NCBI GenBank assembly: GCA_012727425.1
Contig: JAAYHQ010000003.1
Span: 1-64,000, forward strand
Reading direction: 5' to 3'
Length of the DNA: 64,000 nt
Source of the DNA: Bacillota bacterium
Lineage (GTDB): Bacteria > Bacillota > UBA4882 > UBA10575
Shown: piece by piece, positions 1-64,000 of the stretch
How the letters are laid out: every line of letters begins with the position of its first letter
Numbering within the stretch: position 1 is the stretch's first letter
Program-made: the position numbers and the translations under genes
The notes under the pieces: generated by a model
Told to the model about the DNA's origin: nothing
Database searches by the model: none
What the model saw: only the letters and a program-made list of their open reading frames with translations

Positions 1-62
1 TAACTGAGCTTGACCACATTCTTGCGGAAATCCTCATCATATTGTTGGCGGATTTTGGACAT
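1..62 (-). CDS. IS3-family transposase OrfA, N-terminal 20 residues only
   Basis: An ATG at 62 with an AAGGAG ribosome site 8 to 14 bases upstream opens a frame beginning MSKIRQQYDEDFRKN that runs off the window. This start resembles the helix-turn-helix N-terminus of IS3-family OrfA proteins, which bind the terminal inverted repeats and usually make the active transposase by frameshifting into orfB. Only 20 codons are visible, so the family call rests on this N-terminal resemblance and on the neighbouring element end. Whether the element is intact cannot be seen. Confidence 0.65.
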   Translation of the reverse strand, partial: MSKIRQQYDEDFRKNVVKLS

Positions 63-119
63 GATTTTCTCTCCTTTTCATTATGCTTCTATCTTATCAT
101 CATGTCCGGAATTATAACA
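1..119 (-). mobile_element. Left end of an IS3-family insertion sequence (truncated by window edge)
   Basis: The reverse strand reads from a TG dinucleotide near 119 through about 55 bases of leader into a transposase start at 62. IS3-family elements begin with TG and place orfA just inside the left end, so the element probably starts near 119. The exact end and target duplication cannot be fixed because the other end lies outside the window. The sugar-binding-protein relic stops exactly where this end begins. Confidence 0.6.
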
Positions 120-405
120 TAGACCCACATCGACCCCGGCCTGATCCATGTATTCCTTATTGTAGAACATAACGGTAGCGCCAACATGGTAATCAATCCC
201 GTAATACTTCCCGTCTTTGGCATAGTTGTCGAATCTAGCTTTAATCAAGCGGTCCATAACTGGTTCGACGATCCTATTTAACAAAAGCTTTATGCAGTTC
301 CTGGAAGGTCCAGAACGTAAGGGTTGTGGGCGAAGCGGTCATCCCAGGAAAAGCCAGCGCCATGAGGCATAAACTTACCAGCAGAGCGCAGATTAATTTT
401 CGCAT
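120..405 (-). pseudogene. Relic of a sugar ABC transporter substrate-binding protein
   Basis: An ATG at 405, with AGGAGG just upstream, encodes a signal peptide (MRKLICALLVSLCLMALAFP) followed by the start of a mature protein containing TLTFWTFQELHKAF, then a TAG stop at 274. A second stretch in another frame, 284 downwards, contains DGKYYGIDYHVGATVMFYNKEY, which resembles the conserved region of family-1 extracellular solute-binding proteins. Between the two parts well over a hundred residues of a normal protein are missing and the frame has shifted. The relic ends abruptly at the IS3 left end. This looks like a sugar-uptake gene destroyed by internal deletion plus insertion; it cannot make a functional binding protein. 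Confidence 0.7.
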
Positions 406-736
406 AAGATCAACCTCCTTAATTTTTGTAGCATAATTTGTAACATAAGTATAATATAGCTTCTTCGCTTAAACACTCTAATATTTTTACCTTTTGCTAT
501 AAATTTGTTACAAATATAGGGCATCAAACTGAATCTTATAACAAAACAGAACGCTTTAATTACGTTAATGCTTGTCAACCACGCAATTAAAGCGTTCTTT
601 ATAGCGCTTCGACCCGATTTAACGGGCCAAACTACATGAGTCCTTTATGGAGATTCAAGAAACAATCCAAAAAACGACCGTCTTTATAGTGTTGTGTTTA
701 ATTGTTTCCCGTCGCGCACCTTGACCCCGGTTCCTT
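406..736. other. Gene-free stretch of about 330 bases
   Basis: No convincing coding frame is seen on either strand. The stretch is AT-rich near 430-545 and holds one strong inverted repeat (549-597), described separately. The ribosome site of the broken binding-protein gene lies at its left edge. Confidence 0.6.
549..597. terminator. Inverted repeat, probable bidirectional terminator
   Basis: GAACGCTTTAATT at 549-561 pairs perfectly with AATTAAAGCGTTC at 585-597, a 13-bp stem with a 23-base loop. The right arm is followed by TTT. It separates the flavoprotein gene from the broken binding-protein gene. The loop is long for a Rho-independent terminator, so a protein-binding site is an alternative. 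Confidence 0.5.
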
Positions 737-1981
737 TTAGCCCATGGTCGCCGCCTTTTCCCCGGCAAGATACCCGGAAGACCACGCCCATTGCAGATTA
801 AAGCCCCCACACCTTCCGGCCAGATCAATGATTTCACCGGCAAAAAAGAGCCCGGGCACCAACTTGGACTCCATGGTCTCCGGGTTAATTTCTCCCGTCG
901 CCACACCACCGACTGTCACCTGGGCACTGGACCAGCTTTTCGTCCCGCGGACCACAAACCGCCAGTCGGTTAGTAGGTCAACCAGCCGCTCCGTCTCCGC
1001 GGCCGTCAGCCGGCCCACTGGTTGTTGCAGATCGACAAAACCCGCCTCCTTCAGCACAGCTGGGATGAGTCTTTTATTAACGAACCCGACCAGGCTGAAG
1101 GCCAGGGTCTTTTCGGGCGCCGCCCGGAAACGGTCCCTGAGCAGCGCGGTCAGCTCCGCCCGGGTCATCCGGTCGATCATTATCAGTTGCAAAACTGGGG
1201 TCTTTCCGGCTTGGAACAACGGTCCCACCAGTGTGCTGAGTTGAAAGACGGGCGGCCCGGAAAGACCATAGTTCCCAAAGATAATATCCCCCTGTTCACG
1301 ACCGAGGTTTTCCGCGCCGTCCAGCAGAGCCACCGTCCCCTTGATCTTCACCCCTTGGACCTGCGGGAAGAAGGAACCCGCCAACTTTAACTGGACCAGG
1401 CCCGGGTAGAGCGGAGTAACGGTATGACCGAAACTGCGGGCCAGATCATAACCATTGCCATCGGAACCGGTGGACGGTTTGGCCTTTCCACCGGGGGCCA
1501 GAATCAGGCGGTCGCCCCAAACGGCCGTACCGTCGGCCAACTCCACCCGGAACTGACCATCCACTTTCGCGATCCGCTGGACAAAAGCGTCCACCACCAC
1601 CTTTACCCCACAACGCTCCAGCTCATACCGGAGAACATCAAGAACGCTGGAGGCCTGATCCGACCAGGGATACACTTTTCCTTCGTCCTCCACCTTCGGA
1701 ACCACCCCCAGCCTGGCAAAGAAAGCTATCGTCGCTTCACTGCCAAAAACCGCCAGCGCATGCTTGGCAAATTCCGGATTTTCCCCCTGGTAACAATGGT
1801 AGTCCGCATTGATGTTCGTGAAATTACACCGCCCGTTCCCCGTCACCAGAATCTTTTTCCCAACCCGCGGATTACGCTCCAGAAGGGTCACGGCGGCCCC
1901 GTGGTGACAGGCGGTAATCGCCGCCAGCATCCCCGCCGCGCCGCCGCCAACAACAATCACCTGCTTTTTCAGTCCCTTCAC
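737..1981 (-). CDS. HI0933/BaiN-family FAD-dependent oxidoreductase
   Basis: Flavoprotein of the HI0933/YhiN/BaiN family, about 414 residues, with an FAD-binding Rossmann fold at the N-terminus (VVGGGAAGMLAA), the family motif GKKILVTGNGRCNFTN near residue 45, and a C-terminal FAD motif GRCGGFNLQWAWSSG. Members are cytoplasmic; one gut homologue reduces bile-acid intermediates, but the substrate of most is unknown. I chose GTG at 1981 because AAAGG lies just upstream. A TTG six codons earlier is possible but has no visible ribosome site. The gene stands alone and is divergent from the PatB-like gene. Family assignment is firm, function is open. Confidence 0.88.
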   Translation of the reverse strand: MKGLKKQVIVVGGGAAGMLAAITACHHGAAVTLLERNPRVGKKILVTGNGRCNFTNINADYHCYQGENPEFAKHALAVFGSEATIAFFARLGVVPKVEDEGKVYPWSDQASSVLDVLRYELERCGVKVVVDAFVQRIAKVDGQFRVELADGTAVWGDRLILAPGGKAKPSTGSDGNGYDLARSFGHTVTPLYPGLVQLKLAGSFFPQVQGVKIKGTVALLDGAENLGREQGDIIFGNYGLSGPPVFQLSTLVGPLFQAGKTPVLQLIMIDRMTRAELTALLRDRFRAAPEKTLAFSLVGFVNKRLIPAVLKEAGFVDLQQPVGRLTAAETERLVDLLTDWRFVVRGTKSWSSAQVTVGGVATGEINPETMESKLVPGLFFAGEIIDLAGRCGGFNLQWAWSSGYLAGEKAATMG

Positions 1982-2306
1982 CCTGCCTTTCCCATCCAAG
2001 TCGCTTTTATAAAGCCCGCCGTCGGCGCCGCCGGCGCCGTCCGATCAAGGAAAATTAATGAAAGATCTTCGTTATTTTTTTAGGGTCTCCTCTTCCCCGG
2101 ATAACTTTCCACCTGGACAAACAGGGCGAACCCCAGGCTAAGCCCTTGTCCGGCTGGGTTTTGCCTGGTCGCAGCAGACAGCATAAAAGTTAAAGTTGGA
2201 CGAAAAAAGTTTCACCAGCATTTGTTCATGATATACTTTTATTCAGTGATATACTTTTATTTGGCAATCGAAGGCGGCTACACTCAAACTTTTTTGAGGA
2301 GGTAAC
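1982..2306. promoter_or_regulatory. Divergent intergenic region with hairpin and repeat
   Basis: This 325-base region separates two divergent genes. It contains a two-part inverted repeat, GGACAA..GGGC at 2115-2127 against GCCC-TTGTCC at 2142-2151, and the 15-base direct repeat at 2229-2262. Both repeat copies contain TATACT, a possible -10 element. I could not assign a convincing -35 box. Confidence 0.4.
2229..2262 (+). repeat. Exact 15-bp direct repeat upstream of the PatB-like gene
   Basis: TGATATACTTTTATT occurs at 2229-2243 and again at 2248-2262, a 19-base period, ending 44 bases before the start codon. Two sites on nearly the same face of the helix would suit cooperative binding of a regulator or duplicated -10 elements. 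Confidence 0.6.
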
Positions 2307-3509
2307 ATGATGTCCTATAATTTCGACCAGATCATCGACCGTCAACAGACGAATAACGAAAAATGGGACCAACGGACGAAAATTTTCGGCACCGCTGATC
2401 TCCTCCCCTTGTGGGTGGCGGATATGGATTTTGCGGTTCCCCCGTGTGTGACCACAGCCTTGGCGGAACGGATCCAGCATCCGATTTACGGCTATACCTT
2501 CCCCCCACCCCAGTTTTACCAAGCGCTCAGCGACTGGCTGGCCGCACGACACCAATGGACCATTGAACAAGAATGGACGGTGGTCACCCCCGGGGTTGTG
2601 CCGGCGCTGGCTCTGTCGGTTCTGGCCTTTACCCAGCCGGGCGAGGGCGTTATTATCCAACCCCCCGTTTACGGCCCCTTCTTTCGTGTCGTCGAGAAAA
2701 ACCAACGGCGATTGGTGCTTAACCCATTAAAGGAAGAGAACGGCCGTTACCTCATGGACTTTGACCATTTGGAAACCGTGGTTGATCCCGGTGTAAAAAT
2801 GATGATTTTGTGCAGCCCTCATAATCCGGGCGGACGGGTCTGGACCAGAGAAGAACTGGAGCGGCTGGGTGAATTCTGCCAACGCCATGGGCTCATCCTT
2901 GTTTCCGACGAGATCCACGCCGATTTGGTCTATCCCAACTATAAACACACCCCCATTGCGGCGCTCAACCCGGAGCTTGCCCACAATACCATTACTTGTT
3001 TTGCCCCGAGTAAGACCTTTAATCTGCCCGGGCTGACCACAGCGGTGGCGCTGATCCCCGATCCGGAAAAACGGAGACGGTTTAAACAAGTGCAATCCGC
3101 CTTGGGGATGCAGATCTATAACACGCTGGGCCTTACCGCCTTTACCGCCGCTTACCAGGGAGGTGCCGCGTGGTTGGACGCGCTGATCCGGTATCTCCAG
3201 GGTAACCTCGACTTTCTCATGGCCTTTTTCGCCGAACGGATTCCCGCCATCAAACCTATGCCGCCGGAGGGAACCTACCTAGTTTGGCTCGACTGCCGCC
3301 GCTTACCCCTGACGCCGGAGGAACTGAAAGCCTTCTTTATTCACGAAGCCAAAGTCGGCCTGAACGACGGGCGCAGTTACGGCCCGGGGGGAGAAGGTTT
3401 CCACCGGATCAACATCGCCTGTCCCCGGCCGCTCCTCACGGAAGCCCTCCACCGGATTGAACGAGCCGTCGGCAAACTACCGTTGGCCAAGGATGCTTCT
3501 GCCCGCTAA
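2307..3509 (+). CDS. PatB/MalY-family PLP-dependent C-S lyase (cystathionine beta-lyase type)
   Basis: Fold-type I aminotransferase-like protein of 400 residues. Family features include LPLWVADMDFAVPP near residue 33, the substrate and cofactor region CSPHNPGGRVW, VSDEIHADL, and the PLP lysine K236 in the motif APSKTFNLPG. PatB/MalY enzymes cleave cystathionine or cysteine conjugates to homocysteine or thiols, pyruvate and ammonia, in the cytoplasm. An AGGAGG ribosome site lies 5 bases before the ATG at 2307. It sits beside the sulfur module at 3627-7795 but is transcribed separately and ends at its own terminator. Some homologues are transaminases, so the substrate is an inference. Confidence 0.88.
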   Translation: MMSYNFDQIIDRQQTNNEKWDQRTKIFGTADLLPLWVADMDFAVPPCVTTALAERIQHPIYGYTFPPPQFYQALSDWLAARHQWTIEQEWTVVTPGVVPALALSVLAFTQPGEGVIIQPPVYGPFFRVVEKNQRRLVLNPLKEENGRYLMDFDHLETVVDPGVKMMILCSPHNPGGRVWTREELERLGEFCQRHGLILVSDEIHADLVYPNYKHTPIAALNPELAHNTITCFAPSKTFNLPGLTTAVALIPDPEKRRRFKQVQSALGMQIYNTLGLTAFTAAYQGGAAWLDALIRYLQGNLDFLMAFFAERIPAIKPMPPEGTYLVWLDCRRLPLTPEELKAFFIHEAKVGLNDGRSYGPGGEGFHRINIACPRPLLTEALHRIERAVGKLPLAKDASAR

Positions 3510-3512
3510 AAA

Positions 3513-3545
3513 GGGGAATCCGGCTGCAACTCCGCCAGATTCCCC
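3513..3545 (+). terminator. Hairpin terminator after the PatB-like gene
   Basis: GGGGAATC at 3513-3520 pairs with GATTCCCC at 3538-3545, with an inner GG/CC pairing. It begins 3 bases after the stop codon. The downstream tract is pyrimidine-rich rather than pure T. Confidence 0.6.
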
Positions 3546-3626
3546 CTCTCTGCTCTGTTTAATTGTTTCACCATTTATTCTGCCTTGATTCAGGGTCTCC
3601 GTTCTTGACCGTGCCCTCGATCCATC

Positions 3627-4883
3627 CTAATCCGCCACTAATCCCCGGACGAGTTGGTGCAGTTTCGCCGCGTCAAGCCCGGTACAGACCACATCTTTTA
3701 CTTCACCGTCAACCACCGCAACCACAGCCGGAAGGTCCGGTGGCATTTGGCCGCAAAGTTTGGTGACGATCGATTGGGACTTATAGACATCCACTTTTTC
3801 CAGGGCCACTTTTTCCTGGAAGACCCGGTTCAGTTCTTCGATGACCGGAAGCAATTGACGGCAACGTTCATTGGTCGGTTCCCAGACATAGAGTAGTTTT
3901 GGTTTGTCCCCGGAAAGGAGCCGGTCACGGAGGTATTCCGTTTCGGCAATATACTGCTCGGCCGCGACCGCGGCGATCGCCCCGTCGCCCACCGCGGTGG
4001 CCACCTGGCGCAAACTTTTTTCCCGTACATCGCCGGCGGCATAGATCCCTTCCACATTGGTCTCCATCTTTTCGTTGGTAATAACGTAACCGCGTTCGTT
4101 TAAAGCAATCAATCCTTCAAAAAGTTGGGTGTTTGGTAGGTAACCGATGAAAAGAAACACCCCGTCGACTTGTACCGGTAAAAGTTCTCCCGTTTTTGTG
4201 TTCCGGAGAACCACCGTTTCCAGCCGTTCCTGACCGCGGTACTCTTCAACCACGGTGTTCCAGATAAACTCCATCTTCGGGTTGGCGAAGGCTTGCTCCT
4301 GTGCAACCTTATTGGCATCCAAGATCCCCTCATCGTGAATGACCGAAACCTTTACTTTACGGGCAAACTTGGTTAGAAAAAGCCCCTCTTCAATCGCCGC
4401 ATCACCACTCCCGACGATCAGGACTTCTTTGCCGGTGTAGTAGGCAGCATCACAGGTGGCACAGAAAGAAATACCTTTATCATACAGAAAATCTTCTTCA
4501 TTTTGCGCCCCGGTCAGTCTTGGTTTCCCACCGGTCGCGATGATTACGGCTTTCACCCGGTAATTGACACGGAAAGTCTCCACCAGTTTCCGGCCATCAG
4601 CCAAAAGCCGGACCGCTTTTACATCAGTCAGCTTAAACTCCACCCCGAATCTTTTGGCTTGGGCTTCAAACTTCCGCATCAGTTCGATCCCCTTTTGCGG
4701 CGTATCAAACCCCGGATAATTCTCAATCTCATCCGTATAAGTGGCCAACCCGCCCACCAGCGACTTTTCAAAGAGGATTGTCTTTAAACGGGCGCGGCCG
4801 CAATAAATCCCGGCGGTCAAACCGGCTGGGCCACCACCGATAATCGCTACATCATAGTCGAGTGTTTTCTTCTCCATCTCCAT
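3627..4883 (-). CDS. Thioredoxin-reductase-like flavoprotein fused to a thioredoxin-like domain
   Basis: A 418-residue protein. Residues 10 to about 310 form a two-domain NAD(P)H/FAD thioredoxin reductase: FAD motif AIIGGGPAG at 13-21, redox pair C141-A-T-C144, NAD motif VGSGDAAIEEG, and the C-terminal FAD motif GIYAAGDV. Residues from about 325 form a thioredoxin-like fold (KLLYVWEPTNERCRQLLP), but its active site is NERC with a single cysteine instead of CxxC. The start ATG at 4883 has GAGGT upstream. It is the last gene of a run with the YeeE-type channel genes and a TusA-like carrier. I infer a role in reducing a sulfur carrier or persulfide in that module. The physiological partner is unknown. 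Confidence 0.85.
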   Translation of the reverse strand: MEMEKKTLDYDVAIIGGGPAGLTAGIYCGRARLKTILFEKSLVGGLATYTDEIENYPGFDTPQKGIELMRKFEAQAKRFGVEFKLTDVKAVRLLADGRKLVETFRVNYRVKAVIIATGGKPRLTGAQNEEDFLYDKGISFCATCDAAYYTGKEVLIVGSGDAAIEEGLFLTKFARKVKVSVIHDEGILDANKVAQEQAFANPKMEFIWNTVVEEYRGQERLETVVLRNTKTGELLPVQVDGVFLFIGYLPNTQLFEGLIALNERGYVITNEKMETNVEGIYAAGDVREKSLRQVATAVGDGAIAAVAAEQYIAETEYLRDRLLSGDKPKLLYVWEPTNERCRQLLPVIEELNRVFQEKVALEKVDVYKSQSIVTKLCGQMPPDLPAVVAVVDGEVKDVVCTGLDAAKLHQLVRGLVAD

Positions 4884-4919
4884 CGCCTACCTCTTCTTAA
4901 CAGCAGTAAAAACCCGGTA

Positions 4920-5453
4920 TTACATAAAGTATTTGACTAATAACTTGCTACCAATCCAGGCCCCCACAAAGATGAAGATCGCATAAACCCAGCCGTGCAG
5001 GGAGAAAGAAGCAACGGCGCTAAAAAAAGCCCCAATATTACAGCCAAAAGCGATCCTGGTTCCATAGCCCATGAGGAGTCCACCGAGCATGGCAGCAATT
5101 ACCTGGCGGACGGATTTAATCTTTCTGATTTTAAACTGTGAAGCGGCTAATGAAGCCATAAAGGCACCAACAATAATCCCCAGGTTCATTAAGGAACCAC
5201 CATGACTGAAAAAGGGCGTCTCCAAAGCGCGAAGTCTTGCCGGATCACTGTAGTAAACCCAGTTTTGCAACTGCCCGCCAACCGCTTTATAGATCTTCGA
5301 CCCCCAGTTGAGTAAGGTCCCGGAGATCCCCCACGCACTTCCGGTCACAATGAAAAGACTAATATTCAAAAGCGCCAGCAAGACGGCACCCACCGTATAA
5401 GGCCAGGCCTCCTTGACAACGGCTTTGAAATATTTATTCTTCTCCAGTTTCAT
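4920..5453 (-). CDS. YeeE/YedE-family membrane protein, C-terminal-half type
   Basis: A 177-residue integral membrane protein with about five hydrophobic segments. Its conserved core is MLGGLLMGYGTRIAFGCNIG followed by FFSAVASFSLHGW, which matches the second half of YeeE/TsuA thiosulfate-uptake channels. The cysteine in FGCNIG corresponds in position to the last of the conserved channel cysteines. On its own it lacks the first half; the gene at 5744-6412 supplies that half. A TusA-like gene lies between them with a 9-base gap here. The predicted role is half of a sulfur-compound channel in the cytoplasmic membrane; selenium-related YedE is an alternative. Confidence 0.82.
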   Translation of the reverse strand: MKLEKNKYFKAVVKEAWPYTVGAVLLALLNISLFIVTGSAWGISGTLLNWGSKIYKAVGGQLQNWVYYSDPARLRALETPFFSHGGSLMNLGIIVGAFMASLAASQFKIRKIKSVRQVIAAMLGGLLMGYGTRIAFGCNIGAFFSAVASFSLHGWVYAIFIFVGAWIGSKLLVKYFM

Positions 5454-5462
5454 GGTTCTCCC

Positions 5463-5690
5463 TCACTTTGCTTTTTCAATATAAATGTCCCACTCACCCT
5501 CACCAATCTCTTCGATCTCCACGTTGTGCCCTTCTTTACGGGCCCACTCCGGTACGTTCTTCATGGCACAACTATGGTCGACCTCGACGATTAAAATGTC
5601 CCCCACCTGTAATTCGGCCATTTTTTTCTGGGTTTTCAAAAGAGGCACCGGACAAGCCTCCCCTAAGCAATCCAAACGATATTCAGCCAC
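5463..5690 (-). CDS. TusA/YeeD-like sulfur carrier protein
   Basis: A 75-residue protein of the TusA fold with the signature CLGEACPVPLLKTQKKM (C8 and C13). The first cysteine of CPxP-type proteins carries sulfur as persulfide. The second region, VDHSCAMKNVPEWARKEGH, is typical of the YeeD/YedF subgroup that accompanies YeeE-type channels. It lies between the two channel-half genes, which supports a role in receiving thiosulfate or persulfide sulfur at the inner face of the membrane. In E. coli the channel YeeE works with YeeD; applying that here is inference from gene order. Confidence 0.88.
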   Translation of the reverse strand: MAEYRLDCLGEACPVPLLKTQKKMAELQVGDILIVEVDHSCAMKNVPEWARKEGHNVEIEEIGEGEWDIYIEKAK

Positions 5691-5743
5691 GCTTCAACAC
5701 TCCTTCGTTTTTTTCTTCCTGCCTTAGGCAACAGGTAATCCAG

Positions 5744-6412
5744 TCAACCTTTATTGCGGTTACCCCATTTATCCGCAACAATATACAAGATGCCAAGCAC
5801 CGCCAGTTGCAGGGTAATCGCCAACGGCCAGCCGAGAACGGAAGGTAAGTGGACCCGCGACGCGCCGTCAAAGAAGAGCCGCTCCCAAAAACCCCAGTGC
5901 CGGACACCCAAAACGGTCCCGGCGACAAAAAAGACCAAAGTGAGCCATTGCATCACAAAACCTTCACCGACCCGCATCAAGGTGCCGGAAGCACATCCCC
6001 CCGCAATGACCATCCCGATCCCGAACATGACGGCACCGATCGCCACATGCCAGCCCACCGGGCTAATCGAACCGGCAATGGCTCCGCCTTTACTGACGGC
6101 GGCATACTGCACGGCACCGAAACCAACGGTCGCAACGGCTACGGCAATGATAACCGCCTTGGTTAATGAGGTGCTACCTGTTAAAATCGGATCCCGAAAG
6201 GCTGCAGTAAAACAGAACCGCGATTTTTGCAGAACAACCCCGAAACAAATCCCAAAAAGCCAAGAGATGGCCAGACCCGCTGATTTCCCGGCCAAATAAT
6301 AGGCCATGAAAATCACGCCCAAAAGCACGACGAAGGCCAGCGGAAGTTGATTTCTCCGCTTCTTAGCTGGCCGTACCATAGCCCGGTTAGTTACTGCTGT
6401 CTTTGTTTCCAC
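5744..6412 (-). CDS. YeeE/YedE-family membrane protein, N-terminal-half type
   Basis: About 222 residues with roughly five membrane segments. It carries the motifs QKSRFCFTAAFRD and VIAGGCASGTLMRVGEG, which correspond to the first two conserved cysteine regions of YeeE/TsuA channels. Together with the gene at 4920-5453 it would complete one channel. I chose GTG at 6412 because AAGGAGGAG lies 6 bases upstream; an ATG at 6460 with a weaker GGAGA site would add 16 residues. It is the first gene of a minus-strand run with the TusA-like, second channel-half and flavoprotein genes, divergent from a LysR regulator. Confidence 0.82.
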   Translation of the reverse strand: METKTAVTNRAMVRPAKKRRNQLPLAFVVLLGVIFMAYYLAGKSAGLAISWLFGICFGVVLQKSRFCFTAAFRDPILTGSTSLTKAVIIAVAVATVGFGAVQYAAVSKGGAIAGSISPVGWHVAIGAVMFGIGMVIAGGCASGTLMRVGEGFVMQWLTLVFFVAGTVLGVRHWGFWERLFFDGASRVHLPSVLGWPLAITLQLAVLGILYIVADKWGNRNKG

Positions 6413-6744
6413 CGCATTCTCCTCCTTTTCGATTGTGCTTTTTTTCACAATCTCCGTCATTCGAAAAAAATCTCCTCTGTTTCCATGTTTATTATAACTT
6501 TGCTTTAGCCATACGTAATAATAAGAGTTGCTTATGTTATATAAGATTTCTTTAGAAGCAGGAGAAAGAAAATTCCTCATCCCGCGGGCGCTCTCTACGC
6601 TGCGGCGGAGGGAAGGAATCAACGGCTTCGAGCCGAAATCTTCAAGGGGAGCTAGATGGCGAAGATTCTCCTGGAGCACAAAGAAAACCGGGGGTCTCCC
6701 CGGTCTCAAGGTAAAATGGGCCAAAAGCTAAAGGAGTATTGAAA
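6413..6744. promoter_or_regulatory. Divergent control region between channel genes and LysR regulator
   Basis: The region holds a LysR-type box, TTATGTTATATAA at 6532-6544, inside the palindromic CTTAT-N5-ATAAG at 6531-6545, which fits the T-N11-A consensus. A -10 candidate for the minus-strand operon, TATAAT, lies at 6491-6496. Nearer the regulator there are two small hairpins: CGGCT/AGCCG near 6621-6634 and ACCGGGG/CCCCGGT near 6690-6708. No recognisable SAM riboswitch or T-box core was found. Confidence 0.5.
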
Positions 6745-7620
6745 ATGAATATTTTTCAGATGAAGACTTTTATTGAAATTGCGCAAGCCGCCAGTATTTC
6801 AAAAGCCGCCCAACACCTTCACCTTACCCAACCGGCGGTCAGCCAGCAACTACAAGCCCTTGAAAAAAGTTTGGGTTTTCAGTTGCTAACCCGGAGTAAC
6901 AAAGGGGTTGAATTAACCGAATACGGAAATATTTTTTACTCGTATGCCCAGAGTTTTATCACCCTCTGGGAAAATCTCCAGAATGACCTGGCGGCGGTTG
7001 ACGGCAAGCATTCCTCCCTCCAAATTGGTACTTGTGCCGCCATTGGACAATACGCCCTGCCCTGCGCCTTATACCTCTTCAAACAAAAATACCCCCATCT
7101 TAGCGTCTCTGTCCAGAGCTTTCCCTCAGAAGAGACTATCCAGCGCTTAAGGGAGCATTCGATTCAGATCGGGTTTATTCAGGACAACTATGATCTGAAA
7201 GATTTAAACAGTTATCCGGTGTTAAAAAGTAATTTCGTCCTGGTCACACCACCGGCCACGACAGTAGATACCATCGACCTCTCCGCCCTCCACACCATCC
7301 CGTTAATCCTGAGCCCGGAAAACTCCGATCTGAAAAGAGCTCTATCGGCCGCCATGGCCCAATATGGCTTTGATCTTGATCTGCTCACGCCCATCCTTGA
7401 ACTGGACGGTATTGAAAGCATCAAGTCATCGGTCCGCGCCGGTCACGGCAGCTCTTTCCTGCCTTACTTCACCGTAAAAAAGGAACTGTTTTCCAGAGAA
7501 CTAAAGGAAGTTAAGTTAAACGGCGTGACTTTAGAAACTTCCTTTGTCATGGTGTGGCGTAAAGCAGAAAAGCAAACGGAGATTTCCGCACCTCCCAGAT
7601 CCCATTGGCCACTTCATTGA
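6745..7620 (+). CDS. LysR-family transcriptional regulator of the sulfur module
   Basis: About 291 residues. The N-terminal winged helix-turn-helix is clear (FIEIAQAASISKAAQHLHLT, then QPAVSQQLQALEKSLGFQLL), followed by a type 2 periplasmic-binding-like effector domain from about residue 90 (LQIGTCAAIGQYALP). ATG at 6745 is preferred over TTG at 6739 because AAGGAG at 6731-6736 is 8 bases before it. It is divergent from the YeeE-type genes, the usual arrangement for a LysR protein that controls its neighbour. Similarity to CysL/CbbR-type regulators suggests a sulfur metabolite as effector, which is inference. Its 3' end overlaps the opposing TusA-like gene by 74 bases. Confidence 0.88.
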   Translation: MNIFQMKTFIEIAQAASISKAAQHLHLTQPAVSQQLQALEKSLGFQLLTRSNKGVELTEYGNIFYSYAQSFITLWENLQNDLAAVDGKHSSLQIGTCAAIGQYALPCALYLFKQKYPHLSVSVQSFPSEETIQRLREHSIQIGFIQDNYDLKDLNSYPVLKSNFVLVTPPATTVDTIDLSALHTIPLILSPENSDLKRALSAAMAQYGFDLDLLTPILELDGIESIKSSVRAGHGSSFLPYFTVKKELFSRELKEVKLNGVTLETSFVMVWRKAEKQTEISAPPRSHWPLH

Positions 7621-7795
7621 CTGCGCGCTGATAGCTCTCTTCCGGTACCTGTTCCAAAATATTACCCACGGCACAACTATGATCCACCAAGACCTTCAGT
7701 TCTTCTCCAGCTTTTAAGTTTCTGAGCAAAGAACGTACTTTAAGCGAAGGAACCGGACAGACTTCACCCATACAATTAATCTCCAAAGCAACCAC
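7547..7795 (-). CDS. Second TusA-like sulfur carrier protein
   Basis: An 82-residue TusA-fold protein with CMGEVCPVPSLKVRSLL near the N-terminus and a VDHSCAVGN segment like the YeeD/YedF subgroup. It begins with GTG at 7795, without a strong ribosome site (only a G-run). It is the last gene of the 2-oxoacid oxidoreductase run, 23 bases after the ferredoxin subunit gene. Its end overlaps the end of the LysR gene by 74 bases on the opposite strand, so the two transcripts are complementary. It probably shares the sulfur-relay role of the carrier at 5463-5690; a link to the oxidoreductase is only positional. Confidence 0.82.
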   Translation of the reverse strand: MVALEINCMGEVCPVPSLKVRSLLRNLKAGEELKVLVDHSCAVGNILEQVPEESYQRAVNEVANGIWEVRKSPFAFLLYATP

Positions 7796-7818
7796 CCCCA
7801 GTTTAAGTTTGACGGGGT

Positions 7819-8136
7819 TTATCTCCCTTTGTCAAGACCCGCTTCCACGACCACACTAATCGCCGCGTCCGGACAGTAGTCGGCACAGATCTTGCAGGTC
7901 ATGCACCCGGCGGCCTCCACGGTCACCCGGTTGGTGCCGTAGGCCCCCATTTCGGAAGACCACCGAATCACCCCGGTCGGACACCGTTCGATACAGAGGC
8001 CACAACCCTTACACAACTGGGGAAAAATGGTCCACGAACCCCGGGCCGTCGTCCACCGCTCCCCGGTCAACTGCTGTTCTTGCCTGTCCAAGGCGAACCG
8101 CTCCCCCTTTTCCCGAGGCTTGTTTTCCACCGTCAC
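7819..8136 (-). CDS. korD: 2-oxoacid:ferredoxin oxidoreductase, delta (2x4Fe-4S ferredoxin) subunit
   Basis: A 105-residue ferredoxin-like subunit with two complete 4Fe-4S ligand sets: CKGCGLCIERCP near residue 40 and CMTCKICADYCP near residue 78. A short basic N-terminal extension precedes the iron-sulfur domain. In KorABCD/PorABCD enzymes this subunit passes electrons from the thiamine site to external ferredoxin. It overlaps the gamma gene by 4 bases, showing tight translational coupling. The symbol follows the domain order of the operon; the oxoacid substrate is not proven. Confidence 0.88.
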   Translation of the reverse strand: MTVENKPREKGERFALDRQEQQLTGERWTTARGSWTIFPQLCKGCGLCIERCPTGVIRWSSEMGAYGTNRVTVEAAGCMTCKICADYCPDAAISVVVEAGLDKGR

Positions 8137-8810
8137 TGCTGTCCCTCCGTTTCGATCATCGTTAACCCTTTCGCCAACGCCTGATAATTCAATGCTTCCA
8201 GCTCCGGGTTTTCCCGGAATTTGGCCCCGAATTTTTTGGCGATTGCTTCTTTGACCCCCGCCGGTGGCAATACCTTGATCAACTTTGTAATTGCGCCCAA
8301 GACAATAATGTTAAACACCCGCGGTGTCAGCTCCGCCTTGGCGGTTTGCGCCGCCCGGATCCCAACGGGGCGGATTGACGGGTCGACGGGCGGTGAGGAC
8401 GCCGGTGCCGCTGCGGCCCCCACCATCTTGGCGAACCCCTCGGGGGCGACGGTCTCGTAGCCCTGGATCCCGACCGCCTGGTCGTCGATCACCGGCGCTG
8501 CCAGTGCCGACTCCTCGTAAAGATAGATCGTCCCCGGTTTTATATAACCTTTGGTCCGTTCGGCGGCGCGTTTGCTTAAAACAGCCAGCAAATCAGCGTA
8601 TAAAAATTTGGGGGCCCCGATCGCCTCCTCGGCAATCTGGACATACGCCACAGAAACCCCGCCCCGCTGCTCCACGCCGAAGTTGGGGATATAGAGGGCT
8701 TGTTTGCCTGCTTGAAAAGCCGCTTCCGCCAAGAGCTCACCAATGCTCTGCACCCCCTGGCCCCCTTCCCCGGCAACAATAATCTTCAGCACTCTTTGCT
8801 CATCCATCAT
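8133..8810 (-). CDS. korC: 2-oxoacid:ferredoxin oxidoreductase, gamma subunit
   Basis: A 225-residue gamma-type subunit. It starts with the family motif VAGEGGQGVQSIGELLAEAA and contains FGVEQRGGVSVAYVQI, both typical of the KorC/PorG domain. This domain binds next to the alpha and beta subunits and shapes the CoA and cofactor site. The gene overlaps the delta gene by 4 bases and the beta gene by 1 base. Residues about 135-160 form an Ala/Pro-rich insert (AAAAPASSPPVDPS) that looks like a loop or linker. Confidence 0.88.
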   Translation of the reverse strand: MMDEQRVLKIIVAGEGGQGVQSIGELLAEAAFQAGKQALYIPNFGVEQRGGVSVAYVQIAEEAIGAPKFLYADLLAVLSKRAAERTKGYIKPGTIYLYEESALAAPVIDDQAVGIQGYETVAPEGFAKMVGAAAAPASSPPVDPSIRPVGIRAAQTAKAELTPRVFNIIVLGAITKLIKVLPPAGVKEAIAKKFGAKFRENPELEALNYQALAKGLTMIETEGQQ

Positions 8811-9598
8811 TACCCCTCCCCTCCAGCCACCGGTTCCGGAACCCGAAGTTCGCCCACTTTAAAGTACCGGGCCATCTCGCCCCGGAGAAAGGCCCAAGTC
8901 GCTTTGGCATCGGTCCGCCAGTTGGTGGGGCACGTCGATAATACCTCCACAAAGGAGAAGCCCCGGCCTTCCATCTGGTTACGGAGAGCTTTCTTCAGAA
9001 ACTCCTTTAGTTGCTGGTATTCCCCGACCGTCCCCCGGGCCACATAGGCTCCGTCGGCCGCGATCGCCGCCACCAGTTCCGGTCCTTGCATTGGAGCACC
9101 GGTTTTCCTTACTTCCCGTCCGTACGGAGTGGTTCCGGTCTTTTGTCCCGGTAAAGTTGTCGGCGCCAACTGCCCCCCGGTCATGGCGTACAAGGTATTG
9201 TTGGCCAAAATGGCGGTGATCTGGTCTCCCCGTTGGGCGGCGTTGACCAAATGCTGGGCCCCGATGGCATAACCCCCGCCGTCACCCATATAAGCGATGG
9301 CGATCGTCTCCGGCCGGGCTCTTTTCGCCCCAACCACCACCGGAATAGTCCGCCCATGGTGGGTCTGGACACTGTCAAAGTTAAAAAAATCCCAGCTCAA
9401 CAGGGAGCATCCGATATCGCAACCGTACAGAACCCGGTCCAAAATCCCCAACTCACCAACGGCTTCCCCCAAAGCTTTGAGGGCAATGCCATGGCCACAC
9501 CCGGGACAAAAACGGTGAGGCTTGGTCTCTTTCCGCCAGGAAAGGGGCATGTTCCGGTTTTCTGCCGGTCCCCGGACCACCGTGCGCTTTTCATCCAC
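8810..9598 (-). CDS. korB: 2-oxoacid:ferredoxin oxidoreductase, beta (thiamine diphosphate) subunit
   Basis: A 262-residue subunit. CPGCGHGIALKALGEA near residue 31 and the thiamine diphosphate/Mg motif GDGGGYAIGAQHLVNAAQRG, ending with LANN, identify the beta subunit that binds the cofactor and decarboxylates the 2-oxoacid. NNTLYAMTGGQLAPTT is a well-conserved KorB segment. Upstream it overlaps the alpha gene by 8 bases. KorB-type sequences in separate alpha/beta/gamma/delta operons usually act on 2-oxoglutarate or branched-chain oxoacids; a choice between them is not possible from motifs. Confidence 0.9.
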   Translation of the reverse strand: MDEKRTVVRGPAENRNMPLSWRKETKPHRFCPGCGHGIALKALGEAVGELGILDRVLYGCDIGCSLLSWDFFNFDSVQTHHGRTIPVVVGAKRARPETIAIAYMGDGGGYAIGAQHLVNAAQRGDQITAILANNTLYAMTGGQLAPTTLPGQKTGTTPYGREVRKTGAPMQGPELVAAIAADGAYVARGTVGEYQQLKEFLKKALRNQMEGRGFSFVEVLSTCPTNWRTDAKATWAFLRGEMARYFKVGELRVPEPVAGGEG

Positions 9599-10667
9599 CA
9601 GGCCGCACCTCCTTCGGGGTCCGCGCGGTCACGGCCGCCATGATCTCCTCCGCCGTAATCCCGACCCCCGGTTTTAACAAAGTGTCGATCGCGTTGGTAA
9701 ACCCATAGAGCTCCGCTTTAACCAGCGCGAGCAACTGCCCGTAGGCCGATTCCACCACTAAGAGGCGGAGGTTGGGATTGGCGGCCACCGCTTCCCGCAA
9801 AGCCGCCCCCGGAAAAGGCCGGACGGTGATCGGACGGAAATAACCGACCTTGTATCCTTGCCGGTTCAGCATCGCACAGGCCTGTTTCGCCGCCCGGGCC
9901 ACAATCCCGTGGGCGACTAATAAAACCTCGGTCTCCGGACCAACCTCCACCTCCCACTCAACCACCTCCGGCGTCAACCGGTCATAAGCAGCCAACTGCG
10001 CCATGAGGCGGTCGTACAACTCTTCTTCAATATTAAAGGTGTTCCGCAGGTGCACCGGGTCCCGGTCCAAGGCCGGAATTCCCGGCCGCCGGACCAGCGG
10101 TTCGGCCGGCGTCAGTGTCCATCCGCGCGCCTCGGGCCGGAACAACGTGACCGCCTCCCGCATCTTTGCCTGGTACCCGTCCCCCAGGACAAAGGTGGGG
10201 AAGCGGTACTCCCAAGCCCGGTTAAACGCCTTAATTGTATATTCGAACAGTTCCTGGTGGAAAGCGGTGGAATAAACGATCCGCAGCCCTTCCCCGTTCC
10301 CTCCGGCGGTCGTCAAGCGCAACTCCTGCTGGGAATAGATGACGGTCGCTGTCGACGGACCGCCCCGCTGCTGGATGACCCAGACCCCCGGGATCCGCAT
10401 CATCTCCGCCATGGCGATCGGTTCTTGCATCAGAATATTGCCCGGTCCGGCCGTCGCACAGAAAGTTTTCTTGCCGACCAAAGCGCCGCCCAGCATCGCA
10501 AAACCGGCCGCCATTTCGTCCTCCGTCTGAAGAAACCCCCGCCCGAAATGGGGGGCCAGACGGGCCCAATAATGCATAATCTCATTTTGGGGCGTGATCG
10601 GATAACCATACATAAAATCAGCCCCCGCGACCAGTGCCGCCCATGCCACCACCTCATTGCCGGTCAT
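9591..10667 (-). CDS. korA: 2-oxoacid:ferredoxin oxidoreductase, alpha subunit
   Basis: About 358 residues from ATG at 10667. The start of the domain, MTGNEVVAWAALVAGADFMY followed by GYPITPQNEI, is the classic KorA N-terminus. Later come TEDEMAAGFAMLGGALVG and QQRGGPSTATVIYSQQEL, which contact the thiamine diphosphate in the beta subunit. GGAG lies 4 bases and AAAGGAG about 11 bases before this ATG. The frame stays open upstream to about 10820 with GTG and TTG codons, so a longer form of up to 51 more residues cannot be excluded. It overlaps korB by 8 bases. Confidence 0.85.
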   Translation of the reverse strand: MTGNEVVAWAALVAGADFMYGYPITPQNEIMHYWARLAPHFGRGFLQTEDEMAAGFAMLGGALVGKKTFCATAGPGNILMQEPIAMAEMMRIPGVWVIQQRGGPSTATVIYSQQELRLTTAGGNGEGLRIVYSTAFHQELFEYTIKAFNRAWEYRFPTFVLGDGYQAKMREAVTLFRPEARGWTLTPAEPLVRRPGIPALDRDPVHLRNTFNIEEELYDRLMAQLAAYDRLTPEVVEWEVEVGPETEVLLVAHGIVARAAKQACAMLNRQGYKVGYFRPITVRPFPGAALREAVAANPNLRLLVVESAYGQLLALVKAELYGFTNAIDTLLKPGVGITAEEIMAAVTARTPKEVRPGG

Positions 10668-10883
10668 AAAACTCCGTTGCTCCTTTCGGAGCAGAGCCTC
10701 ATATTCCCCCGTCAGTTGTGTCTGCTTCTTAATTGCCCTTCCCCACCTTTCCAAGATAGTCACCACCCCGGCAGGCTGAAGCAGCGCCTTGTCCGGCCTG
10801 CGGCGATGGCTGCCTGCCAAATCCGGAAGTTAACGACCAACAATCCGGCAAGGCGCACCCCTCTTCCACCGCGATCCCCTTTT

Positions 10884-11561
10884 TCACCAGAAGGCGTCCT
10901 CCATATAGCGGTCCAAAGGCCGTACCGGATTACCCATCCGGTCATAGGCCCCAATCCGGCGGGCATACGGCCGCAGGGCAGACGTGGCGACCACCGGCAG
11001 GCCAACCCGGTAAGCGGCCTCCGTCACCAATTCCGCCCCCTCCTGGATTAATTCCACCGTTGTTTCCGCCCCCAGATGCGTGTTGTTGATCAAGCCATCC
11101 ACCGCCCCAAACTCTTGGATATAGGCGACGATCAACGAAACCGAAGAGGTCAAGGGGCGGGTCGCATTCACAACCATAAGCAAACGGAGGCGCGGGCCTT
11201 CTTGGTCGGTGGGATAACAGCCCCGAACTAAATTGAGCAGCTTACGCCCGTCAACGCCATAACCCAAATCAATGATGACATCCCCGGCAAAAGCCAGAGC
11301 GTTCGTCATCTCTTTTTTTAAAGGGATCGCGGTCTCGCCAAGGCCCACCAGTTCGCTGGTCTCCCAGGCCAAAACCTCGAGCCCTTCCCGCTCCAAGCGG
11401 CGTTTTAAAGGGCGCAACGTATAAAAGGGTTCGACCAGATCCAGATCGACCAGGCGCACCCGCCGCCCGCTCCTGGCCAGTTGACAGCCGCGGTTTATAG
11501 CATTCTCACTTTTGCCGCTGGCATACTCCCCCACGTAAGCTTCTAAAACCCGTGCCACCAT
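10884..11561 (-). CDS. P-loop protein upstream of the oxidoreductase operon
   Basis: A 225-residue protein with an N-terminal variant Walker A (GEYASGKS near residue 11) followed by a second hydrophobic strand VRLVDLDLVEPF, which gives it the look of a SIMIBI-type (MinD/CobB-like) NTPase. DVIIDLGYGVDG and LRLLMVVNATRP fit later strands of the fold. The ATG at 11561 has GGAGGAG 3 bases upstream. It lies 216 bases before korA on the same strand, so it may be the first gene of that transcript. I do not recognise a named family; a maturation or regulatory partner of the oxidoreductase is only a positional guess. Confidence 0.65.
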   Translation of the reverse strand: MVARVLEAYVGEYASGKSENAINRGCQLARSGRRVRLVDLDLVEPFYTLRPLKRRLEREGLEVLAWETSELVGLGETAIPLKKEMTNALAFAGDVIIDLGYGVDGRKLLNLVRGCYPTDQEGPRLRLLMVVNATRPLTSSVSLIVAYIQEFGAVDGLINNTHLGAETTVELIQEGAELVTEAAYRVGLPVVATSALRPYARRIGAYDRMGNPVRPLDRYMEDAFW

Positions 11562-11682
11562 CGCTCCTCCTTCCAGCCCAAACTTTTCCGTTGCTTCCGA
11601 CCCATCCGCCCTTCCTAATTTTGTCCCTTTTCCCCGGCATAAAAACACCTTCCCTGGAGAAGTTAAAAGGGAGGTGAAGGAA

Positions 11683-12138
11683 GTGGCAAAACCAAAATTA
11701 ACCCCCGAACAACAAAGATACCAGAACAAAGTGAAAAAGGCCGAGCCCAAACCGGATTATCTCCGTAACGCGCTCCTTGCTTTTGTCAGCGGCGGCCTCG
11801 TTTGCGTGCTCGGCCAGGCCTTAACCGACTTCTATACCATAATAATGCAGGTCCCGCCCAAAGAGGCCGCCAACCCGGCGACCGCCACGATGATTCTGAT
11901 CGGGGCCCTCTTAACCGGATTCGGGGTCTTTGACAAGCTGGCCAAATACGCCGGTGCGGGCCTTGCTGTCCCGGTGACCGGTTTTGCCAATTCAGTGGTC
12001 TCCGCCGCCCTTGAGTTCAGGGAAGAAGGTTTGATCTACGGGGTGTGCGCCAAAATGTTCACCTTGGCCGGAGCCGTAATCACCTTTGGCGTAATGACCG
12101 CCTTTGTTTTTGGCCTGATCCACGCCATTTTTCATTAA
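11683..12138 (+). CDS. spoVAC: Stage V sporulation protein AC
   Basis: About 151 residues. The protein starts with a charged segment (PKLTPEQQRYQNKVKKAEPK) and has three to four membrane segments, including ALLAFVSGGLVCVLGQAL and the conserved PVTGFANSVVSAALEFREEG. SpoVAC is a mechanosensitive-type inner-membrane channel component that takes dipicolinic acid into the forespore and releases it during germination. GTG at 11683 is chosen because GGGAGG lies 8 bases upstream; a GTG at 11674 would overlap that ribosome site. spoVAD follows 36 bases downstream in the same direction. Confidence 0.95.
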   Translation: MAKPKLTPEQQRYQNKVKKAEPKPDYLRNALLAFVSGGLVCVLGQALTDFYTIIMQVPPKEAANPATATMILIGALLTGFGVFDKLAKYAGAGLAVPVTGFANSVVSAALEFREEGLIYGVCAKMFTLAGAVITFGVMTAFVFGLIHAIFH

Positions 12139-12174
12139 ACCGACTGAACACAGCATTTCCCAGGGGGGGAAAGC

Positions 12175-13182
12175 ATGGGGAAGAAGACGGGAAAGCAAAC
12201 CTACCATTTTGCCAATCCACCCGTGGTGATCAGCACCGGGACCGTCGCCGGCCCCTTGGAAGGCCAGGGTCCGTTACACGCCGATTTTGATGAAATCCTC
12301 ACCGACTCGCGAAATAACGAAAAAACCTTTGAACAGGCCGAACGTTCGCTTTTGACCAAAGCCTGCCAACTCGCCTTGGATCATGCTTCCTGCTCCACAA
12401 CGGAGGTCGATCTTTTTTTAGCCGGGGATCTCTTAAACCAGATTATCTCCTCCAACTTCACCGCCGGCACCCTGGGTATCCCCTTTCTTGGCCTCTACGG
12501 GGCCTGTTCCACCGCCGCCCTCGGTCTTGCTCTCGGTGCGATGCTCCTGGACGGGGGTTTTGCCGGTACGGTACTGACGGCCACGGTCAGCCATAATTCC
12601 ACAGCGGAACGGCAATACCGGTTCCCCACCGAATACGGGGCTCAGCGCCGTCCATACCAGCAATGGACCGTAACCGGTGCCGGGGCCGCCCTGCTCGGCT
12701 ATGACCGGCCCGGTCCCAAAATCACTGCCGTAACCTTTGGGAAAGTAATCGATCTCGGCTCCACGGACCCTTTAAACATGGGGGCCGCGATGGCTCCCGC
12801 GGCCGCGGACACCATCCGCCAACACTTTGCCGATACCGGCTGGGATCCCAACGCCTTTGATCTGATTGTCACCGGCGACCTGGGCATAATCGGTCTTGAC
12901 CTCTGCCGTCAGGAGCTGGCCGAGAGCGGTCTGCATCTTGGTGAGAACTTCACCGACTGCGGGGTTATGATTTATGACTTGCAAAAACAAGATGTCCACG
13001 CCGGCGGGAGCGGCTGTGCCGCCTCCGCCTTGGTCGTCTACGGGCACCTGTACAGACGCTTCCAACGCCAAGAAATCCAGCGGCTTCTGCTGATCGGGAC
13101 CGGATCGCTCCATAGCACCACCTCGGTTCAGCAGGGAGAGAGCATTCCCTGTGTTGCCCATGCGGTTCGGATCGAGGCGTAG
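12175..13182 (+). CDS. spoVAD: Stage V sporulation protein AD
   Basis: A 335-residue thiolase-like protein matching SpoVAD in length. Characteristic segments are NPPVVISTGTVAGPLEGQGP at the start, FLGLYGACSTAALGLALGAM, TATVSHNSTAERQYRFPTEYG, and HAGGSGCAASALVVYGHLY. SpoVAD binds dipicolinic acid on the outer face of the spore inner membrane and works with SpoVAC and SpoVAE. In most spore formers spoVAE (about 115 codons) follows directly; here the next gene is an unrelated thiamine enzyme after only 231 bases, so spoVAE is not in this cluster. Confidence 0.96.
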   Translation: MGKKTGKQTYHFANPPVVISTGTVAGPLEGQGPLHADFDEILTDSRNNEKTFEQAERSLLTKACQLALDHASCSTTEVDLFLAGDLLNQIISSNFTAGTLGIPFLGLYGACSTAALGLALGAMLLDGGFAGTVLTATVSHNSTAERQYRFPTEYGAQRRPYQQWTVTGAGAALLGYDRPGPKITAVTFGKVIDLGSTDPLNMGAAMAPAAADTIRQHFADTGWDPNAFDLIVTGDLGIIGLDLCRQELAESGLHLGENFTDCGVMIYDLQKQDVHAGGSGCAASALVVYGHLYRRFQRQEIQRLLLIGTGSLHSTTSVQQGESIPCVAHAVRIEA

Positions 13183-13188
13183 CTGTTT

Positions 13189-13255
13189 AAATCCGATGCT
13201 TATGCCGGCAGACCGGACAAGTGATAAAGATGGGGAATGAAAAGCATCCGGATTT
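13189..13255 (+). terminator. Inverted repeat after spoVAD
   Basis: AAATCCGATGCTT at 13189-13201 pairs with AAGCATCCGGATTT at 13242-13255, leaving one bulged base and a 40-base loop. It begins 7 bases after the spoVAD stop. There is no clear T-tract, so termination is likely but not certain. Confidence 0.45.
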
Positions 13256-13413
13256 GGTCGACGCAAGAACACCCGGCTTTAGAATAAAAGAAGAATGTTG
13301 GTCTAGAAGTTAATTTCCCTGAGATGCTGGACTAAGCCTATTCATCTTCTCTGCGCAAATATGCCGCAAACACCAGCAGAAAAGTACTTTCGATGGCAGG
13401 AGGCAGGCAACAG

Positions 13414-15075
13414 ATGTCGACACAAACCATTGCCCAATGGGTCGCCGCGCAGTTGGCGGCCTGGGGTGTCCGGGCTGTTTACGGCGTCCCTGGAGATGCC
13501 ATTCTCCCGCTCCTGGCCGCCATTGCCGCCCACCCCGATCTGCAGTTTTACAGCGTAATCCACGAGGCAACCGCGGCCTTTATGGCGACAGCCCACGCCA
13601 AATACACAGGAGAGCTGGGTGTCTGCGTGGCCACCAGTGGTCCGGGAATCGCCAATCTCCTGAACGGCTTAATGGACGCCAAAAAAGACCAGGCTCCGGT
13701 CTTGACGATCACCGGCCAGGTTAGCGCCAACAACCTGGACACCGACTATAAACAGGCGGCCGACGCCAACCTGCTCCTTCTTCCCGCCGTCGGCTTTTCC
13801 GGTCTCGCGGCCAGTCCCGCCGCAGTCAATGACCTTTTGGTGAAAGCGCTCCGCTTGAGCGTAGCTCAAGGCCAGCTCGCCCACCTGGCCGTCACCAAGG
13901 ACCTGTGGTCCCGTCCCAGCACCCAGCCGGTCCGGGCCCCGGAACCCTACCTCAACACCAAGCCCCAGTCTGCCCCGGAAGTGATCGACGGGGTCTTGCC
14001 TCTTTTGAACCGCGCCGATCAACCGGCAATCCTGGCCGGACGCGGGTGTAGCGAATTGGGGCCGCTACTCCTGGCCTTCGCCACCCACTGGGAGGCCGGC
14101 ATTACCCTGACCATGCCCGCCAAAGGGGTTGTCCCCGATACCCACCCCCTCGTCCTTGGTGGCCTCGGACCGGGCGGCAGCGAGGCGTCCAGCCGGATGC
14201 TGGCCGAAGCCGACCTCCTCCTCATCGCCGGCGCGACCTGGTGGCCCGAACTCTACCTGCCCGACCACCTTCCGATCGTCCAGATCGACACCGTTCCCGC
14301 CAATCTTGGCGGGCGGATTCCGGTCACTTACGGTATCGTCGGTGACCTGGCTCTCCTCCTCCCCCGTTTACAAGAAGGCCTCCAGAAAAGAGAGAAACCC
14401 CACTGGCAGCAGCGGCTACAAGCGTTAAAAGCGGATTGGGAGGCCAAAGTAGCACCCGAATGCACCGCCGCAGGCGCACCGGTTCCGCCGGGGCGGGCAA
14501 TCAAAGCACTCGAAGCTGTGGTCAATGAGGATGCTGTTATCTGTTTGGACGTGGGCGACCATACCGTCTGGTTTAACCGTCTCTTCCGTGGGACCCGGCA
14601 AAAAATCCTGGTCTCCGGAGGCTGGCGTTCGATGGGTTTTGGTTTACCGGCCGCCCTCAGCGTAAAGCTGGCCGCACCAGAGCGCCAGGTGATCGCGCTC
14701 GTCGGCGACGGAGGCCTGGCCCAGAGTTTAGCCGATTTTTGTACCGCCGTCCGCTATCGACTGCCCGTTAAGGTGATCGTCTTGAAAAACGAATGGTTGG
14801 CGATGGAGCGGGACCGTATGGAACTGATGGCCCTGGACTACAGGATGACCCGGGTGCACACCCCGGATTTCGCCGCCTTTGCCCGGGCCTGTGGCGGAGC
14901 GGGCTATACCGTTCATGAGGCGGCGGAATTGGAGCAAGTTTTAGACGCGGCGCTCAACAGCCCGGAACCGGCGATCGTCCAGATTCACACGGCCGCCCCC
15001 GTCTTCCCCGGCCTTGTCTCCCAGCTAACCAGGGAAAACCAACTGCAAGAAAGGAGCGAATTAGTATGGGTTTAA
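13414..15075 (+). CDS. Thiamine diphosphate-dependent enzyme (acetolactate synthase / pyruvate oxidase type)
   Basis: About 553 residues with the three-domain layout of the PoxB/IlvB superfamily. The N-terminal PYR domain has GVPGDAILPLLAAI and the catalytic glutamate in VIHEATAAFMA. The PP domain carries the cofactor motif GDGGLAQSLADFCTAVRYRL ending in VLKNEWLAMERD. The middle domain (about 190-320) has a weaker nucleotide-binding signature. The ATG at 13414 is preferred to one at 13393 because AGGAGG lies 10 bases before it. Its last 10 bases overlap the following glutamate-synthase-like gene, implying translational coupling. True acetolactate synthase usually travels with a small ilvN subunit, which is absent, so a pyruvate oxidase-like or new decarboxylation role is possible. 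Confidence 0.82.
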   Translation: MSTQTIAQWVAAQLAAWGVRAVYGVPGDAILPLLAAIAAHPDLQFYSVIHEATAAFMATAHAKYTGELGVCVATSGPGIANLLNGLMDAKKDQAPVLTITGQVSANNLDTDYKQAADANLLLLPAVGFSGLAASPAAVNDLLVKALRLSVAQGQLAHLAVTKDLWSRPSTQPVRAPEPYLNTKPQSAPEVIDGVLPLLNRADQPAILAGRGCSELGPLLLAFATHWEAGITLTMPAKGVVPDTHPLVLGGLGPGGSEASSRMLAEADLLLIAGATWWPELYLPDHLPIVQIDTVPANLGGRIPVTYGIVGDLALLLPRLQEGLQKREKPHWQQRLQALKADWEAKVAPECTAAGAPVPPGRAIKALEAVVNEDAVICLDVGDHTVWFNRLFRGTRQKILVSGGWRSMGFGLPAALSVKLAAPERQVIALVGDGGLAQSLADFCTAVRYRLPVKVIVLKNEWLAMERDRMELMALDYRMTRVHTPDFAAFARACGGAGYTVHEAAELEQVLDAALNSPEPAIVQIHTAAPVFPGLVSQLTRENQLQERSELVWV

Positions 15076-16472
15076 TCGAAGAGGCCAGCCGCACCCTGGT
15101 CGATAAGATCGCCGACCAACTGCTTCTCCGCTTAATGCGGGACCCTTACGTCGAGAATGTATGGGAGATCATCTCGACCACGATGAAGGTAACCCCCCGC
15201 GATCTGATGGAGATTGTCCTCCGCGCCGAAAAAGGAAAACCCCTGGGCCGTCCCTTCGGCACCGTCCATCACTTCTCCCCCTGGCAAGAATTGATGTTCA
15301 ACCCGGTGCATCTCGTCCGTTTGCCGACCGCCGACCAAAAAAGCGTCGAGACCAAGGTCACTCTGGGGCCGAAGGCTAAACGCCCGTTGGAGCTGGCCAT
15401 CCCGCTCATCATCTCTGGGATGTCCTACGGCGGCGCCATCAGTAAACAAGCCCGCCTCGCTTTGGCGAAGGCCGCAACCGCCGCCGGTACCGCCACCAAT
15501 ACCGGCGAAGGAGCCTATCTGCCGGAGGAACGCGAATTGGCCGCTAAATACATCTACCAATACCACCGCGGCCAATGGCCCCACGGGAATAAAAAAGACT
15601 TCTACACCCTGGCCGACATGGTCGAGATTCAACTGGGCCAAGGGGCCCAGGCCTCGGCCCCGCAATCCACAAAAGCCGACAAGATTGATGAAGAGTTCCG
15701 GGCAATCTTCGGTTTGGAGGAAGGGGAAGATGCGGTGATCGCTTCACGCCTACCCGGACTGGAATCGGGTGAGGACCTAAAACACCTGGTGGCACGGTTA
15801 AAAGAAGAGACCGGCGGTGTCCCCATCTCCTATAAGTTTGCCGCCTCCCACTACCTGGAGGAAGAGATTGCCTTGGCGCTTGCCGCCGGTGTCGATGTCA
15901 TCGTCATCGACGGGGCGGAAGCGGGAACCCACGCCGGGCAACCCTTGCTCGCCGACGCCTTCGGTTTACCCACCATGCACGCCCTGGTCCGGGCCGCCGA
16001 TTATCTGGAAGCAACAGGCGTACGCGACCAGGTTTCCCTCATCGCCGCCGGCGGGCTTTTCTCCCCCGACCATTTTCTAAAAGCCCTGGCCCTGGGGGCC
16101 GATGCCGTGTACATCGGCACCGCCGCGGTGATGGCGATGATCCATACCCAAATGGTGGAGACCAGTCCCTTTGAACCCCCGACCCAATTGGTATTATATA
16201 GCGGACGGCTCAAAGACAAACTCGATATCGACCGCGCCGCCCAAAGCCTGACCAACTACCTGAATTCCTGTGTCGCCGAGATGGTCCTGGGCGCCGTGGC
16301 CCTGGGAAAAAACTCCTTGGCCGAGGTCAACCGGGATGACCTCTGCGCGCTCACTCCGGCCGTAGCCGAGATTACCGGGGTGGAACTGGCTTACCGGCGA
16401 AGAGAAACCGCCCCCTTTTCCCAGTCGGAACAGCCGGCCCACGTTGGTGAGGAAGTCCCCCTTTCCCATTGA
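15066..16472 (+). CDS. FMN-binding glutamate synthase-like protein
   Basis: A 468-residue protein of the glutamate synthase central/FMN domain family (GltB domain 2-like). Recognisable parts are PLIISGMSYGGAISKQARLA, AAGTATNTGEGAYLPEER, VDVIVIDGAEAGTHAGQPLL, and AAGGLFSPDHFLKALALGAD followed by AVYIGTAAV near the phosphate-binding end of the barrel. It lacks the glutaminase domain of classical GOGAT. I see no classical cysteine cluster for the 3Fe-4S centre in this stretch, so its electron route is unclear. Its start overlaps the upstream thiamine enzyme by 10 bases and it ends at a strong terminator, so the two form a two-gene operon whose joint reaction is unknown. Confidence 0.82.
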   Translation: MGLIEEASRTLVDKIADQLLLRLMRDPYVENVWEIISTTMKVTPRDLMEIVLRAEKGKPLGRPFGTVHHFSPWQELMFNPVHLVRLPTADQKSVETKVTLGPKAKRPLELAIPLIISGMSYGGAISKQARLALAKAATAAGTATNTGEGAYLPEERELAAKYIYQYHRGQWPHGNKKDFYTLADMVEIQLGQGAQASAPQSTKADKIDEEFRAIFGLEEGEDAVIASRLPGLESGEDLKHLVARLKEETGGVPISYKFAASHYLEEEIALALAAGVDVIVIDGAEAGTHAGQPLLADAFGLPTMHALVRAADYLEATGVRDQVSLIAAGGLFSPDHFLKALALGADAVYIGTAAVMAMIHTQMVETSPFEPPTQLVLYSGRLKDKLDIDRAAQSLTNYLNSCVAEMVLGAVALGKNSLAEVNRDDLCALTPAVAEITGVELAYRRRETAPFSQSEQPAHVGEEVPLSH

Positions 16473-16503
16473 AGAAAGGGAATAAGGAGGACCAACTGGA
16501 CAA

Positions 16504-16549
16504 GCAAAAGCCCTTGGCCTAACCTTCTGGCGCGGCCAAGGGCTTTTGC
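16504..16549 (+). terminator. Strong hairpin terminator after the ThDP/FMN operon
   Basis: GCAAAAGCCCTTGGCC at 16504-16519 pairs perfectly with GGCCAAGGGCTTTTGC at 16534-16549, a 16-bp stem with a 14-base loop. It lies 31 bases after the stop codon. The T-rich arm is inside the stem. Confidence 0.8.
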
Positions 16550-16679
16550 TATACCCCCAAACCAAGATTAACCCCGTTCTTCTCCTTTAGTAACTTCAAA
16601 GCGCAAAAAAACCGATGACTTTTTGTTACATATATATTAAAATAATTCCACAACCATCATGCGAAAGGAGGACCGACGG

Positions 16680-17048
16680 ATGGAAATTAAAACCCTGACC
16701 CATAAAGGAAAAGAACTCCTCTACCTTGACTTTTCCTACGGCGATATGCTCGACAAAAAACAGGAAGTCCTGAATCTTATTGAGGAAGCAAAATCCTATA
16801 TTGCCAAACAAGCCCCCAATTCGCTCCTCACCCTCACCAACGTCACCGGACTACGGTTTTCCATGGAATTGGTGAATACCATTAAAGATTTTTCCCTTCA
16901 TAATCAGCCCTACGTTAAGGCCGCAGCCATTGTCGGCATCGCCGGTATTCAAAAAGTCGCCTATGATGCGGTGATTAAACTTACGAAACGAAACATCCCG
17001 CTTTTCCCTTCCGTGGAGGAGGCCATGGACTGGCTGGTTGAACAATAA
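16680..17048 (+). CDS. Small STAS/SpoIIAA-like protein
   Basis: A 122-residue protein. ATG at 16680 has AAAGGAGG 8 bases upstream; an upstream in-frame start at 16659 has none. The pattern LYLDFSYGDM, then LLTLTNVTGLRFSMELVNTI, then VKAAAIVGIAGIQKVAYDAV and a final SVEEAMDWLVEQ is that of the STAS/SEC14-like SpoIIAA fold seen in many small uncharacterised bacterial proteins. No conserved phosphorylatable serine in an anti-sigma antagonist motif is evident, so a sigma-control role is not supported. It converges on the DUF362 gene with a 9-base gap. Function unknown. Confidence 0.65.
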   Translation: MEIKTLTHKGKELLYLDFSYGDMLDKKQEVLNLIEEAKSYIAKQAPNSLLTLTNVTGLRFSMELVNTIKDFSLHNQPYVKAAAIVGIAGIQKVAYDAVIKLTKRNIPLFPSVEEAMDWLVEQ

Positions 17049-17057
17049 AGATCGGCT

Positions 17058-18158
17058 TTATACCGTAATTAATTCGTATTCTTTATGCCCCAGCCCCATC
17101 TTTACGGCATGGGCAATCGCCACCCGCCAGTTGGTTTCGGGGTTTAAATCGGTAAAATGATCCCCGTGGGCGCGGTCTCTTTTGGCCAGCAGGCTGCCGG
17201 CGACCACCGGCTGCTTGTTCACCGCGTCCGCACAGGCCTGATCCAAGGCCACCGGGTCAAAGGAGGCAAACATGCCAACATCGGGCACAATAGGAATGTC
17301 ATTGCGCCCATAGCAATCGCAGTAGGGTGAGACGTCAATCACCAGGCTGATGTGGAAATGAGGGCGTCCGTGCAACACAGCCCAGGCGTATTCGACCATC
17401 TTCTTGCACAAAACATCATTGGACTCATCGTCCGCTGCCACAATCGCATCGACCGCACAAACACCGAGGCAGCGTCCACAGCCGGCACAGACTTGATGGT
17501 CGATCGCCGCTTTACCCTCCACGGTGATCGCATCGTGGGCACAGTTTTCCGCGCAAACGGAACAACCGATGCACTTCTCCGGGATAACCAGGGGTTTACC
17601 CGCGCTGTGCATCTCCATCTTACCTGCCCGCGAACCGCAACCCATCCCGATATTTTTCAACGCACCGCCAAAACCGGTAAGTTCATGCCCCTTAAAATGG
17701 TTCAGTGAGATCACAATATCCGCATCCATGATCGCGCGCCCGATCTTCGCCTCTTTAACATGTTCGCCGCCTTTCACCGGGACCAGCGCTTCATCGGTCC
17801 CCTTCAAACCATCGGCGATCAGCACGTGACAACCGGTGGAAAAGGGGGAAAAACCGTTCAGGTAGGCCGAATCAAGATGATCCAGGGCGTTTTTCCGCCC
17901 ACCCACGTATAACGTATTACAATCCGTCAGGAAAGGTTTCCCACCCCGTTCTTTCACCAAGTCCACAACGGTCTTCGCGTAATTGGGCCGCAAGTATGCG
18001 AGGTTCCCCGGCTCACCGAAGTGAACTTTGATCGCCGTAAATTTCTTATCGAAATCAATCCGGTCAATCCCCGCGGTCCTGATGAGCCGGGCCAGCTTCT
18101 GCTGGAGATTTTCCCCTTTCTTCACGTGCAGATCGGTAAAGTACACCTTTGCTTTCAT
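17058..18158 (-). CDS. DUF362 protein with two 4Fe-4S clusters
   Basis: About 366 residues. The DUF362 part covers residues 1-190 (AIKVHFGEPGNLAYLRPNYA, DADIVISLNHFKGHELTGFG). A 2x4Fe-4S ferredoxin insert follows (CIGCSVCAENC and CAGCGRCLGVC), then a C-terminal part with DVSPYCDCYGRNDIPIVPDV. Such proteins are common in strict anaerobes and are predicted cytoplasmic iron-sulfur proteins without a defined reaction. The ATG at 18158 has GGAGGT 7 bases upstream, and the frame upstream is not needed. It converges on the STAS-like gene with a 9-base gap. Confidence 0.87.
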   Translation of the reverse strand: MKAKVYFTDLHVKKGENLQQKLARLIRTAGIDRIDFDKKFTAIKVHFGEPGNLAYLRPNYAKTVVDLVKERGGKPFLTDCNTLYVGGRKNALDHLDSAYLNGFSPFSTGCHVLIADGLKGTDEALVPVKGGEHVKEAKIGRAIMDADIVISLNHFKGHELTGFGGALKNIGMGCGSRAGKMEMHSAGKPLVIPEKCIGCSVCAENCAHDAITVEGKAAIDHQVCAGCGRCLGVCAVDAIVAADDESNDVLCKKMVEYAWAVLHGRPHFHISLVIDVSPYCDCYGRNDIPIVPDVGMFASFDPVALDQACADAVNKQPVVAGSLLAKRDRAHGDHFTDLNPETNWRVAIAHAVKMGLGHKEYELITV

Positions 18159-18370
18159 GAAAGCTACCTCCAAATTCTCCGTAGTGATGTGGTAAATAAC
18201 CGAAATATGTATTAAATATGCAATCACCTTAATATGTTTTACTTCGACTCTTTGTTCCGATTTCCTACTTAAAAAATCGCGTTTGTTCCCTCCCCGCTTT
18301 TCTTGAAGGCCAACGGGGGTCCGGACGGCAAACTTCTTTGCTTTCTTTATCTTATCCGTTGGCTAAAAAA

Positions 18371-19711
18371 CTACAATCCGAAGTGAATCTGGAGGGTAAC
18401 CTGTCGTTCACTGTTCAAGAGCCCGAACTCACTGGCGTTTTTTCCATATGGCTGCTGTACCCCTAAAGCAAGGCCGAAGCGGTCCCTTTCAAAGCGGAGG
18501 TAAAAGAGGGCCAAGCCGCTCCGGTCTACCAAATTTTGGATCATCATCTGTTCCCAAGCCACAGACGGCAGTACCGTCTTGTAAAACCTGGCCATCACAT
18601 AGTGACGGAGCAGACCGGAAAAACCGGCCTCCGTCAAAAAGGCGTTCGCCTTTTGCAGCCTGGCGGCCACCAGCGGACCATTCTGAACATCCGACACCAG
18701 CCCGGTACTGGCGTCCAGATAGTACAAAACCCGCTCCCATTCTTGACGTGTCATACCAGTCCCATTAAAAAAGTACTCAACGATGAGATTCTCCCCGCCG
18801 GTAAAGGTGTAATGTCCCCCGACCAAAGCTTGAAAGTTGCCTTGGGCCGTCGTCGCCTTGAGCGGGGGCGGCGCGGCCCCGGTCGCTTCCTCCACTAGCA
18901 CACGATACAACTTATTCCCTTGTTCGGCTTGGCTTTTATCCCGTTCTTCCCAACCGATTGCACAGTGGGTTGCCAACCGTTCTCCCCACACCTTAGCCAA
19001 ACTCAAACCGGCTTTCCACCGTCCGCGATAAGCAAGAAGAACACCAAGGTCGACCCCGGCCAAACCGCTGCTCACCATGACCCACGTCTGGGCGGTTTTT
19101 TGTGGCGAACCAATATAGCGCCAAAGGACTCCATCCTTATTCTCCGCCCATGCCAACTGCGGTGCCCACCCCACCTCCATGGTCAGGTGGGAAAAAAGAT
19201 ATTCGCCCCGGACTATGACCTTGCCTTCCGGCGGCAGTGTTCGATCCTGCCGCCAAGTGGTCTGTTCCGGCCATAAGCCCGCAGGGTTTAGAAAAAAGCC
19301 GCCTCCGGAGACGACCACCTGCTTGCCCAGGTCGAGAAAGAAATAATCCACCGGATTCAGCGTGAAATACAACTCATTAAGCCGGTTGCCGATTTCCGGT
19401 TCCTCCCGGTCCAAACGTAGCTGCAACGTATCGGCGAAGACAAACCGTCCGCCGTTACCGAGCAACCACACTCCTTCCCCGTTCAGGAGGAACAGGCCGG
19501 TAAGCTCCGGTTCCAACGGCACCATCGGGCCCGCATTCAACAATGAATGTGGTGCCGGTAGCGAAAGTTGCCAGCGGTTTTGGACCGAAAATGAAGTGGT
19601 ACCCATCGTCTGCCCAAGGCAACCGGATGGAACAATGCACAAGAGGCCAAGTGCCAACCCGAGGGACAAAAGGACATTCCGGCACCTACAGGGGTGGAAC
19701 TTATTCATCAA
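18371..19711 (-). CDS. Exported protein, candidate outer-membrane beta-barrel
   Basis: A 446-residue protein with a clear signal peptide (NVLLSLGLALGLLCIVPSGC). The mature part has no long helices; instead it is rich in alternating hydrophobic/polar stretches and paired aromatic residues (LYFTLNPVDYFFLDLGKQVV, MARFYKTVLPSVAWEQMMI, ALFYLRFERDRFGLALGVQQ), ending VTLQIHFGL. This is the look of a beta-barrel. No named family is recognised. It is the last gene of the run with a LolA-like protein, permease, ATPase and TPR protein, 17 bases after the LolA-like gene. That neighbourhood is the main support for an outer-membrane location. A soluble exported beta protein is the alternative. Confidence 0.55.
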   Translation of the reverse strand: MMNKFHPCRCRNVLLSLGLALGLLCIVPSGCLGQTMGTTSFSVQNRWQLSLPAPHSLLNAGPMVPLEPELTGLFLLNGEGVWLLGNGGRFVFADTLQLRLDREEPEIGNRLNELYFTLNPVDYFFLDLGKQVVVSGGGFFLNPAGLWPEQTTWRQDRTLPPEGKVIVRGEYLFSHLTMEVGWAPQLAWAENKDGVLWRYIGSPQKTAQTWVMVSSGLAGVDLGVLLAYRGRWKAGLSLAKVWGERLATHCAIGWEERDKSQAEQGNKLYRVLVEEATGAAPPPLKATTAQGNFQALVGGHYTFTGGENLIVEYFFNGTGMTRQEWERVLYYLDASTGLVSDVQNGPLVAARLQKANAFLTEAGFSGLLRHYVMARFYKTVLPSVAWEQMMIQNLVDRSGLALFYLRFERDRFGLALGVQQPYGKNASEFGLLNSERQVTLQIHFGL

Positions 19712-19728
19712 CTCACCCTTCTCTCCCC

Positions 19729-20529
19729 TTAATATAAAGGCACATAGGTAAAGCGCGGCAGATATTCTTTCCGGTAATAATTAACCGGCAGACTTTTTTC
19801 GGCCAACCGTAGATATTGCATCACGGTGTAGCGATCCGGCTGTATGCCGTCGCGGATTATAACCTTCATCGCCACCGGCTTACCCAATACGGTCTGATAC
19901 TCCTGGTACGCAACGCTCTTTAACAGTTTCCCGCTGCGGGCATAAAACTCGCCGGCCACCGGCAAAGCGGTTTCTTTGTTCACCCACAAGATGATTCTAG
20001 GGTAGTTCCCGCCCCCATTCTCCCGTGCTTCCAACAAGAGACACCAGTTGTCCGCCGCCTCTCCCTCCGGCAGAAAACGGCACTGATAAGCGGCAGAGAA
20101 ACCAATTTGCATAAGATCACCGTTGGCCACTTCGCCCAAAAGGACCTGAATGGGCGAAAGTTTTATCACATTTTTAGTTTTGGGGAAATGCATCCAAACC
20201 TCATCCCCGCTCATCAGCATTTTCTGCCCGGTTACCTTCGGCGGGTCCAAAAAGTAGATAAGGGTTTGGGCTTTGCCCTCTTCGATCCGGACATAGCCGG
20301 CCAGCGTATACCGGTCAATTACCTCCCCGCCTTGGTAAGCCGTGATCGCCATTTCAAAGGCAAACTGGGGCCGTATTGCCCGGCTTGCATCGACCCGCCG
20401 CAGTATCTCCGCGGCCGTCTCGGCGGTTGCCCCGCGAACCGGCGCCAACGATATACATAGGAAAAGGCCGACCAGAAAGAACCGGCCGAACTTGGGCTGT
20501 TGTGCTCTGCGCCATTTAAACGGTTGCAT
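19729..20529 (-). CDS. LolA-like outer-membrane lipoprotein-sorting protein
   Basis: A 266-residue exported protein. The signal peptide ends after FFLVGLFLCISLAPVRGATA. The mature domain has the TP0789/LolA-like pattern: AEILRRVDASRAIRPQFAFE, GGEVIDRYTLAGYVRIEEGK, LIYFLDPPKVTGQKMLMSGD and EVWMHFPKTKNVIKLSPIQV. LolA-like proteins have a half-open hydrophobic barrel that carries lipoprotein acyl chains or other lipids between membranes. The ATG at 20529 is chosen with GGGGAA upstream. It lies between the permease gene (17 bases) and the candidate barrel gene (17 bases), consistent with a chaperone receiving cargo from the ABC transporter. Confidence 0.82.
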   Translation of the reverse strand: MQPFKWRRAQQPKFGRFFLVGLFLCISLAPVRGATAETAAEILRRVDASRAIRPQFAFEMAITAYQGGEVIDRYTLAGYVRIEEGKAQTLIYFLDPPKVTGQKMLMSGDEVWMHFPKTKNVIKLSPIQVLLGEVANGDLMQIGFSAAYQCRFLPEGEAADNWCLLLEARENGGGNYPRIILWVNKETALPVAGEFYARSGKLLKSVAYQEYQTVLGKPVAMKVIIRDGIQPDRYTVMQYLRLAEKSLPVNYYRKEYLPRFTYVPLY

Positions 20530-20546
20530 AGGCCTTCCCCTTTCGT

Positions 20547-21779
20547 CTATAAATACCGCAACGCCGCGGCAATCTTTAGTTTTGCCCCCTTGGACGCCGG
20601 ATACAGCGCCGCCAGGACCGCGACCCCCAAAGCCAGGAGGAAATTTTGCCCGACGGTAGCAAACGAAGGCGTAAAAAAGGCTTGGTAACCTTCGGCCATC
20701 CCCGGTGGGGGCGGTATGTAAACCCCACCAAAAAGATGATTGATCACGGAAGAAACAATCAGTCCCAGCAGAACACCGCTGATTCCCCCAAGCAAGCCAA
20801 TCCACAGACCCTCCGCCAAAAACAGCCGGATGATTCCGTTCTTTTGCGTACCGATGGCCCGGAGCGCTCCGATCTCCCGGGTCCGTTCTAAAACGGACAT
20901 GGTCATAGTGTTGATAATCGTAAAGACCACAACCAGCATGATGATGAAGCGCATGATCCGCAAGAGCGTGCCATAAAAGCCCCGGACCTGCTGGTAGTAA
21001 TCGGCCAGCTCATCCCAGGCCTTAACCACCAGCGGTTGTCCGGCTTGGGAATTAAACAGCTGCGTAATCGCCGCTTTGACCGCACCGGTATACTCCGTTT
21101 TCTCCAGAACGGTAATCAACAAAGGGACACTGTCTATATCCAGAAATTCCATGGCGGTTGGCAGATCCAAAAATACCTGCATATTGTCCAGTTCCCGGAA
21201 GCCGAGGGTGACTATGCCGACCACCTCCAGATCGACGGCGTTCAGGCCGCCGTTTCTGGTGATCGCCATCATCGTCATAGTCTCGCCAACCTGGGCGCCG
21301 ATCTTTTCCGCCACGCCCCGCGCCAAAAGAACCCGGTAACGGTCTTCCGCCAACAGATCCCGCCCCGCCACGATCTGGCGAAAACCGAAAAGAGAACGGG
21401 AAAGTTCGACCGGAACCGCTTGGACCATCACAATCCCCGATTTTTCCGCGCTCGCCAGGGTCGCAGCAAAAGTCACCTGCGGCACCACGTTTTTCACCTC
21501 GGGCCGGGCTTGCAGTTGATTAACGATCGCCTCCTGGTCGGTGAACAGATAACGAAACGGGTCAAAATTACCGGTCGTGAAATAATCCTCCGCCGTCGCC
21601 AGTTGCAGATGGCCCAGGCCGTTACGGATGGTCGATTCCTGTAGCCCCCACAAAGTATAACGGACAAAGCCATCAAAGAGGACCAAAGCCATGATCCCGA
21701 TCATGATCGCCGATAAAGTAAAAAAAGTCCGGCGTTTGTTCCGGAAAATATTCCGCCATGCCAACAGTAAAGTACTCAT
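20547..21779 (-). CDS. FtsX/LolE-type ABC transporter permease
   Basis: A 410-residue MacB/LolCE-superfamily permease. One N-terminal membrane helix (IFRNKRRTFFTLSAIMIGIM) is followed by a large extracytoplasmic domain of about 230 residues. Three C-terminal helices follow: RIMRFIIMLVVVFTIINTMT, LWIGLLGGISGVLLGLIVSS and a last one ending ALGVAVLAALYPASKGAKL. The segment MSVLERTREIGALRAIGTQK is the coupling-helix signature of this type VII ABC group, whose members pump or extract substrates mechanically rather than through a pore. The gene overlaps the ATPase gene by 4 bases (ATGA). LolE-like role is supported by the adjacent LolA-like gene; a MacB-like export role is the alternative. Confidence 0.87.
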   Translation of the reverse strand: MSTLLLAWRNIFRNKRRTFFTLSAIMIGIMALVLFDGFVRYTLWGLQESTIRNGLGHLQLATAEDYFTTGNFDPFRYLFTDQEAIVNQLQARPEVKNVVPQVTFAATLASAEKSGIVMVQAVPVELSRSLFGFRQIVAGRDLLAEDRYRVLLARGVAEKIGAQVGETMTMMAITRNGGLNAVDLEVVGIVTLGFRELDNMQVFLDLPTAMEFLDIDSVPLLITVLEKTEYTGAVKAAITQLFNSQAGQPLVVKAWDELADYYQQVRGFYGTLLRIMRFIIMLVVVFTIINTMTMSVLERTREIGALRAIGTQKNGIIRLFLAEGLWIGLLGGISGVLLGLIVSSVINHLFGGVYIPPPPGMAEGYQAFFTPSFATVGQNFLLALGVAVLAALYPASKGAKLKIAAALRYL

Positions 21780-22459
21780 TGTACTTCCTCCCTTACCACC
21801 AACCCATCGCGTAAGTACAAAACCCGCTTCGTGTAGGAGGCGACCACCGGATCGTGGGTGGCGAGCACAAAGGTGGTTTTCGCCCTTTCATTCAGCTGTT
21901 TCATCAATTCCATAATCACTTTGCCGGTTTGATGGTCCAGGTTACCGGTGGGTTCATCGGCAATGACCAGTTTTGGTCTAGTGATGAGCGCACGGCCGAT
22001 CGCGACCCGTTGCCGCTGTCCGCCGGACAACTCATCCGGGCGGTGGTTTTTGACTGCGGTGAGTCCCACCGCCGCCAGCATCGCTTCCACCCGCCGCCAA
22101 CGCTCCTTCTTGGTAATGCCCTGTAAAACTAGGGGATACTCGATATTTTCATAGGCGGTTAAGACGGGAATCAGATTAAAGGACTGGAAGATAAATCCAA
22201 GGGTTTCACTGCGAAAAGTGGCTAGTTGCCGGTCACCCATCGCCGCTAAATCCCGGTTATACACCAGAACCTTCCCCCGGTCGGGCAGATCGATCCCCCC
22301 CATCAGATTGAGCAGGGTCGTCTTCCCGCTCCCCGACGGCCCCATGATGCCGACCATCTCCCCTTCCGCCAATTGCAGATTAACCCCCTTCAACACCGGC
22401 ACCGTTGCCTTTCCCAGCTTGTATCCCTTATGAACCTGCTCCAAACTGACGATAATCAT
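21776..22459 (-). CDS. ABC transporter ATP-binding protein (LolD/MacB type)
   Basis: A 227-residue ATPase. Walker A is [16 protein letters not shown], the Q-loop region [18 protein letters not shown], the signature [15 protein letters not shown] and Walker [13 protein letters not shown], with the switch histidine in [17 protein letters not shown]. These features match the LolD/MacB/FtsE group that powers FtsX-fold permeases. ATG at 22459 is chosen because AAAGGAG lies 7 bases upstream. It is coupled to the permease by a 4-base overlap and follows the TPR protein by 13 bases. Confidence 0.9.
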
Positions 22460-22472
22460 CGCCGTACTCCTT

Positions 22473-23261
22473 TCACCCCGCAAACAACTCCAGAAGCGCT
22501 TTGGCCTGGACCCCAGCCTCCCCCGCCGGATCAAGTTGGTAGGCTTTTTGCCAGTAGCGGACCGCTTCCGCCGTCTTTTTTTCTTTTTTATAGTAATTGC
22601 CGAGCTGGAGAAAGACGGAAGACATAATCCCGGCGGGAATCCGTTCCGGTTCCCGGTTGTACCACTGCTCCAACCGCAAGAAATCTTTAACGGCGGTCTT
22701 TTCCCGGTTAAAGAAGGAAGGGAGGGCCATCCCCACGTTACCACGTAACAGTAAAGGATAATAGGAGTCACGACCGTACTTTTTAACAACCGCATCCAAA
22801 TATTTCAGGCCCTCCTTGACCCGTTTTATTTTGGTCAGCGGATTAAGCGCCTCTCCACCGGCCAAAGCTAAACTGGAACCAAGATAAGCCCCGCTGATCG
22901 GCCGGAGCTCTTCCGGTAAACCGGGATGATGATAGAGCTTGGACAAGATCCCCGCCGCTTTTTCCGCATAACCGCGGTAGCCCTTTTCCGTGCCGTGTAA
23001 GGAAAGATTATGGTAAAGAATGCCCAACCGCAAGGCGGATAAAAACTCTTCCGGTGCGGGGTTCTCCGGGGAAAGCAGTCCGCTTAATTCTGCACTTCTC
23101 CGCAATAAGGTTTCCGGATCGTGGCAACCGGCGTCAGCCAGGAAAAAGGTTTCGTATTTACCCAGTTGTCCTTGGTCCAGAGCCGAAACGCTCCCGGCCA
23201 AGACGAACAGGAAGATCCCCCAGACCACGGATTTCCAGAAGAAGGCGGGCTTTTTTTTCAT
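22473..23261 (-). CDS. Exported TPR-like repeat protein
   Basis: A 262-residue protein with an N-terminal signal sequence or anchor (KSVVWGIFLFVLAGSVSALD) and a helical mature part. The C-terminal repeat VFLQLGNYYKKEKKTAEAVR, followed by YWQKAYQLDPAGEAGVQAKALLELF, is a clear TPR pair; earlier segments (FLSALRLGILYHNLSLHGTE, LGSSLALAGGEALNPLTKIK) are weaker. A TPR protein in an export operon usually acts as a docking or assembly factor; here the partner is unknown. The ATG at 23261 has GGGGAG 8 bases upstream. It is the first gene of the five-gene run down to 18371. Confidence 0.72.
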   Translation of the reverse strand: MKKKPAFFWKSVVWGIFLFVLAGSVSALDQGQLGKYETFFLADAGCHDPETLLRRSAELSGLLSPENPAPEEFLSALRLGILYHNLSLHGTEKGYRGYAEKAAGILSKLYHHPGLPEELRPISGAYLGSSLALAGGEALNPLTKIKRVKEGLKYLDAVVKKYGRDSYYPLLLRGNVGMALPSFFNREKTAVKDFLRLEQWYNREPERIPAGIMSSVFLQLGNYYKKEKKTAEAVRYWQKAYQLDPAGEAGVQAKALLELFAG

Positions 23262-23455
23262 TCGTCCGACTCCCCTCATCGTTTTTTTTTTAAGAAACAG
23301 ACCTCTCCTCATTTTCCGGAACAGCCAGCCGGCAGCAGGAGCGCCAGGCTGACCGCTCCTTAACAGATTGCTCTTGACCTTATTATAGAAGGCGACCATC
23401 CAAGCTACATCGGGCTTTTGGGCGGATTTCAGGGGAAAAAAGGAGGAAAAAAATC

Positions 23456-23471
23456 TCCTCCGAAAGGAGGA
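23456..23471 (-). terminator. Terminator after the histidine kinase gene
   Basis: On the minus strand TCCTCC, a four-base loop and GGAGGA form a short perfect hairpin followed by GATTTTTTTCC, a good T-tract. It lies 50-70 bases after the kinase stop codon, so the kinase and the TPR/ABC run are probably separate transcripts. Confidence 0.65.
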
Positions 23472-23523
23472 TTCGCGGCAGAAAAGAAGCAAATCCAAAC
23501 GGCAGAGGAGAGGAGACAAAAGC

Positions 23524-24591
23524 TTAACAGGAGGGACCGGAAGGGGGGGACAGAGGAACTCGCACCGTAATAGTGGTGCCTTTACCAGGCACGGAATTAA
23601 TTGAAAAAGCTCCGTTAACCTCCGTGATCCGTTTTTCCATCCCGGCCAGGCCAAACTGGCCGGTGCTTATGGGTTTACTGACGTCAAACCCCACACCGTT
23701 GTCTTCGATTTTCGCCCGGAGCATCCCGGTGTCCGGGACCGTCAAAATAACCTGTGCTTTAGTCGCCTGCGCATGTTTGACAATATTATGCAATGCCTCC
23801 TGGAGTACACGGTATAAAACCAGTTGGGTTTGCTGGTCTACTTTGGTCTCATCGCCCTGAAAGCGGAAAATAATCTCCAGGCCATAGCAGGTCTGAAAGC
23901 GGGTACAGAGGGTTTCCAGGGCTTCAAAGAAGCCTTTTTCCTGCAAAATAACGGGTTGCAATTCATAGATCATCAGCCGCATCTCCCGCTGGGCCTCTTC
24001 CACCATCTCTTTAAGCTGTGCGATGAGGACTTTCGCCCTTTCCGGTTGCGTCTCATGAATCAACCCCAGGGTCTTAAGGTTAAGGCTGATTCCAAAAAGG
24101 CTCTGGGAAACGGAATCATGCAATTCCCGGGCAATACGGTTCCGTTCCTCCAGAACCGCCAGTTCTTTATTTTTTTGTTCCAGACGCAGCCGTTCATCTT
24201 TAATGTCCAAATATTCAAAGGCCAAACCGATCAGCACCGAGATGATCCCCACGCCCAAACTAGTCTGGAAAGCGACCAACCGGGAAGGAAAGAAGGACCA
24301 GGGTAAAGCAGTCACGGGCAGGGCCGCCAGGAAAAAAGTCACGGTGCACACCAAATAAGCATGGCCGATTCTGAGCATGAGGCAAGCATTGTAGACCGGA
24401 AAGCGGGAGAAAAAACCTCTGGTCACGATAAACGCAGTCGCAATCAGAACCCCGGCCGTTAAACCGAAGCCGGTGTAAGTAAGAAAGGTGATTAACGAGG
24501 AAGGAAACCCTTCAATGGTCAACATAAACATAAACGCAATACCAATCCCAATAAGTCCGCTGTTGAGAATGGTTCTTAATTGCTTCCGCAT
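23524..24591 (-). CDS. Sensor histidine kinase (DegS/LiaS type)
   Basis: About 355 residues. The first 135 residues contain four to five membrane helices with no large sensor loop, so it may sense within or at the membrane. The dimerisation/phosphoacceptor box is LEERNRIARELHDSVSQSLFG (HisKA_3) near residue 160, with the phosphorylated H in ARELHDS. The ATPase domain has ALHNIVKHAQAT (N box) and DNGVGFD. ATG at 24591 is preferred because GGGGAGG lies upstream. It is followed by its response regulator on the same strand, upstream in sequence order, with 116 bases between. Position next to the envelope operon suggests that operon as a target. Confidence 0.9.
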   Translation of the reverse strand: MRKQLRTILNSGLIGIGIAFMFMLTIEGFPSSLITFLTYTGFGLTAGVLIATAFIVTRGFFSRFPVYNACLMLRIGHAYLVCTVTFFLAALPVTALPWSFFPSRLVAFQTSLGVGIISVLIGLAFEYLDIKDERLRLEQKNKELAVLEERNRIARELHDSVSQSLFGISLNLKTLGLIHETQPERAKVLIAQLKEMVEEAQREMRLMIYELQPVILQEKGFFEALETLCTRFQTCYGLEIIFRFQGDETKVDQQTQLVLYRVLQEALHNIVKHAQATKAQVILTVPDTGMLRAKIEDNGVGFDVSKPISTGQFGLAGMEKRITEVNGAFSINSVPGKGTTITVRVPLSPPSGPSC

Positions 24592-24707
24592 GGCCCGTCC
24601 TCCCCTCAACAAAGACCTGAACAGGGCACCACTGTAACCAATTAACCAACAAGAATCTGAAAACCTTTTTCCTTCAGATTAAACCGGCTCGTCACAACGG
24701 AAAAGCT

Positions 24708-25331
24708 TCAGACCAGCTTCATGTTGATCGCCTTGATAACCGCTTGGGTCCGGTCTTTAACTTGTAATTTCTGGAGAATACTGCTGACGTGGGTTTTAAC
24801 GGTGGTTTCGGAGATATACAGTACGGCGCTGATCTCTTTGTTGGACTTACCCTGGACCAATTGCCGCAGGACCTCCTTTTCTTTGGCGGTCAAAGGCTCG
24901 ATCGCCGGCTTCTCCTGGCGAACACGTTGCATTAACTTTTTTACGATCCGGGGGTGCAGTAACGGTTCACCACGTTGGGCGGCTTTGACCGCAGCCAACA
25001 GTTTTTCCGGAGGAGAGTCTTTCAACAAGTAGCTCAAAGCGCCAGCGTCGATGGCGGCCATAATCTCTTCATCCTCGCAAAAACTGGAAAGGATAATCAC
25101 TTGGGTCTTAAGCTCACTTTCTTTAATGGCTTTGATGACCTCCACACCACTCACCTTTGGAAGGTGGAGGTCGATGATGGCCACCTCTGGCGCCAACTCC
25201 TTTAACGCCGGTAAGGCGGTCTCCCCATCACCCGCTTCCCCCACGATCCGGATCTCCGGATCAGTGCTTAGATAGGCCTTGAGCCCCTCCCGGACAAAAG
25301 GATGGTCATCGACAATATAAACCGTAATCAT
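24708..25331 (-). CDS. NarL/LuxR-family response regulator
   Basis: About 207 residues. The receiver domain has the acidic pocket VYIVDDHPFVREGL, the phosphoacceptor aspartate in AIIDLHLPKVSG and a conserved lysine in YLLKDSPPEKLLAAV. The C-terminal LuxR-type helix-turn-helix reads LTAKEKEVLRQLVQGKSNKE and continues ISAVLYISETTVKTHVSSIL. It pairs with the adjacent DegS/LiaS-type kinase. ATG at 25331 is chosen with a GGGAAG-type site; an upstream ATG at 25367 is possible. It is divergent in function from gap, whose terminator lies 170 bases beyond its start. Confidence 0.92.
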   Translation of the reverse strand: MITVYIVDDHPFVREGLKAYLSTDPEIRIVGEAGDGETALPALKELAPEVAIIDLHLPKVSGVEVIKAIKESELKTQVIILSSFCEDEEIMAAIDAGALSYLLKDSPPEKLLAAVKAAQRGEPLLHPRIVKKLMQRVRQEKPAIEPLTAKEKEVLRQLVQGKSNKEISAVLYISETTVKTHVSSILQKLQVKDRTQAVIKAINMKLV

Positions 25332-25509
25332 TAAATCACCCGCTTCCCATTGCCCAAACCTCATCATTCGCCCCCATCGCCAGCCCCTGGTGGGTAAGGC
25401 GTCACCAATGAGGCGACCCGAATCAAGATGTCAATAAAGTTATTATTAGTGAACAATTTAATAATATCATGATCTTAAGGCAAGGAAAAGTGGTTCCGGG
25501 CTGCAGCAA

Positions 25510-25540
25510 AAAAGGGTGTCCCCGTTGGAGACACCCTTTT
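25510..25540 (-). terminator. Rho-independent terminator of gap
   Basis: AAAAGGGTGTC at 25510-25520 pairs with GACACCCTTTT at 25530-25540, an 11-bp stem with a 9-base loop. On the minus strand the stem ends in TTTT followed by TTGC. It begins 26 bases after the gap stop codon. Confidence 0.85.
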
Positions 25541-25565
25541 GGATGAGGTTAAAGTTGAAAGCAGC

Positions 25566-26597
<1,032 letters not shown>

Positions 26598-26656
26598 TTA
26601 AAGTTAATGGTAAGGAACGGCTGCTTACACAGCCGTCCTGGACCCCTTTCCCCTCA

Positions 26657-26685
26657 ATTGTATAAAAGATCGTTATAATCTGCAA
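26657..26685 (-). promoter_or_regulatory. Sigma-A type promoter of gap
   Basis: On the minus strand TTGCAG (26685-26680), a 17-base spacer, and TACAAT (26662-26657) form a close match to the -35/-10 consensus. The start codon lies about 80 bases downstream, leaving a leader of roughly 70 bases. Confidence 0.65.
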
Positions 26686-26712
26686 CAAGTTAAAGGAAAC
26701 ACAAAGGAATTT

Positions 26713-26726
26713 TTAACAATTGTTAA
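26713..26726. promoter_or_regulatory. Perfect 14-bp palindrome upstream of gap promoter
   Basis: TTAACAATTGTTAA at 26713-26726 is fully self-complementary. It lies about 28 bases upstream of the -35 box of gap and just downstream of the acyl-CoA synthetase gene. It could be an operator, but no known regulator is matched; it is not the Rex consensus orientation. Confidence 0.4.
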
Positions 26727-26783
26727 TATAGTGTTCGCCACCATTCCCGGCCGGTGTTTGCTCAAGTGCTTCGCTGGGCAAAA

Positions 26784-28439
26784 CTACTTGTCCTGGTCTT
26801 CCTGTCTAATTTCGACCCGCCGGATCTTCCCGCTGATCGTCTTCGGCAATTCCGCACGGAACTCGATCACCCGCGGGTATTTATATGGTGCCGTCACCTG
26901 TTTTACGTGGTCTTGTAGCTCCTTCGCCAACTGGGCGCTGGCCGTATATCCCGGGGCCAGGACCACCGTGGCCTTGACCACCTGCCCACGGTCCGGATCG
27001 GGGATCCCGGTCACCGCACATTCCAAGACCGCCGGGTGTTCCATAAGGGCGCTCTCCACCTCAAAGGGGCCAATCCGGTAGCCGGAGCTTTTGATCACAT
27101 CATCCACCCGGCCGACAAACCAGTAATAACCGTCTTCATCACGCCAGGCCGTATCCCCGGTGTAATAACGGCCATCATGCCAAACGGCCTGTGTTTTTTC
27201 GGGATCCCGGTAGTACCCCATAAAGAAGCCCAGCGGTTTTTGGCGGTCGGTCCGGATCACAATCTGTCCGACCTCACCAACCTCACAGACATTCCCCTCC
27301 TCGTCAATGAGCTCCACCTCATAGCCGGGCGAGGGTTTCCCCATCGAACCCGGTTTCGGTTCCATCCAGGGATAAGTGGCGATCGCCACGGTCAACTCGG
27401 TCTGCCCGTACCCTTCACGCAGCTTCAAACCGGTCATCTTGTAAAACTGGTGATAGACCTCGGGGTTTAACGGTTCCCCGGCCACCACACAGTATTCTAA
27501 ACTGGACAAATCATAACGGCTAAGGTCCTCTTTGATCAAGTAACGGTAGACCGTCGGCGGAGCGCAAAAGGTCGTAACCTTATATTTCTCCATTACCCGC
27601 AATAAATCTGGGGCGTTAAACCGGTCAAAATCATAGACAAAAACAGCGCTGCCGGCCAACCATTGCCCGTAAATCTTCCCCCAAACCGCCTTCGCCCAGC
27701 CGGTCTCCGCCACGGTCAGGTGCAACCCGCCCGGTTTCACCCGCTGCCAATACTTGGCGGTCACTACATGGCCTAAAGGATACTGGAAATTATGGGCCAC
27801 CATCTTCGGGTGCCCGGTGGTTCCCGACGTAAAATAGAGGAGGGAGATGTCATCCGGCGTCACGGTCTCCGCTTCCGTCCGCACAAAGACCGGTTCGGAA
27901 GCAGCCACTTCCTGGGCAAAATTCAACCAGCCCGGTCGTGGCGCCTCGCCGTTCACCATCACTTTCCACTGCAGACTGGGGGAAGCCGGCGCCGCCTCCT
28001 CCACATGGGCCAGTACTTGGGGTTCGTTCACGGCGATGATCATCTTAACCTCCGCCGCTTGGTTCCGGTAGATAATATCCTGCGCGGTCAGCAGGTGAGT
28101 CGCCGGAACCGCCGTCGCGCCCACTTTATGGAGGCCCAACAGGGCGAACCAGAATTCGTACCGCCGCTTTAGAATCAACATCACCCGGTCGCCTTTTTTG
28201 ATCCCCACCCGTTTTAAAAACCCGGCAACCCGGTCACTGTACTCTTTCATCTCCGCAAAGCGGATCACTTTACTTGCTCCTTTTTCATCACACCAGACCA
28301 GTGCCACCCGGTCCGGCGTCTCCGCGGCAAGCCGGTCGACCACATCATAAGCAAAGTTAAAACCATCCGGTGCTTCCAACTTAAACCGCTGCAAAAACTC
28401 TTCGTAAGATTGATATTCACCCGTTTCGAATTCCTTCAT
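26784..28439 (-). CDS. AMP-forming acyl-CoA synthetase (medium-chain/Acs-like)
   Basis: About 551 residues of the AMP-binding superfamily. It has the A3 motif [16 protein letters not shown], the A5 region [20 protein letters not shown]7 [20 protein letters not shown], and the C-terminal lysine region [16 protein letters not shown] whose K10-type lysine catalyses adenylation. It would activate a carboxylic acid to acyl-CoA in the cytoplasm. The residues around A4 ([20 protein letters not shown]) resemble medium-chain or benzoate/propionate-type ligases rather than acetyl-CoA synthetase. ATG at 28439 is chosen because AGGTGATGG lies upstream. The XRE-cupin regulator lies 196 bases upstream on the same strand, an arrangement often seen with such ligases. 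Confidence 0.88.
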
Positions 28440-28635
28440 CCCACCATCACCTGCACTTCTGTTCATTTCGCTTTTGGGTATTAGATCCCGGGTTTAACAC
28501 AATCAAGGCTGCAAAAACCAACTTCACGACCGAAGCGAACGCCGCCGGCCATAATCCGGCAAAGAAAACGCCCTGTCCAGCTTGCCCGCGAACGGCGCGC
28601 AAGCCAAACTGCACGCGGTGGCACCCTTAAAAGGC

Positions 28636-29190
28636 TTAAATAATAACTGCCAAAAACTGGGCCGGCTCCCCGTTCAGTGCCTTCATCCCGTGCTCAATCC
28701 CGGAATCAAAATAGATCGAATCGCCCGGGTACAACACTACTTCATAGCCATCGATGATAACTTTTAGCGTTCCCGCGAGAACATAATTAAACTCCTGCCC
28801 CGGGTGGCTATTGAGTTCTATGCTCTGTTGGTCGGGTTTGGGTTCGACCGTCACCAGAAAAGGCTCGGCCTTTTTGTCGATATAATTATAGGCCAAGCTC
28901 TGGTACTTATAGGCCTTTCTTCTTTCAACCGAAACCCCCCGCCCTTTCCGGGTGATGGCATAACTCCGGAGCCGGGGTTCTTCTCCGGTTAACAGCGCAC
29001 TGAGCTCCAGATTGAACTTGCGCGCAATCCGGTACAAGACCCCTACCGGAATATCCTCCTCCCCTCTTTCGTAGCTTAAATAAAGTTCGGGCGTAACCGC
29101 AAGCTCCGCCGCCATTTGTTCCGGGGACACCCCGTTGATTTCCCGGATTTCTCTGATCCGGGCGGCCAGTTGTCTAATCTCTTCTTCCAT
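28636..29190 (-). CDS. XRE-family regulator with cupin sensor domain
   Basis: A 184-residue protein. Residues 1-65 form a Cro/CI helix-turn-helix (IREIREINGVSPEQMAAELA, VTPELYLSYERGEEDIPVGV). The C-terminal half is a single cupin barrel (GQEFNYVLAGTLKVIIDGYE, VVLYPGDSIYFDSGIEHGMK). HTH-cupin proteins bind small acids or amino-acid derivatives and control nearby genes. It is upstream of an acyl-CoA synthetase on the same strand, so a role in sensing its substrate is likely. ATG at 29190 has AAAGGAG 8 bases upstream; the frame above it is not used. Confidence 0.88.
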   Translation of the reverse strand: MEEEIRQLAARIREIREINGVSPEQMAAELAVTPELYLSYERGEEDIPVGVLYRIARKFNLELSALLTGEEPRLRSYAITRKGRGVSVERRKAYKYQSLAYNYIDKKAEPFLVTVEPKPDQQSIELNSHPGQEFNYVLAGTLKVIIDGYEVVLYPGDSIYFDSGIEHGMKALNGEPAQFLAVII

Positions 29191-29496
29191 TGGGGTCGCT
29201 CCTTTCAAACTACATTTCATTAAAATTATAAAAGTAAAATTGGAAAAACTCTTCCTTGTCCGCGGCTTAAGTAGAAACAGATGAGGAAAACGTGGCGCCG
29301 GCAACACTGGGGACCAAGCGCCGGGAAGAATAGAACACCGTTCCGTAAAGCATTTCTTGACAAACAAAGCAGTGCAGTTTATATTAATGCCGAGATCGAG
29401 TTGGGCCGGAGGCCCATCTTGTCCAGCTTTTTGGCGAACGCGTCAACCGCAAACCAACAGCTTTCCTCGTTCAATCAAACGCAAAGGAGTAATTGG
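29191..29496. other. Divergent gap between XRE-cupin and PHP genes
   Basis: This 306-base stretch carries the ribosome site of the regulator on its left, the consensus promoter at 29357-29385 on its right and a roughly 105-base untranslated leader for the PHP gene. An in-frame extension of the PHP reading frame upstream of the promoter is open but lies outside the transcript and is not proposed as coding. Confidence 0.5.
29357..29385 (+). promoter_or_regulatory. Consensus sigma-A promoter of the PHP gene
   Basis: TTGACA at 29357-29362, a 17-base spacer and TATATT at 29380-29385 form a near-perfect promoter. Transcription would start near 29392, about 105 bases before the ATG at 29497. Confidence 0.8.
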
Positions 29497-30348
29497 ATGG
29501 CCATTGATTTACACCTTCATACCCAGGCTTCCGACGGCACCCTCTCTCCCCGGGAGCTTCTAACCGCCGCCGCCAAGCTCGGCCTTTCCGCCGTGTCCAT
29601 CACCGATCATGACACCACCGCGGCCCTCGCCACGGGCACCGCTATCGCCGCCGAGCTGGGTTTGGCTTTCCTCCCCGGGGTGGAGCTTTCCGCCAGTTAC
29701 ACTCCGGACGTCACCCTCCATATTTTAGGGTATGGCATCGATCCGGCCCACCCGGGACTCCAGGCGGTCCTGGCCGCCAACCAAAAGGCCTGGGACCAAA
29801 GTGAGGAAGACTCCATTGCCGCCCTGGAAAGACTGGGGATTAAAATCGACCGGACCCGTTATAACTACTGGAAAGACCACCCGGAAGCGGGCGGTTGGCC
29901 CATGTTTAACACCCTAAAGGAAATGGGCCTGGTCCGTGATGTCAATGAGTATTTCGATAAATACTTTGGAGTCGGTCGCCCGGCCTACATCACCATCACC
30001 TTTGCCCCGCCGGCGGCGGTTATTCAGACGATCAAAGCGGCGGGCGGCGTCCCGGTCTTGGCCCACCCCGGTCTTTACGTGGAAGATAACATTAAGTTAA
30101 TGACCAAACCCGCCTTCCAACAGACCCTTTTACGTTGGGGCATCGAAGGGCTGGAGGCGATCACCAGTTACCATTCGCCGGAAGAAACCGCCTTTTTCCT
30201 CAAGTTCTGTCAAAAACACGGTCTTTTGGCTACCGGCGGTTCCGACTACCACGGCCGTTTCGCCGGCCGCCACCTGGGAACCCCCGTGGTAGACGACACC
30301 TACCTTCCCCCCTTATTAGAGGCGATTACCCGCCGTCGGCAGGGATAA
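29497..30348 (+). CDS. PHP-domain phosphoesterase (RNase AM / nucleoside bisphosphate phosphatase type)
   Basis: A 283-residue metal-dependent phosphoesterase. PHP motifs are DLHLHTQASDGTLSP at the start, SITDHDTTAALATG, and later histidine/aspartate ligands in VLAHPGLYVED and ATGGSDYHGRFAGRHLG. Family members (YciV/Trph-like) cleave 5'-phosphorylated RNA or 3',5'-nucleoside bisphosphates and related products; which one applies here is unknown. An AAAGGAG site sits 8 bases before the ATG at 29497, which is downstream of a consensus promoter. Its 3' end overlaps the convergent pantothenate-kinase gene by 33 bases. Confidence 0.86.
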   Translation: MAIDLHLHTQASDGTLSPRELLTAAAKLGLSAVSITDHDTTAALATGTAIAAELGLAFLPGVELSASYTPDVTLHILGYGIDPAHPGLQAVLAANQKAWDQSEEDSIAALERLGIKIDRTRYNYWKDHPEAGGWPMFNTLKEMGLVRDVNEYFDKYFGVGRPAYITITFAPPAAVIQTIKAAGGVPVLAHPGLYVEDNIKLMTKPAFQQTLLRWGIEGLEAITSYHSPEETAFFLKFCQKHGLLATGGSDYHGRFAGRHLGTPVVDDTYLPPLLEAITRRRQG

Positions 30349-31149
30349 GGCGGCCCCGGTCGCCGTGGCAAACTCGGCGTTGGGTGGGGTGTGAAACTGC
30401 ACCTGGTACATGCGGTGTAACATTTCAAAGATCACCCGCGACTGGGGGACATTGGTTAAATTCCCGGTTAAGACCACGTCCGGCGTCTTGTAGATCCGGG
30501 TGGCAAAGACCGCCAACATCCCGATCGTCTGGAAGACCAGGTTAATAATGCCCAGCGCGATGTCGGCCTTCGTCGCCAGGTCACTAATCTTTCCAAAGTT
30601 GGAAGCCGTGGTCTCCGGCGGTAAACCGACGATCTGGTCCTGGGTGATATCGCCGATGTTCAGATCGACATGCGCCAGTTCCCCACCCTCCGCCATGGCG
30701 ATCAAATCGTCAAAACGCCGCACATTCAGCATTTTATTGGAAAGGCCCAGGAGTGTCCCCCCGCCAACCCCGGTCCCGCCAATATGGACCTCCCCCTGTT
30801 CATCGGCCATGACATAGGCGGTACCGGTCCCCATACTGACCACAATCGCCCGTGATAGCGTACTCAAAAACAGCCCGCCTTTGCCGATCGCCCGAAACTC
30901 ATCCACCTTCGTGGTGGGGATTCCATAGAGCGGTTGGTCAATATAGGAAGAACCAACCCCGGTAATCATGACGTGTTTAATATCATCCAAAGTTAACCCG
31001 TTGGCGCTAATGAACTTCCCAAAAGCGCCGTAAATTGAAGCGACCGGGTCGTTCGCTTTCACCAATAAAGGACTGTAAAGTTTATTATCATGCAACCCAA
31101 CAATCTTGGTCGTACTCCCTCCAACGTCGATTCCAATCACCATGCCCAT
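30316..31149 (-). CDS. coaW: Type II pantothenate kinase-like protein
   Basis: A 277-residue ASKHA-fold kinase. The N-terminal phosphate loop is GIDVGGSTTKIVGLHDNK, and VSMGTGTAYVMADEQGEVHI plus GGTGVGGGTLLGLSNKML are the conserved type II PanK blocks; a final phosphate motif is VVLTGNLTNVPQSRVIFE. Type II PanKs phosphorylate pantothenate in the first step of CoA synthesis, and lack feedback inhibition by CoA in Staphylococcus. ATG at 31149. It lies 18 bases downstream of the OPT transporter gene in the same direction, so the two may be one operon. The symbol is by similarity. Confidence 0.87.
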   Translation of the reverse strand: MGMVIGIDVGGSTTKIVGLHDNKLYSPLLVKANDPVASIYGAFGKFISANGLTLDDIKHVMITGVGSSYIDQPLYGIPTTKVDEFRAIGKGGLFLSTLSRAIVVSMGTGTAYVMADEQGEVHIGGTGVGGGTLLGLSNKMLNVRRFDDLIAMAEGGELAHVDLNIGDITQDQIVGLPPETTASNFGKISDLATKADIALGIINLVFQTIGMLAVFATRIYKTPDVVLTGNLTNVPQSRVIFEMLHRMYQVQFHTPPNAEFATATGAALSLPTAGNRL

Positions 31150-31167
31150 TGGCCGTCCCCCTCCTCG

Positions 31168-32820
31168 CTATGCTCCGGTCAACATACTGATAATGGCGAT
31201 GGTCACGCCCACGATGCCTTCGCCGCCGAAAAGGCCGGAAGCCACCACATCACCATCGTTGGCCGCACTGGGTTTGCGCCGTTGGTAAACCAGCCGGGTC
31301 AACCCGCCGAGAAAAACGGTGCCCGACAGAGCAAAAGGCAAGTACATCCCGATCCCCAGTGTCATCGCGGGCACCTTCGTCAGGTACAAAAGGGCACCCA
31401 CAGCCACCGCACTCCCGAAGACCACCGGGTCACCAAGGCCGTGGACCATTTGGGTGACGGCTTTGGCCTGTGGGGCCGGTAGATACTCGGTCCCGACTCC
31501 TCCGTAACGGGTGATCAAAGCGATCATGGCCACGGTGGCCACGACCGTCCCCACCAGCCCGCCGATCAATTCGGAGACGAACTGGGCCTGCGGGTTGGCC
31601 TTCAAGATATGGCCGGACTTGTAGTCGTTAAGGATATCGCCGGCATACCCGCAGGCAATCGCCACACAAGCGGCAATGAAAAACGCGGCGGTCGTGGTCA
31701 CCGGAACCAGGGCACGAATGGCTAAAAGAATAATGATGCCAAAGATCTCCATAGGGTTAATCCCGGTTTCACCGGTGATCGTCGCCGCCATCGCCGTCGC
31801 CACGAAAACGCCCCCCACGAGTAAAACGGCGGCCAACGGCGGTAAACCCGCCACCAGGCTGAAAAGATAGGCAAGCAACACCCCGCCGCTCTGCAGCGTC
31901 CGGCTGCTAATACCCCTTTTCTTCGGAGCCCCGCTCTTCTCCGCTTCAACCCCGTTCCGTCCAGCTCTTCCTTTTTTCCATAAATTGAGGACAAAGGCGA
32001 TCACAATCCCCACCCCCGTCCCGACCATGAGGCCCAATCCCAGGGTATCTTTGAAGGCTACCGCCGCCTCGGTCGAAGCCAAAAGGCCAACCGCCGGCCC
32101 AACCGGAACGATCAACAGATAAGCTAGGACCGCCCCCAGGAACCAAACCCCTGTCGCCAAGGGGCCAATCAGATACCCGATCCCCAGGGCCATTGGGGAC
32201 AACATGACCCCCACGTCCACACGCCGGGCCGTAAACCAACGCACCGACAAGGCCCCCGGGAACAAACCCAAGCTGTCACGGAGATAGGTAAAGACGGCGG
32301 AAAAGCCCATAGCGCCAAATAACAACTGTGCCTTCCTTCCGCCCTGGTCGCCGGTGATCAACGTCTGCGCCGCCGCCTTCCCAATGGGATACGGCAAGGC
32401 GCTTTGCTCAATATATTTGGGCCGTAACCACCAAGTCATTAGGGCCCCAAAGACCGTTCCGGCCAGCGCGATCGCCAGCACTTCCCACCAGTGGTCGGCA
32501 AACACCTGCGGTCCCGACCAGACGCCGGCGATCCAGAGTCCAGGCAGGGTAAAGGCCATGCCACCGGCCACCATCGCCCCGGCCGACATGGCCGTCTGGG
32601 CAATACTGATCTCCCTTAAGTCGGTGTTGCCCAGTAACTTCAACACGGTCATCGAAAGTACCGCCACAAAAATGGTGGGCCACGGTAAAGCCCCCATCCG
32701 CAGCGCAATATACATCGAGCTGGCCGTAATAACCGCCGAACCGACCGCGCCCAGGATCAAGCTGCGGACGGTTAACTGCTCAATCCCCCATAACCCTTTC
32801 TTTCCGCTGGCATTCGCCAT
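31168..32820 (-). CDS. OPT-family oligopeptide/metal-chelate transporter
   Basis: A 550-residue membrane protein with about 14 to 16 hydrophobic helices. Conserved segments are RSLILGAVGSAVITASSMYI, YIEQSALPYPIGKAAAQTL, ETGINPMEIFGIIILLAIRA and GYAGDILNDYKSGHILKANP, which identify the oligopeptide transporter (OPT) family. Members import peptides or metal-chelating compounds using the proton gradient; substrate cannot be read here. ATG at 32820 is preferred to one two codons upstream because AAGGAGGAG is 6 bases from it. It precedes the pantothenate-kinase gene by 18 bases. Confidence 0.9.
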   Translation of the reverse strand: MANASGKKGLWGIEQLTVRSLILGAVGSAVITASSMYIALRMGALPWPTIFVAVLSMTVLKLLGNTDLREISIAQTAMSAGAMVAGGMAFTLPGLWIAGVWSGPQVFADHWWEVLAIALAGTVFGALMTWWLRPKYIEQSALPYPIGKAAAQTLITGDQGGRKAQLLFGAMGFSAVFTYLRDSLGLFPGALSVRWFTARRVDVGVMLSPMALGIGYLIGPLATGVWFLGAVLAYLLIVPVGPAVGLLASTEAAVAFKDTLGLGLMVGTGVGIVIAFVLNLWKKGRAGRNGVEAEKSGAPKKRGISSRTLQSGGVLLAYLFSLVAGLPPLAAVLLVGGVFVATAMAATITGETGINPMEIFGIIILLAIRALVPVTTTAAFFIAACVAIACGYAGDILNDYKSGHILKANPQAQFVSELIGGLVGTVVATVAMIALITRYGGVGTEYLPAPQAKAVTQMVHGLGDPVVFGSAVAVGALLYLTKVPAMTLGIGMYLPFALSGTVFLGGLTRLVYQRRKPSAANDGDVVASGLFGGEGIVGVTIAIISMLTGA

Positions 32821-32875
32821 TTTCAACTCCTCCTTCCACCGGCCCGGACGGGCAATGGTTAAAGGTAAGAAAAAC

Positions 32876-32904
32876 TCCTACTGGCGCTGGTGCGACCGGT
32901 AGGA
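32876..32904 (-). terminator. Terminator of the dnaX-ybaB-recR operon
   Basis: On the minus strand TCCTACCGG and CCAGTAGGA pair with one G-U wobble around an 11-base loop, followed by GTTTTTCTT. It lies 22 bases after the recR stop codon. Confidence 0.75.
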
Positions 32905-32925
32905 AGTTGTACACGGTTAGCCTTT

Positions 32926-33525
32926 TCAGAGTTCTTGACGACCCTCAATGGCTTTCCCCAGAGTCACTTCATCGATATATTCCAGGTCGCCCCCGATCGG
33001 CAGCCCCCGCGCTAAACGGGTGACCTTGATCCGCAGCGGCTTAATGATCTTAGCCAGATATAAAGCGGTGGCCTCTCCTTCCATATCCGGGTCGCAGGCG
33101 AGGATCACCTCGTTAATCTCGCCCGTCTGCAGTCGCTGCAGCAGTTGGGTGATGGTCAGTTCTTCCGGACCGACACCCTCCAAAGGCGAGAGCACGCCGT
33201 GGAGCACATGATAAAGTCCTTTGAATTCCCGGCTTTTTTCGAGGGCGATCACATCCTTCGGTGCCTCAACCACACAAAGCAGGTGACGATCGCGGGAGGG
33301 GTCTTGACAGATCTGGCAAGGCGACTCGTCGGTTAGATGGCCGCAGACTTCACAATACTGCAGGTTCTCTTTGGCTTCAATCATCGCCGTCGCCAGCCCG
33401 ACCACCTCATCCCGGGGCAGCGTAAACAAGTGAAAGGCCAGGCGCTGGGCGGTCTTGGGCCCAATCCCCGGTAATTTGGCCAACTCTTTAATGAGCCGGT
33501 TCATCGGTTTTGGATAGTGGTTCAT
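32926..33525 (-). CDS. recR: Recombination mediator protein RecR
   Basis: A 199-residue RecR of normal length. The helix-hairpin-helix region is LAKLPGIGPKTAQRLAFHLF, the zinc finger is CEVCGHLTDESPCQIC, and the Toprim domain has LLCVVEAPKDVIALEKSREF and CDPDMEGEATALYLA. RecR works with RecF and RecO to load RecA. I kept ATG at 33525 since family members start with a similar short run (M-x-YP-x-P) before the first helix, though no good ribosome site is visible. It follows ybaB by 13 bases in the order dnaX-ybaB-recR. Confidence 0.96.
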   Translation of the reverse strand: MNHYPKPMNRLIKELAKLPGIGPKTAQRLAFHLFTLPRDEVVGLATAMIEAKENLQYCEVCGHLTDESPCQICQDPSRDRHLLCVVEAPKDVIALEKSREFKGLYHVLHGVLSPLEGVGPEELTITQLLQRLQTGEINEVILACDPDMEGEATALYLAKIIKPLRIKVTRLARGLPIGGDLEYIDEVTLGKAIEGRQEL

Positions 33526-33538
33526 CGGTTTCTAACCG

Positions 33539-33856
33539 TTAAAAAAGTCCTCCGGGCAAACCCGGGATCTTCAAATTACCGGTCACTTTGGCCATTTCCG
33601 CAGCGGACAGTTCCTGCGCCTCTTTGATTGCTTCGTTCACCGCCGCGACCAGCAGATCTTCAAGCATCTCTTTATCCTCCAACGCTTCCGGTTCGATCGT
33701 CACTTTCTTGACCTCCAAGGCGCCACTGATCTCAACCGCGACCACGCCCCCGCCCACGGTCTTCGTGACGGTTTTTACGGCCAGTTCCTCCTGGACCCGT
33801 TCCATTTCCGCCTGCATCTTCTGGATCTGCTTTAAAGCCTGTTGCATTTTAGCCAT
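33539..33856 (-). CDS. ybaB: YbaB/EbfC nucleoid-associated protein
   Basis: A 105-residue DNA-binding protein. The helical start MQQALKQIQKMQAEMERVQEE and the conserved GGGVVAVEISGALEVKKVTI are typical. YbaB/EbfC dimers bind DNA as tweezers and are almost always encoded between dnaX and recR, as here. Its ATG at 33856 overlaps the dnaX stop by one base. Confidence 0.95.
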   Translation of the reverse strand: MAKMQQALKQIQKMQAEMERVQEELAVKTVTKTVGGGVVAVEISGALEVKKVTIEPEALEDKEMLEDLLVAAVNEAIKEAQELSAAEMAKVTGNLKIPGLPGGLF

Positions 33857-35478
33857 TATCGGTCCTCCTCTTTGATTTCGGTCACTTCCCCACCGAAAAG
33901 TTCCAGAGTTTTACGGAGTAAATCTGAAGTATTCTCCTCCGCATGGTCATTTCCTGCTTCCCCCAGAATAAATTGGGGGACCAGTTTTTCGCCAGTGACC
34001 TCCTGTAACACCTCCGTCACCAGACGGGTGTACTCCACTTCCCTTATTTTCTCCCAGTGAAATTTAAGGGTGAAGCGGATCACCAGTTGGTTCCCACACC
34101 GTCCGACGGGGGTCCCCTCCCGGAGCAAGGCTTCAACCGTCCTTTTGCGCCGCTTGACCCCTTCTAAAACCTCTTCCCAGCGGTCAAGGGTAAAGGGTTG
34201 CCACCCCTCCGGCGCCCGGCCGGGCGCCGCCGGCACCTTTGTTCCCACAGCCGCAGGTGCCGCCTTAGCCGCCGGTTCCCACGGTGCGGGAGACCGGTTT
34301 TCAAGCACCGCCTCCAACTGTGCCAGTCTTCGTTCCAACGCTGCAACCTTCTCAACCAACTGGTCAGGAACAGCCGCCTTGGCGGCTTCCTCTTCCGTTA
34401 ACAGCTGCAAAAAAGCCATCTCCAACGGGAGACTGCCCTCCGACCCTCGGCGGGCCGCCGTACCAGCCTCGAGAAAAAGGGTGACTCCCCGCTTTAGTTT
34501 GGCCACCCCCAACTTTTCAGCGATGGCCCGCGCGGCCTTTTTTTCCTCCGGGCTCAAGTGTACTTCGTCCACGGTCTCCGTCCAGAGCAGGAGGAGGAGA
34601 TCCCGGAAGAAACCGGCAATCTGCCGGGCAAAGAGGGAGAGATCCTTCCCTTCGGCACTGGCCTTTTGGAACAAACGAAAACCAGCCACCGGATCGGAGG
34701 CCGCCGCCGCTTCACCCAAAGCCAGCAAGGTTTCGTTCTCCACCAAACCCAGAACCGCCCGGACATCGGCAACGGTTAACTTCCCTTCGGCGTAAGCCAG
34801 GCTTTGTTCCAACAGGCTGATAGCGTCACGCATGCCCCCGTCGGTCTCCCGGCCAATCAAGCGGAGCGCTTCCTCCTCGGCGGTTAGCCCTTCAGCCGCC
34901 ACCACCCGGGCCAGATGCGCGCTGATCTCCTGGCTCGTCAGCCGCTTAAAATCAAACTTTTGGCAACGGGAAAGGATGGTAGCCGGGACTTTATGGCTCT
35001 CAGTCGTCGCAAAAATAAAGATCACATGCGGCGGCGGCTCCTCCAACGTCTTCAAAAGCGCGTTGAAGGCTTCGGTCGTTAGCATATGTACCTCATCGAT
35101 GATGTAGACCTTGTATTTCCCTTCCACCGGCGCGAACTTTACTTTCTCCCTTAAATCCCGGACTTCGTCTATGCCGCGGTTGGAAGCACCGTCGATCTCC
35201 AAAACATCCAGGGAAACCCCGTCGTTGATCCGTTGGCAGCTTGGACACTGGTTGCAGGGATCGGGACGTTCGCCCCGTCCCGTACAATTTACCGCCTTCG
35301 CCAGGATCTTTGCGGCCGATGTTTTTCCAGTCCCGCGGGGACCGGTGAACAGATAGGCGTGGGCCACCTTATTGTAGAGCAGGGCATTGCGCAAAGTCCG
35401 GACCACATGCTCCTGCCCGACGAATCCTTCCGTAAAACTAAGCGGTCGCCATTTACGATACAGACTAAGATACTCCAA
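33856..35478 (-). CDS. dnaX: DNA polymerase III subunit gamma/tau
   Basis: A 540-residue clamp loader subunit. AAA+ domain: Walker A TGPRGTGKTSAAKILAKAVN, zinc module CNQCPSCQRI, Walker B VYIIDEVHMLTTEAFNALLK, and sensor segment SRCQKFDFKRLTSQEI. A Pro/Ala-rich linker (SPAPWEPAAKAAPAAVG) near residue 405 leads to the C-terminal tau-type domain. At codons 312-314 the frame reads gaA-AAA-AAG, the same heptamer used for the programmed -1 frameshift in E. coli dnaX; see findings. The gene heads the operon dnaX-ybaB-recR. Confidence 0.96.
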   Translation of the reverse strand: MEYLSLYRKWRPLSFTEGFVGQEHVVRTLRNALLYNKVAHAYLFTGPRGTGKTSAAKILAKAVNCTGRGERPDPCNQCPSCQRINDGVSLDVLEIDGASNRGIDEVRDLREKVKFAPVEGKYKVYIIDEVHMLTTEAFNALLKTLEEPPPHVIFIFATTESHKVPATILSRCQKFDFKRLTSQEISAHLARVVAAEGLTAEEEALRLIGRETDGGMRDAISLLEQSLAYAEGKLTVADVRAVLGLVENETLLALGEAAAASDPVAGFRLFQKASAEGKDLSLFARQIAGFFRDLLLLLWTETVDEVHLSPEEKKAARAIAEKLGVAKLKRGVTLFLEAGTAARRGSEGSLPLEMAFLQLLTEEEAAKAAVPDQLVEKVAALERRLAQLEAVLENRSPAPWEPAAKAAPAAVGTKVPAAPGRAPEGWQPFTLDRWEEVLEGVKRRKRTVEALLREGTPVGRCGNQLVIRFTLKFHWEKIREVEYTRLVTEVLQEVTGEKLVPQFILGEAGNDHAEENTSDLLRKTLELFGGEVTEIKEEDR

Positions 35479-35561
35479 TTGTTTCCCCGTCCTTCTCCCG
35501 TTTCACACTGAGCGTTTTATTTTTATATTATAAAACAAAAAAAAATAAAAGCGTCAACCGG

Positions 35562-36068
35562 CTAAAAATAATCGTAAGAAACAATTTCCGATAAGGGTTT
35601 CCGGGGCCTGGCCTCCGGACATTCCGCCGGATAACCAAGGGGCATCAACTCCACAACCTTACAGTCTGTGGGGATCCGCAAGATCCTTTTCACTGCCTCC
35701 TGGTCAAAAGCGCCAATCCAACAAGTACCCAATCCAAAGGCGGTCGCCGCCAACGTAATATTGGTCATCGCAATCGCCAAGTCCACCGCATAAGTGGGCA
35801 CCCCGCACCGCATGACCCGTTCGGGATTGAGGGCCACCCCGGCGATGACCACGGGCGCGGTCCCGATGAAAGGTTGTTCAGCCGCTTCGGCAATCCGCCG
35901 GATCTGTTCAGCGTCTTTCACCACCACAAAACGCCACTCCTGCCGGTTACGGGCGGAAGGGGCAAGCCGGGCGGCTTCCAGGATCTGTTGCAAGGTCGCT
36001 TCTTCCACTGGGCGATTCTGGTACTGACGAATGCTCCTGCGTTCTTTGATCGCCTGCAGCACATGCAT
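35562..36068 (-). CDS. Nitroreductase-family FMN oxidoreductase
   Basis: A 168-residue flavin reductase-fold protein. ERRSIRQYQNRPVEE near the start is the FMN-phosphate motif; APSARNRQEWRFVVV and LGTCWIGAFDQEAVKRIL are the other family blocks. Nitroreductases use NAD(P)H to reduce nitro compounds or quinones; small members like this one can have other substrates. ATG at 36068 is chosen over GTG at 36077 because GAGG lies 8 bases before it. It lies upstream of dnaX with about 80 bases between and may be in a separate transcript. Confidence 0.87.
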   Translation of the reverse strand: MHVLQAIKERRSIRQYQNRPVEEATLQQILEAARLAPSARNRQEWRFVVVKDAEQIRRIAEAAEQPFIGTAPVVIAGVALNPERVMRCGVPTYAVDLAIAMTNITLAATAFGLGTCWIGAFDQEAVKRILRIPTDCKVVELMPLGYPAECPEARPRKPLSEIVSYDYF

Positions 36069-36173
36069 CTTCCTCACCTCTCCGGCATCTACTCATCTCA
36101 CCATTATAATCCATCATGGTATATTCCATAAATCTTCCCTAAACTCCTGCCGGTTTCATTATTTACCACAGAA

Positions 36174-36206
36174 GAAGGGGTTATCCGGCCTCCGGATAAC
36201 CCCTTC
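36174..36206. terminator. Strong hairpin between nitroreductase and sugar operon
   Basis: GAAGGGGTTATCCGG at 36174-36188 pairs perfectly with CCGGATAACCCCTTC at 36192-36206, a 15-bp stem with a three-base loop. It lies 22 bases after the substrate-binding protein stop codon and would terminate the sugar operon; the T-tract is weak on either strand. Confidence 0.75.
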
Positions 36207-36227
36207 CCCTCCATGCGGATATGGTCT

Positions 36228-37205
36228 TTAGTCCATATAAAAGGCATCAACGTTCCTCTTTGTGACCACGTTTGTTCCGGTATCAACAACGGCCGGTAGT
36301 GGGTTGATCCCTTTGTCCTGCCAACCATCAACCGGTTTCACCAAATTATGCTTCACAGTATAGAGCATCATCATCGACCAGTAACCCATATTCCAGGTGC
36401 CCTGCGCGATTGACGCGTCAATGACCCCTTCCTTAATTAGGTCAAGGGTTCCTTTATCCGTATCGAAACTGACAATCCGGACCTGACCGACTTTATTCGC
36501 TTCCCGGACGGCCGTGGCCGCACCAACGCCACCCAGGGCATCGGTGCAGAAAACACCCTTCAAATTCGGATACGCCTGCAGGAAACCGGAGACCAGGATG
36601 GCCGCTCTCGTCTGGTCATTATTGTCATTACCAACACTAACCACTTTCACATTGGGATACTCGCGGGCCAAGGTCTCAATAAAACCATTTTTCCGTTCTT
36701 CGTGATTTAATTGGCCGGTTACGGTGGAGACGGCAACCTCTCCTTTTCCCCCGATCAGCGTGGCCAAATAACGAGCGGCCATCGCCCCGGCATTATAGTT
36801 ACCGGTTCCCAAATAGCAATAGCGTTTGCTTAAGGGCGAGTCGGCATCAAAGGTAACTACGGGAATGCCCGCTTCGATCGCCCGGTCGATCGTGGCCCGC
36901 AAACCATCGGGGTTACTACAAGTTACCGCAATCCCCGCCGGCCGTTTCGCGATCACTTGTTCCAAAACCGTCACCTGTTGGTTCACATCGGACAACGGTG
37001 CCCCGGTGTAGATCGCTTTTACCCCTAATTGCTTTGCGGCCGCTTCCATTCCGGCAAAGCAGCCTTTCCAGTACTCAATCCCGGAAGCAAAGGTGACCAT
37101 ATAATACTCTTCTTTGGCACTACCCACAAAAGGACTGGCCGCCAACACGACCACCGAAAGCACCAGGGCTAAGACCACCGCCGCCAACCAAAAAGAACGT
37201 TTCAT
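36228..37205 (-). CDS. Sugar ABC transporter substrate-binding protein (periplasmic-binding fold type I)
   Basis: A 325-residue exported protein. Signal peptide MKRSFWLAAVVLALVLSVVV then mature domain of Peripla_BP_4 type, with EYWKGCFAGMEAAAKQLGVK, IAVTCSNPDGLRATIDRAIE, GIPVVTFDADSPLSKRYCYL and FCTDALGGVGAATAVREANK. These match ribose/allose/xylose-type binding proteins of the CUT2 class. It delivers substrate to the RbsC-like permease. ATG at 37205 with AGGAGG upstream. It is the last gene of the run, preceding a strong terminator; 146 bases separate it from the permease gene. The exact sugar is unknown. Confidence 0.92.
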   Translation of the reverse strand: MKRSFWLAAVVLALVLSVVVLAASPFVGSAKEEYYMVTFASGIEYWKGCFAGMEAAAKQLGVKAIYTGAPLSDVNQQVTVLEQVIAKRPAGIAVTCSNPDGLRATIDRAIEAGIPVVTFDADSPLSKRYCYLGTGNYNAGAMAARYLATLIGGKGEVAVSTVTGQLNHEERKNGFIETLAREYPNVKVVSVGNDNNDQTRAAILVSGFLQAYPNLKGVFCTDALGGVGAATAVREANKVGQVRIVSFDTDKGTLDLIKEGVIDASIAQGTWNMGYWSMMMLYTVKHNLVKPVDGWQDKGINPLPAVVDTGTNVVTKRNVDAFYMD

Positions 37206-37351
37206 GAGAACACAAACCTCCTTTTCTTCTTTTCCCCGCCTATTCTTCTAAAACAAGATAGTTTTAAACCTTTTCGCCGTCCTTGCTTCCCAAAACCCCG
37301 GTCCCACCTCCTTTAGTTATTAATCAGCGTCAAGACGTATTACGGTAGCGC

Positions 37352-38365
37352 CTATTTCCCTAAAAAACTAGAACGATGGCTCAGGAAGTCAATCAACACG
37401 GCGCTAATTAAGATGATCCCGGTAATCAAATCCTGCCAGTAAACCGAGACATTCAAGAGGATCAAAGCGTTGTTAACCAAAGCCAGGAGGATCACACCCA
37501 ACACTGAACCCAGGATCGTCCCTTCACCACCGCTCAGGCTGGCCCCACCGATTACACATGCGGCAATCGCCCGCATCTCCGCCGACATCCCCGCATTCGG
37601 CGTTGCCACCGTAAAGCGGGAAAGGGTAAGAATCCCACTGACCGCAGCCAAAGTTCCGGTCAGGAAAAAAACGCCCATTTTCACCTTGGAAACATTAATT
37701 CCGGAAAGGACTGCGGCTTTTTCGTTACTCCCAACATAGAAGACCTGCCGCATAACAACCGACCGGCGCATGATAAAATCCATGATCACCACAATCAATA
37801 AATAGATCAGGACCATTACGGGAAACCCAAAAATATGGCCGCCACCAAGAAACTTAAAGCCTTTACTCATCCCGGCCAACGAGAGCGGCGACCCCTTCGT
37901 CAGCACATAAGAAGCGCCCCGGGCAATACTCATCATTCCTAAAGTTGTGATGAACGGGTTTAGGCCCACCCGGCCGATAAAATAGCCGTTAATCAGACCG
38001 CAGATCATCCCCATAAGCAGGGCGATCCCCGCAGCTAACCAAATATTAACCCCCGCCAGGTAAAGGGATCCCGCAACGACCCCGCTTAAAGCCATCACGG
38101 AACCGACCGACAGATCAAAACCACCTAACACCAAAGCCACGGTCATGCCCACCGCGATAATTCCATCCGCCGCCAAACCAATCGCCGTCGTGCTCAGATT
38201 AGACACGGTCAGAAAATGCGGGGTTAAGAAACTTAAAATAATAACACAGGCAATAATGATGATCAACAACGAAAATTCCCGAATCGCAAACGCCCTCGCC
38301 AGTAAGCCCTTTTGCTTGTTTGGGCCCATGGTTTGCACAGTCGGTCTTTCCAAAGCTTGATTCAT
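37352..38365 (-). CDS. Sugar ABC transporter permease (RbsC type)
   Basis: About 337 residues with around ten membrane helices and the BPD_transp_2 fold: LSFLTPHFLTVSNLSTTAIG, GGFDLSVGSVMALSGVVAGS, and GLNPFITTLGMMSIARGASY. The coupling region ACVIGGASLSGGEGTILGSV is conserved in CUT2 permeases. It forms a homodimer that works with an RbsA-type double ATPase. ATG at 38365 is chosen with AAGGAGG upstream. Only this one permease gene is present, while two ATPase genes are found in the operon. Confidence 0.92.
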   Translation of the reverse strand: MNQALERPTVQTMGPNKQKGLLARAFAIREFSLLIIIIACVIILSFLTPHFLTVSNLSTTAIGLAADGIIAVGMTVALVLGGFDLSVGSVMALSGVVAGSLYLAGVNIWLAAGIALLMGMICGLINGYFIGRVGLNPFITTLGMMSIARGASYVLTKGSPLSLAGMSKGFKFLGGGHIFGFPVMVLIYLLIVVIMDFIMRRSVVMRQVFYVGSNEKAAVLSGINVSKVKMGVFFLTGTLAAVSGILTLSRFTVATPNAGMSAEMRAIAACVIGGASLSGGEGTILGSVLGVILLALVNNALILLNVSVYWQDLITGIILISAVLIDFLSHRSSFLGK

Positions 38366-38384
38366 CGTTAAACCTCCTTCTTTC

Positions 38385-39887
38385 TCAAGCAATCTGATTA
38401 CTTTGCATTGCCGCCAAGCGCATGATGTTTTGCTCCGTAATCTCTTCTCCTGCTAGTTCACCAGCTTTACAGCCTTCATTCATCACAATTACCCGGTCGC
38501 ACATGCCAATAATCTCCGGCAATTCCGAAGAGATCAACACGATCCCAATCCCGCGGTTACATAATTCTCGCATTAAGAAATGGAGTTCAGTTTTGGCGCC
38601 CACATCAATTCCCCGGGTCGGCTCATCCATAAACAGAACAACCGGATCAATCGCCAACCATTTGCCCACAACGACTTTCTGTTGGTTTCCCCCGCTTAAA
38701 TTCACCATTTTTTGCAACAGATCCGCTGTTTTAATCCGAAGTTTTTCAACATAGTGGGCTGCCAAGGAGCGTTCTTTTTCCTGGTGCACCAGATGCCGGT
38801 GGGTAATCTCCCGCAACGAGGTCACCACCAGGTTGTCCTTGACCGACATTTTCAAGAACAAACCTTCGTTTTTGCGGTCCTCCGTCAGATAAGCAACGCG
38901 CGCGCGGATGGCATCGTAATAAGAATTAAACCGAACCTTTTGCCCGTTGAGATAAATTTCCCCGCTGACCAACGGGTCAATCCCGCAAACCGCCCGTGCC
39001 ACCTCCGAGCGGCCCGCACCGACCAAACCGGCAAAACCCAGAATTTCCCCTTTTTTCAGCGAAAAAGAGATGTCCCGGAAGTGCTGGCCGGATAAATTTT
39101 CGACCCGCAGAATTTCTTCTCCGTTTCCCCCTTTTTTCGCCGGGTATAAATGATCAATATTCCGCCCCACCATCTGACAGATGACCTCTTCCTCATTGGT
39201 CTCGCTGGTGTTTAAAGTCTTAACCAAAACCCCGTCCCGCAGGATCGTAATCCGCTCACAAATCCGGAAAACCTCTTTCAACCGGTGACTGATGTAGAGA
39301 ATACTAATGCCGCGCTTTTTGAGTTCGCCAATAATCCGGAAGAGGTTCTCCGTTTCGGCATCGGTCAAGGACGAAGTGGGTTCATCTAAAATCAATAACC
39401 GGCAATCAAGGGAGAGGGCTTTAATGATCTCCACCAGTTGTTGGTTGGCCACGCTAAGCTCCTCGACTTTGGCTTTTGGATTTAACTCGGTGGAAAAATT
39501 CTGCAGTAACTTATTGGTTTCGGCCCACGCCTTTTTAAAATCAACCAAACCGCCGGCCTTGTGGGGCATCCGGCCCAGAAAGACATTTTCGGCAACCGAA
39601 AGATGGGGACAGAGCGCCGTTTCCTGATGGACTAAGCCGATCCCGCTTTCCTGGGCTTCGCGCGGGTTGGCCGGCGCATAGGGTTGACCATCAAAAAACA
39701 TCTGTCCCCCATCGGGTTTATGCACCCCGGAAATGATATTGACGAGCGTCGATTTCCCGGCGCCGTTCTCGCCTACCAACGCATGCACTTCACCTTGGGC
39801 CACATCCAAACTGACCTGATCAAGGGCTTTCACCCCGGGAAAGATCTTGGTAATATCCCAGATCGACAGTAATACTTTTTTTCCCAT
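38385..39887 (-). CDS. Sugar ABC transporter ATPase (RbsA type), copy 1
   Basis: A 500-residue protein with two tandem ATPase domains, as in RbsA/MglA. Domain 1 has Walker A GENGAGKSTLVNIISG and Walker B LLILDEPTSSL; domain 2 has signature LSGGNQQKVVVGKWLA and VLFMDEPTRGIDVGAKTELH with a degenerate Walker A. It lies 19 bases upstream of the permease gene, so it is the natural partner of that permease. It is preceded by a terminator-bearing gap of 225 bases. Compared with copy 2 (40113-41612) the sequence differs throughout, so it is not a recent duplication. Confidence 0.93.
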   Translation of the reverse strand: MGKKVLLSIWDITKIFPGVKALDQVSLDVAQGEVHALVGENGAGKSTLVNIISGVHKPDGGQMFFDGQPYAPANPREAQESGIGLVHQETALCPHLSVAENVFLGRMPHKAGGLVDFKKAWAETNKLLQNFSTELNPKAKVEELSVANQQLVEIIKALSLDCRLLILDEPTSSLTDAETENLFRIIGELKKRGISILYISHRLKEVFRICERITILRDGVLVKTLNTSETNEEEVICQMVGRNIDHLYPAKKGGNGEEILRVENLSGQHFRDISFSLKKGEILGFAGLVGAGRSEVARAVCGIDPLVSGEIYLNGQKVRFNSYYDAIRARVAYLTEDRKNEGLFLKMSVKDNLVVTSLREITHRHLVHQEKERSLAAHYVEKLRIKTADLLQKMVNLSGGNQQKVVVGKWLAIDPVVLFMDEPTRGIDVGAKTELHFLMRELCNRGIGIVLISSELPEIIGMCDRVIVMNEGCKAGELAGEEITEQNIMRLAAMQSNQIA

Positions 39888-40000
39888 TTATCCTCCCTCT
39901 CTTGTTTTGGTCCTTATCCTGCGTACATCGCCTCAACAAACCATTGGTTACTTTTTGTCTATTATTTATTCGTCCTGTTTTTACTAAATCCTTCTTTGTG

Positions 40001-40030
40001 GTTTATTATTTTTTATTATTTTTTATTATT
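40001..40030 (+). repeat. Three tandem 10-bp AT repeats
   Basis: TTTTATTATT is repeated at 40001-40010 (with one base different), 40011-40020 and 40021-40030. The tract lies about 115-145 bases upstream of the first RbsA-type ATPase gene, on the minus strand. It may form part of a promoter region or a regulator site; it has no spacers and is not CRISPR. Confidence 0.55.
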
Positions 40031-40053
40031 TTGTATGATCTTTTATAACAAAA

Positions 40054-40077
40054 AACCGTTTAACAACGTAAACGGTT
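40054..40077 (-). terminator. Rho-independent terminator after second RbsA-type ATPase gene
   Basis: On the minus strand AACCGTTTA, a six-base loop and TAAACGGTT are followed by TTTTGTT. It begins 36 bases after the stop codon of the second ATPase gene and would separate the deoR-ATPase 2 transcript from the rest of the sugar genes. Confidence 0.75.
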
Positions 40078-40112
40078 CTCAAGACAACGGACATCTATTT
40101 CCGGACGCTTGC

Positions 40113-41612
40113 TTACCGCGAGGCCAGTTTAATAATCTTTTCTTCCGTCGCTTCGTCACCCCTTAATTCACCGGTAATCGCCCCGTTATGCATCACCAAA
40201 ATCCGGTGGCACATGCCAATTAACTCCGACAGATCGGAAGAGATCATAATCACTCCTGCCCCCCGGCAAATAAGACTATTTAAGATATTATAGATATCCA
40301 CCTTCGAGGCCATATCAAGTCCGGCGGTCGGTTCATCAAGCAGATAAACCAAGCCGTCGCCGAACAACCATTTGGCCAGAATGCATTTCTGTTGATTACC
40401 CCCGCTCAGGGTCTGAATTTTTTGTTCCAAAGCCCGGACATTAATGTGTAACCGCCGGATTAAGCCCCAGGCAATCTTCTTTTCCAACTCGCCGTCGATC
40501 AATTTTCCTTTCGTAATCCGTTCGAGATTGGTCGAGGAAATGTTCTCCATCACGGAACGGTTGTTAAAGAGCCCATCGGCCAACCGGTCCTCCATGACAT
40601 AAGCAAAGCCGAGTTTAATGGCTTGCCGGACCGTTTTGGGCCGGATTTCCCGCCCCCTGAGCAAAATCCGGCCACTAGTTGGTTTCAATAAACCGAACAA
40701 GGTCTTCATCAAGGTGGTACGCCCGGAACCGGCCAACCCGGCGATACCCAGGATTTCACTTTCGTGCAAGGTAAAGCTGATCGCGCGGAGAATATTACCC
40801 ACCGATAACCTTTCGAGGCGCAACAGTTCTTTTTTCGCCGGCAAAGCCAAGTTCGGATAACGGTTCTTTGTCTCCAGGCCGACCATCAGTTTGATCACCC
40901 GCTCTTCCTCCAAGGCGTGGGTGGGAATGGTCGCCACATCCCGGCCGTCGCGGATGACCGTCACCCGGTCCGCAATGAGTTTTAACTCCCGGAGGCGGTG
41001 GGAGATGAAAAGCATGGTCACGCCGGTTTGTTGAATCTTTTTCAACATGCGTAAAAAGTATTCGGTCTCCTGTTCGCTGAGGGCGGCCGTCGGTTCGTCC
41101 AGGATAAGAATTTTGGGGTTTGCCGCTAGCGCCCGGGCGATCGCAACCATCTGTTGCTGCGCGACCCCCAAGTTTTCCACCTTTTCCCGCGGATCAAGGG
41201 GAAAATGGAGCTGCGCAAAAAGCTTAAGCGCTTCCTCAATCGCCGCTTCCCGGTGAATTAACCCGCAGCGCACCAGCCTTCGTCCGTGATAAGCATTGAC
41301 GAAGATGTTTTCCGCCACCGTCAGTTTGGGAAAGATATTCAACTCCTGATGTATCTTGATGATACCAAGGCTTCTGGCCTTGCCGACCGTATTCACCTCA
41401 ACCGGCCGGCCATTGAGCAGGATTTCACCGGAATCCTTCGCAACAGCTCCATAGAGGATGTTCGCCAAGGTTGTTTTGCCCGCCCCGTTTTTACCGAGTA
41501 AGCCATGGATCTCACCGGACTTCACCCGGAGATTAATCCGGTCAAGCACCGAATTATGATAAAAGGACTTGGAGATCTCACGCATCTCAAGAAGATATTT
41601 GCCCTGCGTCAT
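40113..41612 (-). CDS. Sugar ABC transporter ATPase (RbsA type), copy 2
   Basis: A 499-residue double-domain ATPase. Domain 1: Walker A GKNGAGKTTLANILYG, signature region LGVAQQQMVAIARALA, Walker B ILILDEPTAALSEQETEYF. Domain 2: TLSGGNQQKCILAKWLFGDG and LLDEPTAGLDMASKVDIYNI. It is clearly intact and distinct from copy 1. ATG at 41612 is chosen (GGGCGGTGACGGTG upstream); more upstream ATGs would run into the regulator. It overlaps the deoR-type gene by 26 bases, so the regulator and this ATPase are coupled, and it ends at a terminator. It has no adjacent permease of its own. Confidence 0.92.
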   Translation of the reverse strand: MTQGKYLLEMREISKSFYHNSVLDRINLRVKSGEIHGLLGKNGAGKTTLANILYGAVAKDSGEILLNGRPVEVNTVGKARSLGIIKIHQELNIFPKLTVAENIFVNAYHGRRLVRCGLIHREAAIEEALKLFAQLHFPLDPREKVENLGVAQQQMVAIARALAANPKILILDEPTAALSEQETEYFLRMLKKIQQTGVTMLFISHRLRELKLIADRVTVIRDGRDVATIPTHALEEERVIKLMVGLETKNRYPNLALPAKKELLRLERLSVGNILRAISFTLHESEILGIAGLAGSGRTTLMKTLFGLLKPTSGRILLRGREIRPKTVRQAIKLGFAYVMEDRLADGLFNNRSVMENISSTNLERITKGKLIDGELEKKIAWGLIRRLHINVRALEQKIQTLSGGNQQKCILAKWLFGDGLVYLLDEPTAGLDMASKVDIYNILNSLICRGAGVIMISSDLSELIGMCHRILVMHNGAITGELRGDEATEEKIIKLASR

Positions 41613-42420
41613 CACCGTCACCGCCCTGTTGTTGATCAGTTTGATCCGGCTCAATAATCTCCTCCACTTCATAAGGGGTATATAGCTTAATATTATTCCG
41701 AAAATAATATTCCTTGTAATCATCACCGACTTCTTTATTGGTCACGACCTTTTGGGCCGCCTTCAAGTCGGCAATCCGCGAAAACCCGGTTTTATCAAAC
41801 TTCCGGTAATCGGCAACAATAATCAGTTCCTCGCACCGCGTCAAAAGCTGGCGGTAAAAAGTTGCTTCTTCCACCGTATTCGCCGTATATCCGCTGGTAA
41901 AGCTAATCCCGGAGACCGAAAGAATCGCCTTGTGGAAGTGAACCTCCTCAATCGCTCTTAAAGCCAGATCACCCACCAGGATCCCTGAACCCTGCAGCCT
42001 GTTTCCGCCCGTCACTGAACAAAAGACGCCCAGAGCATTATTTAACTCCAGGGCAACTTGGAGATCGTTCGTCATTACAGTTAACCGTTGCTTGGTTTGA
42101 AGGTTAGCGGCCACTTGCTGACAGGTCAGACCACCGCCCAGAAAAATCGCTTCGTTATTATTAACTAACAAGGCGGCCGCGGTGCCAAGCTCAATCACTT
42201 CCGGAGGAACCCGCTCCGCCAGGTTCGGTTGCGGCAAATCCTCCTTTAAAATTGCGCCGCCGTGGGTTTTAATGATAAATCCTTCCTTTTCCAGCTTATC
42301 GAGGTCCCTTCTGATCGTGACCTCCGTTACGCCCAGCATCGCCGCCAAACTGGCAACATCAAACTGTTTATGTTTGAGGAGTAATTCCTTAATCCGTTCT
42401 TGTCTGGCTGCTGCAAACAT
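41587..42420 (-). CDS. DeoR-family transcriptional regulator
   Basis: About 277 residues. The N-terminal DeoR helix-turn-helix is LLLKHKQFDVASLAAMLGVT followed by EVTIRRDLDKLEKEGFIIKT; the C-terminal phosphosugar-sensing domain has FLGGGLTCQQVAANLQTKQR and later SVSGISFTSGYTANTVEE. DeoR-type proteins usually repress sugar genes and respond to a phosphorylated sugar. ATG at 42420 is chosen since GAGGG sits 7 bases upstream; ATG at 42426 is too close. It is the first gene of the sugar operon with its own promoter. Confidence 0.9.
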   Translation of the reverse strand: MFAAARQERIKELLLKHKQFDVASLAAMLGVTEVTIRRDLDKLEKEGFIIKTHGGAILKEDLPQPNLAERVPPEVIELGTAAALLVNNNEAIFLGGGLTCQQVAANLQTKQRLTVMTNDLQVALELNNALGVFCSVTGGNRLQGSGILVGDLALRAIEEVHFHKAILSVSGISFTSGYTANTVEEATFYRQLLTRCEELIIVADYRKFDKTGFSRIADLKAAQKVVTNKEVGDDYKEYYFRNNIKLYTPYEVEEIIEPDQTDQQQGGDGDDAGQISS

Positions 42421-42469
42421 CTTCATCCCTCGTCTTTTTTTGTACTTATTTTTTCTTTTTCTTTCTTTA

Positions 42470-42498
42470 ATTAAAATGCAAGGCTTTGGAAATGTCAA
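42470..42498 (-). promoter_or_regulatory. Promoter of the deoR-sugar operon
   Basis: On the minus strand TTGACA (42498-42493), 17 bases, and TTTAAT (42475-42470) match the sigma-A consensus. The start codon at 42420 lies about 45 bases downstream of the predicted start site. Confidence 0.7.
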
Positions 42499-42596
42499 GG
42501 AAATCTCCGGCGCGACAGCAGCAGCCATAAGCTCTGCTTCTCATCTTTGGTGCTCTCCTTACGGCCGGGCCTGCTCCTTCCGCCAAGCACAGAAAA

Positions 42597-42619
42597 AACA
42601 CCGGTTAGCAACCGGTGTT
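42597..42619 (-). terminator. Terminator of the mac/tolC efflux operon
   Basis: AACACCGGTT and AACCGGTGTT pair as a 10-bp stem with a three-base loop; on the minus strand the stem runs into TTTT. It lies 37 bases after the stop codon of the MacB-type permease. Confidence 0.8.
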
Positions 42620-42655
42620 GAATTGAACGTACAAAGAAGAATCCCTTAGGCAGAA

Positions 42656-43867
42656 TCATTCGTAACTCAAGGCAATAACCGGATCCAACCTTGAAGCCTT
42701 CCGGGCCGGATAGATCCCGAAGAACAAACCAACCAGCAGGGAAAAGGAGAAGGCCACCAAAACCGAAGAGTGGGTGACCACCAGCGGCCAGCCGCCGAGC
42801 TTGGCCACCCCGGCCGCCCCCAACCAGCCAAGGCCAATACCGAGCAGACCGCCGAACCCGCTCATCGCCAACGCCTCAATGATGAATTGGGCCAAAATAT
42901 GGCGCCTTTTCGCCCCCAGGGCTTTCCGGATTCCAATCTCCCGGGTCCGTTCGGTCACCGAAACAAGCATAATATTCATGATCCCAATTCCGCCAACCAA
43001 CAGAGAGATCCCGGCAATCCCGCCCAGCATTAGACTTAAGGTCCCCGTAACCTGGCTAATGGTCTCCAGGAGTTGTTCCTGACTGAACACCCGGAACTTT
43101 TCCGGATCACCCAGGTAACGGGTGAGGAAATATTCAATCTCACCCACCGCCGCTTTCGCCGCCGCGGCCGAAACCGCCTGGGCGGTGTAGCCGCTTACGT
43201 ATTTACGGTTGTTGATCTTCTTCATCAGGACCGACGCGGGGATAAAGGCCTGGTTTTCGATGTTCCCCCACGCCCCGGTCCCCTTCTCCTCCATCACGCC
43301 GACCACGACAAAAAGGAGGTGCCGGTTGCGGACGAACAGTTTTACGGTTTGTCCTAAAGGATCCGTATCCGGAAAAAGCTCTTTGGCCAAACCGGAGCCC
43401 AGCACCATCACATTGGTGGCGTTGACTTCATGTTCGTCTGTAATAAACTGGCCCCGGGCTGGATAGAAATTGTAGATCTGCTGATAAATGGGGGTAACCC
43501 CGATCACTTGCGTCTGGTAATTGTTACCCCCGGCAATCAACAATCCGGAAGTTTGCACATTCGGCATGATCCGCTCCACCGAAGGGCAGTTCTGCTGGAG
43601 CTGCTCCGCTAGTTCCATGGTGAAGACATCGGCGGCAGTAATGCTGATCCGGCCGCCACGCCCCCGTCGGATCCCCGGACTGATCGTGATCAGATTAGAG
43701 CCCAATTGCGATATTTCATTCGTCACTTGCATGCGCGCCCCGGAACCCACCGAGACGATAGCTATCACCGCACCAACCCCGATAATGATCCCCAACATTG
43801 AAAGGAAAGAACGGAGTTTATTCACGGTCAAGCTGTCCACAGCCATCCGTAAAATCTCCCAAATCAC
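42656..43867 (-). CDS. MacB-type ABC transporter permease
   Basis: A 403-residue FtsX/MacB-fold permease with an N-terminal helix ([20 protein letters not shown]), a large periplasmic-type domain (residues about 45-270) and three C-terminal helices. The conserved stalk is [20 protein letters not shown]. MacB proteins work with a MacA-type adaptor and TolC to move peptides, toxins or lipids across the envelope. Its start overlaps the ATPase gene by 4 bases (ATGA), and the adaptor and both TolC-like genes are upstream in the same direction. This is a separate copy from the LolE-like permease at 20547-21779. Confidence 0.9.
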
Positions 43868-44547
43868 GCGATCACCTCGTCTTTCTGCACCAGACCGTCG
43901 CGGATCTGAATCACCCGGCGGGCCTGCCCGGCAATCTCCTGGTCGTGGGTGACCATAATGATGGTGTGTCCTTCCTTGTTGAGTTGGCGGAAGATGTTCA
44001 TAATCTCCCGTCCGGTTTTTGTGTCCAGGTTCCCTGTGGGTTCATCGGCCAAGATCAAGGACGGGTTGTTGATCAAGGCGCGGGCGATGGCCACCCGCTG
44101 TTTTTGTCCACCCGAGATCTCATTGGGCCGGTGGTGTAAGCGGTCGCCAAGCCCCACCTGCTGCAAGGCCTGTTCCGCCAGCTTCAACTGGCGGCGGCGC
44201 CCCCGGATACCACCGTAGATCAAGGGCACACAGACATTCTGCAAAATGGTGGCCTTCGGTAAAAGATTAAACTGTTGGAAAACAAAGCCAATCTTTTTAT
44301 TCCGGATCTCCGCCAGCTGATCATCGAAGACCGTACTCACATCCTGCCCCTCCAGCAAATAACGGCCGGCACTCGGCTGGTCGAGACAGCCCAAGATATG
44401 CATAAGTGTGGATTTTCCGGAGCCCGACGGCCCGATGATCGCAACAAATTCTCCGGCCTCGATCTGAAAAGAGACGCCTTTTAAGGCGTGCACCTGGACC
44501 GGGCCCATCCGGTATGTTTTCTGTAAATTAACCACTTGAATTAACAT
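43864..44547 (-). CDS. ABC transporter ATP-binding protein (MacB partner)
   Basis: A 227-residue ATPase. Walker [18 protein letters not shown]-loop [18 protein letters not shown], signature [15 protein letters not shown], Walker [13 protein letters not shown] and switch region [18 protein letters not shown]. It separates the ATPase from the permease, unlike E. coli MacB in which they are fused. ATG at 44547 is chosen with AGGTGAG upstream; 4 bases separate its start from the adaptor stop. It is coupled to the permease by a 4-base overlap. Confidence 0.92.
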
Positions 44548-44551
44548 GTTC

Positions 44552-45595
44552 TCACCTGCCGATCCGGATTCCCGTGCGCATGGGCGGTTGCGCCGCGCCC
44601 ACACCGGAGTTGGTCCCGGAAAACTGATAGGTATTGATCAGGATCTCATCCCCGGGGGCGAGCCCGTCTTCAATCACCACCATAAAACCGTTGCTCGGTC
44701 CAGTCTTCACCGGCGTCGGTACCGGTCGGTTATCCACCACCTTAATCACCTGTTCCATACCGCGGTCGTTGACAAGCGCGGTAATTGGCACCACGACCTG
44801 GTCGTTGAGTTCTTCAACAATAATCTCAACATCGGCGGAAAACTCCGGTTTCAGCAGGGGTGATTCCTCCACCAAAACAATCTTCACCGGCAAATAGACC
44901 ACGCCGCTCTCGTTCACCGCCTGCAGGGCAATCTCTTTAACCCGGCCTTCAAACTGTCGTTCCGGGATCGCCTCCACTTTGATGACGGCCTTTTGCCCAA
45001 CCGCCACCAAGGGACTTTCGTTCTCACTGATCTTAACTTCAATTTCATAAGGCCCATCCGCGATGATCGTCCCCACCGCATTCTGTTCATTAATCCCCAC
45101 ATAATCACCAACATCGACCAGATCGCGGGTGATGATTCCGTCAAAGGGCGCCCGTAACTTTGTGGCGGTCAAGTTCTTCTCGGCCAGCCTCAGATTTAAC
45201 TCGGCCTCTTTGATCTCCCGTTCCAAGCCGTTAATCAGCGCCAAATCATACGCCCGTTTTGCCTGGAGATAATCCAGTTCTTGACGGGTCGAATCCAACT
45301 CCACTAGAATCTCGTCTTTCTTCACTTGCCGTCCAACCTGGAGGTTATCGGTGACCACACGCCCGCTTACACTGAAAAACAACTCCTTGCTCTGTTGGGG
45401 CGATAAATACCCGCTGGCCGTGATCGTCTTCTGGAAATTGCCCTTTTCCACCTTCATCACCGCGTTAGGCGGTATTTCCTGATTGAACGGTCCGCTTCCG
45501 GCCGGTTTGGCCCGGCGGGCCCGCACCGTAAAGATGAGCACACTGACGACGAACAGTAATATCACCGGTAGGAACCAACGCTTCTTTCTTTTCAT
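44552..45595 (-). CDS. MacA/HlyD-type efflux adaptor (membrane fusion protein)
   Basis: A 347-residue adaptor. One N-terminal signal anchor ([20 protein letters not shown]), a lipoyl/barrel domain beginning [20 protein letters not shown] with matching [20 protein letters not shown], a coiled-coil hairpin near residues 105-145, then beta-barrel and membrane-proximal domains to the end. It bridges the inner-membrane MacB-type transporter and a TolC duct. It follows the TolC-like genes by 48 bases and precedes the ATPase by 4 bases. Confidence 0.9.
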
Positions 45596-45643
45596 CGGTA
45601 AACCCCCTTCTATCTAAACCCTCTGCGGAACGGTTGTGTTAAC

Positions 45644-47053
45644 TTAAAACATCCCGACCAAATGGAAGAGCCGGAGCTTACCCAGAAAGACCTGGTCCAC
45701 CGCAGTTTTATACCCAAGTTCCGCGTTCTTCTCTTCCAGCAGTTTTAAGGTCCAGTCCTTTTCTGTCAAATAACCGGCCCCCCGTTGCTGCCGGTAAGCC
45801 TCCGTTTCCAAGCGCGCTTTGGCCAAAGCCAGTTCCCTCTCCTCGACCAGCAACTCCGCCAAGGCGACCTCGCTTAGTAAACTCCGGAGCTCGGCATCCA
45901 ACTGGGCACGCAAATTCTGTTCCTCCCGTTCTGCCGCTGCCAACTGGGCTTCGTATTTTTCCCGCTCCAGCCGCCGGATGCCTCCATCCCACAACCGGTA
46001 ATTGAGCTTCAGGTTAAAGGTCCAGCTTTGGTCGGACGGGTCGTAAGTGCCGCCACTGCTCACCTGCGGCCGGTACTCCGCTTGTTTCCACAGCCAATCC
46101 TTTTCCAGTTGGGCGCGGTCCAGCCGTTGCACGATCAGTTGGTAATGGCCGGCTTCCAACTGGGCTAAATACGCTCCATGGTCTTGCGTGGTCACGGGTT
46201 GCGCTTGGACCTCCGCCCGCAACTGTTGGAGGTAACGATTGTCTTCTGCCAATTCAATTTGGTAATCCGCCGGCAAACCCAGCGCCAGCCGCCACTGGCG
46301 CTCAGCCTCATTAAACCGGTTGGCGGTTTGTTTCCGTTTGTATTCCGCCTGCTTCAATGCGATTTCGGCGGCGAGCAGCTGAGCCGGTCCGGCTTCCCCG
46401 ATCCCCGCGCGCTCCCGGGTGAACCGCAGTTCATCTGCGGCAAGGTTGTACTCGGTTTCCGCGATTGCCAGTTGCTCCGCCAACCGCAACAGATTGAGGT
46501 AGCCTTCCAACCACTCGATCTTCATCCGGGTCGCTTGCCAAGTCAGATTCGCCTCCGCCTTTTGCAAACTGTTCAGGGTCCGCAGGTACCTCTGCTCTTC
46601 CGTAGTGGGCACCCAGGGATAAAGCCGTTGGTTGAGGGAGATGGTAAAACCAATCTCCGGTTCCGCCGCCGTGTCGATCTCCTTTTTTAAAGTCAACTCG
46701 GGCTCCAGAGCGAGTCCGGACCGGAAGACTTTACGGCCGGTAATCCCGGCGCGCACTTGTTCCGTTCCCGTCCGGCCGGGCGCTGAACCCGCCGTTCCTT
46801 CCGACCCGGTCAGGTCCAGTCCGCCGTCCAGGCTTAATTGCCAACGCAGGCCGGCTTCAATAATAGACAGTTCCCGCTGGAGCTGCTCCACCTCTTCCCG
46901 CAGCTTTAAAAGGGACGGGCTATGCTCCAGCCCCCAGGCGATCGCCGCTTCCAAACTTCCCGGTTCCGCGGCCTCCAGTCCCCGGACGGGCCGGACCGGA
47001 AGTACCACCAGCAGCAGAAAGCCGATGATAAAAAGGGATTTGACTTTTTTCAT
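45644..47053 (-). CDS. TolC-family outer-membrane factor, copy A
   Basis: A 469-residue TolC-like protein with a signal sequence (SLFIIGFLLLVVLPVRPVRG) and the two long helical hairpin repeats of the family. The first repeat has LEAAIAWGLEHSPSLLKLRE and the second EAALLLAEREE-type helices rich in Ala/Glu/Leu; strand-rich segments (ELTLKKEIDTAAEPEIGFTI, TFNLKLNYRLWDGGIRRLER) match the barrel-forming turns. In a true diderm this trimer forms the outer-membrane channel. It follows copy B by 6 bases and precedes the adaptor by 48 bases. Some monoderm Firmicutes also carry TolC-like genes, so the membrane location is inferred. Confidence 0.82.
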   Translation of the reverse strand: MKKVKSLFIIGFLLLVVLPVRPVRGLEAAEPGSLEAAIAWGLEHSPSLLKLREEVEQLQRELSIIEAGLRWQLSLDGGLDLTGSEGTAGSAPGRTGTEQVRAGITGRKVFRSGLALEPELTLKKEIDTAAEPEIGFTISLNQRLYPWVPTTEEQRYLRTLNSLQKAEANLTWQATRMKIEWLEGYLNLLRLAEQLAIAETEYNLAADELRFTRERAGIGEAGPAQLLAAEIALKQAEYKRKQTANRFNEAERQWRLALGLPADYQIELAEDNRYLQQLRAEVQAQPVTTQDHGAYLAQLEAGHYQLIVQRLDRAQLEKDWLWKQAEYRPQVSSGGTYDPSDQSWTFNLKLNYRLWDGGIRRLEREKYEAQLAAAEREEQNLRAQLDAELRSLLSEVALAELLVEERELALAKARLETEAYRQQRGAGYLTEKDWTLKLLEEKNAELGYKTAVDQVFLGKLRLFHLVGMF

Positions 47054-47059
47054 GGCCGT

Positions 47060-48112
47060 TTACACCTCCAGGTCCAGACCCAACATTTGTTGGAATTCCC
47101 ACTTTTTCAGTTGAAAACTGGTCACCGCACTGTACATTTGGAACTCGGCCTGGAGTAATTCGGCCTCGGCCGCCAGGCGGTCAACCTCCTTCAAAAGTCC
47201 CACTTCATATTGTTTTTGGAGCTTTTCGAAATTCGCCCGGACCGCGGCCAGGTGAACCTGGTTCAACGCCAAATTCACCGCCAGTTGCTTTATAGCCGCA
47301 TACAGTTGGCGAACAGAGCTCTCCAGTTCCCACAAGGCTTCCTCCTGGCGAAGCAAAGCAAGCTGTAGATTATTCTCTAGTTCTTGGATCTCAACCGCCA
47401 GCGCCGGACCAAGCTTTGCCCGTTCCAAAGCAATCTGCGCCAGCTCCACTTCCAACTTCCGTGCTCGCAGCGTCAAGCTGTTTTCGCGGGCCCGGTGTTG
47501 ACACTCGGTTTCGGTCAACTCCCAGGTAAGCGTCGTTTCCACCGGTTGCAAACTGAAGACCGCATCCGGAGACCAACCGATCGCCAGCGCCAACTCGCGG
47601 CGTAACTGATCGTAGCTGTCCTCCACCTTTTTCAATTCCAAACTGGCCTGGTGGTACTCATTCTCCTGTTTCATCAGGGCCAAACGGGTTTCATACCCTT
47701 GAGCCACCTGTTGTTCCATCAGTTGTAAGGTCAGCGCTTCCCTTTCCAGCCGTTTCCGACGCCAGTCCCTTTCCTGCCCGGCTTGGAGCATCTCCAGATA
47801 CTTCCGGGCAATCTGGAGCAGGGCTTGATCCTTCGTCTGCCGGTAATTCGCTTCCGCCTGTACCAAATTTAATTCCTGTTGCAACTGGGCGTGGCGGGAA
47901 CCGGCCAGCAAACTTGCGGCTTTACCCCGTTCATAATTAAGACGGGCGTTTTCCCAAGTAAGCCACGCCTTTTTAATCCCGAAATTCGCCTCCAGACCCA
48001 GCGCCAACGCTTCCGCCAAGCTTAACTCCGGAGCCGCCGCGGACAGCACCGGAGAAATCACCAGCGCCAACAGCGCCCAGAAGAGCATGGTAAAAGTTAT
48101 GTTCTTCCGCAC
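47060..48112 (-). CDS. TolC-family outer-membrane factor, copy B
   Basis: A shorter TolC-like protein of about 350 residues. A signal sequence (FTMLFWALLALVISPVLSAA) is followed by repeats of long amphipathic helices: LSLAEALALGLEANFGIKKA, KYLEMLQAGQERDWRRKRLE and RELALAIGWSPDAVFSLQPV. The strand segments between helices seem shorter than in copy A. GTG at 48112 is chosen because GGAGG lies 7 bases upstream. It is the first gene of the efflux operon. Two different TolC-like genes with one adaptor suggests a heteromeric duct or an unusual periplasmic partner. Confidence 0.77.
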   Translation of the reverse strand: MRKNITFTMLFWALLALVISPVLSAAAPELSLAEALALGLEANFGIKKAWLTWENARLNYERGKAASLLAGSRHAQLQQELNLVQAEANYRQTKDQALLQIARKYLEMLQAGQERDWRRKRLEREALTLQLMEQQVAQGYETRLALMKQENEYHQASLELKKVEDSYDQLRRELALAIGWSPDAVFSLQPVETTLTWELTETECQHRARENSLTLRARKLEVELAQIALERAKLGPALAVEIQELENNLQLALLRQEEALWELESSVRQLYAAIKQLAVNLALNQVHLAAVRANFEKLQKQYEVGLLKEVDRLAAEAELLQAEFQMYSAVTSFQLKKWEFQQMLGLDLEV

Positions 48113-48649
48113 CCTTCTCCCTCCAAAATAAAAATAACCTGACCTTTCACAAGTCGCCACCCCGCTGATTACCTATCCGTACCGGCACTTATGTTTCAGC
48201 GGTTTCACACAAATAAACGCCAATTGACCTAGATTGTTCCGGGCAAACCCAAATTTAAACAAATCGATCCGGAAACCAAAAAGACCGTCCCCAAGACGGC
48301 CTTTCGCCAAACCAATCCGCAATCCTTTTCTTTTCTGCTTTCCTATTTTCTCCTTTTTCCCTTAATCTTTATCCTTCTCCTCTAACTGTTCCTCCCCGCT
48401 TATTGGCAATTGTTCCACTTAACCTTGATACCTTTCGATCAAGGCCACAAACGCGCTCACAAACGATTGGAGAAATTTAAGGGTCGATCTTTGTTAATCT
48501 ATTTAAAGATTGTTACTATAATCGAAAAAGACTATTACTATTAATAAACATTTCTCGAAAGCGGACAAAAACCCTTTTGCCGCCGGTTATTTCTGGAAAG
48601 GTTTTGCTTTAAGATTTCCGGAGACAAGCAATATCTTTAAAAAACAAAA
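48113..48649. other. Long AT-rich gap between efflux operon and tRNA-Leu
   Basis: This stretch of about 540 bases holds no good coding frame. It includes the terminator-like hairpin at 48280-48304, a small inverted repeat (CCTTGAT/ATCAAGG) at 48423-48443, and a TATAAT motif on the plus strand at 48517-48522 without a well-spaced -35. The promoter of the efflux operon must lie here or in the first bases of this gap but I could not assign it. Confidence 0.45.
48280..48304 (-). terminator. Hairpin with T-tract upstream of the efflux operon
   Basis: On the minus strand GGCCGTC and GACGGTC pair around TTGGG, with one G-U wobble, followed by TTTTT. It lies about 170 bases before the first TolC-like gene and 350 bases after tRNA-Leu, which has its own terminator, so it could end an unseen small transcript or act in the leader of the efflux operon. 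Confidence 0.5.
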
Positions 48650-48670
48650 AACCCCAGCCAAGCTGGGGTT
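48650..48670 (-). terminator. Terminator of the tRNA-Leu gene
   Basis: AACCCCAGC and GCTGGGGTT pair with a three-base loop; on the minus strand the stem runs into TTTTTTGTTTTTT. It starts 11 bases after the CCA end of the tRNA. Confidence 0.85.
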
Positions 48671-48680
48671 AATCCTCATT

Positions 48681-48767
48681 TGGTGCCGAAGGTGGGATTC
48701 GAACCCACACGAGAGTGCTCCCACTGCGCCCTGAACACAGCGCGTCTGCCAGTTCCGCCACTTCGGC
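48681..48767 (-). tRNA. tRNA-Leu (CAG anticodon), CCA encoded
   Basis: The minus strand gives an 87-base class II tRNA from GCCGAAG at the 5' end to CTTCGGC plus encoded ACCA at the 3' end. The D-arm reads TGGCGGAACTGGCAGACGC. The anticodon loop is TTCAGGG between CTGTG and CGCAG, giving CAG. A long variable arm (GGGAGCACTCTC) and the T-loop GTTCGAATC are present. CAG reads leucine CUG codons. A promoter (TTTACA-17-TATAAT) precedes it and a terminator follows, so it is a single-gene transcript. Confidence 0.93.
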
Positions 48768-48779
48768 ATCGCATCATTT

Positions 48780-48808
48780 ATTATAACCGAAAAGCATCGG
48801 TTTGTAAA
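48780..48808 (-). promoter_or_regulatory. Promoter of the tRNA-Leu gene
   Basis: TTTACA (48808-48803) and TATAAT (48785-48780) on the minus strand are separated by 17 bases. The mature tRNA begins 12 bases after the -10 box. Confidence 0.75.
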
Positions 48809-48920
48809 GAGGTAAAACCGTAATTCCGATCAGGCAACCAACCATGCCGCGGCGGACCACCAGTTGTGAACAGGAGGATGATTGGGGTGCGCAATTTCGT
48901 GTAATTTTTAAAATCCAAAA

Positions 48921-50102
48921 CTAATTGCGAACCGCACCCGCTTCCCCAGCCTTTATAATCGCCACCTTCGCAAAGAACGGTCCAATGATCTCATAAACCA
49001 CGACCGAACCCAGGATCACGGTGGTGACCAAATCCGCAATTTCGGGTAAACCTTGTTGCACCAGCAAGGTAAGGCCGATAGCTACTCCGGCCTGGGGAAT
49101 CAGGCCCAACCCCAAATACTTGCGGACGACCGCCGGGGCTTTGCTGATAAGCGCGCCGAGAGTAGCGCCACCGATCTTCCCAGCCATCCGGCTGACGATA
49201 TAAGCCACCCCGACCAGGCCTACCTTGGTCAAGAGCGCCAACTGTAAATTGGCCCCGGCTAAAACGAAAAAGAGAACATAAATGGGATTGTCAACGGCAC
49301 TGACCAACCGGAACATCTTTTCCGCTTGGTGGGGCAAGAGATTCACCGCCACACAACCCATGGTCATCCCAGCCAGCAGAGCGGAGAGGCGCAGAAGCTC
49401 CGCCAGCCCGGCCTGCAGAAAAACCAGCCCCAGAACAAGAACCATTTTTTCCGGTTTTTCTTTCAACCGGTGCGCCAAACGCAAAAGAAGAACCGCAAAC
49501 ACCATTCCTAAAAGAATTGAGCCAAACAGCTCCCAGAGGGGTGCCGCAATCATCGCTGCCACTCCCCCGCCGACTTTCCCCGCGAGGATTTTCGCCAACG
49601 CCATGGTGATGCCAAAAGCGATCAAGCAAAAGGCATCGTCCAACGCCACGACGGCCAACAAATTGTTGGTCAAAGGACCCTTCGCTTTATATTCCCGGAG
49701 GACCATAATGGTGGCCGCCGGGGCGGTCGCGGTGGAGATGGCCCCGAAAATCAGGGCATAACGAAGTTCCACCCCTAAGAGGTAATGCAGGGTTAAGGCA
49801 ACAAAAAGATACGCCCCCATTGCTTGCGTCATAGTAATGACCATCACACTTTTCCCGCATTTCTTTATTTCGTACAGCGATAGTGCGCCGCCGATGGAAA
49901 AGGCGATAAGGCTTAAAGCAATCGAATTGATTGGCGTTAAGACAGTAATCGTTTCCTCAGAGATTAAATTAAAAACCGACGGGCCGAGCAGTAAACCGAT
50001 GAGGAGATAACCGGTGACCGCCGGCAATTTTAGGCGGTTAACTACTTTTCCAGCAACAAGACCGGTGATTAAAATTATTCCTAAATACAAGATGACATTC
50101 AT
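48921..50102 (-). CDS. Cation:proton antiporter (KefB/NhaP-like)
   Basis: About 393 residues with eleven to thirteen membrane helices of the CPA2 monovalent cation/proton antiporter fold. Conserved parts are GKVVNRLKLPAVTGYLLIGL, FGAISTATAPAATIMVLRE, VVALDDAFCLIAFGITMALA and GLIPQAGVAIGLTLLVQQG. The paired DD in VVALDDAF is at the ion-binding site. No TrkA-N domain follows, unlike KefB/C, so it is a plain antiporter. ATG at 50102 is chosen. It lies 40 bases downstream of a PII-like protein gene on the same strand, suggesting allosteric control by that protein. Confidence 0.88.
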   Translation of the reverse strand: MNVILYLGIILITGLVAGKVVNRLKLPAVTGYLLIGLLLGPSVFNLISEETITVLTPINSIALSLIAFSIGGALSLYEIKKCGKSVMVITMTQAMGAYLFVALTLHYLLGVELRYALIFGAISTATAPAATIMVLREYKAKGPLTNNLLAVVALDDAFCLIAFGITMALAKILAGKVGGGVAAMIAAPLWELFGSILLGMVFAVLLLRLAHRLKEKPEKMVLVLGLVFLQAGLAELLRLSALLAGMTMGCVAVNLLPHQAEKMFRLVSAVDNPIYVLFFVLAGANLQLALLTKVGLVGVAYIVSRMAGKIGGATLGALISKAPAVVRKYLGLGLIPQAGVAIGLTLLVQQGLPEIADLVTTVILGSVVVYEIIGPFFAKVAIIKAGEAGAVRN

Positions 50103-50142
50103 CGTCAAAACACCCTTCCCCTAAATTAAGCATCAAGAATGT

Positions 50143-50502
50143 TTACAGTAATTTTCGTCCCAAACCAACCGCTTTGGTCACCGGAAGAACAAACATCATT
50201 CCGGTACAGGCCTCTTCAAAGTTGTGGAACATGGCGGACAACTTTTCCATAGCTTGTTCGATCTTTTCCGGGTGTCTGGAGATGGCAAAGACGGTTCTGT
50301 TATGTTGGTGTTGCTTGTTGGCCAGATCCCGTAAGCTGAAGAATATGGGAATATGGGAAGAGAGTACTTTCGCCATTCCTTGGGTCTCCATAATCGTCGC
50401 TCCCCGGATTTCGCATTCCAGCAAGACTTCCAAGACTTGCTCCAGTTTCTCCGGGTCATCGATGATAATAAAGAGGGCTTGAATGTTTTCCTCGCGCATC
50501 AT
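50143..50502 (-). CDS. PII-like signalling protein
   Basis: A 119-residue protein of the PII/CutA-like ferredoxin fold. Two parts show the repeat: ALFIIIDDPEKLEQVLEVLL followed by ECEIRGATIMETQGMAKVL, and RTVFAISRHPEKIEQAMEKL followed by MMFVLPVTKAVGLGRKLL. It is shorter than GlnB and lacks a clear uridylylation tyrosine loop. The gene is directly upstream of a cation:proton antiporter, and PII-like proteins next to transporters commonly bind nucleotides and gate the transporter. ATG at 50502 has AAAGGAG 7 bases before it. Ligand unknown. Confidence 0.72.
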   Translation of the reverse strand: MMREENIQALFIIIDDPEKLEQVLEVLLECEIRGATIMETQGMAKVLSSHIPIFFSLRDLANKQHQHNRTVFAISRHPEKIEQAMEKLSAMFHNFEEACTGMMFVLPVTKAVGLGRKLL

Positions 50503-50529
50503 GGTAAGTCTCCTTTCATTAATTTAAAA

Positions 50530-50546
50530 GATCCGCTTATTGGATC
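50530..50546 (-). promoter_or_regulatory. Hairpin at the 5' end of the PII-like/antiporter transcript
   Basis: GATCC and GGATC pair around a seven-base loop; on the minus strand it is followed by TTTT and then the ribosome site region. It sits a few bases after the predicted transcription start (from 50555-50584), so it might be an operator, a stabilising 5' hairpin or a small attenuator. Confidence 0.45.
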
Positions 50547-50554
50547 AACCAAAT

Positions 50555-50584
50555 ATCATAGCGGTTTCCCCCATTCCGTGTCAA
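50555..50584 (-). promoter_or_regulatory. Promoter of the PII-like/antiporter operon
   Basis: On the minus strand TTGACA (50584-50579), 18 bases and TATGAT (50560-50555) match the sigma-A consensus well. The start codon at 50502 lies about 45 bases from the predicted start site. Confidence 0.75.
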
Positions 50585-50880
50585 ATTGAAAACGCCCAGA
50601 AATAAGGCGAGAAACCTTGTTCTTCTTCTTGGGGGCGTTCTCAAAGTGAGGTTCCTCTTCGTTGTTTTTATCTTTGGAGCAAAGCTATATGATGCTTAAT
50701 AATGCGTGCCAATGTTTAAATTCTGTATATTTTTGGGGAAGTAATCGTAAAATATAAACACGCTTTAACGTTTTAAGCAAAATCTTGTTGTTTAAGGCGT
50801 CTGATGGAGTATTTCTATGCTAATTTTGACTAATTGACGTAATTCCTCTTTTATTTGCTAAAATCGGGCGCCTAGGCTTC
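50585..50880. other. Gap between PII-like promoter and gro promoter
   Basis: About 300 AT-rich bases without a convincing gene. A long-range inverted repeat AACGCCC/GGGCGTT (50590-50638) encloses an inner AAGG/CCTT pairing on the minus strand. A near-palindrome GCTTTAACGTTTTAAGC lies at 50762-50778. Neither is recognised as a known riboswitch or operator. Confidence 0.4.
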
Positions 50881-50909
50881 TTGCATTTTCCATGGTTGGT
50901 TAATACAAT
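50881..50909 (+). promoter_or_regulatory. Sigma-A promoter of groES-groEL
   Basis: TTGCAT at 50881-50886, 17 bases and TACAAT at 50904-50909. Transcription would begin near 50916, at the left edge of the CIRCE repeat. Confidence 0.75.
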
Positions 50910-50919
50910 TAATCCTAGA

Positions 50920-50946
50920 TTAGCACTCACCTTTAACGAGTGCTAA
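50920..50946 (+). promoter_or_regulatory. CIRCE operator (HrcA site)
   Basis: TTAGCACTC at 50920-50928, nine spacer bases and GAGTGCTAA at 50938-50946 form the exact CIRCE inverted repeat. HrcA bound here blocks transcription of groESL until heat shock. It overlaps the start region of the transcript and lies 24 bases before the groES start codon. Confidence 0.97.
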
Positions 50947-50970
50947 TAACAAGCTTTGAGGAGGGAGAAA

Positions 50971-51258
50971 ATGAAGATCAAACCGTTAGGCGAAAGAATC
51001 GTCATCAAAGTCCTAGAGAGCGAGGAGAAGACCAAGAGTGGTATCGTTCTCCCCGACACCGCCAAAGAAAAACCACAAATGGGTGAGGTCTTGGCGGTCG
51101 GCTCCGGCAAGACCCTGGAGAACGGCCAAAAAGTCCCCATGGAAGTTAAAGTCGGCGACAAAGTCCTGTTTGCCAAATACGCCGGGACCGAAGTCAAACT
51201 GGACGGCGAAGAATACATGGTGCTGAAGGAAGGCGACGTCCTCGCGATCATCGAGTAA
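50971..51258 (+). CDS. groES: Co-chaperonin GroES
   Basis: A 95-residue GroES of standard size, with [20 protein letters not shown] and the mobile loop [20 protein letters not shown], then [20 protein letters not shown]. It caps the GroEL cavity. ATG at 50971 is chosen because GAGGAGGG lies 4-10 bases upstream; an in-frame codon at 50956 would overlap that site. It is followed by groEL after 53 bases. Confidence 0.98.
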
Positions 51259-51287
51259 ATCCCAACAAGTTTTCGACACTTACTTAA

Positions 51288-52937
<1,650 letters not shown>

Positions 52938-52941
52938 GAAA

Positions 52942-52964
52942 AAGAAGGGGCTAAGCCCCTTCTT
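52942..52964 (+). terminator. Terminator of groESL
   Basis: AAGAAGGGGC and GCCCCTTCTT pair perfectly with a three-base loop and run into TTTTT. It begins 5 bases after the groEL stop codon. Confidence 0.92.
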
Positions 52965-53216
52965 TTTTTATGCCTAAAAAAACAAGCTTAATTGTTTAAT
53001 TGTTCACCCGACTTTGATTGAGCTTGGATTCCAAGGAAACCTCCGCAGGGGTATGTGTAAAACCCCAATCATCTCCTGAAACGATCACGTTCATCCCCAG
53101 CCCAGTGCCTGACCCCAACGCGCCGGATGCCCCCGGCCGGATTGTTGGCCACTTTACCGGCAAATTATTATGATATAATCGACCCTAGGAAAATTTGTTC
53201 TTTAAGGAGTGGTTCC

Positions 53217-53726
53217 ATGCCGGATAAGCAATACTACGTGGACCGGGCACTCCAGCTCGGCGCCGACCACGCCGTCCTTTTTACCCTGGACGAGATCGTC
53301 TTTGATTCCCGGACCATCCTCAAGTGTATGTTCGGCTGCGCCGATTGGGGGAAAGGCCATACTTGCCCCTCACGGCCGGGCTCGCTCAAACCATGGGAGT
53401 ACCGGAAAATCTTTGCCGAATACAGTTGGGGGGTGATTATCCATTCCACCAATAAAAAGACGGCCCAGGAGGTCTCCTTTGCCATCGAACGGGAAGCCTT
53501 CCTCAACGGCCACTATTTCGCCCTTTCCCTCAGCGACTGCGCCCTCTGCGCCGAGTGCGCCGGTTTTAAAGGGCAGCCCTGTGTCCACCCGAAGAAAGCC
53601 CGTCCCGCCTTTCACAGTGTGGGGATTGATGTTTTCCGGACCGTCCGGCAATTCGGTTTACCAATTCAAACTTTAAAAGACGAAAACCAGGAGCAAAACT
53701 GGTACGCCGCGGTCTTTATCGCCTGA
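53217..53726 (+). CDS. DUF2284 cysteine-rich protein
   Basis: A 169-residue protein with many cysteines arranged as CMFGCADWGKGHTCP near residue 38 and CALCAECAGFKGQPCVHP near residue 106. This matches DUF2284, a family of predicted metal-binding proteins found in anaerobes. The clusters suggest iron or zinc binding; no catalytic activity is known. ATG at 53217 has AAGGAG 7 bases upstream. TATAAT at 53174-53179 could be the -10 of its promoter, with no clear -35. It overlaps the convergent amidase gene by 11 bases. Confidence 0.85.
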   Translation: MPDKQYYVDRALQLGADHAVLFTLDEIVFDSRTILKCMFGCADWGKGHTCPSRPGSLKPWEYRKIFAEYSWGVIIHSTNKKTAQEVSFAIEREAFLNGHYFALSLSDCALCAECAGFKGQPCVHPKKARPAFHSVGIDVFRTVRQFGLPIQTLKDENQEQNWYAAVFIA

Positions 53727-55035
53727 CTTCATAAGCCGTTTCCACTGCTGTTTCCGCCCCGACCGGTCCCAATTCCGGTCGGGGTTTCATAGGCTCACCC
53801 AGCAGAAAGTGTCCACCCAGTGTCGCATTTTTCACCCCGTCGACCAGAATGGTCACCTCATTTAAATTAAGGTTGACCGCCAAGGTGTTAACCAGACTGT
53901 AAATGGCCAAAAGCTCGGAAGCACCGCCCCCGTTAACAAAGGTCCCCAGTTCCGAACGGACATCAACCACCGCCCGCGTGCCCTCCAAGCGCAAACCCTG
54001 CACCCAATCGCCCCCCGGCAAACAGGGCAAAAGGGCACTTCCTTCCCCCGGGCCCTTCGCTAATTCGGCCAGAAGCACCCGGGCTTTTGTTAACCTGCTC
54101 TTCTCCGCCAACTCCGGCAGGGTGCGGAGTTCTGGCATAAAACTGAGTTCTTCATTATTGGGAGAGGCAAAATACAAACAGGCCGTCCCCGGCTCCAGGG
54201 TGGGAAAGGTCAGTTCGGGATAGACCTTCGCCGTCAGCCTTTCACCAAACTCTCCGAACTCTCCGTGCCGCTTGGTTGCCGCCGGGGCCACCGGGGCCGT
54301 TTCCTGGGAAAGATAGGCGGCGGTTCCGTAAAAAATGCTTTCCGCGAGTTTCTCCCGGTACTCCGGATCGGCCAGCAACTCCTCTTCCCGCGGGTTGGAG
54401 ATAAACCCCACCTCCACCGTGACCGAGGGCATCTTGGTCGCCTTTAGGATTAAATAGTCGGCACTTTGGGCTTTCCGCCGGTTCGGTCCCAGTCTGGTCA
54501 CCAAACTATCTTGGATGGCCTCGGCCAGCCGCTTGCTCTCCAGCATGGCGCTGTCGTAAAAACACTGGGCCCCCGACCAGATAGACTGCGGAAAACTGTT
54601 GACGTGAATACTCAAGAGCAGGTCGGCATTGCTTTCATTCGCCAGCCGGACCCGGTAGAGTAAATCCCGTCTTTTTTTGGTTAAAGCGCCCGCTTCCGGT
54701 ATCGCGCTGTAATCCAGATCCGTCTCCCGCGTCATAATCACATAAACGCCCACCCGGGAAAAATACCGCTTTAACCTTTTGGCAATGTCCAAGGTAACCG
54801 TCTTCTCCTCCAGACCGCTGCGGCCGACCGCTCCCGGATCGAACCCCCCATGCCCGGCATCGATGATGATCGTTTTCCCCGCGATCGCCGATGGCAAAAG
54901 CTTCGGGGCATCCACCGTCTCCCACCGCCGGGTCACGCCGCCGAAAAAGCCACAGACAAAAAGAAAGATGATGGCAAAAAAATACTCCCGGCGCCATACA
55001 ATAGTTAACCAGAAGAACTTTTTTTTGGTAACCAT
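53716..55035 (-). CDS. N-acetylmuramoyl-L-alanine amidase fused to a GerMN domain
   Basis: About 439 residues. After one N-terminal membrane helix (FFAIIFLFVCGFFGGVTRRW) comes an Amidase_3 domain (residues about 52-240) with the zinc and catalytic motifs IIIDAGHGGFDPGAVG, LLLSIHVNSFPQS and SVTVEVGFISNPREEEL. The C-terminal third is a GerMN domain (ACLYFASPNNEELSFMPELR, VLLAELAKGPGEGSALLPCL, EVTILVDGVKNATLGGHFL). CwlD-type amidases make spore cortex muramic lactam; GerM is needed for germination and cortex/envelope assembly. Having both in one protein is unusual. ATG at 55035 is the best start I see. It overlaps the DUF2284 gene by 11 bases at the 3' end. Confidence 0.87.
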   Translation of the reverse strand: MVTKKKFFWLTIVWRREYFFAIIFLFVCGFFGGVTRRWETVDAPKLLPSAIAGKTIIIDAGHGGFDPGAVGRSGLEEKTVTLDIAKRLKRYFSRVGVYVIMTRETDLDYSAIPEAGALTKKRRDLLYRVRLANESNADLLLSIHVNSFPQSIWSGAQCFYDSAMLESKRLAEAIQDSLVTRLGPNRRKAQSADYLILKATKMPSVTVEVGFISNPREEELLADPEYREKLAESIFYGTAAYLSQETAPVAPAATKRHGEFGEFGERLTAKVYPELTFPTLEPGTACLYFASPNNEELSFMPELRTLPELAEKSRLTKARVLLAELAKGPGEGSALLPCLPGGDWVQGLRLEGTRAVVDVRSELGTFVNGGGASELLAIYSLVNTLAVNLNLNEVTILVDGVKNATLGGHFLLGEPMKPRPELGPVGAETAVETAYEVRR

Positions 55036-55132
55036 TCCGCCACCCCGGCTTTCCTCCTTACAAATTATGAGCGGGTCCGCAGTTTTAGAAGCAAAACCCG
55101 TCGCCAAGGAGGGCGGTCCCCGCAACCATTGT

Positions 55133-55161
55133 TTGATCCGGCCTGAAAAAAAGCATATAAT
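55133..55161 (+). promoter_or_regulatory. Sigma-A promoter of the GNAT-like gene
   Basis: TTGATC at 55133-55138, 17 bases and TATAAT at 55156-55161. The start codon at 55218 is 50 bases downstream of the expected start site. Confidence 0.8.
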
Positions 55162-55217
55162 AATGGTTAATATTAGCGGGGATTTACTACGAAGAGTGAT
55201 TAATTGGAGGGGTTTTA

Positions 55218-56351
55218 ATGGATCGCATTTCCATTAAACCGGTCGTCACCAGCAACGACATGCGAGATTTCCTGTGGTTGCCGTGGAATCTTTATAAAAA
55301 TGATCCGAACTGGGTTCCCCCTTTACTGAAAGAAGTGAAAAAACAACTGGACCCCCGGTTCAATCCTTTGCTGACGCGCGGTCCCTACCGCCTCTTTTTG
55401 GCCTGCGATTCGGTGGGACGACCTTTAAGCCGGGTGATGGTGGGAATTGATGCCACCGAAAACGAAGGCAAAGCCAAAAAAGAAGGGTATCTTGCCCTCT
55501 TCGAGGCGGGCAACGAAAAGTCCGGCACCCTGATCCTCGACCACGCCTGTACCTGGCTGGCCAATCAGGAGATCCTCCTGGTGCGGGGGCCCATCTCCCC
55601 GAACAAGGGTGAGAACCTCCGCGGGCTGCTCATTTGGGGTTTTGATTCACCGCCGGTCCTGATGAACGCCTATAACCCCCCGGCGTATGCCACCTACTTC
55701 GAAAAGGCCGGTTTTACGAAGGACATTGACTATTATGCCTATTATTACGATCTGAAACGGATTGATGCCCGGAAAACCGAACGCGTCGTTCGTTACGCCC
55801 AGAACAAATACGGTTTCCGGGTCAACAGTTTCGACCGGAACAACATCGGGGCTGAACTGGCCGCGATTAAATCCATCTTGGAACACGCCCGGCCTGAAGA
55901 CTGGGGCGACCTTTCCCCGCCCAACCTGGAGGATTTACAGGCTTACGCCTTCCAATTCAAAGACCTGTTCATTCCGGAACTGATCCCCATCGCCCGGAAC
56001 CTGGAAGGAAAACCCATCGGTTTTGCCGCTTCGATCCCCGATCACCACCGGGTCCTCCCGAAGATCGACGGCCATTCCTTCCCCATTGGCTGGGCGAAAT
56101 TTTTATTTAACCGCCACCGTGTCTCCGGGGCCCGCGTGTTTTTGCTTTTTGTCATTCCTGAATACCGCAAAAAGGGCGTTTCGGGAACCCTCTTCTACCA
56201 TCTCTTGCTCAAAGCGAAAGCGCTCGGGTTCACTTACGGCGAAGGGTCCATCATCGCGGAGTTCAACACCCCGATGCGCCGCGGCGCCGAACGGGCCGGC
56301 GGGCTCCACTACAAAACCTACCGGGTATATAAGAAAGAGTTGTCGCCCTAA
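55218..56351 (+). CDS. GNAT-like conserved protein of unknown substrate
   Basis: A 377-residue protein. The C-terminal region VSGARVFLLFVIPEYRKKGV with SGTLFYHLLLKAKALGFTYG and EGSIIAEFNTPMRR resembles the acetyl-CoA-binding core of a GNAT acetyltransferase. The first 200 residues (FLWLPWNLYKNDPNWVPPLL, LDHACTWLANQEILLVRGPI) resemble a second, degenerate GNAT-like half found in large uncharacterised families. No signal peptide or membrane helix. GGAGG lies 8 bases before the ATG. It is monocistronic with a consensus promoter and ends at a terminator. Substrate unknown. Confidence 0.7.
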   Translation: MDRISIKPVVTSNDMRDFLWLPWNLYKNDPNWVPPLLKEVKKQLDPRFNPLLTRGPYRLFLACDSVGRPLSRVMVGIDATENEGKAKKEGYLALFEAGNEKSGTLILDHACTWLANQEILLVRGPISPNKGENLRGLLIWGFDSPPVLMNAYNPPAYATYFEKAGFTKDIDYYAYYYDLKRIDARKTERVVRYAQNKYGFRVNSFDRNNIGAELAAIKSILEHARPEDWGDLSPPNLEDLQAYAFQFKDLFIPELIPIARNLEGKPIGFAASIPDHHRVLPKIDGHSFPIGWAKFLFNRHRVSGARVFLLFVIPEYRKKGVSGTLFYHLLLKAKALGFTYGEGSIIAEFNTPMRRGAERAGGLHYKTYRVYKKELSP

Positions 56352-56407
56352 TCCGCAGTATATTTTGGACGAAAAACAGAGCGACCAGAACGGGCGGGCC
56401 AAACTTT

Positions 56408-56430
56408 GCCGGATTTTTCCGGCTTTTTTT
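56408..56430 (+). terminator. Terminator of the GNAT-like gene
   Basis: GCCGGA, four T and TCCGGC form a small hairpin followed by seven T. It begins 57 bases after the stop codon. Confidence 0.8.
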
Positions 56431-56508
56431 ATGGCTGTATTTAGTACAGAATCAGCGCCGGGGGGATAATAGATCATAGCTTGGACTGTACTCAACAGGA
56501 GGTTTGCC

Positions 56509-57321
56509 ATGCGCACGCTCTGGAAAGGGGCGATCAGTTTCGGACTGGTCAACATCCCGGTCAAGATGTACACCGCCACCGAACGCAAGAACATTCAGTT
56601 CAATCAGTTGCATGCCCCGTGTAAAACACCAATTCAGTACCGGAAATACTGCCCGGTCTGCCAAAAGGAGGTCGGCGCGGACGAACTGGTTCGGGGGTAT
56701 GAATACGAAAAGGGACGGTACGTTATCCTGCGGGATGAAGACTTTGAAATGCTTCCCGGCGAGAACACCAAGACCATCGATATCCTTGATTTCGTGGCTT
56801 TGGCCGAGATCGATCCCGTCTATTTCGACCGCAGCTACTATCTGGGGCCCAGCCCCGGCGGGGAAAAAGCCTATAGCCTTCTTAATCAGGCGATGCATGA
56901 GACGGGCAAAATCGCCATTGCGCAGGTGATGATCAGGTCGAAAGCGGCCCTCGCCTGTTTACGTCCGTGGGAGAAACTGATCGTCATGGCAACCATGTTT
57001 TTCCCCGATGAGATCCGCGCCCCCGAGCTGCTCACCGCCGAGTTCAAAGCGGTCAAGCTACATCCGAACGAGATCAGTATGGCCAACAGCCTCATCGGCA
57101 ACCTCTCCACCACCTTCAACCCGGAGAAATACACCAACGAATACCGGTCCAAACTGATGGAAGTAATCCAAGCCAAGATCGCCGGGGAAGAAGTGGCGGT
57201 CCCAACCGCCCCGGAGACGGCCAAAGTCGTCGACCTGATGGAAGCCCTCCGCGCCAGCTTGGAAGCGACGGAAGCACAGAAGAAGTCGACTAAAAAAAGG
57301 AAAAAAAAGCAGACCGGTTAA
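56509..57321 (+). CDS. ku: Ku protein, DNA end-binding (NHEJ)
   Basis: A 270-residue bacterial Ku. It starts MRTLWKGAISFGLVNIPVKM and contains RYVILRDEDFEMLPGENTKT, IDPVYFDRSYYLGPSPGGEK, IRSKAALACLRPWEKLIVMA and a basic lysine-rich tail (KKSTKKRKKKQTG). Ku homodimers encircle DNA ends and recruit the ligase. The ATG at 56509 has AGGAGG 6 bases before it. The ligase gene follows after one base, a two-gene NHEJ operon. In spore formers Ku/LigD repairs double-strand breaks on germination. Confidence 0.95.
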   Translation: MRTLWKGAISFGLVNIPVKMYTATERKNIQFNQLHAPCKTPIQYRKYCPVCQKEVGADELVRGYEYEKGRYVILRDEDFEMLPGENTKTIDILDFVALAEIDPVYFDRSYYLGPSPGGEKAYSLLNQAMHETGKIAIAQVMIRSKAALACLRPWEKLIVMATMFFPDEIRAPELLTAEFKAVKLHPNEISMANSLIGNLSTTFNPEKYTNEYRSKLMEVIQAKIAGEEVAVPTAPETAKVVDLMEALRASLEATEAQKKSTKKRKKKQTG

Positions 57322-57322
57322 G

Positions 57323-58270
57323 ATGACACTCCCTTTAACGATCGCGCCCATGCTCGCCGTCAGCGCTCCACCCTTCGACGACCCCGACTACCACTTTGAG
57401 CTTAAGTGGGACGGCCTCCGTTGTCTCGCTTTTTTAACCAACACCACCCGTTTGCAAAGCCGGAGCGGACGGATAATCTCCGGCCAGTACCCCGAACTGG
57501 CCGATCTGCACCAGCAGGTCAAAGCCAACGACGTGGTCCTGGACGGGGAGATCATCGCCCTCGCCGACGGTAAACCCAGCTTTTTCCGGTTGCAAAGCCG
57601 TATGCACACCACCTCCGCGGCCGGCATCCGCGAAGCAAGGCGCACCAATCCCGTCCTCTACGTCGCCTTCGATCTCCTCTACCTCAAGGGCGAATCTGTG
57701 ATGAACCGGCCGCTGGCCACCCGGCAAGAACTGCTCCACTCCGTCGTTGTCCCCGGCCCTCATTTCCTGATCAGCACCCCTATCCCCCATGCGGGTACGG
57801 CCCTCTTTGCACGGGCGGCCGCCTTAGGGCTGGAGGGTGTGGTGGGAAAAGACAAGAACAGCCCCTACCTCCCCGGCAAAAGAAGTCCTTACTGGAAAAA
57901 AGCCCGGGTGGTCAAGAACAACGACTTTGTGATCTGCGGGTACACCACCAACCCGCACGGACGGCCCGGTCTCGCCGCCATCCTGGTCGGACTCTACGCC
58001 GGGGAGCAGCTCCGCTCCTACGGTTTGGTCGGAACCGGCTTCAGCCAAAGTGAGATCAACCATCTCCTCTCTCTCTTCGCCGGTTTAAGACGGACCGAGC
58101 CACCGCTGGCCGCCCCTCCAACCCTGGCCAACCTTCACTGGCTGGAACCCCGTTTGGTCTGTGAAGTAGAGTATTTCGCCGTTACCCCCGACCGGCGGCT
58201 CCGCCATCCCCGCTACAAAGGCCTGCGGGACCTGCCGCCCACCGCCTGCCGGGTTGAAAACCTAAGCTGA
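57323..58270 (+). CDS. ATP-dependent DNA ligase (LigD ligase domain type)
   Basis: A 315-residue ligase. The adenylated lysine K28 is in motif I FELKWDGLRCLAFL; other motifs are VVLDGEIIALADGKPSFFRL, FDLLYLKGESV, LGLEGVVGKDKNSPY and YWKKARVVKNNDFVICGYT, followed by an OB-fold (residues about 200-305). This is only the ligase domain; no LigD polymerase or phosphoesterase domain is present in it or next to it. It is coupled to ku by a 1-base gap and probably acts on ends bridged by Ku. Confidence 0.92.
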   Translation: MTLPLTIAPMLAVSAPPFDDPDYHFELKWDGLRCLAFLTNTTRLQSRSGRIISGQYPELADLHQQVKANDVVLDGEIIALADGKPSFFRLQSRMHTTSAAGIREARRTNPVLYVAFDLLYLKGESVMNRPLATRQELLHSVVVPGPHFLISTPIPHAGTALFARAAALGLEGVVGKDKNSPYLPGKRSPYWKKARVVKNNDFVICGYTTNPHGRPGLAAILVGLYAGEQLRSYGLVGTGFSQSEINHLLSLFAGLRRTEPPLAAPPTLANLHWLEPRLVCEVEYFAVTPDRRLRHPRYKGLRDLPPTACRVENLS

Positions 58271-58308
58271 CCAACATCGGTAAGTTCAATTTTTAACCAT
58301 AAAAAACA

Positions 58309-58337
58309 TTGACAAAGGCAAAAGAGAGTGTTATTCT
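58309..58337 (+). promoter_or_regulatory. Sigma-A promoter of the nifS-nifU-mnmA operon
   Basis: TTGACA at 58309-58314, 17 bases and TATTCT at 58332-58337. Transcription would start near 58344, just before the palindrome at 58350-58366. Confidence 0.75.
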
Positions 58338-58349
58338 GGTCTTAGTATT

Positions 58350-58366
58350 CCTAGTAAATAACTAGG
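58350..58366. promoter_or_regulatory. Palindromic candidate operator in the nifS leader
   Basis: CCTAGT at 58350-58355, five bases and ACTAGG at 58361-58366. It lies at or just after the predicted start site of a sulfur/iron-sulfur operon. The layout would suit an Rrf2-type repressor (IscR/CymR) but no such gene is in the window, so this is inference. Confidence 0.45.
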
Positions 58367-58451
58367 GATTAAAAAATCCTATGTTAGCACGCTTTTTTTA
58401 ACGATTACCCATATCTGTTTTACCTCGATACGGCGGAAAGGAGCGCGCAAA

Positions 58452-59624
58452 ATGATCTACCTAGACCATGCGGCCACGACCCCGGTAAAACCGGAAGTGT
58501 TGGCGGCAATGCTGCCCTACTTCACTGAACACTACGGTAACCCTTCCAGCGTCTATAAGATCGCTCAGCGCAACCGGAAGGCGATTGATGACGCCCGTGC
58601 CGTTGTCGCCGAACACCTCGGCGCCCAACCCAACGAGATCTTTTTCACCTCAGGCGGTACCGAAGCCGACAACTGGGCAATTAAAGGGATTGCCGAAGCG
58701 TTCAAGGAAAAAGGCAACCACATCATCACCACCAACATTGAACACCACGCCGTGCTACATCCCTGTCAGTACCTGGAGAAACACGGCTATGAAGTCACCT
58801 ACCTGGAAGTGGATCCGGACGGTTTGGTCACGGCCGAACAGGTGGAAGCGGCAATCCGCCCCGAGACCATTCTGATCACAATTATGTATGCCAACAACGA
58901 AATCGGGACGATCATGCCGATCGCGGAGATCGGCGCGGTCGCCAAAAAACACGGCATTGTCTTCCATACCGACGCGGTCCAAGCCATCGGCCACCTGCCC
59001 ATCGATGTGCGCGCGCAAAATATTGACCTTTTGTCTTTATCCGGGCATAAATTCTACGGTCCAAAAGGGACCGGCGCCCTTTATATCCGGCGCGGCCTGC
59101 AGCTCCCGCCTCTTCTCCACGGCGGCGGCCAGGAACGGAACCGGCGGGCCGGCACCGAAAATGTCCCGGGCATCGTCGGACTGGCCAAGGCCATGGCGCT
59201 GGCTTATGAAGATTTGGAGGCGAAAAACGCAAAAATCAAGGCCCTCCGCGACTACTTGATCGACGGGATCATGACGCAGATTCCTTATTGCCGTTTGAAT
59301 GGCCACCGTGAACAGCGGCTCCCAAACAATGTGAATATCTCCTTTGAGTTTATCGAGGGTGAATCCTTGCTCTTGCTCCTGGACATGGCCGGCATCGCTG
59401 CCTCCAGCGGTTCGGCCTGCACTTCCGGCTCCCTTGATCCTTCCCATGTCTTGTTGGCCCTTGGCCTCCCCCATGAACAGGCCCACGGGTCAATCCGGTT
59501 CACCCTTGGTGAGGATAACACCCGGGAGGAGATGGATCAAGTCCTCGAAAAATTACCGTCCTTCGTCGAAAGGCTCCGGTCCATGTCCCCCCTTTACGAA
59601 GATTTTGTGCGGCAGAATTCATAA
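58452..59624 (+). CDS. nifS: Cysteine desulfurase (NifS/IscS type)
   Basis: A 390-residue PLP enzyme. MIYLDHAATTPVKPEVLAAM is the standard start, the PLP lysine is in SLSGHKFYGPKGTGALY, and the active-site cysteine in SSGSACTSGSLDPSHVL. It takes sulfur from cysteine as persulfide and gives it to the NifU-like scaffold and to tRNA thiolation enzymes. It heads an operon with nifU and mnmA, a common arrangement in Firmicutes. GGAGCG precedes the ATG at 58452. Confidence 0.96.
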   Translation: MIYLDHAATTPVKPEVLAAMLPYFTEHYGNPSSVYKIAQRNRKAIDDARAVVAEHLGAQPNEIFFTSGGTEADNWAIKGIAEAFKEKGNHIITTNIEHHAVLHPCQYLEKHGYEVTYLEVDPDGLVTAEQVEAAIRPETILITIMYANNEIGTIMPIAEIGAVAKKHGIVFHTDAVQAIGHLPIDVRAQNIDLLSLSGHKFYGPKGTGALYIRRGLQLPPLLHGGGQERNRRAGTENVPGIVGLAKAMALAYEDLEAKNAKIKALRDYLIDGIMTQIPYCRLNGHREQRLPNNVNISFEFIEGESLLLLLDMAGIAASSGSACTSGSLDPSHVLLALGLPHEQAHGSIRFTLGEDNTREEMDQVLEKLPSFVERLRSMSPLYEDFVRQNS

Positions 59625-59650
59625 ATATTTTGTAGTTTTGAGGTGAGAAA

Positions 59651-60091
59651 ATGTACAGTCAAAAAGTGATGGAGTGCTTCATGAACCCCCAGAACGTAGG
59701 GGAGATCGAAAACGCCGACGGGGTCGGGACCGTTGGCAACCCGAAGTGCGGCGATATAATGAAAATTTATCTGCAAATTGAGGATAATATTATTCGTGAT
59801 GCAAAATTCAAAACCTTCGGTTGCGGGGCGGCCATCGCCACCAGCGCCATGCTGACCCAGATGGTCAAGGGCAAAACCATCGAGGAAGCGATGAAAATCA
59901 CCAACAAGGCGGTGGCGGATGCCTTGGACGGATTACCCCCGGTCAAAATGCACTGTTCTTGTTTGGCCGAGGAAGCGCTCAAAGCCGCCCTCTGGGATTA
60001 TGCCCAGAAGAACGGGCTCACCATTGAGGGTCTGACCCCGCCGGCCAACCGTCACGACGAAGATCATGCCGCCTTCGGGGAAGAAAACTAA
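59651..60091 (+). CDS. nifU: Iron-sulfur scaffold protein NifU/IscU-like
   Basis: A 146-residue scaffold. The three conserved cysteine sites are GNPKCGDIMKIYLQ, FGCGAAIATSAMLTQM and MHCSCLAEEALKAALWD, with the conserved D after the first cysteine. It receives sulfur from the desulfurase and assembles 2Fe-2S/4Fe-4S clusters. It has a longer C-terminal tail (about 25 residues, charged) than plain IscU. It follows nifS by 26 bases and precedes mnmA by 15 bases. Confidence 0.93.
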   Translation: MYSQKVMECFMNPQNVGEIENADGVGTVGNPKCGDIMKIYLQIEDNIIRDAKFKTFGCGAAIATSAMLTQMVKGKTIEEAMKITNKAVADALDGLPPVKMHCSCLAEEALKAALWDYAQKNGLTIEGLTPPANRHDEDHAAFGEEN

Positions 60092-60106
60092 CGATGGAGT
60101 GAAAAA

Positions 60107-61189
60107 TTGACCAGACCTAAAGTTGTTGTCGGAATGTCAGGCGGTGTCGATAGTTCGGTCACCGCCTATCTCTTGCAAAAAGCCGGTTATGACGTCATCG
60201 GCGTCACCATGCAAATATGGCCGGAGAATGCCCCTGCGGAAGAAAGCGGCGGCTGTTGCGGTCTGACCGCGGTCGATGACGCCCGCCGGGTCTGTCAGCA
60301 ACTGGGGATCCCCCACTATACCCTAAACTTCCGGCCGGAATTCAAAAAACACGTCATCGATTACTTTATCCGCGAATACCAACAAGGGCGGACCCCCAAC
60401 CCGTGCATCGCCTGCAACCGTTTTGTCAAATGGGAATCGCTCCTGACCAAAGCTTTGCAACTGGGCGCCGATTATATTGCCACCGGGCACTACGCCCGCA
60501 TTGTCTTTGACCAAAAAACCGGGCGTTATCTCTTAAAGAAAGCCGCCACCACAAAAAAAGACCAAACCTACGCCCTTTATAATTTAACCCAAGACCAGTT
60601 GGCGCACACTCTGATGCCGCTGGGTGATTACACCAAAGAAGAAGTGCGCCGGATCGCAAAAACAATTGGCTTAAACGTGGCGGACAAGCCCGATAGCCAG
60701 GAGATCTGCTTCATCCCCGATCACGACTACGGCCGCTTCATTGAGGAACATGCGCCGGACACTCGCGGGCCAGGTAACTTCGTTGACCGCCAGGGGCGGA
60801 TCCTCGGACAGCACAGGGGTATCATCCACTATACCGTGGGCCAACGGAAAGGTTTGGGTTTGGCGGTGGGCAAACCCCTCTATGTTCTGGCGATCCGGCC
60901 GGAAAGCAATGAAGTGGTCGTCGGTACCGCCGAAGAGGTTTACCAGCAAACCGTCTACGCCGGCCAACTAAACTTCATCCCCTTTGACCGCCTGACCACA
61001 AAACAAACCGTGACCGCTAAAATCCGTTACAACCACGACCCCGCACCGGCTACGGTGATGATGGTTGATGACCGTACCCTCCGTTGCGATTTCACGTCAC
61101 CCCAAAGGGCAATTACCCCCGGCCAAGCCCTGGTCCTCTACGACGGGGATCTGGTCGTCGGTGGCGGCACCATTATCAAAGGCGAATAA
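60107..61189 (+). CDS. mnmA: tRNA 2-thiouridine synthase MnmA
   Basis: A 360-residue enzyme. The N-terminal PP-loop is VVVGMSGGVDSSVTAYLL; the catalytic cysteine is in TPNPCIACNRFVKW, and the second, sulfur-transferring cysteine in DSQEICFIPDHDYG. It makes 2-thiouridine at position 34 of tRNA-Lys/Glu/Gln using sulfur from the desulfurase two genes upstream. TTG at 60107 is the start, with GGAG 9 bases before it, since no ATG fits the conserved N-terminus. A terminator follows immediately. Confidence 0.96.
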   Translation: MTRPKVVVGMSGGVDSSVTAYLLQKAGYDVIGVTMQIWPENAPAEESGGCCGLTAVDDARRVCQQLGIPHYTLNFRPEFKKHVIDYFIREYQQGRTPNPCIACNRFVKWESLLTKALQLGADYIATGHYARIVFDQKTGRYLLKKAATTKKDQTYALYNLTQDQLAHTLMPLGDYTKEEVRRIAKTIGLNVADKPDSQEICFIPDHDYGRFIEEHAPDTRGPGNFVDRQGRILGQHRGIIHYTVGQRKGLGLAVGKPLYVLAIRPESNEVVVGTAEEVYQQTVYAGQLNFIPFDRLTTKQTVTAKIRYNHDPAPATVMMVDDRTLRCDFTSPQRAITPGQALVLYDGDLVVGGGTIIKGE

Positions 61190-61225
61190 AAAGACCCCTG
61201 TCCACTTGGGAACAGGGGTCTTTTT
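61188..61225 (+). terminator. Terminator of the nifS-nifU-mnmA operon
   Basis: AAAAAGACCCCTGT and ACAGGGGTCTTTTT pair as a 14-bp stem with a 10-base loop, running into TTTTT. It begins at the stop codon of mnmA. Confidence 0.92.
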
Positions 61226-61293
61226 CTTTCTCCTTGTCCGTTTGGTTTGGTAACGGACACGCGGATATATGCTTTTGTTTTACCATCCAGCAT

Positions 61294-61848
61294 CTAGTTT
61301 TCCAACCCAATTAAATCCTGATAATACCCGGTGACCCGCTGCACATACAGGCGGGTCTCCCGCGGCCATTCTTTGGAACGGGCGATCCGGGTTGGTCCGG
61401 CGTTGTAAGCGGCCAAGGCGGTCGGGATGGTGCCAAACCGTTCCAACTGTTGCCGCAGATACTCCGTCCCCCGGAAGACGTTGGCCCTGATGTCCCGCCA
61501 ATCCAAATCGTAACAATTAAACGGCATCAGTTGGGTCAGACCCCGGGCCCCTTTGTGGGAGACCGCTGTTTTGCGGAAACTGCTTTCCGCGGCAATCAAA
61601 GAAAGGATCAAGTAGTAGTCAATTTGATACTGCGCACTAGCATCCAAAACCGCAATCGTAATCTCCTCCAGGTCTTCTTGGGAGATCCCCGGATGATGAC
61701 TGCGGATAAACTTTTCGATCTTGACCATCGGGTCATGGGTGAGCCCCGCCTCGTGCTTTCCTGTGATAAAATCCATAACCGCCGGCGAAGTAAAGAAGAA
61801 CAAAAATAAGGTCAGTGACGTAATCTTTAACATTCGTCGGAAAACCAT
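61294..61848 (-). CDS. Lytic transglycosylase (SLT family)
   Basis: About 184 residues. A signal anchor (LKITSLTLFLFFFTSPAVMD) precedes the SLT domain with the catalytic glutamate in LSLIAAESSFRKTAVSHKG, then ARGLTQLMPFN and LAAYNAGPTRI. It cleaves peptidoglycan between N-acetylmuramate and N-acetylglucosamine by anhydro-bond formation. ATG at 61848 is chosen with AAAGGAGGT 4 bases upstream. It is alone on its strand, between the mnmA terminator and the PBP gene. Confidence 0.92.
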   Translation of the reverse strand: MVFRRMLKITSLTLFLFFFTSPAVMDFITGKHEAGLTHDPMVKIEKFIRSHHPGISQEDLEEITIAVLDASAQYQIDYYLILSLIAAESSFRKTAVSHKGARGLTQLMPFNCYDLDWRDIRANVFRGTEYLRQQLERFGTIPTALAAYNAGPTRIARSKEWPRETRLYVQRVTGYYQDLIGLEN

Positions 61849-61871
61849 GGCTACCTCCTTTAGCAGACTCA

Positions 61872-61911
61872 TGTCATCATATGTATGATCTTGTCATTGT
61901 ATGTATGGTTT
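61872..61911. repeat. Imperfect 20-bp tandem repeat before the transglycosylase gene
   Basis: TGTCATCATATGTATGATCT at 61872-61891 is followed directly by TGTCATTGTATGTATGGTTT at 61892-61911, identical at 16 of 20 positions. It is AT-rich and contains a small palindrome (ATCATATGTATGAT). It may be a regulatory site for the transglycosylase; no function is known. Confidence 0.45.
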
Positions 61912-61978
61912 AATCTATTTTAAATATACTTTTACTTTCCGTCAATCCCCAAGTCCTTACTAATTCCTTAAATTCCCG

Positions 61979-63841
61979 CTAAAATTGCTTAACACTATTC
62001 CGTACCAGCGCCCGGCGGATAAAACTCCCCCAATATTCGCCGATGGTCCCGCCGCCAATGTTTCGACCGTCAATCCGCAGCGGCCGGCGGTCGTCGTTAC
62101 CCACCCAGATGGTGGCCAAGAGTTCCGGCGTGTACCCGATAAACCAGGCGTCGGTATTTTCATTACTGGTGCCGGTTTTTCCGGCGGCGGGCCGTCCCGG
62201 ATCGGCACTTTGGCCCGTCCCGTAGGCAATAACCCCTTGCATCATCTCCGTCACCGCCTGCGCCGTTTCGGGCCGGATCACCTGTTCCTGGCGGATACTG
62301 CCCCGCCTTAGCACCCGGCCCTGGGCGTCTTCCACCCGCAAGACCCCGAACGGCTGGGAACGGACACCCTGGTTCGCCAAAGCCGTAAAGGCAGTGCATA
62401 ATTCCAAAGGGCTAACCCCCTCGGTCAAACCGCCCAACGCCAAGGGGGCTAAAGCCCGGTCGTTGCGGGGTCCACTTTCCACCAAAGGCAGCCCCAGACG
62501 TTGCAAAAAGGAAAATACCGTCGGCACACCCAGTTCATCCACAAGGCGGACCGCCACCGTATTAAGGGACCAGGCCAAAGCATCCCGGAGCGGGACCACC
62601 CCCCGGTATTCCTCGTCCGCATTCTGTGGCGTCCACGGCTTACCGTTCACGATGTAGGTCGCCGGTTCATCCACGACCGGGGTATCCGGCGTAAACCCGC
62701 TCTCTACCGCCGCGGCAAAGATCAACGGCTTAATCGCCGAGCCAATCTGCCGCCGGACCCGGACCGCCCGGTTATACTTGGAAAACCGGTAATTCCGTCC
62801 GCCGACCATCGCCAGGATCCGGCCGTTCTTCGGATCGAGCGCCACCAAAGCCGCTTCCGGCCCTCCCTTTTCATCCTTGGGTAAGGCGGCGATGGTCTCT
62901 TCCGCGATCCGCTGGATATAAGCATCCAAAGTGGTGTAGATCCTCAAACCCCCGGCCCGGATATACTGGGCGGACCAACCATACTGCTGCGCCAACCAGT
63001 CCGCCACATAATCGGCAAAATAACCGCCCCGGGTTAAATAACTGGGATCCTCCTCCACCTCCAACGGCAAGGCGGTCAGTTGTTCATACTCCCGCCGGGT
63101 GAGCAAACCCTGCTCCCATAATACTTCCAGGATCAGATTACGCCGCTGCCACGCCCGTTCCGGATGGCGGTAAGGCGAGTACAGTTCCGGCCCCCGGATC
63201 AAACCAACCAACATGGCCTGCTCGGCGGTGGACAGATCCCATACATGCTTGGCAAAATAGAAGCGGGCAGCTCCTTCCACCCCATAGACACCGTGGCCGA
63301 AGTAGATCCCGTTTAAATACGACTCCAGGATCTCATCCTTCGAATAATTCTGTTCGAGCTTCACCGCATACCCAATCTCCACTAGTTTCCGGGGGATGGT
63401 CTTCACATTGGTGAGCAACAGGTTCTTCACCAACTGCTGGGTAATGGTGCTTCCCCCCTGGGCCCGTTCTCCCCGGCGTAAATTATAGTAAACGGCCCGG
63501 AGGATTCCTGGAAAATCAACCCCCCGGTGCACATAAAAACGCCGGTCCTCCACGGCCACCACCGCCCGGCGGAGAAACAACGGGATTTTTTCCAAGGGTG
63601 TCCAGACCACCCGCGACGGACTAAGGGTGAGGAGCTCCTCACCGTTCCGGTCCAACAGGACCGAGGCCTGCAGATTGGGACGAAGGAGTTGCCGGAGATC
63701 AACTTCACTGATGAAGGGGTTGTATAAGACCAGGACCGTGCCGAGTAACCCACCGATCAGAACCAAAACGGTTAACCAGCGTAGTAGTTTAAATACCTTA
63801 AAACGCCGACTTTTGTTTTCTGGCCGCTTGTTTGGAGACAA
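61979..63841 (-). CDS. Class A penicillin-binding protein (PBP1A-type)
   Basis: A 620-residue bifunctional peptidoglycan synthase. One N-terminal membrane anchor (LRWLTVLVLIGGLLGTVLVL), then the GT51 glycosyltransferase with EDRRFYVHRGVDFPGILRA, GGSTITQQLVKNLLLTNV and KDEILESYLNGIYFGHGVYG. The transpeptidase has the SxxK serine in RRQIGSAIKPLIFAAA, SLN in AWSLNTVAVRL and KTGTSNENTDAWFIGYT. It polymerises glycan and cross-links peptides. TTG at 63841 is the start, with GGAGG 9 bases before it. No sequence beyond 64000 is visible to assign a promoter. Confidence 0.95.
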   Translation of the reverse strand: MSPNKRPENKSRRFKVFKLLRWLTVLVLIGGLLGTVLVLYNPFISEVDLRQLLRPNLQASVLLDRNGEELLTLSPSRVVWTPLEKIPLFLRRAVVAVEDRRFYVHRGVDFPGILRAVYYNLRRGERAQGGSTITQQLVKNLLLTNVKTIPRKLVEIGYAVKLEQNYSKDEILESYLNGIYFGHGVYGVEGAARFYFAKHVWDLSTAEQAMLVGLIRGPELYSPYRHPERAWQRRNLILEVLWEQGLLTRREYEQLTALPLEVEEDPSYLTRGGYFADYVADWLAQQYGWSAQYIRAGGLRIYTTLDAYIQRIAEETIAALPKDEKGGPEAALVALDPKNGRILAMVGGRNYRFSKYNRAVRVRRQIGSAIKPLIFAAAVESGFTPDTPVVDEPATYIVNGKPWTPQNADEEYRGVVPLRDALAWSLNTVAVRLVDELGVPTVFSFLQRLGLPLVESGPRNDRALAPLALGGLTEGVSPLELCTAFTALANQGVRSQPFGVLRVEDAQGRVLRRGSIRQEQVIRPETAQAVTEMMQGVIAYGTGQSADPGRPAAGKTGTSNENTDAWFIGYTPELLATIWVGNDDRRPLRIDGRNIGGGTIGEYWGSFIRRALVRNSVKQF

Positions 63842-64000
63842 GGCTTTTTACCTCCCCGTGTTCAACCTAACCGGTTGTAGTATATCCGTTCTCGTACCGA
63901 AAACAGACCGTCAACCTCGTGTGTCGGGAAGTATTTTTAAGTTTAGGTTGGTCGATTAAAAACCAAAAAGCAACTTTGACCGGTGCGGGAGAACGATTGG

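Follow-up and report, generated by a model that had tools for sequence, protein, structure and literature searches.

The window analysed here, the whole 64,000-nucleotide stretch at the start of a Bacillota contig, carries an operon on its minus strand that reads, 5' to 3', A, TusA, B and a thioredoxin-reductase-like flavoprotein. Gene A (6460-5744, minus strand, start ATG; PF04143) encodes the N-half subunit of a YeeE-family protein, 238 aa long. It is followed by the gene of a TusA-like sulfur carrier of 75 aa (5690-5463, minus strand, start GTG; PF01206), which has a CPVP motif and a second conserved cysteine, Cys41. Gene B (5453-4920, minus strand, start ATG; PF04143) encodes the C-half subunit, 177 aa long. 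The last gene (4883-3627, minus strand; TIGR01292) specifies a flavoprotein of 418 aa, with a CATC motif and a degenerate C-terminal thioredoxin-like domain. Shine-Dalgarno-like sites precede the operon genes, that of A being AGAGGAG. A gene for a LysR-type regulator is divergent from the operon (6745-7620, plus strand). A second TusA-like gene, also with a CPVP motif, lies nearby (7786-7547, minus strand; PF01206, E 4.5e-15).

A first-pass annotation of this DNA had described a split YeeE-family pair with a TusA-like gene between the halves, the upstream gene carrying KSRFCF and AGGCASGTLMRVGEG and the downstream gene FGCNIG. Rereading of the window DNA confirmed the arrangement, and both coordinates and motifs were right. 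The flavoprotein gene, the LysR gene and the second TusA gene were absent from that annotation. A literature search, judged on titles and abstracts, found no description of this exact operon.

Two halves of one YeeE-family protein

Both A and B score above the gathering cut-off (27 bits) of the Pfam profile Sulf_transp (PF04143), which places them in the YeeE/YedE superfamily. A matches positions 1-152 of the 310 of the profile (E = 3.6e-31, 109.3 bits), and B matches positions 164-310 (E = 1.7e-37, 130.0 bits). At these E-values, and with the matches on different parts of the profile, the pair is neither a chance resemblance nor one half present twice. In a profile search of the entire genome of the window, A and B were the only matches to PF04143. 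Alignment to StTsuA (6leo) gives the same assignment. A aligns to residues 6-118, with 62 bits for the N half against 16 bits for the C half, and B to residues 243-324, with 50 bits for the C half against 7 bits for the N half. The earlier proposal that a YeeE channel is divided between two genes thus stands, and the case in which both proteins represent the same half is clearly excluded. Residues 1-82 of B have no TsuA match detectable by sequence alignment. Weak matches of A and B to the opposite halves indicate that the YeeE halves are related by internal duplication. Single-chain structure models of the A and B pair were of modest confidence (pLDDT 75.8 and 78.6). In a fold search of the PDB, the A model found 6leo with a probability of 1.00 but an E of 0.049, which is weak; the B model, itself of modest confidence, found no YeeE match and nothing else of use. 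The fold comparison being weak, it is the sequence alignment that carries the argument for the half assignment.

The three cysteines along which TsuA passes thiosulfate, invoked in the first-pass annotation, can be placed in the two halves. Counted along the 6leo alignments, C22, C91 and C293 of StTsuA correspond to A-C83 (codon TGT, 6212..6214), A-C156 (TGT, 5993..5995) and B-C138 (TGT, 5040..5042), all read from the minus strand. In alignments of 22-23 split relatives all three are invariant, the two in A being so in 22 split A proteins. At the A-C156 position there is a cysteine codon in all 195 aligned A-domain rows, duplicates included.

Split, fused and permuted relatives

The halves occur in three arrangements in other genomes. 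Loci were collected by similarity and family searches, and contain 65 distinct split pairs, all A then B, 64 pairs fused as A-B and 12 fused as B-A; given this mode of collection, the counts are not frequencies. Of the 65 distinct split pairs, 57 have a TusA gene between the halves and 8 do not. The A-TusA-B layout is thus widespread in related bacteria. In one locus (L122, 4415-4939) a tandem pair of TusA genes is found between A and B, and a second TusA gene near the split module, as at 7786-7547 in the window, recurs in many relatives. Open frames of 460-630 aa spanning both halves had suggested A-TusA-B as a single protein; this candidate was dropped, as the DNA has separate A, TusA and B reading frames. 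One-chain relatives with A then B are about 400 aa long, and E. coli TsuA and a one-chain Bacillus relative have this order too. E. coli YedE is circularly permuted, with the B half first: the A model matches residues 188-386 and the B model residues 5-165. The permuted order is visible in the NCBIfam match coordinates as well. The halves can thus be separate, fused or circularly permuted, as would be expected of two modules that come together side by side.

A and B have also diverged together. The distances among A proteins mirror those among B proteins with r = 0.92, a value that includes shared species history, and none of 2000 permutations gave a correlation as high. The split proteins group together in the B tree; the A tree does not resolve a single group of them.

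Splitting of a YeeE channel is already known in kind. In PmpA/PmpB of Serratia and YedE1/YedE2 of Cupriavidus and Sinorhizobium, N-half and C-half YeeE-family genes are adjacent, as they are close together here, and each half has one conserved cysteine, which is essential (PMC10812762, PMC11582611). For YedE1E2, both halves and their conserved cysteines are needed for uptake of zero-valent sulfur (PMC10812762), and for PmpA-PmpB a heterodimer has already been proposed (PMC11582611). The present pair differs from these systems in several respects. Their halves are about 130 aa long, with four helices and one conserved cysteine each, whereas A and B have 238 and 177 aa, A has an extra first cysteine (C83), and a TusA gene lies between the two genes.

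That the two half proteins form one channel, as the first-pass annotation had proposed, is strongly implied by the one-chain versions in both orders, the co-evolution of A and B and the published work on YedE1E2 and PmpAB. On the same grounds, namely one-chain versions, mirrored trees and published split pairs, A and B very likely assemble as a heterodimer in the membrane. They could instead be two independent homo-oligomeric channels, related but with separate substrates and sharing only an operon. Each half is predicted to have several membrane-length helices, and the YeeE halves are related by internal duplication. However, this reading is highly improbable, given that all 65 distinct split pairs are ordered A then B, that A and B have diverged in a correlated way and that one-chain versions exist in both orders. 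No lone A or lone B is present in the genome of the window, and in the published pair YedE1 or YedE2 alone is inactive (PMC10812762). Because the channel exists in nature in split, fused and permuted versions, its assembly lends itself to direct testing.

Substrate and partner proteins

Which sulfur compound the A-B pair would carry is less clearly indicated by family assignment. YedE/FdhT is the best-scoring curated family for both proteins (A 119 bits, B 115 bits), ahead of the TsuA equivalog model NF052577 (A 77.2 bits, B 64.4 bits), and neither the YedE/FdhT cut-off of 350 nor the TsuA cut-off of 400 is reached. The channel had been called thiosulfate-type in the first-pass annotation. That label is not supported, since both halves score higher on YedE/FdhT than on TsuA and zero-valent sulfur is what the characterised split pair carries.

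A stricter form of the thiosulfate proposal is that the locus encodes a split importer fully equivalent to TsuA-TsuB (YeeE-YeeD of S. thermophila and E. coli). TsuA is of the same family, has the same three pore cysteines and has a TusA-like partner alongside; for the two there is a solved structure of a designed fusion (8k1r, 8j4c). The best curated model for the TusA-like protein of the window is indeed TsuB/YeeD (below). In T. maritima, thiosulfate raises the expression of yeeE, a gene in a cluster with dsrE/tusA genes, 42.6-fold (PMC9431562). However, TsuA, the demonstrated thiosulfate importer, is one chain of about 340 aa, not two chains. The N-terminal stretch of B lacks a detectable counterpart in it, and the TsuA scores of both halves are far under the cut-off as well as below those of YedE. 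Moreover, the split pair that was assayed carried zero-valent sulfur, and one-chain YedE3 (TsuA) did not (PMC10812762). Strict equivalence is therefore doubtful, though it is the strongest of the alternatives considered; thiosulfate as a substrate of the A-B pair is possible, in view of the induction of yeeE in Thermotoga.

The product of the middle gene is a TusA protein (Pfam PF01206, E 2e-25). Among the curated models TsuB/YeeD (NF041048) scores highest, but its 57.4 bits fall short of the cut-off of 147.5. Two cysteines, C13 in the CPVP motif and C41, are invariant in 23 TusA sequences. The CPxP motif and second cysteine of TsuB/YeeD are thus both present, a pattern that resembles E. coli YeeD (PMC11073785). 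By analogy with the TsuA-TsuB fusion (8k1r, 8j4c; PMC11073785), and in view of the gene order and the conserved TusA cysteines, we infer that the carrier docks at the inner face of the channel.

Another alternative is that A and B form a split YedE/FdhT and transport a selenium compound for selenium metabolism. The best scores of both halves point in this direction, and E. coli YedE/FdhT likewise has a TusA-type gene (yedF) adjacent. The LysR regulator comes closest, among NCBIfam models, to the selenium-metabolism-associated LysR, with 210 bits where the cut-off is 250, and B of some relatives probably contains selenocysteine, as described later. Yet E. coli YedE/FdhT is one chain with the halves in the opposite order, B then A, and not separate genes with A first, and the YedE scores of A and B are under the model cut-off. 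YedE/FdhT is also tied to selenium use, and the genome of the window, which is 95.7% complete, has neither SelD nor SelB over cut-off. Among 22 genomes with a split pair, SelD is over cut-off in 8, many of the 22 being draft MAGs of unstated completeness. Since SelD and SelB are absent over cut-off, selenium transport is unlikely in the organism of the window and was rejected as the function there.

The flavoprotein scores 340.1 bits on TIGR01292, just under the cut-off of 343.45. Of the 62 split loci for which enough sequence was available, 34 have the flavoprotein gene downstream of B and 28 lack it there. The CATC redox motif is kept, and the family has no intact CxxC in its C-terminal thioredoxin-like domain. 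In place of HRR, the usual NADPH-phosphate motif, the flavoprotein of the window has HDE, and another electron donor is therefore possible. The flavoprotein likely serves to reduce thiols around the carrier. A LysR gene adjoining A recurs in many close relatives. The conserved A-TusA-B-flavoprotein operon would make a compact, testable sulfur-import module in anaerobes.

UGA codons at the third pore position and a proposed sulfur relay

In the B genes of 10 Bacillota genomes, the codon of the conserved cysteine in GCNIG (model position 138) is TGA (loci L140, L141, L146, L147, L126, L155, L156, L173, L175 and L177). Six of the genomes are from one family and four from another, and the two families belong to different classes. 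Reading continues in frame beyond the UGA to the normal C-terminus. Where the two families have the same amino acid at codons +6 to +14 past the UGA, they always use the same codon. By comparison, the same-codon rate is roughly one third over most of the remaining length of the UGA-type genes and 34-41% for the +6 to +14 region in Cys-type genes. In 7 of 10 minimum-energy folds the frozen stretch, AGCGGCACGGCTTCGATGTCGCT, is a hairpin shortly after the UGA, at the place expected for a bacterial SECIS element. The folding energy is only moderately unusual, and in some of the sequences; support for the hairpin comes from the synonymous constraint and its position, the stretch being nearly invariant, with no covariation to count. 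SelB is over the curated cut-off in all 10 genomes.

The B genes of the 10 relatives thus combine the features expected of a bacterial selenoprotein gene, namely UGA at a conserved cysteine, read-through, a downstream hairpin region and SelB. On these grounds, the third pore cysteine is very probably selenocysteine in these relatives. A pseudogene stop or sequencing error was considered for the UGA and rejected, because 10 genomes share the UGA at the same codon, read-through is conserved and the synonymous sites are frozen. A scan of conserved cysteines in A and the flavoprotein, TusA being outside it, revealed no selenocysteine; TusA reading frames are intact where the DNA of relatives' loci was read. 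B of the window itself is of the ordinary cysteine form, with TGT at 5042-5040. In one relative (locus L158, genome G275) B is of the Cys type, and about 51 bases from the cysteine codon its gene retains a sequence almost the same as the Sec-type hairpin, possibly a remnant of a Sec-to-Cys change.

A YeeE-family selenoprotein has been listed before (WP_012471001.1; PMC13188914), with selenocysteine in the motif GUxSG. Judged by its motif, that site, GCxSG in cysteine form, would correspond to the second cysteine, in the A half (GCASG). In the relatives described here it is GCNIG, the third, in the B half. The UGA at the third pore cysteine is distinct from the listed site and is the unexpected part of the present results. 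The selenoproteome review does not list the GUNIG site (PMC13188914), and no description of it was found in a literature search that most subscription papers lay outside.

How sulfur moves through YeeE-family channels is unsettled. In structural papers a hydrogen-bond relay of thiosulfate has been proposed, and in the work on YedE1E2 persulfide transfer. Replacement of a pore cysteine by selenocysteine in nature serves as an evolutionary test of this question, and it points to a reactive nucleophile. Exchange of cysteine and selenocysteine is typical of such residues in selenoproteins.

The explanation we prefer for the operon, with a probability of roughly 75%, is an A-B heterodimeric channel of the YeeE/YedE family that relays reduced sulfur to the nested TusA. 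A and B would assemble in the membrane, and a reduced-sulfur species, either sulfane sulfur/polysulfide or thiosulfate, would enter from outside. The sulfur would be handed from A-C83 to A-C156, then to B-C138 and finally to the TusA-like carrier, which would accept it on its reactive cysteine and may depart as a persulfide or S-thiosulfonate. The flavoprotein probably acts either in keeping thiols reduced or in releasing the sulfur; sensing of supply is the probable role of the LysR regulator. Since selenium-using relatives appear to have selenocysteine there, the B-C138 position is probably a nucleophile that forms a transient covalent bond. Selenocysteine at the third pore position speaks for a transient covalent bond to sulfur at this site rather than for a relay by hydrogen bonds alone, and by analogy the same may apply to the protein of the window.

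The relay could be extended to both inner positions. Depending on lineage, selenocysteine appears at the third cysteine (B, found here) or at the second (the published A-type motif), which in a relay reading would make nucleophiles of both. Sulfur would then cross the membrane through a series of persulfide or selenenyl-sulfide bonds, not as a hydrogen-bonded ion, with the nested TusA as acceptor. We put forward this covalent chalcogen relay tentatively, at slightly less than even odds.

As to enzymes that might act downstream, an AsrC-type sulfite reductase was considered and dropped, because the genome of the window has no match to it over cut-off. Two neighbors of the operon deserve mention. 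The second TusA-like gene is the last of an operon on the minus strand (7547-10820) that resembles a four-subunit 2-oxoacid:ferredoxin oxidoreductase. On the other side, positions 2307-3509 (plus strand) encode what by eye is a PLP enzyme like MalY/PatB, of the cystathionine beta-lyase type, a possible sulfur-related neighbor.
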